DNA from: a virus
IMG/VR virus record: IMGVR_UViG_3300008216_000115
Span: 1 to 20,170 of that record
Direction: 5' to 3' (one strand)
DNA: 20,170 nucleotides
Position 1 is the stretch's first letter, and every line of letters begins with the position of its first letter. Below the pieces are notes generated by a model. That model was not told the origin of the DNA and did no database searches. It saw nothing but the letters and a program-made list of their open reading frames with translations. Shown here piece after piece: positions 1 through 20,170 of the stretch. The position numbers and the translations under genes were made by a program.

Positions 1-134
1 CTACCAATTCCACTTTCTCTAAACTTATGAAGACTTTCAAGCCGAGTCCTATATAAAGTATCAAGACTATTATTCAATGGTTGAATAGTCGTAGGATCAT
101 AACTGTTTATCTTGATCTTATTTCTATGGCTCAA
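1..134 (-). CDS. Partial ORF running off the left edge (N-terminus only)
   Basis: This frame stays open for 44 codons from a TTG at 132-134 to the window edge. The TTG lies inside the last codons of the 1278-aa gene (11-nt overlap), and a GAGGG stretch sits about 6 nt upstream as a plausible ribosome binding site. The visible N-terminus is polar and rich in Asn, Arg and Leu (it includes the segment INSYDPTTIQPLNN) and shows no signal peptide or membrane segment. I recognise no family. Its position directly after the ejection-protein block suggests another virion protein or the first gene of the next module. A TTG start is less certain than ATG, and the frame could be open by chance, but otherwise positions 1-123 would be non-coding. 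Confidence 0.45.
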   Translation of the reverse strand, partial: MSHRNKIKINSYDPTTIQPLNNSLDTLYRTRLESLHKFRESGIG

Positions 135-3100
135 CCTGCACCCTCACTCTTTCATCTTCTAACTGGTTAACTGTTTTCTCAATGTCCTCGTAAATCCTTC
201 GTGTAGACTTAACATCAAACCCATACCTAAAAGATTCAAGTAAACTTGATGCCAGGCTCTCCACAGCTTTGCCCTTAGTTGATCTAACATACCATCCCCA
301 TGGACCTTGCTCGGCATGCTTAAGCATCTTAGTCTCAAACATCGCATAACGTGCCTTATTTCTCGCTTTACTTTTTTCTATGGCCAACTTTAAGCCTGGA
401 TTTGGTTCGACCGTGTAGAGGCCTGTAAGATATCTAAGAGCAACTTTAAGAGCGCCCCTATTCTCTTCATCAAGATTCTTGGTGGCATATTGTGCATACG
501 ATGCATATCTGGCAGTCCAAAAGTTAGCTAGTAGATGTCTCATGTCTGGATCAATCTCATATCTCTTTCTACCCTGTCGATCGATAACTTGCTCAACACC
601 GACAAGCTTAACAATTTGTTTTGCCGACGCGGTTATCCAATCCGGTAAATCCGATTTAGCTAGCTTATAAACAAAACCAAACTCATCACCGCTTACAACT
701 TTATCTAGCTCTCTACCCGACCAAAGATCCCTACCTATACCTTGTTCCACAGCGATTTTAATGACAGGGTTTATTCTATTAAGAACCCTACTATCCTCGG
801 TGGGCACAAAGTTAAGAATATCCTCAATGGGTAATTGGAAACCCATCGTTAATTTATCACCCCATTTAGCAGTAACACGCTTACCTACCCATGAGGGATA
901 ACGTTCTCTTAATTCGTCGCCACTCGGTAGCATTGTTTCCCAAAACTTTAACTGACTTGTCACAAGGCCTGGTTTGGTTACAGACATCTTCATATAGTTG
1001 GCAATGTTTCTTCTAGAAAACGTATAGAAAGGAACGAATAGGTTGGCCGACCTTTCGAATTTAGTTAGATTACCGTAGTCATATAATGTTTCTGCAGTCT
1101 CTAATGCTGCCATTGGAGGACTTAAACCTTTTGATCGGTTAACGATATAGTTCTGCAATCGCATTTGATTTTCAATCGTAGATGCGAATTTTCGCCCAAT
1201 TTGATATGGTGCAAATTGATGGCTAGCAGGATTCATCTGCATAAGCCTTTCACCCCATGTAAATCTAGCGCCCATAGGTAATGACTCGCCGCCAATATCA
1301 AATGCTAACATGTCCCTGTGAATAACATTATTCTCTGCAGCCTCATCGACAAGGGCCTTTAGTTTCATTTTCTGGCCACCGTATAATTCTATCTCCTCAT
1401 CAAGCTTACCTCGTGCGGCCTTCATACCATTTTGGACCATTGTTTTAACAGTCTCACTCTTCTGTGATAACTTACTTTCAGCAAGCCATTTGAGTGTTTT
1501 TGATTCATCTAAAGCCGAATAGACACCTGCCATATGTGCCTTTGTGTCGAATATATGATGTCCTATTTTCATTGCATTAAGGACAATGTTGCTATTGAAA
1601 TTCATGAAGTGATAAGCAGGGGCCGTTGCTGTGACATTTAGTTTCCAAATGCCAGTGTACTTATCTATAAGATCGTACATGATATTAGAATATTTACCCT
1701 CACCTACCCAAAAACTAGATGTATAGTTTTCATTCCAAACATTAGCAAAATCTTCTCGACCATAAAATGAAGGTTTGGCCACCATCTCCGCTTGCTCGTC
1801 TAATGTTGGTGTGATTGATTTATTGAGAGCATAGGCCTTTGGTCTTTTAATCTCTACAATGCCAGCCTTAGCCGCTGCCTCGGCCGAACCATAGATAACA
1901 TCTACATCTTTTTTAGAAAAGACTTTACCAAATTTACCCTTAACAATTTCCTCGTACATTTTGTCTTGAGCATTTGCAATCCAGATTTGTGTTTGTCTAT
2001 AACTAAGAGCATGGACAGGATCGTGGGTGTAAATATCAACGTCAAGGCCTATCCTTTCTCTTAAGAATTCTCTCTCCGCAGGCTTTAGTGGTTCATTAAA
2101 CTTAAGCCTTTGAATAGATGCCCTTCTCGCAACACCTGGGTACCAATTTGGTTTACGTCCTGTCTTCGGTGGTATGATTCCCCAGTTGATAGATTGTTCC
2201 CATAACTCATCGGCCATCCCCTTACCTTCATATTTCCCTTGGCCGAACCATGCGTCTAATCTATCTTGAACCTGTGGATCCTTAAAGTCCTCCATCTTAT
2301 AACGCTTGATCTTTTTCTCACCGGCTACCACCTGCTCTTTAATAGTAAAGCCTTTCTTGATAACCCTACGCCTTGCTTGAATAAGTTGTTTCTTGGTAAG
2401 TGTAGAGGCCCAGATAGCTGTGTCACTAAAATTTCTACGTTGCTCGTCTGTTAATCCTTTAAAAAAGATGTCGGCTTCATCTAAGGCCTTTCGTTTAAAT
2501 CTTTCGGCTTGAGATGATAACTCAGATGTTTGTGCCAATAATTTAGATGAGTTTATTTCAAAGTCTGTATACTTTTGTTTAATCTTTGGATTGCTTAATA
2601 AACCTGCTACATCGTCACTTTCTCTAATGGCCGAAACTAAATCTTTCGGGACATTCCAATCCTTAATGAACATCTTACGAAAACCATCAGTCGTGTACTT
2701 GATTGGTTTTATCTCTGAAATATAATTAAATAATTGAGGAATTTTAAATTTATTAGCTGAATGAAGTAACCACTCACCAGGAATAATTGTTCTACCCATA
2801 AAGCTAACATCGGCTTGATGTATAAGAGGACCACCAGAAAGGACACGACCGGGGATGTTCTTAAAACTTTCACCATAGTTAACATCAAAATATTTGCCTG
2901 CACCTCTTTGATCAAGGATCTTACCAACATCATCTATAAATTTTTGAGGTGTTCTGATAATAGCTTTATTTAATTTAAGATCGGTATTGGCCATATTAAG
3001 CAAAACTCTTTCGCCTTCTTTACGCCACTTATCTCTTAGCAAAGCCTCGTTCTTAATCTTAAAGTTTTTGATAGTACTTGGAGATGTTGCAAGAGTCATC

Positions 3101-3960
3101 TCGGCATCTATACGGGCTTGTTTTCTAATCTCTTTAGGATTAAAAGGTTCAGAAAGGGCCATCTTCTTTTTACCCCTTGCCTTTTTCATTAATTCGAATT
3201 TCTTTTTCTTTCCCGTTACTATTTCAGCAAATCTTTTATTCTCGAATGCTTTAAGCTTTAACTTATCGATGTGTTTATTTGAATAAGATTTAACCACCTC
3301 GCCCAGCGCTTTAGATGATCGACGTCTTAAAGCAACTCCACCTGCCTTAGCTGGCACACCCAATAACATTTTGAGGCCACTACCTGCACCTAGAGTTACC
3401 CATGTAAGAGGTGATAACATCACTGCCATGCCAATCCCCATGGCCGTAGTCATACCTCCAGGGTCAGCCCCTTTATGAATAAGATAGTTATCCCAAGTGT
3501 AATCACCAAGGTCTTTAAACTTAACCTCATCACCCATCAAAGCTTTAACACTAAGATGCTCATCTACACTTAAAGCAGTAATAACATTATAAGCTGTGTC
3601 TCCTACTGCCTCTCTAAGTTTACCAACCATGTAGGGACCATGATCTGGCATATCTGCTCGTGAGGTTATTTGTTTTTCCCCGACTCTATCTCTTTGTAGT
3701 GGATCAACAAATTTAGTAATTTCAAAAGGATCTTCAACAAGGGTAGGTTTATATCTATACCCATTATCAACCGTTTTTTTTAAAGATTCAAAAACGTGAT
3801 CTGTGTGTGACCGACCTAGTCTTGGCGAAAAAGCCCTAGCACCATTACCATAAACGGCCCTATATTGTAGCGCCATCTCATCATCAGGTGTTGTTTCTAT
3901 GGCCTTTGATAACTTCTTGTTATCATCAATCATTTGATCAAGTGTTTCTTTCCATCCCAT
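124..3960 (-). CDS. Large internal virion (ejection-type) protein, 1278 aa
   Basis: A 1278-aa protein, by far the longest here, starting with ATG behind AGGT about 6 nt upstream. A Gly/Ala/Met-rich hydrophobic stretch at about residues 169-203 (around MGIGMAVMLSPLTWVTLGAG) could be a membrane-active segment. It is followed by a strongly basic region of Lys/Arg clusters (about 208-275). Around residues 955-985 there is the pattern DYGNLTKFER followed by PFYTFSRRNI. I associate this with large phage proteins carrying the LPD38-type or related polyvalent/ejection domains, but that is recall and not a search. I see no catalytic motif such as a lysozyme or transglycosylase active site. It is last in a run of coiled-coil proteins behind the tail-nozzle gene, the usual place of podovirus proteins that leave the capsid with the DNA (compare P22 gp16/gp20 or T7 gp16). 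The ejection role is inferred from order, size and hydrophobic segment. A structural tail protein is the main alternative. Confidence 0.7.
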   Translation of the reverse strand: MGWKETLDQMIDDNKKLSKAIETTPDDEMALQYRAVYGNGARAFSPRLGRSHTDHVFESLKKTVDNGYRYKPTLVEDPFEITKFVDPLQRDRVGEKQITSRADMPDHGPYMVGKLREAVGDTAYNVITALSVDEHLSVKALMGDEVKFKDLGDYTWDNYLIHKGADPGGMTTAMGIGMAVMLSPLTWVTLGAGSGLKMLLGVPAKAGGVALRRRSSKALGEVVKSYSNKHIDKLKLKAFENKRFAEIVTGKKKKFELMKKARGKKKMALSEPFNPKEIRKQARIDAEMTLATSPSTIKNFKIKNEALLRDKWRKEGERVLLNMANTDLKLNKAIIRTPQKFIDDVGKILDQRGAGKYFDVNYGESFKNIPGRVLSGGPLIHQADVSFMGRTIIPGEWLLHSANKFKIPQLFNYISEIKPIKYTTDGFRKMFIKDWNVPKDLVSAIRESDDVAGLLSNPKIKQKYTDFEINSSKLLAQTSELSSQAERFKRKALDEADIFFKGLTDEQRRNFSDTAIWASTLTKKQLIQARRRVIKKGFTIKEQVVAGEKKIKRYKMEDFKDPQVQDRLDAWFGQGKYEGKGMADELWEQSINWGIIPPKTGRKPNWYPGVARRASIQRLKFNEPLKPAEREFLRERIGLDVDIYTHDPVHALSYRQTQIWIANAQDKMYEEIVKGKFGKVFSKKDVDVIYGSAEAAAKAGIVEIKRPKAYALNKSITPTLDEQAEMVAKPSFYGREDFANVWNENYTSSFWVGEGKYSNIMYDLIDKYTGIWKLNVTATAPAYHFMNFNSNIVLNAMKIGHHIFDTKAHMAGVYSALDESKTLKWLAESKLSQKSETVKTMVQNGMKAARGKLDEEIELYGGQKMKLKALVDEAAENNVIHRDMLAFDIGGESLPMGARFTWGERLMQMNPASHQFAPYQIGRKFASTIENQMRLQNYIVNRSKGLSPPMAALETAETLYDYGNLTKFERSANLFVPFYTFSRRNIANYMKMSVTKPGLVTSQLKFWETMLPSGDELRERYPSWVGKRVTAKWGDKLTMGFQLPIEDILNFVPTEDSRVLNRINPVIKIAVEQGIGRDLWSGRELDKVVSGDEFGFVYKLAKSDLPDWITASAKQIVKLVGVEQVIDRQGRKRYEIDPDMRHLLANFWTARYASYAQYATKNLDEENRGALKVALRYLTGLYTVEPNPGLKLAIEKSKARNKARYAMFETKMLKHAEQGPWGWYVRSTKGKAVESLASSLLESFRYGFDVKSTRRIYEDIEKTVNQLEDERVRVQVEP

Positions 3961-3968
3961 AATTATAC

Positions 3969-5225
3969 CTATTTTCTAAGGGACCAATGTGCAGGTGGAG
4001 TGCCAGCCGCTCCGAATGTTTTTGTTGACCAATGCCTAGACCAATATGCGCTACGCTTGATCTTTTTCTTTTCCTTTCTACCTTTTTTAACTTTCTCTTT
4101 AATCTCTGTACGCTCGCCCTCTGTTAAGGGTGTTTCTGTTTTTAATCTAGGTAGTTCTTTAGGCTCTGGAATGCCTAATGTTGGGACAGGCCCATAGACT
4201 CTTTCCATCGTGGCGACTTCTTGTTTAAGCGCCTCTGCTGCCTCTGGGTCAGTTGCCTCCATTTCTGGAGTAATACCCAATCGTTTAGCCGCCCTTTCTT
4301 TTAAAGGATCTTCAAACACCTCTTCCTCACGCCCTGGTGTGTAGTCTCTCACCGACTCTTCAACATTAATAAATGGTATGTCGGTTGCCCTGGCCTCAAC
4401 ATAATTAGTTCTTTCACCTGCATGTCTTTTCATCCAAGTGCCTAATGTATGTTTTATATCTGGTTTTATTCTTTCGTCTGTTGATATACGTTCGATAATA
4501 TTTTGAATTAAAGAAGGATCACCTTGATCTTTTCGTCTTAATCCCTCATTCCAATTATTAACAATGTCAATGCTCTCTTCTTTAGGTATCCCTGACTTAA
4601 CTAACAAACTAGCTACTCCACGGTTCATACCCCTCATATCTGATCTATTAAAATTTTCATCTATTGATAAAAGCCTGTTGCGCCTAGCGATTAATCTATT
4701 CGATCGACTTCTTGCAAGATGTAAATCATTTTCAGCTTGAGTAAAATTAGCCTTAGCATCTTTGTATTGAGTTGAATCAGGCGAGTAGCTACCTTGGGCC
4801 AATTTCCATTGGACAGACGCTGACTGATAAGTTTTGTTGGCGTCTGAAAAGCCATCTTGAGCGCCTTTCCATAAAGTGTAATTAGCCGTTAAATCTTTGC
4901 TTAGATTACCTGTCCATGGGTCCTCAGTCGTTGCCATAGACTTACGAAGTTGTTTTTCTCTTAATCCTTGTAGCGTGATGTCCCCTCGAAGTTTCTCTCT
5001 TTGCAATGCTGAGGTTTTTTTTGTCTCGGTCAATCGTTCTCGTGCTACACTTAACCGTTCTTGTTCTACGGCAGCCGCACGGGCCTCTCTTTCTTTTAAA
5101 AATTCTAATTTTGATAATCTTGAATGTTCTTCTCGTACCAGTTTCATACCCTCAATATAACCTTGGGTTAGGCCTGCTATAAGTTTAGTTACTGCTAGTG
5201 TCGTTTGTTGCCCTTCTAAGCCCAT
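3969..5225 (-). CDS. Putative internal virion protein, coiled coil with basic Trp-containing tail
   Basis: A 418-aa protein starting with ATG behind AGAGGTG. After a short hydrophobic N-terminus (LAVTKLIAGLTQGYIEG) it becomes charged and helical, with Glu/Arg-rich coiled-coil sequence at about residues 30-95 and a second Ala/Asn/Arg-rich helical part to about 190. The C-terminus changes character: acidic and Pro-rich around 300-360, then a Lys-rich run (KEKVKKGRKEKKKIKR) and a tail with three Trp residues and GAAGTPP. I recognise no enzyme motif. It ends 8 nt before the 1278-aa gene and follows another coiled-coil gene by 9 nt, so the three are probably cotranslated and coassembled. An internal core or ejection protein is the best guess from context. 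The basic tail could contact DNA in the capsid. Confidence 0.6.
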   Translation of the reverse strand: MGLEGQQTTLAVTKLIAGLTQGYIEGMKLVREEHSRLSKLEFLKEREARAAAVEQERLSVARERLTETKKTSALQREKLRGDITLQGLREKQLRKSMATTEDPWTGNLSKDLTANYTLWKGAQDGFSDANKTYQSASVQWKLAQGSYSPDSTQYKDAKANFTQAENDLHLARSRSNRLIARRNRLLSIDENFNRSDMRGMNRGVASLLVKSGIPKEESIDIVNNWNEGLRRKDQGDPSLIQNIIERISTDERIKPDIKHTLGTWMKRHAGERTNYVEARATDIPFINVEESVRDYTPGREEEVFEDPLKERAAKRLGITPEMEATDPEAAEALKQEVATMERVYGPVPTLGIPEPKELPRLKTETPLTEGERTEIKEKVKKGRKEKKKIKRSAYWSRHWSTKTFGAAGTPPAHWSLRK

Positions 5226-5234
5226 GGTTCACCT

Positions 5235-5834
5235 CTATTCGTGCATCTTTCTTTGGATATAATCTAAATACGTTTGGCCACCGATCCTTGTCGTAGGAAA
5301 TGCCCCCGTTCGTGCTGTATAATCATCCAGTGTTTGCGCTCCTGGACCGCCAACCGTATGTCCCTCTGGGGCCGTAGGTTGCTTCCCATATAGTTTATGG
5401 ATGGTCCAGGCCTTAGCTCCAGCCGCAGCGACCTCGGCTAATGAATTCACGATTTGATTATGTGTCTCCGCCTTTATTTTAGCATCTGACAATTCTTTAT
5501 CTAATGCTAAACCGGCCCTAACGATTGAGTCTCTTGTCCTTACGAATTCTTTCTTTAACTCTATGTTTGCTCTGGCTTGGTCATGAGCATCGACAATCTG
5601 GGATGCTCTAATAAAGTCCTCAACGAGGAAACCATGTTGTTCTTCTAAATCAGCTAGCTCGGCCTCGGCAATCATCTTGCCTTTAATTTTGATAGCTCGT
5701 GGTGCAAACCCAAATAGCTCGTGTTGAGGGGCATCGTCTATACCTATTGCAGTTTTAGATGACTGCAATCTCTCTCCTGCTTGAGCAAATTGTGTACTTA
5801 GATTTTCCTTTAATTTTTTTGTATCTAATGCCAT
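5235..5834 (-). CDS. Putative internal virion protein, helical, 199 aa
   Basis: A 199-aa protein starting with ATG behind GAGGTTAAA. It is mostly helical and charged (Lys/Glu/Ala-rich, about residues 45-135), with an Ala-rich patch (SLAEVAAAGAKAW) near 131-143. The C-terminus is Gly/Pro/Thr-rich and ends in TYLDYIQRKMHE. There is no signal peptide, no long membrane segment and no catalytic motif I can name. It lies 7 nt downstream of the CF-motif protein and 9 nt upstream of the next coiled-coil gene. Size and place resemble the smallest of the three ejection proteins of P22-like phages (gp7), but I see no direct sequence match. The function is inferred from context only. Confidence 0.55.
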   Translation of the reverse strand: MALDTKKLKENLSTQFAQAGERLQSSKTAIGIDDAPQHELFGFAPRAIKIKGKMIAEAELADLEEQHGFLVEDFIRASQIVDAHDQARANIELKKEFVRTRDSIVRAGLALDKELSDAKIKAETHNQIVNSLAEVAAAGAKAWTIHKLYGKQPTAPEGHTVGGPGAQTLDDYTARTGAFPTTRIGGQTYLDYIQRKMHE

Positions 5835-5841
5835 TTTAACC

Positions 5842-6804
5842 TCACACTACCTCACCATTTTCTCTTATAAAGGCGTGGTCTTTGCCTAGATAATTAAACA
5901 TTGCCATCCAAAAATTATGAAGAGGTTTAAAGATAATTCCTATTTTGCCCTCACCATAATAATATTTACCATAACTAACGAGAGGATCAGTCATGAATGC
6001 TCTAACTGCAAATTTAACAAGCTTATATTTTCTCATAAGAGGGACCAATACCTCACTCAATTTATAATACCCTCTACGGTTCTGATCGGTCATCATCTCA
6101 TCTCTATAACGTCTTACAACCCTATCTAAAACGCCATTGCCATAACGGGCCTCTAGAAACATAAAACAACATCCAGCCGAGGCACCGGCCGTATAAAAAA
6201 AGGCTACCGCATAAGCGGCCGCAGCGATAACCGTCCCTACTGCACCTACAATTGCATTTGTCTGTCCAGCCGCTATCTGTTGATCAGTAAGTTGTTTTCT
6301 TAGCTTCATCTCTTGAATTGTAGAGTTAAGGTTTGAGATGGTAGATATACTTTGGTCTAGCTCTGCATACATTCGTGATGTTTTTGCGGCCTCCTGAATA
6401 TCCTCACGCTTTGAGAATAATCTTCGTTCCTCTTCTTGACCCCTCTCGACCTCTTGCTTTAACTCAAATTGTCCTTTAGCTCGTGTGGCCGTCTCTTTTA
6501 AGGCTATATCACCTAATCGCCTACCAGTGACAGTTGACCTAAGCATCCCTCTTTCAGCTTGTTGCTCACCTGTTCTGGTTCTCGCAACATCGGCTTGATA
6601 ACCAAACGATTCGAGTCTACGTTCTAATTCAGATCCCAAGGCCTCTTCTCTTCTCTGCCTTACCTCAATGGTTTCTTCTCTGAACCTTGACTCTCGTGCT
6701 TCGGCTTCACTTTCTCTTAAACCAAGCAATTCCTCTAATTCTTCTTTTCGTTGTTGTTGCTCGGCTTGTTCATCCTCTAAACTGTGCCATGCTGTGTGTG
6801 GCAT
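5842..6804 (-). CDS. Putative ejection protein with coiled coil, membrane segment and Cys-Phe motif domain
   Basis: A 320-aa protein starting with ATG behind a strong GGAGGT. Residues 8-180 are a long Glu/Arg/Gln-rich coiled coil. Residues 182-207 form an Ala/Val-rich hydrophobic segment (AIVGAVGTVIAAAAYAVAFF) that could span or insert into a membrane. A compact C-terminal domain follows, with CCFMFLEARYGNG at 212-224, RRYRDEMMT at 231-239 and GYYKLSEVLVPLM at 245-257. This Cys-Phe ... Arg-Tyr-Arg-Asp-Glu ... Tyr-Tyr ... Pro arrangement resembles a small domain I have seen in phage internal virion proteins and in CFI-box-type C-terminal domains; the link is pattern recall only. It directly follows the tail nozzle gene (2 nt gap). 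The layout suggests a protein stored in the virion and inserted into the host envelope at infection. Confidence 0.6.
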   Translation of the reverse strand: MPHTAWHSLEDEQAEQQQRKEELEELLGLRESEAEARESRFREETIEVRQRREEALGSELERRLESFGYQADVARTRTGEQQAERGMLRSTVTGRRLGDIALKETATRAKGQFELKQEVERGQEEERRLFSKREDIQEAAKTSRMYAELDQSISTISNLNSTIQEMKLRKQLTDQQIAAGQTNAIVGAVGTVIAAAAYAVAFFYTAGASAGCCFMFLEARYGNGVLDRVVRRYRDEMMTDQNRRGYYKLSEVLVPLMRKYKLVKFAVRAFMTDPLVSYGKYYYGEGKIGIIFKPLHNFWMAMFNYLGKDHAFIRENGEVV

Positions 6805-6806
6805 AT

Positions 6807-8630
6807 CTACCTCCGCCCTACATCTTTTTTAACGATGTCAAAACCTGCGATCTTAAATGATTCATCGGCCCTAGAATTTGCAAATCTCAGCGCTATATGT
6901 GTGCCATAAAGAGATTGATTGCTCGTGGGTCTAAGTAACATACGTCTATTAATAATCTTAGTGCCACCCCATCTATTCTCACCCCATACACCCGAACCAC
7001 TATCGCCCCAAACAAAACCGGACTTAAACATTTCGACCTGTTTTAGAGTTGATCGACTTAAAAGATTAAAATTAATAATATAATTTACATCAAGATTAAT
7101 CTTACCCTGTTCCTTACATCTAATATTTATTTCTTTAAAAAGCTTGGTGATATCCTCGGCCTCGAATGAATAATCTTTGGATCTCCAATAGGCATCAATC
7201 CCACCGATTGTTATCTTTGATGTTGAGTCGGGTTTAGTTGTCCATGCAGCCTCTAGGGTGAGTGTGTGGCTATTATTCTCTTGTATAACCCTTTCCTGGC
7301 CGTCCCCTGTACCATCATAGATTTTAACGATATTCCCTTTAAGACCATCATTCGTTGTTGTGAACTTGGCGGTCGTTACGGTGACACTTGAAAGGGTTGC
7401 ACTTGAGACAGTTTCATTAAATCCGTTACTGCCTATTCCATCATTATTGGTTTGATTATCTTTATATAGATACCCCTGATAATCACCGTATAATAATTGA
7501 TTGGTGAAACTATCCGAGATGTAATTACTAAGATGTGAAACCTCTCTCCCTGTGATTAGGGGTTGCCATGTTAGGGTTTCATTTCTTATATCAAGAGTTA
7601 TTCCTATGTTATTTCTATCGCTACCAGTACCAGGAACATATAAAATATAGAAATTTCTCTTATGATCAAAGATCGCTGTGGCATATTTTAGTTGTGTTGA
7701 GTTGGTATTATTAAATAGAAACTCATCTATCTTAGCACTGGCATGTCTTGGAACCTGTCCATCGAAAACATAGATGCCTCTTTGGCTTAAGAATATATGG
7801 CCTCCACCAACGGCAACAAGTGACCTCGGTGCCAATAGCCCTAGATTTTCAGCGACCTTGTCCAATGATGAGGTGTCACCAACACCAGGATTAAAACGAT
7901 AAATAGAGTTTTGTGTGTAGTAATAGATCGACTCTCTTATGAGGGCCTGTCCCATTATCTCACCCTCTGGGCTACTACCACCGACTATAAAGGACTCTGT
8001 AAAACGATGAGGGTTAGGGGCACCATCCGAACCAAACTCGGATCTCATAACCTTAACGGGGCTATCAGCATTGGTCGCATCGTCGATGTTAGCAATATAA
8101 ATTCTTCGTTGGTGACTTAATATATATTTCCCTATCGGCACCTGTGTCGCACTTGTCACGCTCGATATATAAATCGCACTGGCCGAACCGTCGAAAAGCA
8201 CCGGCGCATCTACGCCGTTAGTCCCGAAAACAACATCGTTCGTCGCTGATCGAGGATCTTGTATTTGTACGAAACTCCAAAATGTATTACTGTTATCGGT
8301 TAAGCCTGACAGGATAACCGTGGCCGACGTTTCCCTGTGATCGTGTAGCGCATTTCCACACGCAACTACATGTTGACCAGTTGAAGCCCCTAACTTTCTA
8401 AAAAAATAATGTCCGGTGATTGGTCTAACACTTGTGCCATCAGTGCTTAAAAGTCTGGTGTTTAATAATTTCTCTGAACCTAATCGTTGTTCGATATCTC
8501 CATTGGGACCATATAAACAATTTTTTGCGTCGTTGGTTTCTGTTAAGGCCAAATCTGTATAATCGGAATCTAACTTAAGACCACCCTCAAACTTTCTAAC
8601 TGATAATGCTTTTGGAAAGAAGAGGCCCAT
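6807..8630 (-). CDS. Tail nozzle / stabilisation protein, beta-propeller-like (P22 gp10 type)
   Basis: A 607-aa beta-rich protein starting with ATG at 8628-8630, 3 nt after the upstream stop codon, whose last codons provide the AAGGA site. The N-terminal pattern FEGGLKLDSDYTDLALTET ... NCLYGPNGDIEQRLG matches what I know of short-tailed-phage nozzle proteins ('GGLN ... NV ... G.L..R.G'). Repeated blade-like strands follow (RRIYIAN, SIYYYTQNSIYRFNPG, HIFLSQRGIYVFDG, KRNFYILYVPG), then a C-terminal part with WGDSGSGVWGENRWGG. These repeats fit a propeller that plugs or extends the tail, as in P22 gp10. It sits between the fibre block and the ejection proteins, the order known from P22-like phages except that fibre genes come first here. 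No signal or membrane segment is seen. The fold is inferred from pattern and not from a structural search. Confidence 0.72.
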   Translation of the reverse strand: MGLFFPKALSVRKFEGGLKLDSDYTDLALTETNDAKNCLYGPNGDIEQRLGSEKLLNTRLLSTDGTSVRPITGHYFFRKLGASTGQHVVACGNALHDHRETSATVILSGLTDNSNTFWSFVQIQDPRSATNDVVFGTNGVDAPVLFDGSASAIYISSVTSATQVPIGKYILSHQRRIYIANIDDATNADSPVKVMRSEFGSDGAPNPHRFTESFIVGGSSPEGEIMGQALIRESIYYYTQNSIYRFNPGVGDTSSLDKVAENLGLLAPRSLVAVGGGHIFLSQRGIYVFDGQVPRHASAKIDEFLFNNTNSTQLKYATAIFDHKRNFYILYVPGTGSDRNNIGITLDIRNETLTWQPLITGREVSHLSNYISDSFTNQLLYGDYQGYLYKDNQTNNDGIGSNGFNETVSSATLSSVTVTTAKFTTTNDGLKGNIVKIYDGTGDGQERVIQENNSHTLTLEAAWTTKPDSTSKITIGGIDAYWRSKDYSFEAEDITKLFKEINIRCKEQGKINLDVNYIINFNLLSRSTLKQVEMFKSGFVWGDSGSGVWGENRWGGTKIINRRMLLRPTSNQSLYGTHIALRFANSRADESFKIAGFDIVKKDVGRR

Positions 8631-8633
8631 ATG

Positions 8634-8984
8634 TCATTCCTTGGCTTTTGGGATATCTTTTTTAATTTTCAATCTTTTTTTCTGTAGCTCATTAACCGAT
8701 TCATCCCGACCTTCAACCACCTTTTCCCACAAGGCGACTATTAAATCTTGAGTAGGGACCGTTCTGTTATACTGAATCATCCTTGGCCTTTGATGTTTAT
8801 TGGCCTCTAATATTTTTAATTGGACCTCAATCTCTTTATTTATAATATCAGCACTCGGAGGTTCCCCTTCACCTGCCCACTTAACATCTTTTGGATAAGT
8901 GTCTCCAGTGCAATGAAAGTGTAATTTCTCAGGCCTAAGTTTAGAAAGGGCACTTGTTAATGCCTCAAATCTCATTACATTCAT
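8634..8984 (-). CDS. Small tail-fibre-associated protein, XkdW / fibre-assembly-like C-terminus
   Basis: A 116-aa protein. An upstream in-frame start at 9011 exists, but I choose the ATG at 8982-8984: it overlaps the previous stop codon (ATGA) and has AGGAG 8 nt upstream, whereas the longer form has no clear site. It begins MNVMRFEAL, has a central FHCTGDTYPKDVKW and PPSADIINKEI part, and ends with YNRTVPTQDLIVALWEKV, a Leu/Glu helix, and KKRLKIKKDIPK. A Tyr-rich peptide, then Gln/Leu/Trp, then 'I K x x x P K' is the pattern of XkdW-like and small tail-fibre-assembly proteins in other phages. It follows the fibre-tip gene directly, which fits a fibre chaperone or anchoring role. The evidence is short-pattern similarity plus position. 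Confidence 0.5.
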   Translation of the reverse strand: MNVMRFEALTSALSKLRPEKLHFHCTGDTYPKDVKWAGEGEPPSADIINKEIEVQLKILEANKHQRPRMIQYNRTVPTQDLIVALWEKVVEGRDESVNELQKKRLKIKKDIPKAKE

Positions 8985-9517
8985 GGTGCTATCTCCTGAA
9001 CCGTAAACCACATCCCCTCGGATGCTCCATAAATTGCGGAGGTATGATAGCCAGTGCCTCTATTTTGATACGCAGTTCCAGCGGTAATTCCGACCCTCAT
9101 GGAAAATGTAAAAGGAACGCCTACAGGTTCATTATGTTCATACAAAAAAACGCCCGACCAAACGGCCAGAGTTCCTAAATTATTAGTCATTTCGTGACTT
9201 CTCCCAAAAATAACATCATTTTGGGTCGATTTAAAAATCCCGGCATAAATAGTATTCGTAGGGTTCAAATACTCATCCCCGTTTGCCTGAAAAATAATTA
9301 AAACACTAGATCCCGATACTTTCGGTGTAAAATTTAAAGAGCAAAATTGACCACCCTCCGTAATTTGTGGCAAAGACCCATCGCCTGGAATATTATTTGA
9401 ATTACTACTCACGGTTGTATAAAGACTCGATTGTAATGTCTGGACCACCTGGCCTGGTATAAACTGCCTCGAACTAAATAAGGAGTACAACCTGTTAAGC
9501 TTTCTTAGGAAACTCAT
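8981..9517 (-). CDS. Tail-fibre tip-like / receptor-binding-type beta protein
   Basis: A 178-aa protein starting with ATG behind GGAG 7 nt upstream. After a short basic N-terminus it has QTLQSSLYTTVSSNSNNIPG, then the pattern 'D.S.PQ.TEG..F.SL..TPK..GSS.LI' (residues about 45-75), followed by alternating strands to the end. I associate this IP...PQ.TEG...TPK signature with C-terminal jelly-roll domains of phage tail fibres, especially from environmental phages. Here it forms most of a free-standing small protein instead of the end of a long fibre. It is 1 nt from the upstream gene and overlaps the downstream one by 4 nt, so all three are translationally coupled. The most likely role is a fibre tip or head-fibre subunit contacting the host surface. 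Virion decoration is an alternative. Confidence 0.55.
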   Translation of the reverse strand: MSFLRKLNRLYSLFSSRQFIPGQVVQTLQSSLYTTVSSNSNNIPGDGSLPQITEGGQFCSLNFTPKVSGSSVLIIFQANGDEYLNPTNTIYAGIFKSTQNDVIFGRSHEMTNNLGTLAVWSGVFLYEHNEPVGVPFTFSMRVGITAGTAYQNRGTGYHTSAIYGASEGMWFTVQEIAP

Positions 9518-9518
9518 A

Positions 9519-9896
9519 TTATGACTCCGTATATCTTACATAGTGACCAAAGGCATACATTTGTTGTCCTGTCATAGACGCTCCTCCTGCCAGAACCCTA
9601 ACGCCAGAACCTACACCCCATATGTCATAGTCCTCTACTATAGGATAATTATACGTTGATGCAGGTACATTAAAAATTGACTGAACTGGCGTTCCATTTG
9701 CCCCACCAATATGCAGATAAAAGTCTACTGCATTCGTGGTTAAATTATTTGCATAGATATAAACAGAATCATGGGCGGCCGTAACGGTCGGTCCTGCATG
9801 TAAGTCTATTCCAGACTTCAAGCTAGAACTAATATCTATAGGTAGCCCATTAGCCCCCATGCTTGATAGACGTCTTTTAACTACTGTTACGGCCAT
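9519..9896 (-). CDS. Small beta-rich virion protein, probable fibre or decoration subunit
   Basis: A 125-aa protein starting with ATG behind GGAGGATTTTGAA, which also encodes the end of the upstream gene (1-nt gap). It is rich in Ala, Gly, Thr, Val and Tyr with alternating hydrophobic residues and few charges. Examples are HDSVYIYANNLTTNAVDFYLH, which I shorten to its core YIYANN and VDFYLHIGG, plus SIFNVPAST, IWGVGSGVRVLAGG and QMYAFGHYVRY. This resembles a small beta-sandwich with no active site or membrane segment. I cannot name a family. Its place between a shaft-repeat ORF and a fibre-tip ORF argues for a fibre or baseplate-side virion subunit; capsid decoration is equally possible on sequence alone. 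Confidence 0.5.
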   Translation of the reverse strand: MAVTVVKRRLSSMGANGLPIDISSSLKSGIDLHAGPTVTAAHDSVYIYANNLTTNAVDFYLHIGGANGTPVQSIFNVPASTYNYPIVEDYDIWGVGSGVRVLAGGASMTGQQMYAFGHYVRYTES

Positions 9897-9897
9897 T

Positions 9898-10185
9898 TCA
9901 AAATCCTCCGAGAATTAATTGTTGCGTTTCCCACACGGACGAACCTAGCAACTTACCAAATGATATTGTCCCGACCTTATCGCTCGTTACGGCCCCATCG
10001 AGAATTTTAGCCGTCGTGATGGAAAAATCTTTAATGTTTCCTGTACCGATTACACTCGCACCCACGTTTGCCGAATTGATGTTACCATTTTGTAATGTAT
10101 AAAGATCGTCGATCACTTTATTAATAGACGATGCATAAGCAATATTACCATCCGTTTCACTATATGCTCTTATTATAACCGCCAT
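9898..10185 (-). CDS. Short fibre-shaft-like protein with repeats
   Basis: A 95-aa protein starting with ATG behind AAGGCGGA. The N-terminal half has a form common at the start of phage fibre shafts (DGNIAYASSINKVIDDLYTL then QNGNINSANV). From about residue 35 to 80 it has a run of short repeats of the type hydrophobic-x4-hydrophobic (NIKDFSITTAKILDGAVTSD), like the triple-stranded beta or beta-helix shaft segments of tail fibres. It ends WETQQLILGGF. A normal shaft carries many such repeats; only a few are present, so this looks like a minimal adapter linking a virion component to a fibre head encoded by a neighbour. The shaft assignment rests on repeat pattern and location, not on homology search. 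Confidence 0.5.
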   Translation of the reverse strand: MAVIIRAYSETDGNIAYASSINKVIDDLYTLQNGNINSANVGASVIGTGNIKDFSITTAKILDGAVTSDKVGTISFGKLLGSSVWETQQLILGGF

Positions 10186-10194
10186 ATATCCGCC

Positions 10195-10563
10195 TTACCT
10201 TAACCTCGGCCCATTGAGTGCAATGGAAAGTTTAGGCACCGCTGCCGCTGTTTGAGAACTATGTGCAACGATTCTCATCCAATTCCATGCATTCGTAATT
10301 GCACTCGTGATGACTGTTGCTGTTTGCCCCAAGGTGTCCGGTGCCGGAATTGTTGCTGTACTCATTTCATACCATGATAAAGCACTCGCAGTACCCATAG
10401 GTTGTGTTGCAACCTGGACCTGTATGCTTTTCATCGCTGCACTTAATTCACTTCGATAGGTGACAGAAAACCTTTCGAAATGTTGAATATTTATTGGGTT
10501 AATAACAACATTATTGGATGCTGTTGTGACCGTCCCGTCGGCTAAAGCTGAAATCATTGCCAT
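10195..10563 (-). CDS. Small beta-sandwich-like virion protein
   Basis: A 122-aa protein starting with ATG behind AGGAG 6 nt upstream. Its residues alternate between hydrophobic and small polar ones, as in a beta-sandwich: NIQHFERFSVTYRSEL, MKSIQVQVATQPMG, SWYEMSTATIP, NWMRIVAHSSQT, PKLSIALNGPRLR. The ending 'W ... R I V A ... L .I.L.GP' resembles small phage proteins in which a jelly-roll domain reports a repeated surface unit. I cannot assign a family with confidence. It follows the head-tail adaptor (12-nt gap) and begins the run of small fibre-block genes. Decoration protein, tail-completion protein or fibre subunit are all open. Confidence 0.45.
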   Translation of the reverse strand: MAMISALADGTVTTASNNVVINPINIQHFERFSVTYRSELSAAMKSIQVQVATQPMGTASALSWYEMSTATIPAPDTLGQTATVITSAITNAWNWMRIVAHSSQTAAAVPKLSIALNGPRLR

Positions 10564-10575
10564 TACTAACTCCTA

Positions 10576-11265
10576 TTAATCAACATCACCGTAGACGCTT
10601 TTTACTCTACGGGATCTTTGTATTTGTCTATCTTCAATACTCTTTCTTAAAGCATTCATTAGCTTTTCATACTCTAAGACAGCATCCCTATTCTCAGATT
10701 GTTGAGAGAAAAGTGCCTGCTTAACAACACCATAACTAATCACATGGTGCCATTGCTCTGGGATAGCACTAATAGTTGAACCTGCCGTAACATCTAATGG
10801 CTTTTGGATGTAATACATCTTTACCGCTGAGGCGTTCGTATAGGCCGGCGTGTTTGTTAAAATAATCTGATTACCTGCTATGTAGTAACCACCGCCACCT
10901 ATTGCTGCCGTTGCAAACTCATAACTGAATTCACCCTTATTGTTAATTGTAACGGGCCTAATCTCTGTTGGTAAACTAGTTGAGCCTGCTCTTACATCCT
11001 CGACACGTTTAATTTTAATCGTGCCGCTTGGTAGATTATAGGTTGCACAGCCATCTGTTATATTTAGAAAAGTACTCGTTAGAAAATAGTTCTCATCGGC
11101 ATCTATAATATTATTTGCCATCTCCAATTGAGTAGAATTAAAAAACTTTAATAGAGTAGAGTCTGCAAAAAACGATGAGGTATCGTCTGGAAATGTTCGA
11201 CCGGCTTCTAACGGTTCATTAATCAATGCTCGTGCAGTATCTATAATTTTAATAACGGTACTCAT
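10576..11265 (-). CDS. Head-tail adaptor (connector) protein
   Basis: A 229-aa protein starting with ATG behind AGGAG 9 nt upstream. It has helical ends around a beta middle: an N-terminal helical part (VIKIIDTARALINEP, LLKFFNSTQLEMANNIID), a beta-rich centre (TYNLPSGTIKIKRVEDV; GGGYYIAGNQIILTNTP) and a C-terminal helix with IPEQWHHVISYGVVKQAL and EYEKLMNALRKSIEDR. This helix-sandwich-helix plan, with 'P.qwh..i..y....al' near the C-terminus, is typical of phage adaptor proteins that sit under the portal (gp4/gp11-like connector of podoviruses). The start overlaps the previous gene by 4 nt. The C-terminus is basic (RSRRVKSVYG). Function follows from pattern and from the portal-scaffold-capsid order upstream. 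Confidence 0.65.
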   Translation of the reverse strand: MSTVIKIIDTARALINEPLEAGRTFPDDTSSFFADSTLLKFFNSTQLEMANNIIDADENYFLTSTFLNITDGCATYNLPSGTIKIKRVEDVRAGSTSLPTEIRPVTINNKGEFSYEFATAAIGGGGYYIAGNQIILTNTPAYTNASAVKMYYIQKPLDVTAGSTISAIPEQWHHVISYGVVKQALFSQQSENRDAVLEYEKLMNALRKSIEDRQIQRSRRVKSVYGDVD

Positions 11266-11789
11266 GAGAAGAAACTCCTAGCATTCGCACCAGACCTGGA
11301 CCAAAGTCTACCCGACGTTCTTGCCTTCATATCGGGTGCAATCCAGCGTTTATCATTAACCTTGGCTTTAATGGTTGGATAACGATTTTTAGCACTTTTA
11401 TTTCCGCTTGAATGTTTAGTTACATAGCGAGAATTAAGATGTGTCCACATGTCTTTAGCACGATCACGATAATCACCAACTTGTTTTTTACGTCTCAATG
11501 CCATCCACTTTTTCCATCTATTATCTCTTTCAAGCACATGTCTTCGAATGCTAGGATGCCGCCAACCGTCGGCCTCGTACAACCACCATAGAATTCTTTC
11601 GTCAAGTGGAGTGAATATTCTTGCGGAACTTGGATAGTATATGGATCTTGTTACAGGTGTGATTAACTTATCCGTCCCTGGATATGATCGCCACACTTCA
11701 AAGAAGCTGTCCCGATTATTCCACTTAACGTAAAGTTCTTTGTCGTACGCTTTAATTCGTTCAACGATCCGACGGTCAGGCGACATCAT
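11262..11789 (-). CDS. Conserved-looking head-tail region protein of unknown function
   Basis: A 175-aa protein starting with the first of two adjacent ATGs (GAGG about 9 nt upstream). The N-terminal half has IKAYDKELYVKWNNRDSFFEVWR and FTPLDERILWWLYEADGWR, broken here only for length: a Tyr/Trp-rich block, then 'D ... R I L W ... L Y E A D'. A charged helix follows (ERDNRWKKWMALRRKKQ), then a basic tail ending ANARSFFS. I recall similar small proteins lying between capsid and adaptor genes in other phages, often annotated only as hypothetical. No catalytic motif is visible. The basic Ser/Arg tail could bind DNA or the portal ring. It is coupled to the next gene by ATGA, which fits a head-completion role. 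Confidence 0.5.
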   Translation of the reverse strand: MMSPDRRIVERIKAYDKELYVKWNNRDSFFEVWRSYPGTDKLITPVTRSIYYPSSARIFTPLDERILWWLYEADGWRHPSIRRHVLERDNRWKKWMALRRKKQVGDYRDRAKDMWTHLNSRYVTKHSSGNKSAKNRYPTIKAKVNDKRWIAPDMKARTSGRLWSRSGANARSFFS

Positions 11790-11791
11790 AT

Positions 11792-12184
11792 TTAATTACC
11801 TCTGTGCTTATTTGGAATCCATTTCAAGGCAACTTGTGCCTGAGAAAACGTGTCTGTACCACTACAATGTAGTGTAAGTCCTAATAGTTGACCGGCAGTC
11901 ATCGAGTTGTTTGCTGAGATTGTAAACTTAATCTGTGCAAAAGCGGTGGCGCTAACTGCGGTGGCCGCTGCCAACGTTGAAGCTGTTGCCTCTGCTAGAT
12001 AAAGCCGACACGTTTGCGAATCACTCGTCTGCCTCTTCTGAGTAACGATAACTTCTTCTACAATACAGTCTACCGGTGCCGAGAAGATTGTAAAAGTGTG
12101 TGTTGCTGTTAAATCACCTAGAGGAATTTGAGCAGACCTTTTCATGCCCTTTGTTTCAAAATCTATATTATTTATTCTGATCAT
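11792..12184 (-). CDS. Small beta-rich protein after the capsid gene, possible decoration protein
   Basis: A 130-aa protein starting with ATG behind CGGAG 6 nt upstream. It is rich in Thr, Ala, Ser and Val with alternating strands (HTFTIFSAPVDCIVEEVIVT, QTCRLYLAEATAST, AQIKFTISANNSM, GQLLGLTLHC, AQVALKWIPN). The chain ends in the basic WIPNKHRGN. There are no membrane or coiled-coil segments. As the first gene after the major capsid protein and behind a hairpin, it could be a decoration protein bound on the outside of the capsid, but jelly-roll fibre-type proteins have the same look. No family recognised. Confidence 0.45.
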   Translation of the reverse strand: MIRINNIDFETKGMKRSAQIPLGDLTATHTFTIFSAPVDCIVEEVIVTQKRQTSDSQTCRLYLAEATASTLAAATAVSATAFAQIKFTISANNSMTAGQLLGLTLHCSGTDTFSQAQVALKWIPNKHRGN

Positions 12185-12211
12185 AATGATCTCCGTTTCA
12201 CTTTGTTATAA

Positions 12212-12233
12212 GGAAGGGGCATTCGCCCCTCCC
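12212..12233 (-). terminator. Hairpin after the capsid gene, probable partial terminator or attenuator
   Basis: In the transcript direction the sequence GGGAGGGGCGAATGCCCCTT forms a 9-bp stem with a GAAT tetraloop (outer pairs GG/CC, a G-U pair, then AGGGGC with GCCCCT). It lies in the 66-nt gap after the major capsid stop and before the next start. The tail after the stem is TTATAAC, so the T-tract is weak and complete termination is unlikely. A shorter 5-bp inverted repeat (CTAGA/TCTAG, 12240-12254) lies beside it over the capsid stop codon. Such hairpins can limit transcription past capsid genes or protect their mRNA end. Confidence 0.6.
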
Positions 12234-12250
12234 GATATCCTAGAGATAAT

Positions 12251-13510
12251 CTAGAAATCTACTTTAATGTCTCGAATAACACATGCGCCTTTTGGCGAAC
12301 CATCGAACGCAATTTGCTTGTAAGCCCTAAGATAAGCCTCGTAAGCATCTTCATTCGACGATCTACTCAAAATAGAACCATCACGCGATGCAAAAGCAAA
12401 GTCACTTAAGGTGTATAGCTTGATTACACTCCTATCCAAGATATACAACTCATTATGCGGTGCATGACGATCCCTCTCTATTGGAATCCCGTTAAAACTC
12501 AGTGCCGTATGACCTACTGCAAAATCCGGTGAGTTGTAACGCCTATCGTGTGTTACCCCCTCCAGTACTGCTCGAATCGTGTCGTGGTGTCCCCATATCA
12601 AGTTGGGTTCAAGACCGCTATTCGTAGCGATTCGATCGAAGGCCTTTTGTAATAGTTGTGGAGTCACTACTCTTTCAACACTAGAGTTACCTAGCACGAT
12701 AGAGTTGAATTCACTTACAGAACCCCGATTGATACCCTGTACTGAGCTACCTGCGTAACCAGTGGATGAGTACACATTTGTTGCAGAAAAGTTATCGATG
12801 AGGCCTCGTAATCCCATCATCTCAATCCCACCGGCACCTCTATTAAAGATAAAGTTACCTGCAGAAACACCAGATAATCCCCCTGCACTTGCCTGGATCT
12901 CATCGAATGTTGTGCTAGCGTTCTCGCTAATAACAACCTTTGAAACGGTTGCACTAGAGAAATCGGCCGTTGGACTAGCTGTGGTTCCACCGTCTATTAG
13001 CTGGCTTGTAGAAATATACCGGGCACCATGAAATCCAGGTGTGTCGAACCTGTTTTTAACACCGATTGCGGTACACCCTGCCGCTGTAGCCGAGTGAGAA
13101 ACCATTGCGATTCGACCCGTAGAATCACCCCAGGCCTGTCTACCCAAATCGTTAATTAGATCGTTAGTACACCCTTCCATCTCAGATTGCATGGCATCTG
13201 CGAAGGCATGTTTCCCTGCTTGAAGTACAGGCCCAGAAATTTTCATCGTACAATACTGATAAGAGGCCGTGATCTGGCAGAGTTGATACCCTTGCTGCCC
13301 TGCTGATGGAAGCGTTCCGCCCTCTGCACGAGCGCCTACACCCGAATTACGGGCCGTTCTAAACGGAAAGTTTACTCGTCTACCTGACCAAGATTTATCA
13401 CTCTCGTCTAGTACCCTAAACGCTGTGACGTTTTGGTTTAGTGTTTCCCTTACGACTCCCTCATAAAAGTCCTTGAGGACCGAATCGTAGTTAGTTAGTG
13501 ATTGTGCCAT
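12251..13510 (-). CDS. Major capsid protein, HK97-fold type
   Basis: A 419-aa protein starting with ATG behind AAGGA 7 nt upstream. The N-terminal region (NYDSVLKDFYEGVVRETLNQ, then RVNFPFRTARNSGVGARAEG) has the form expected of an HK97-type capsid protein, with an N-arm and E-loop. A peripheral/axial domain follows, with QYCTMKISGPVLQAGKHAFA (86-105), TNDLINDLGRQAWGD and a later DRHAPHNELYILDRSVIK. Gene size and the position directly after the scaffold (15-nt gap) agree. There is no visible protease gene, and no obvious N-terminal delta domain for removal; the separate scaffold gene fits a P22-like assembly route. It is the best-placed strongly expressed gene here and is followed by a hairpin. 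Confidence in 'major capsid' is high, in the exact subfamily low. Confidence 0.85.
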   Translation of the reverse strand: MAQSLTNYDSVLKDFYEGVVRETLNQNVTAFRVLDESDKSWSGRRVNFPFRTARNSGVGARAEGGTLPSAGQQGYQLCQITASYQYCTMKISGPVLQAGKHAFADAMQSEMEGCTNDLINDLGRQAWGDSTGRIAMVSHSATAAGCTAIGVKNRFDTPGFHGARYISTSQLIDGGTTASPTADFSSATVSKVVISENASTTFDEIQASAGGLSGVSAGNFIFNRGAGGIEMMGLRGLIDNFSATNVYSSTGYAGSSVQGINRGSVSEFNSIVLGNSSVERVVTPQLLQKAFDRIATNSGLEPNLIWGHHDTIRAVLEGVTHDRRYNSPDFAVGHTALSFNGIPIERDRHAPHNELYILDRSVIKLYTLSDFAFASRDGSILSRSSNEDAYEAYLRAYKQIAFDGSPKGACVIRDIKVDF

Positions 13511-13525
13511 TATGTTGTCCTTACG

Positions 13526-14272
13526 TTAGTAGTTTTTTAAATATTGCTTTGCCATTCGTGTGGCCTCCCTAAACGACTTTGGACGTTCTTCTTCACTCAA
13601 CTTAGGCATTACTCGGCCGGACGGTACAGTCCTTTTCGATTTTGCTTTCTTTTGATTTATAAGATCCGTAATAGATTTTTGAATCATCTTAGTGTTTTGC
13701 TCATGACTTTTGGCCATAAGGTCTTCTAAGCTGACATCTTTTCCCATTACGGTTGCCCATCCCTGAACAGCAAGCGGATCGGCTTTTTCATACTTGGATG
13801 ATAGTTTATCGATCTCCGCTGTACGAGTGGCCTTTAATTGAGACGTCTTTAAAGAACTCAACTCGTGTGAAAGAGATTGAATCGTATGAGACAAATCTTT
13901 AATTTGTTTTGTCTCTTCTGTCTCATATTCATACGCTTGTCCTTCGGGCTTTTCCTTCGCAGCAAGCTTGGCCTCATACTGTCGTGTTAGCTGTTGTAAC
14001 TCCGTATCGTGTTGAGACTTAAGATAGTCTCGCTCACGTTCCAGTTCTTTGGCCTTACTATTAACCTCTCTAAAGCGATTGTAAGGAATCGGTTTTTGTT
14101 CAAGTTCTTGAACATCTGCCATCTCTAATTCAACATTGTCCCCTTGTGGTTCGACATCGTTGTAATCATCTGGCAATTCAACCTCATCGTAATCGGGGTA
14201 AGACGAAGCCTCTTCAGTTTGTTTAACGTCTTGTTTTACTACATCGCCCTTCGGGGCTGATCCTGCTGGCAT
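13526..14272 (-). CDS. Scaffold protein
   Basis: A 248-aa protein. A longer frame starts at 14284, but I choose the ATG at 14270-14272, giving MPAGSAPKGDVV: GGAG sits 6 nt before it, while the upstream ATG has no site. The N-terminal third is very acidic (DYDEVELPDDYNDVEPQGD). The middle is a Lys/Glu/Gln coiled coil starting with IPYNRFREVNSKAKELERER, a form I associate with phage scaffolds. The C-terminus is basic (KKAKSKRTVPSGR, then FREATRMAKQYLKNY), as expected for the part that binds capsid protein. It lies between portal and major capsid genes, as in P22 (gp8). The protein is removed or released as the procapsid matures. Assignment rests on composition, coiled coil and order. Confidence 0.8.
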   Translation of the reverse strand: MPAGSAPKGDVVKQDVKQTEEASSYPDYDEVELPDDYNDVEPQGDNVELEMADVQELEQKPIPYNRFREVNSKAKELERERDYLKSQHDTELQQLTRQYEAKLAAKEKPEGQAYEYETEETKQIKDLSHTIQSLSHELSSLKTSQLKATRTAEIDKLSSKYEKADPLAVQGWATVMGKDVSLEDLMAKSHEQNTKMIQKSITDLINQKKAKSKRTVPSGRVMPKLSEEERPKSFREATRMAKQYLKNY

Positions 14273-14284
14273 AAAATTCTCCAT

Positions 14285-14388
14285 GTTGTTTTAACGTGTA
14301 TGTTTAACGTCCTCGTCACGGGGACGATAAAGAATCTTAAAGGTATGATTAGGGTGTGGCCACTAGCAAACTGGTTACTAGATTTATG
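14285..14388 (-). promoter_or_regulatory. 104-nt gap between portal and scaffold with a small hairpin
   Basis: This is the longest gap between genes inside the operon. In the transcript direction CGTCCCCGTGACGAGGACG (14308-14326) folds as a 5-bp GC-rich outer stem, one mismatch and two inner pairs around a 3-nt loop. It lies about 36 nt before the scaffold ATG and is followed by TTAAAC, not a T-tract, so it is not a typical terminator. A 7-bp direct repeat TTAACGT occurs at 14291 and 14304. I find no convincing -35/-10 pair. It could set the relative level of scaffold mRNA or be an RNA-processing site. No open frame has a usable start here. Confidence 0.35.
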
Positions 14389-16404
14389 TTACATGCCTGT
14401 CTTTCCACCTTCAGGGACAGCGGCACCAAATGGCGTTCCTACTGCAGCCTGATTTTGGTTGGGCGCTGGTTGCCCTTGGTTAGGCATGCTTTGTAATAAA
14501 TATTTCATATGCGCTTGTAACACATTAATCGCTAACTGTTTTCTTTCTGGAATAAGACGCATAAATTCTGGTGTCTGTATCCACTTCGAAAGAACCTTAA
14601 AATAAGCTGCGTGATTTTGATAAGGTTGGATCTCTGGTTCTCTACCTTTTTTAATTTGTGCAATATCAAGGTGAACAGGATCATCGTCACGCTCTAGACC
14701 TTCAAGTATTTCATCAAGGTTACCAAACCGATAAGCTTTGAGAAATGTCTCTGGGTCACTTATAATTTTTCTATCCCATAAGTCGATCAACCGTTGTTGT
14801 TTCGCACCACGAAACTCAGGAAAGAGCGACTCTATTTCTACATGAATGTCTACATGATGTTTTAAATCTGCAGCACTTATATATTGTACACCGAACGAGT
14901 TATTCTCGCCTAGTATAGCGATCTTTCTTGGTTCAATATATTCCTCATTGATAAGTAATAACTGACAATGGGCCACCGACCCCATAATACGACCTAATCG
15001 TTTAATAATTGGGCCTAGGATCTCATCACTCAATTCTGCCTGCACTGATAAGGCTATGCCTGCAGTAACGTTAGGTGATGGAGTCATGCTCGCCTCACGC
15101 TGCCCACTAACATCTCTAAAGTCATCTATTAACGATTGCTCTAGCTGAGTTACATAGTTGGGCATAGGAGCGATGATCGCTTGTTGCGGGGCCGGGACAG
15201 CAGGGTTATAAGAGATAATCTCACCCTCTGCGTCATTCAATGCGTCCTCGTGTATTTGACTGCCTTTTGGGACAAGCCATTTCACATTTGCACACAACAT
15301 TGCATTCTTTAGTTTCTTTTGTTTAAGCCTATTGTAGTTCTTCTGAATAGAGAGAAGTCTCTCAACCGTTGCTTGTTGGAAAAAGGAGAGACCATCATCA
15401 CGTTCAACGAACTTAAAATAAGGGTAGACGTTCTCACCATAATCGTGTGGAAACTCTGATATATGAGCAAGTAGATCACCAATAACAATTACCACTAAAC
15501 CGTTTTCGTATTCAGGACATGGTCTTATCCATAACTTTTTGCAGAGAACCTGATCATTAAGTGAATCATGAATATTAGTAAGTCCCGAACCCACCGCTGA
15601 ACTAATCGGGCTAGCCAATCGTTGAGTAATCGCTTCATAGTCTGTGCGTTGTTCTTCATTAGTACTCTTTCCTACTAGTTTCCCCTTTAGGTGAGGATAA
15701 AACTTTTCTAGATCGTGAACATGGTGGAAGGCCCGTTCGATTAACCAAGGCTGGTCTTTAACGTTTTTGATGTTCTCATTACCAGGGATTATTGCAAACG
15801 GGCTAAGACTTTCTGAGTCCACCTCCCCCATGAATATCTTTTCTGTTTTAATCTCGCCCTCTTCAGCGATATGTAACACACCTTCGTCCTCATCACCTAC
15901 TGTCTTTCGAATGTAGTCACCGGCATGGGGATTCCATATACACTTTAAAAAAGATGTACCATAGATAAGACCTTTAGTAATAAGGTCGGTGTACTCACCC
16001 TCTAGGTCGGTCTTTCTCCAAAGATGCATAAGAACACTATCGCTATACTTAGCGGCATTGGCATCCTCGTTATCATTGGAGTTGGGAATAGTTCTAGGAT
16101 GTGGTCGATTCTTAGTAAGTTTTGCAACCCTAGCATCTACAAAAGCACCGATTCTATTAACCGTTAAAGGCCTCGACATTGTCTTGGGTATTTCTATTCT
16201 ACCGCTTTTATAATTAAAAATAATGTCTTGATAGCCCTTCACATAGGCGTGATTGAGCGCCCATGATAACTCATGTTTAGTCCGAATACTTAAACCAATC
16301 CCATGCAATTCATTTACATATTGAACCCATGATTCGGCATCTTTAGGTAAATCACCCTTCGATGTCTTCTTCGGAGGTCGAATTTTTTTTTCGGTACTTA
16401 ACAT
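14389..16404 (-). CDS. Portal protein
   Basis: A 671-aa protein starting with ATG. The N-terminal part has VNRIGAFVDARVAKLTKNRP (82-101), the form typical of podovirus/P22-like portals, then YSDSVLMHLWRKTDLEGEY and GLIYGTSFLKCIWNP (145-159). The stem region carries FFQQATVERLLSIQKNYNRL (341-360) and the wing/crown part has DVSGQREASMTPSPNVTAGI (431-450), again a typical portal pattern. Two membrane-free Ala/Gln/Pro segments end the chain, and the last 40 residues are Gln/Asn/Pro-rich (QGQPAPNQNQAAVG). The dodecameric portal forms the DNA channel at one capsid vertex. Location between terminase and scaffold and a length within the usual range agree. An A9 run (AAAAAAAAA) lies within codons 6-8, a possible slip site. 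Confidence 0.85.
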   Translation of the reverse strand: MLSTEKKIRPPKKTSKGDLPKDAESWVQYVNELHGIGLSIRTKHELSWALNHAYVKGYQDIIFNYKSGRIEIPKTMSRPLTVNRIGAFVDARVAKLTKNRPHPRTIPNSNDNEDANAAKYSDSVLMHLWRKTDLEGEYTDLITKGLIYGTSFLKCIWNPHAGDYIRKTVGDEDEGVLHIAEEGEIKTEKIFMGEVDSESLSPFAIIPGNENIKNVKDQPWLIERAFHHVHDLEKFYPHLKGKLVGKSTNEEQRTDYEAITQRLASPISSAVGSGLTNIHDSLNDQVLCKKLWIRPCPEYENGLVVIVIGDLLAHISEFPHDYGENVYPYFKFVERDDGLSFFQQATVERLLSIQKNYNRLKQKKLKNAMLCANVKWLVPKGSQIHEDALNDAEGEIISYNPAVPAPQQAIIAPMPNYVTQLEQSLIDDFRDVSGQREASMTPSPNVTAGIALSVQAELSDEILGPIIKRLGRIMGSVAHCQLLLINEEYIEPRKIAILGENNSFGVQYISAADLKHHVDIHVEIESLFPEFRGAKQQRLIDLWDRKIISDPETFLKAYRFGNLDEILEGLERDDDPVHLDIAQIKKGREPEIQPYQNHAAYFKVLSKWIQTPEFMRLIPERKQLAINVLQAHMKYLLQSMPNQGQPAPNQNQAAVGTPFGAAVPEGGKTGM

Positions 16405-16412
16405 AACTTAGC

Positions 16413-16616
16413 TCACAAAGCGTAGGAGGGCCTATCATCTATTTGTCTTTCAACTTTTTGCCCCAAACTTTTCTTACTAATTTCGTTGGTTGCATATTCT
16501 GCATAATCTTTACTCATTATTCTATCTAATAATGTTTTTCTTTCAAGATAATTCCTTATTTCGCTAAATATAATGTATATCATTAAAAAACTAATCATCA
16601 AAATTTCCATTCTCAT
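16413..16616 (-). CDS. Small single-pass membrane protein between TerL and portal
   Basis: A 67-aa protein whose ATG overlaps the TerL stop codon (ATGA). A GAGGA site lies in the TerL 3' end, so translation is coupled; a second ATG two codons on is an equally good start. Residues 4-18 (EILMISFLMIYIIFS) are a single hydrophobic N-terminal segment. A charged helix follows (EIRNYLERKTLLDRIMSKDY) with a soluble basic C-terminus. I recall small proteins of this form ('RK.LLDRIM.KDY.EY') beside terminase or portal genes in other phages, but I cannot name a tested function. It lacks a second hydrophobic segment, so it is not a classic two-pass holin. A membrane anchor for packaging or a lysis-linked protein are possible. 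Confidence 0.6.
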   Translation of the reverse strand: MRMEILMISFLMIYIIFSEIRNYLERKTLLDRIMSKDYAEYATNEISKKSLGQKVERQIDDRPSYAL

Positions 16617-18070
16617 AAGTCCTCATACTCCAATTGTTTAACTGTCCGTCTACTAAAAGATTGAATTTCATCGTAGGCCATTTGAGATAACTTATCTAAT
16701 CTCTTCTCTTCTTTAAAGATAGGTTTCATATCGCTTGGGTATACAACTTGTAACATACTTTTAAGAGCATCAATTAGGTCATCATTCTTAACGTGTGGAA
16801 AGGTAATTATCTGCCTATAAAGAGAACGCATATCTTTTTTTATATGAACCTTCTTTTGCTCAAAGATTGGTTGTAGTGCCCGAATCCTTGCCTCTTTACT
16901 TACTCGTGTATTGGTCGCCAAGGTTTTAACAGCGATATACTCATTCCTTTTTTCCATCTCAGCGAAGAGGTTAATCCTTAAAACCTTTTCAAGAGCGAAA
17001 TTTTCCATGGCCAAACACTGTAGTGGATACTTCTTATTAAGCTCAAAGATCAATCTGATAAGATCACTTGGTTCTACCTTTTCTTCTAGGGCCTCAAGCA
17101 CATACCAATTGCTATCATAGTCCACACCTACAACTACAAGGGCGCTGTAGTCTGATCTGGCCTTTAAACTAATTGCTGGATCAACCGATAGAAAGTAGAT
17201 TAAACCGTCGGGGGCATCAACATAATAACGTAAATCTTCATCCTTAAAAAAAGAAAACTGTGTGTAGTCTGCCTTGTTTAGATACTGACAACTATAGATG
17301 TAACTCCCTTGGGTCAACTTTTGTTGATCTAAGAAGTCTCTTGATAGAATCTCTGGCATGGTCAATCGACCCTGAGAATCTTCAGCGGCCCGATGAAAGT
17401 AATCAACCATCTTATACTCTGGACCCTCTGGATCTCTTAACCAGTCATATAAGCTATAAGCGCCCCATATAGTACCAATCGTGACAACCTCACCACCAGG
17501 ATCAAGTACTGATAAAAGTAACTTATAATAATCAATCGTCTTTTGAATAGCATCCTCAGAGTTTGTTGTACTCTGGCTGACAGCGTCATCGATAACGATA
17601 TAGTCGAAGTGTAGTCCAACCAATGAAGACTTCTCTAAAGAACCGGCCATAACGGTAGGCTCTTTCTTTACAATCTTTCTCGGCTTAACGATAAACTCAT
17701 TCATTTTCCAGCATAGGCCTCTATTGGACCAATCACCATATAAGGCCCTAAACTTGGCGTTGCCCTCTATGTGCTGCCTTATCTCACCAACAAACTTAAT
17801 ACTCTTATTCTGTGTCTCACTCGCTACCAAGATTCTAATGTTTGGATTCTGAATGATCTTTTGAATGGTATGCCCGATGGTAATAACTGAACTCTTAAAT
17901 GAACCCCTAGGCATAAGGATTAACTTAGTCCTCTTCTTACTCCGACCAATCCAATTGATTAACTCTTGATGTGGCTTTTGTCTTACTCGATCGTAACCAA
18001 GCACGTTCTTACATAACCAAAAAAGATCATCACGACCTTTCTTGGCAAGCTTTAATACTTTTTCATCCAT
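16613..18070 (-). CDS. Terminase large subunit (packaging ATPase and nuclease)
   Basis: A 485-aa motor for packaging DNA into the capsid. The start is the ATG at 18068-18070, which has GGGGAG 9 nt upstream; a TTG two codons earlier would be too close to it. The counts below use that longer numbering (487). The ATPase part has a Walker A-like PRGSFKSS (56-63), a Walker B-like DYIVIDD (158-164) ending in DD, and a coupling motif TIGTIWG (199-205). The nuclease part has SVDPA (297-301), MENF (357-360) and NDDLIDAL (431-438), giving the acidic residues of an RNase H-like fold: D299, E358 and D432 or D433. Order and length agree with the TerL family. The gene is followed by an ATGA overlap into a membrane protein and preceded by a micro-ORF. 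This is the most secure call in the window. Confidence 0.93.
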   Translation of the reverse strand: MDEKVLKLAKKGRDDLFWLCKNVLGYDRVRQKPHQELINWIGRSKKRTKLILMPRGSFKSSVITIGHTIQKIIQNPNIRILVASETQNKSIKFVGEIRQHIEGNAKFRALYGDWSNRGLCWKMNEFIVKPRKIVKKEPTVMAGSLEKSSLVGLHFDYIVIDDAVSQSTTNSEDAIQKTIDYYKLLLSVLDPGGEVVTIGTIWGAYSLYDWLRDPEGPEYKMVDYFHRAAEDSQGRLTMPEILSRDFLDQQKLTQGSYIYSCQYLNKADYTQFSFFKDEDLRYYVDAPDGLIYFLSVDPAISLKARSDYSALVVVGVDYDSNWYVLEALEEKVEPSDLIRLIFELNKKYPLQCLAMENFALEKVLRINLFAEMEKRNEYIAVKTLATNTRVSKEARIRALQPIFEQKKVHIKKDMRSLYRQIITFPHVKNDDLIDALKSMLQVVYPSDMKPIFKEEKRLDKLSQMAYDEIQSFSRRTVKQLEYEDL

Positions 18071-18140
18071 CGGCAAACGCTCCCCATGTCAACCACACCA
18101 TAATGGCGGCCAATAGAATTATGCCGAAATTACTCAACAT
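18063..18140 (-). CDS. 25-codon hydrophobic micro-ORF bridging TerS and TerL
   Basis: The ORF starts with ATG inside the last codons of the TerS gene (11-nt overlap with its stop) and ends with TGA inside the first codons of TerL (8-nt overlap with the TerL ATG). It therefore fills exactly the gap that otherwise has no gene. It encodes 25 residues: MLSNFG, then a hydrophobic segment (IILLAAIMVWLTWGAF) and ADG at the end. That is one membrane span, or a signal-peptide-like form. There is no strong ribosome binding site, only GAG before the ATG, so it would rely on translational coupling to TerS. No family recognised. It could be a leader that couples TerS and TerL translation, a tiny membrane protein, or chance. 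Confidence 0.45.
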   Translation of the reverse strand: MLSNFGIILLAAIMVWLTWGAFADG

Positions 18141-18603
18141 CTCGTGATTCAAACATTTCGAGAACATTCTCTTTAACTGTCTCTTTTTCAACATTAAAAT
18201 CTCCCCTTAACTTACAAATAAGCTCGATCGATTTAAGACGTGTCTTATAGTCAGGTATCCAGTTTCCATTTGTGTCTTGTTTCATTTGAGTTGCTTTGAG
18301 ACAAAGCTTTAATTGATCCGAGATAAAACTAGCATCGAGGCCGCTAGAGGTAATAACTTCGGATGTGCTAAGTTGACGACTCTTTAACTCAGCACCCTTA
18401 CTATCAACCCCGGCTTCCTCACATGCTAGTTCTAAGCTGCCGTGTTCTATGAGTCTGTTTATAAGATGCCTTATGTACCCTGGCAACTCATTAAATTTTT
18501 TTTTAGAATTTTGGGTGAAAACTCCGCTATCCGTTGGTGCCTGTTTGTAAACTATTTTGTGCTTGCCCTTGTGATCTTGGTCGTCTTGTTCTTCGCTTAT
18601 CAC
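18130..18603 (-). CDS. Putative terminase small subunit
   Basis: About 157 aa. I choose the GTG at 18601-18603 because GAGAGGTG lies 5 nt upstream; a GTG two codons earlier exists but sits inside that site. The N-terminus is acidic and polar and contains an A9 run (SKKKF). Residues about 45-75 have YIRHLINRLIEHGSLELACE, then EAGVDSKGAEL, a helix-turn-helix-like pattern. The end has LKLCLKATQMKQDTNGNWIP and DYKTRLKSIELICKLRGDFN. The pairing of an N-terminal HTH with a later 'pDyktRlkSiEl..kL.G' helix is typical of TerS proteins, which recognise the DNA to be packaged. It lies directly before TerL, and its 5' end overlaps the dehydrogenase gene by about 75 nt. Confidence 0.7.
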   Translation of the reverse strand: MISEEQDDQDHKGKHKIVYKQAPTDSGVFTQNSKKKFNELPGYIRHLINRLIEHGSLELACEEAGVDSKGAELKSRQLSTSEVITSSGLDASFISDQLKLCLKATQMKQDTNGNWIPDYKTRLKSIELICKLRGDFNVEKETVKENVLEMFESRDVE

Positions 18604-19447
18604 TTTCACCTCTCACCGTAATATTTTGCATAGGTAAATCGATCAATCGCCTGGGATTAAACCTTTTAGCCCTTGATTTATTTGAATCAATCGTTGCTTG
18701 AATAATATCTAGATTAACGTGTCTGAAATGAGTATTGAATGCAGCAAGGTCTTTAGGGAAACATTCCCCACCAAAACCTAATTTACCCCTATGAGGGACA
18801 CTTATATGTCTCGGATTAATCCACCCGGTGATACTGGCCGCTATGTTCATTAAAGGTTGGTACTCTAACTTAAGATCCTCGCAGACACTGAACAACTCAT
18901 TACAAATCCCCACCTTACAAGCAAGGAATATATTGTGCATGTACTTGATCATCTCGGTCTGGGTACTTAAACCAACATAGGCCCTTCGAACTCCTAGTGG
19001 TTGATGGACCTTAAGAACCTTTTCCATGGTGGCCCTAAAATCATCTCGATTCTTATCACCACCTATAATAATTTCCTTTTGATCCTTAAAGTCCTGTACC
19101 GCTGTTTTAGCACTTAGGAATTCTGGACAGTGAACAATATTAAGTTTCATATTCTTATTAAACTTTTCACATATACCAGGAATGACTGTCGACTTAATAA
19201 CAACGATTCCTTCGAACTTCATATTCTGTAATAGTATAAGCGTCCTCTGAACGGCCGATCTATCTTGTAACCCTGCATTTGTGGGTGTCGGTAGGCATAG
19301 AAAAACCATGTCCATGGCCCTAAGCTTATCCACATTCTTACAATACTCAGGTTTCTTTGTATCGTAACCTATAACACTATGGTGGGCACTAAGCCCCTGT
19401 AGTACGGCATTCCCGACCGTACCTATTCCAATTACTCCGATCTTCAT
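18527..19447 (-). CDS. UDP-glucose/GDP-mannose dehydrogenase-like enzyme, no C-terminal domain
   Basis: A 306-aa protein starting with ATG behind AAGGGG. It has the Rossmann loop GVIGIGTVG (4-12), LCLPTPT (50-56), KSTVIPG (85-91), CPEFLS (107-112), EMIKYMHNIFLACKVGICNE (165-184) and GFGGECFPKDL (224-234). Cys229 is in the place of the catalytic thiol, with Lys168 and Asn172 in the central block. This is the NAD-binding and central part of the family that oxidises nucleotide-sugar C6 to a uronic acid. Members are usually 390-450 aa; the C-terminal sugar-nucleotide domain is absent, and the last ~27 residues are Arg/Gln/Ser-rich and overlap TerS. So it may be inactive, or work with a partner or a partial site. 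The operon position suggests a phage-borne metabolic gene, perhaps for surface-glycan change. Confidence 0.82.
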   Translation of the reverse strand: MKIGVIGIGTVGNAVLQGLSAHHSVIGYDTKKPEYCKNVDKLRAMDMVFLCLPTPTNAGLQDRSAVQRTLILLQNMKFEGIVVIKSTVIPGICEKFNKNMKLNIVHCPEFLSAKTAVQDFKDQKEIIIGGDKNRDDFRATMEKVLKVHQPLGVRRAYVGLSTQTEMIKYMHNIFLACKVGICNELFSVCEDLKLEYQPLMNIAASITGWINPRHISVPHRGKLGFGGECFPKDLAAFNTHFRHVNLDIIQATIDSNKSRAKRFNPRRLIDLPMQNITVRGESDKRRTRRPRSQGQAQNSLQTGTNG

Positions 19448-19456
19448 AATTTCCCC

Positions 19457-19753
19457 TTACTGTAAAATTGGTCTTTCACCTTCTAATACTTTAAGTCTAG
19501 ATTCAAGAAATTCGATATCATCATTCAACTCTTGTATACAACGAATCAATATGGGTAGTAACCCATCTGACTTTATAGTTTCCCCTAGATCGGGATCTTC
19601 ATAGATTAAAGAAGGAAATACTTGCTTGAAGTCCTTTACATCAAATCCATACCTAACATCTTCGGGATCATCGTATGTATATTCTAATGGGACTAGATTA
19701 AGGACTTTTATAAGCTCATCAACCAATATCATCTTATTCTTCTTACCACTCAC
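19457..19753 (-). CDS. Free-standing S74 / endosialidase-chaperone-like protein, no visible protease motif
   Basis: A 98-aa protein starting with GTG at 19751-19753. GGGAGG sits upstream and the start overlaps the HTH stop codon (GTGA). The sequence reads LNLVPLEYTYDD, then YGFDVKDFKQVFPSLI (35-50), then GLLPILIRCIQELNDDIEFL (64-83) and ESRLKVLEGE. This is the order of the Peptidase_S74 / intramolecular chaperone: 'L.P..Y ... YGF.AQ.v...FP.LV ... LiPlL..aIqEL...le.RL..LE'. In the known domain a SD..LK motif provides the Ser/Lys pair for self-cleavage. Here the N-terminus is only SGKKNK, so cleavage is unlikely. Such domains normally sit at the C-terminus of tail fibres; here it stands alone, 9-10 kb from the fibre genes. 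It may act in trans on trimer folding, or be a remnant. Confidence 0.65.
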   Translation of the reverse strand: MSGKKNKMILVDELIKVLNLVPLEYTYDDPEDVRYGFDVKDFKQVFPSLIYEDPDLGETIKSDGLLPILIRCIQELNDDIEFLESRLKVLEGERPILQ

Positions 19754-19992
19754 GCATCCCCTCCCTTCTTATAGTATCTTGATGCCGTTGTTATACATAC
19801 ACCGAGTACTCTAGAACATTTTGCAACGTTACCTCCAGTCACTCTATAGGCATTTCGATAAATCTCTTTCCTTAGTAGATGACATATATACGGGCAAGAT
19901 AGTTCATTCTCTTGTGTAAACCTCGCTGCAATCGCTTTAATGAGAGCTTCGATGTCCATCGGGACGTGTGTCTTCTTAAACTCTAATTTCAT
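19750..19992 (-). CDS. Small Fis-type helix-turn-helix protein
   Basis: An 80-aa protein starting with ATG behind AAGG 8 nt upstream. The C-terminal part has RKEIYRNAYRVTGGNVAKCS (41-60) followed by RVLGVCITTASRYYKK, matching the Fis-type HTH (HTH_8) pattern 'al...gGN...aa..LGi...tl.r..kk'. It would bind DNA as a dimer. The N-terminal 40 residues are charged, with two Cys and no recognisable domain. As the first gene of the late operon it could regulate late transcription or act in DNA-packaging recognition; neither is shown by the sequence. It shares a 4-nt overlap with the next gene. The HTH call is moderately secure, the role is not. Confidence 0.65.
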   Translation of the reverse strand: MKLEFKKTHVPMDIEALIKAIAARFTQENELSCPYICHLLRKEIYRNAYRVTGGNVAKCSRVLGVCITTASRYYKKGGDA

Positions 19993-20170
19993 GCACTAAA
20001 CCTTATTAAAATTTTATGCGTATAGACTAGGTGGGTTGTTGTGTTATGACAAGTTGGGGAATTGGTGAGTCAGTTTGAATTTTTTTTTGGGAATAATGAG
20101 GGGGGGGTTGGTGTGAATATCTTTTTTTGCCGTGGTCGGGTGGGGTAAATGCTAACAGGGATTCTTTCCC
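19993..20170. other. Upstream region at the right edge, biased composition, no clear promoter
   Basis: These 178 nt hold no gene I can support firmly. On the minus strand the sequence is A/C-rich and T-poor, with homopolymers C8 and A9 and an A7. One minus frame (20027-20170) is open for 47 codons from the edge and encodes a Pro/Gln/Lys-rich stretch ending in TQQPT; it could be the tail of an upstream gene, but a second frame is open for 32 codons too, as T-poor DNA gives few stops. Near the HTH start there is an AT-rich stretch with the palindrome TAAAATTTTA (20007-20016), a possible promoter-proximal or regulator site. I find no good -35/-10 pair. Confidence 0.4.

Follow-up and report, generated by a model that had tools for sequence, protein, structure and literature searches.

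ICA (S74) chaperone domains (PF13884) are known from endoNF/K1F, the L-shaped fiber of T5 and gp12 of GA-1, and the transcription factor MyRF also carries one (PMC8326128). As described in the available parts of PMC8326128 and PMC7289586, the fused ICA trimer aids the assembly of three chains and then cleaves itself off. The catalytic residues are S587 and K592 in MyRF, and S911 and K916 in endoNF (PMC8326128). Cleavage of MyRF was located before the serine, between P586 and S587 (PMC8326128), whereas the text available of PMC10579305 places cleavage after the serine. New cleavage sites were reported for several MyRF mutants, Q639A among them (PMC8326128).

Some fiber chaperones are encoded by genes of their own. 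Gp9 of phage A5 and gp27 of phage V22, both from Alteromonas phages, are products of separate genes that are described as resembling ICA domains, as homotrimers in AlphaFold predictions, and as possible transient caps (PMC10579305). V22 gp27 is described as necessary for the function of its fiber and as not staying on it (PMC7289586). The chaperones of T4 (gp38), the R-pyocin and V22 are reported to adjoin their fibers directly (PMC7289586). Gp25 of phage Pam3 is a separate trimeric fiber chaperone that acts in trans, and its overall structure has been likened to that of ICA domains; according to the same description, a β-sandwich domain binds the fiber in place of the ICA tentacle (PMC9608196). 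The available parts of five further articles mention no detached phage S74 gene (PMC12846349, PMC12632334, PMC7824862, PMC8262889, PMC10769870).

A separate gene, second in the visible operon

The window analyzed here comprises all 20,170 bases of a virus record that may be a fragment, and the genome it belongs to is probably incomplete. The main genes are on the minus strand (Table 1). The order from the right is an 80-residue HTH-like protein, the 98-residue protein studied here, a sugar dehydrogenase, and the small (assigned by position) and large terminase subunits. These are followed by a 67-residue ORF, the portal, a scaffold-like protein (by position), the capsid protein, small ORFs and fiber-like ORFs, and then by a 607-residue virion protein and genes that may encode internal virion proteins (by position). 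A reading of the sequence made before this analysis (hereafter, the sequence-only reading) placed the gene where we find it and put it at the head of the operon. It is indeed near the head, but as the second visible gene, after that of the HTH-like protein.

Table 1 Features of the window that are discussed in the text
Feature	Positions	Strand	Basis
Detached S74/ICA-like chaperone gene, 98 aa	19457..19753	(-)	Profile match, AF2 model, PDB comparisons, codon usage
Codons 1-4 of this gene; ORF begins about two residues past where the catalytic Ser would lie, with Lys4 in the catalytic Lys position (rival register: Ser2/Lys7)	19742..19753	(-)	VIA ranges
Val39-Lys40, replacing the conserved Ala-Gln of GFIAQ	19634..19639	(-)	194 S74 ORFs compared
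Predicted C-terminal helix 62-91, heptads I73 L76 I80 L83 L87 L90, RLKVLE at 86-91	19481..19570	(-)	AF2 helix, positions
Stretch of purines preceding the GTG, aagggagggga, ribosome-binding-like	19757..19767	(-)	Sequence
Upstream HTH-like gene, 80 aa, stop overlaps the start of the chaperone-like gene	19750..19992	(-)	HTH_8, weak, E 0.085
UDP-glucose-dehydrogenase-like gene downstream, two domains matched	18527..19447	(-)	40% identical in G001
Probable small terminase subunit, from its place before the large subunit	18130..18609	(-)	Same-place counterpart in G001
Large terminase subunit	16613..18076	(-)	54% identical in G001
Small fiber-like ORFs, 178, 125, 95 and 122 aa	8981..10563	(-)	95-aa ORF: fiber profile phrog_892, E 6e-5

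The GTG start codon of the gene overlaps the TGA of the upstream gene and is immediately preceded by gggagggg, a strong ribosome-binding site; the following gene begins 9 bases downstream. An ATG at codon 8 is a possible alternative start with, judged by eye, a weaker site. In frame, the codon usage scores 0.24 bits per codon, which is similar to the 0.06-0.21 bits per codon of six comparison genes, none of them in the training set; the remaining five frames score between -0.25 and -1.53. With its start overlap, ribosome-binding site and codon usage, this looks like a real, coding gene.

Of the relatives found, contig G001 alone reaches across this end of the window; it is 28,312 bases long, and its portal is 57% identical. 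The stop-to-stop frame of the gene comprises 103 codons and is closed five codons before the GTG, and both flanking genes are matched in place in G001; an origin as a frameshift or split-fiber artifact was therefore rejected. An assembly chimera is unlikely, because the neighbors on both sides have their counterparts in the same place in G001. The gene is thus separate, as had been proposed, and is not the end of a broken fiber gene.

Homology to S74/ICA domains

Searches with single families found little in the 98-residue protein. The Pfam model PF13884 matched it with E 0.17 and 12.6 bits, below the gathering cut-off of 22. A six-frame search of the window record with the same model returned no match, and it is insensitive, as it also misses the 98-residue protein. 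NCBIfam gave no match at E ≤ 0.1, and the search of PDB sequences gave unrelated weak matches only. The Pfam model is only 58 positions long; we read it as spanning chiefly the cleavage site and the 'FIAQ' strand, which are the parts that have changed in the protein.

Searches with broader sets of sequences gave a clearer result. Fifteen PHROGs families matched at E ≤ 1 (best E 7.2e-6), twelve of them in the category tail, and all fifteen matches end at most 13 positions from the end of the profile. A tblastn search found 32 phage records at E ≤ 0.01, in which the matched genes are annotated as fiber, neck appendage or PblB (17), hyaluronidase (6), hypothetical protein (7) and endopeptidase (1), and one record is unannotated. 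The context of eight of these records was inspected, and each time the match forms the end of an ORF of at least 375 residues. A profile of the eight domains, from which the protein was left out, gives it 59.7 bits. A profile of 49 S74 domains from IMG/VR, also built without it, gives 56.1 bits over residues 5-89, and the best of 2000 shuffled sequences reaches 6.2 bits. The 49 domains were chosen from 79 loci of one IMG/VR scan that had been found with an alignment containing the 98-residue protein, which selects the S74 domains nearest to it; their identity to it is 21-33%. All 49 match PF13884 at E ≤ 0.01, and the 98-residue protein does not. Judged by these profiles, its S74 likeness is far beyond chance, though weak in single-family searches.

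Single positions and gene lengths were compared in 166 distinct loci (151 viral, 15 bacterial), fetched from among those listed by two viral scans and one genome scan. The loci hold 194 S74 ORFs and form a non-random sample, in which the search patterns came from alignments containing the 98-residue protein and near-duplicates were kept.

Predicted fold and coiled coil

The AlphaFold (AF2) model of the protein has a mean pLDDT of 90.5, with an average of 76 for the first ten residues. Its elements follow each other in the order helix (13-18), strand (22-26), strand (33-37), helix (39-45), strand (50-53), strand (57-60) and a long C-terminal helix. In a Foldseek search of the PDB, the top 11 rows are all ICA structures (7dc3, 3gw6, 3gud), the best of them with E 2.2e-3 and a probability of 1.00; no match reaches E 0.001. 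The VIA comparison with the PDB gave MyRF (7dc3) with Z 8.6 and rmsd 2.6 over 96 residues, followed by endoNF (3gw6, Z 7.5), T5 (4uw8, Z 5.9) and GA-1 (3gud, Z 5.9), and the best non-ICA row has Z 2.5; values of Z below 8 can mean a common arrangement, and only MyRF is above 8. A library of viral models yielded 280 matches at E ≤ 1e-3, and the 50 among them that were listed are S74/ICA, fiber, baseplate, neck-appendage, structural or unnamed proteins. The predicted fold is that of ICA domains.

By sequence profile and predicted fold, the 98-residue protein is a homologue of the ICA (S74) chaperone domain. It shares with the described ICA domains the profile, the predicted fold, the coiled-coil end and, if the structural register is right, the lysine of the catalytic dyad. 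Unlike them, it is not fused to a fiber, lacks Ser-Asp in the preferred register, has 'VK' in place of 'AQ' and stays below the Pfam cut-off. The proposal of a detached S74-like chaperone, which had come from the letters alone, thus agrees with the 49-domain profile and with the model, even though PF13884 itself falls short. The accompanying claim that the protein is the second half of the domain has to be amended: the coiled-coil part is present, but helix 1 and all four strands are predicted as well.

The long helix carries RLKVLE, which we take to be a trimer-type coiled-coil motif. A motif of this type occurs in 70 of the 194 S74 tails, compared with a mean of 1 in shuffled sequences. The heptads and RLKVLE would fit a homotrimer formed through the C-terminal coiled coil.

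A start at or close to the position of the cleavage site

In the VIA alignments, residue 1 of the protein corresponds to residue 589 of MyRF and 913 of endoNF, two past S587 and S911, respectively. If the alignment is free of gaps, Lys4 falls on K592 of MyRF and K916 of endoNF. Two sequence alignments (A2 and A5) agree with this structural register, in which the protein starts two residues past the serine and Lys4 takes the position of the invariant lysine. A third alignment (A6), with two close fibers, gives a rival register in which Ser2 and Lys7 would form the dyad; the spacing of the dyad would be kept and the aspartate would still be missing. Although this leaves the register in some doubt, the protein starts at most two residues from the cleavage site in both cases and is without the aspartate.

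The positions concerned are strongly conserved. Among the 194 S74 ORFs, the serine is present in 193, the aspartate in 188, the lysine in all 194, the alanine of 'AQ' in 192 and the glutamine in 181. In the preferred register, the 98-residue protein lacks the catalytic serine and the aspartate that follows it, and both residues of 'AQ' are replaced. Q639 of MyRF probably corresponds to the glutamine of this pair. The loss of the serine and the exchange of A-Q for V-K are expected if cleavage is no longer under selection. The pattern fits a domain that would have kept the chaperone core and the coiled coil and is no longer a protease. That the cleavage motif SD..LK is missing had been claimed before, and the alignments and the structural register bear this out for its Ser-Asp. 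Because it has no Ser-Asp in the preferred register, scores below the Pfam cut-off and is unfused to a fiber, we would not class the protein among the S74 peptidases. The single S74 ORF of the 194 without the catalytic serine has a cysteine in its place (L055:487-1149); it encodes a 220-residue protein that does not look fiber-like by eye.

Genomic context and the related contig G001

Fifteen of the 22 window proteins tested match G001 at E ≤ 1e-3, in the same order. They are the dehydrogenase, both terminase subunits, the 67-residue ORF, the portal, the scaffold-like and capsid proteins, the ORFs of 130, 175, 229, 122, 95 and 125 residues, the 607-residue protein and a 320-residue protein, the last over 56 residues only. 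The seven proteins without a match at this threshold include the 98-residue protein, the 178-residue fiber-like ORF and the HTH-like protein; for the last of these, a pairwise comparison shows a counterpart at the equivalent place in G001 (E 8e-6). Between its HTH-like and dehydrogenase genes, G001 has two other small ORFs, so the slot that holds the detached S74 gene is not filled alike in the two phages. A direct search of G001 with the 98-residue protein found no match, an empty answer that shows nothing, as it had no positive control. PF13884 found no match in G001 either, in a search that is insensitive, since it misses the 98-residue protein in the window. The 8- and 49-domain S74 profiles, both of which do find the protein, found nothing of note in G001 (L009 and L026).

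G001 is cut inside a fiber-like gene (L026:3-455), before the C-terminus of its product. Five of the 194 S74 ORFs resemble this fragment at E ≤ 1e-3, and a search of the named-phage collection with it returned no match. Only 123 bases of the window follow its last gene, and therefore the region matching the fiber-like gene of G001 is not seen in the window phage. The near-identical contig G002 (L002, L004, L128) begins inside the large terminase gene, short of this end, and contig G003 (L003) begins inside the portal gene and runs the opposite way. We found no near-identical contig extending past the left end of the window, so that a fiber there is neither shown nor excluded. Searches of named phages with the portal, large terminase, internal and capsid proteins gave no match of at least 60% identity. 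Ten other relatives of the dehydrogenase (L010-L019) were scanned with the S74 profiles only, with nothing below E 0.049.

The probable small terminase subunit has no informative family match in Pfam or PHROGs. In the dehydrogenase, only the NAD-binding and central domains are matched, and the end of the gene overlaps the next gene; the copy in G001 is also short, at 266 residues. The 320-residue ORF (5842-6804) matches G001 through residues 36-91 only, and its C-terminal approximately 130 residues look like an added domain. Further along G001 (L026:2160-7939), Pfam identifies NeuB, an MptE-like protein, UDP-GlcNAc 2-epimerase, a cytidylyltransferase and a methyltransferase, a run of sugar-acid genes that possibly serves the remodeling of surface sugars. 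The last 130 bases of the window (20040-20170) consist of G and T runs and have, by eye, the look of a low-quality contig end or of low complexity.

Which fiber could be served

No fiber in view adjoins the gene, in contrast to those of the T4 gp38, R-pyocin and V22 chaperones. The sequence-only reading described it as far from any fiber. This holds for the small fiber-like ORFs of the window, which are 8.9 to 10.5 kb away, and is not judgeable beyond them, as the record is probably a fragment. The same reading offered the small fiber-like ORFs as clients of the chaperone, which our comparison does not support: three of the four have counterparts in G001, where no S74 domain is in view. The absence of a detected S74 domain from G001 would speak against such clients only mildly, because the contig is cut inside its fiber-like gene. 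The ORFs of 178, 125 and 122 residues have no fiber match in Pfam or PHROGs. Only the 178-residue ORF is without a counterpart in G001, which makes it the best candidate in the window, provided that the window holds the client. We compared 153 distinct 45-residue stalks of S74 proteins with the 22 window proteins and found nothing convincing (best E 0.11 by profile and 0.022 for a single stalk), although this is a weak test. The client would be either a fiber beyond the record or the 178-residue fiber-like ORF.

Proposed function and alternatives

We propose, with a probability of about 0.5, that the 98-residue protein is a protease-dead ICA chaperone that acts in trans on a fiber or spike. 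An ICA domain would have been cut loose from its fiber at the old self-cleavage site and would have lost its auto-protease. The protein would form a small trimer through the C-terminal coiled coil, which could bind in trans, as a cap, to the growing end of the trimeric fiber or spike of the same phage and set the register of the three chains. The trimer would then leave or be displaced. Cleavage would be unneeded, because the chaperone was never covalently attached, and a detached ICA copy could help in assembly only by binding in trans. By analogy with the known chaperones, both trimer formation and activity in trans may be expected of it. A further-reaching idea, about which we are more doubtful than convinced, is that a split of the S74 system has taken place in the phage exactly where the system cuts itself. 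The independent gene for a protease-dead chaperone, near the head of the visible operon, would then uncouple trimerization from linkage and cleavage, and one small trimer could serve any fiber that the phage acquires.

Separate ICA-like chaperones that act in trans have already been published, and the 98-residue protein would be a variant of this kind. The likeness to A5 gp9 and Pam3 gp25 follows from their published descriptions (available parts of PMC10579305 and PMC9608196, respectively). V22 gp27 differs in being 195 residues long and encoded directly behind its fiber gene; BLAST finds no match between it and the 98-residue protein at E ≤ 10, and the S74 profile gives gp27 -0.6 bits. The protein would link, by sequence, the built-in ICA domains with separate chaperones that were likened to them by shape (A5 gp9, V22 gp27, Pam3 gp25). 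Published descriptions have S74 chaperones built in and removing themselves, and this one starts at the cleavage site without the nucleophile. It would let one ask directly if folding depends on covalent linkage and cleavage or if a trimeric cap alone is enough. If the action in trans is true, the protein could be a small helper for the production of trimeric fibers.

The gene could instead be the end of a former fiber gene, left open and functionless in a variable slot between the HTH-like and sugar-dehydrogenase genes. Such a relic would suit the presence of other small ORFs in the slot of G001, the loss of several of the most conserved S74 positions and the lack of close relatives among the viral and genome contigs searched. 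Yet the frame is intact throughout the domain, whose identity to the 49 domains of the profile is only 21-33%, the codon usage, strong ribosome-binding site and start overlap are those expected of a coding gene, and the model is confident, with the heptads kept. A recent relic would probably also be closer to some fiber, and on balance we regard this origin as unlikely. It is improbable, too, that the trimer remains part of the virion for good, as the uncleaved tip or adaptor of a fiber or spike. Self-cleavage is not expected of the protein, its gene precedes those of the terminase and virion proteins on the same strand, and separate chaperones are described as staying on the tip of Mu and S16-type fibers (PMC7289586); however, in the available accounts the mature fiber has normally lost its ICA domain (PMC8326128, PMC7289586), and the window holds no known pairing partner.

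We give little credence to an extra copy, in which the phage would have, beyond the record, a full-length fiber bearing an S74 domain and the small protein would be a helper, a decoy or a spare recombination module. The window stops shortly after its last gene, and G001 ends inside a fiber-like gene that a few S74 ORFs resemble, which would leave room for such a fiber. But the fiber of G001 is cut before the C-terminus, so that no S74 domain is seen on it, its fragment is without a match in the phage collection, and the corresponding region of the window phage is not seen at all. It would surprise us most if the protein were an oligomerization or regulatory partner of the HTH-like protein or of the sugar dehydrogenase, with the ICA trimer as a scaffold as in MyRF. 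The presence of an ICA domain in a transcription factor (PMC8326128) and the overlap of the start codon with the stop of the HTH-like gene point in this direction, whereas both neighbors have counterparts in G001 without the 98-residue protein, and no fusion of the two was seen.

Stand-alone S74 proteins

In the 166 loci, 53 of the 194 S74 ORFs extend beyond the fetched sequence on the 5' side; none of the 141 with a closed 5' end is shorter than 195 residues. Searches of viral and genome contigs for the same detached gene returned no close relative, although near-identical records were perhaps left out. In 296 genomes of one phylum, taken around a Saprospiraceae MAG (L116), 88 have S74 matches, and five of the 150 matches listed are in open frames of at most 160 residues. 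Two of the five (127 and 150 residues) have no clear upstream start and may be fragments. The other three (L124:1811-2281, L125:1941-2420 and L126:1967-2428; open frames of 157, 160 and 154 residues) appear, by eye, to have nothing besides a signal peptide and the S74 domain, and their SD..K motif is changed or missing. This suggests that S74-only proteins exist in cells. Like the 98-residue protein, the three have an S74 domain without a fiber part; they differ from it in the apparent signal peptide, in a stronger match to the S74 profile (69-81 bits) and in being encoded in bacterial genomes. NCBIfam gave no match for them, and they are possibly an undescribed secreted family.

The protein PS2_254 ('gp36B') of Serratia phage PS2 resembles the 98-residue protein in being annotated as a stand-alone protein of 108 residues that is S74 by profile. 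We rejected it as a precedent, since it is best read as a frameshift product: the identical 108 residues end an intact 563-residue fiber gene in phage Muldoon. In the deposited record of PS2 (L127:36959-38651), the fiber gene is apparently split by the frameshift and annotated as two proteins, one of which is named 'split hinge connector', and Muldoon has one intact gene.
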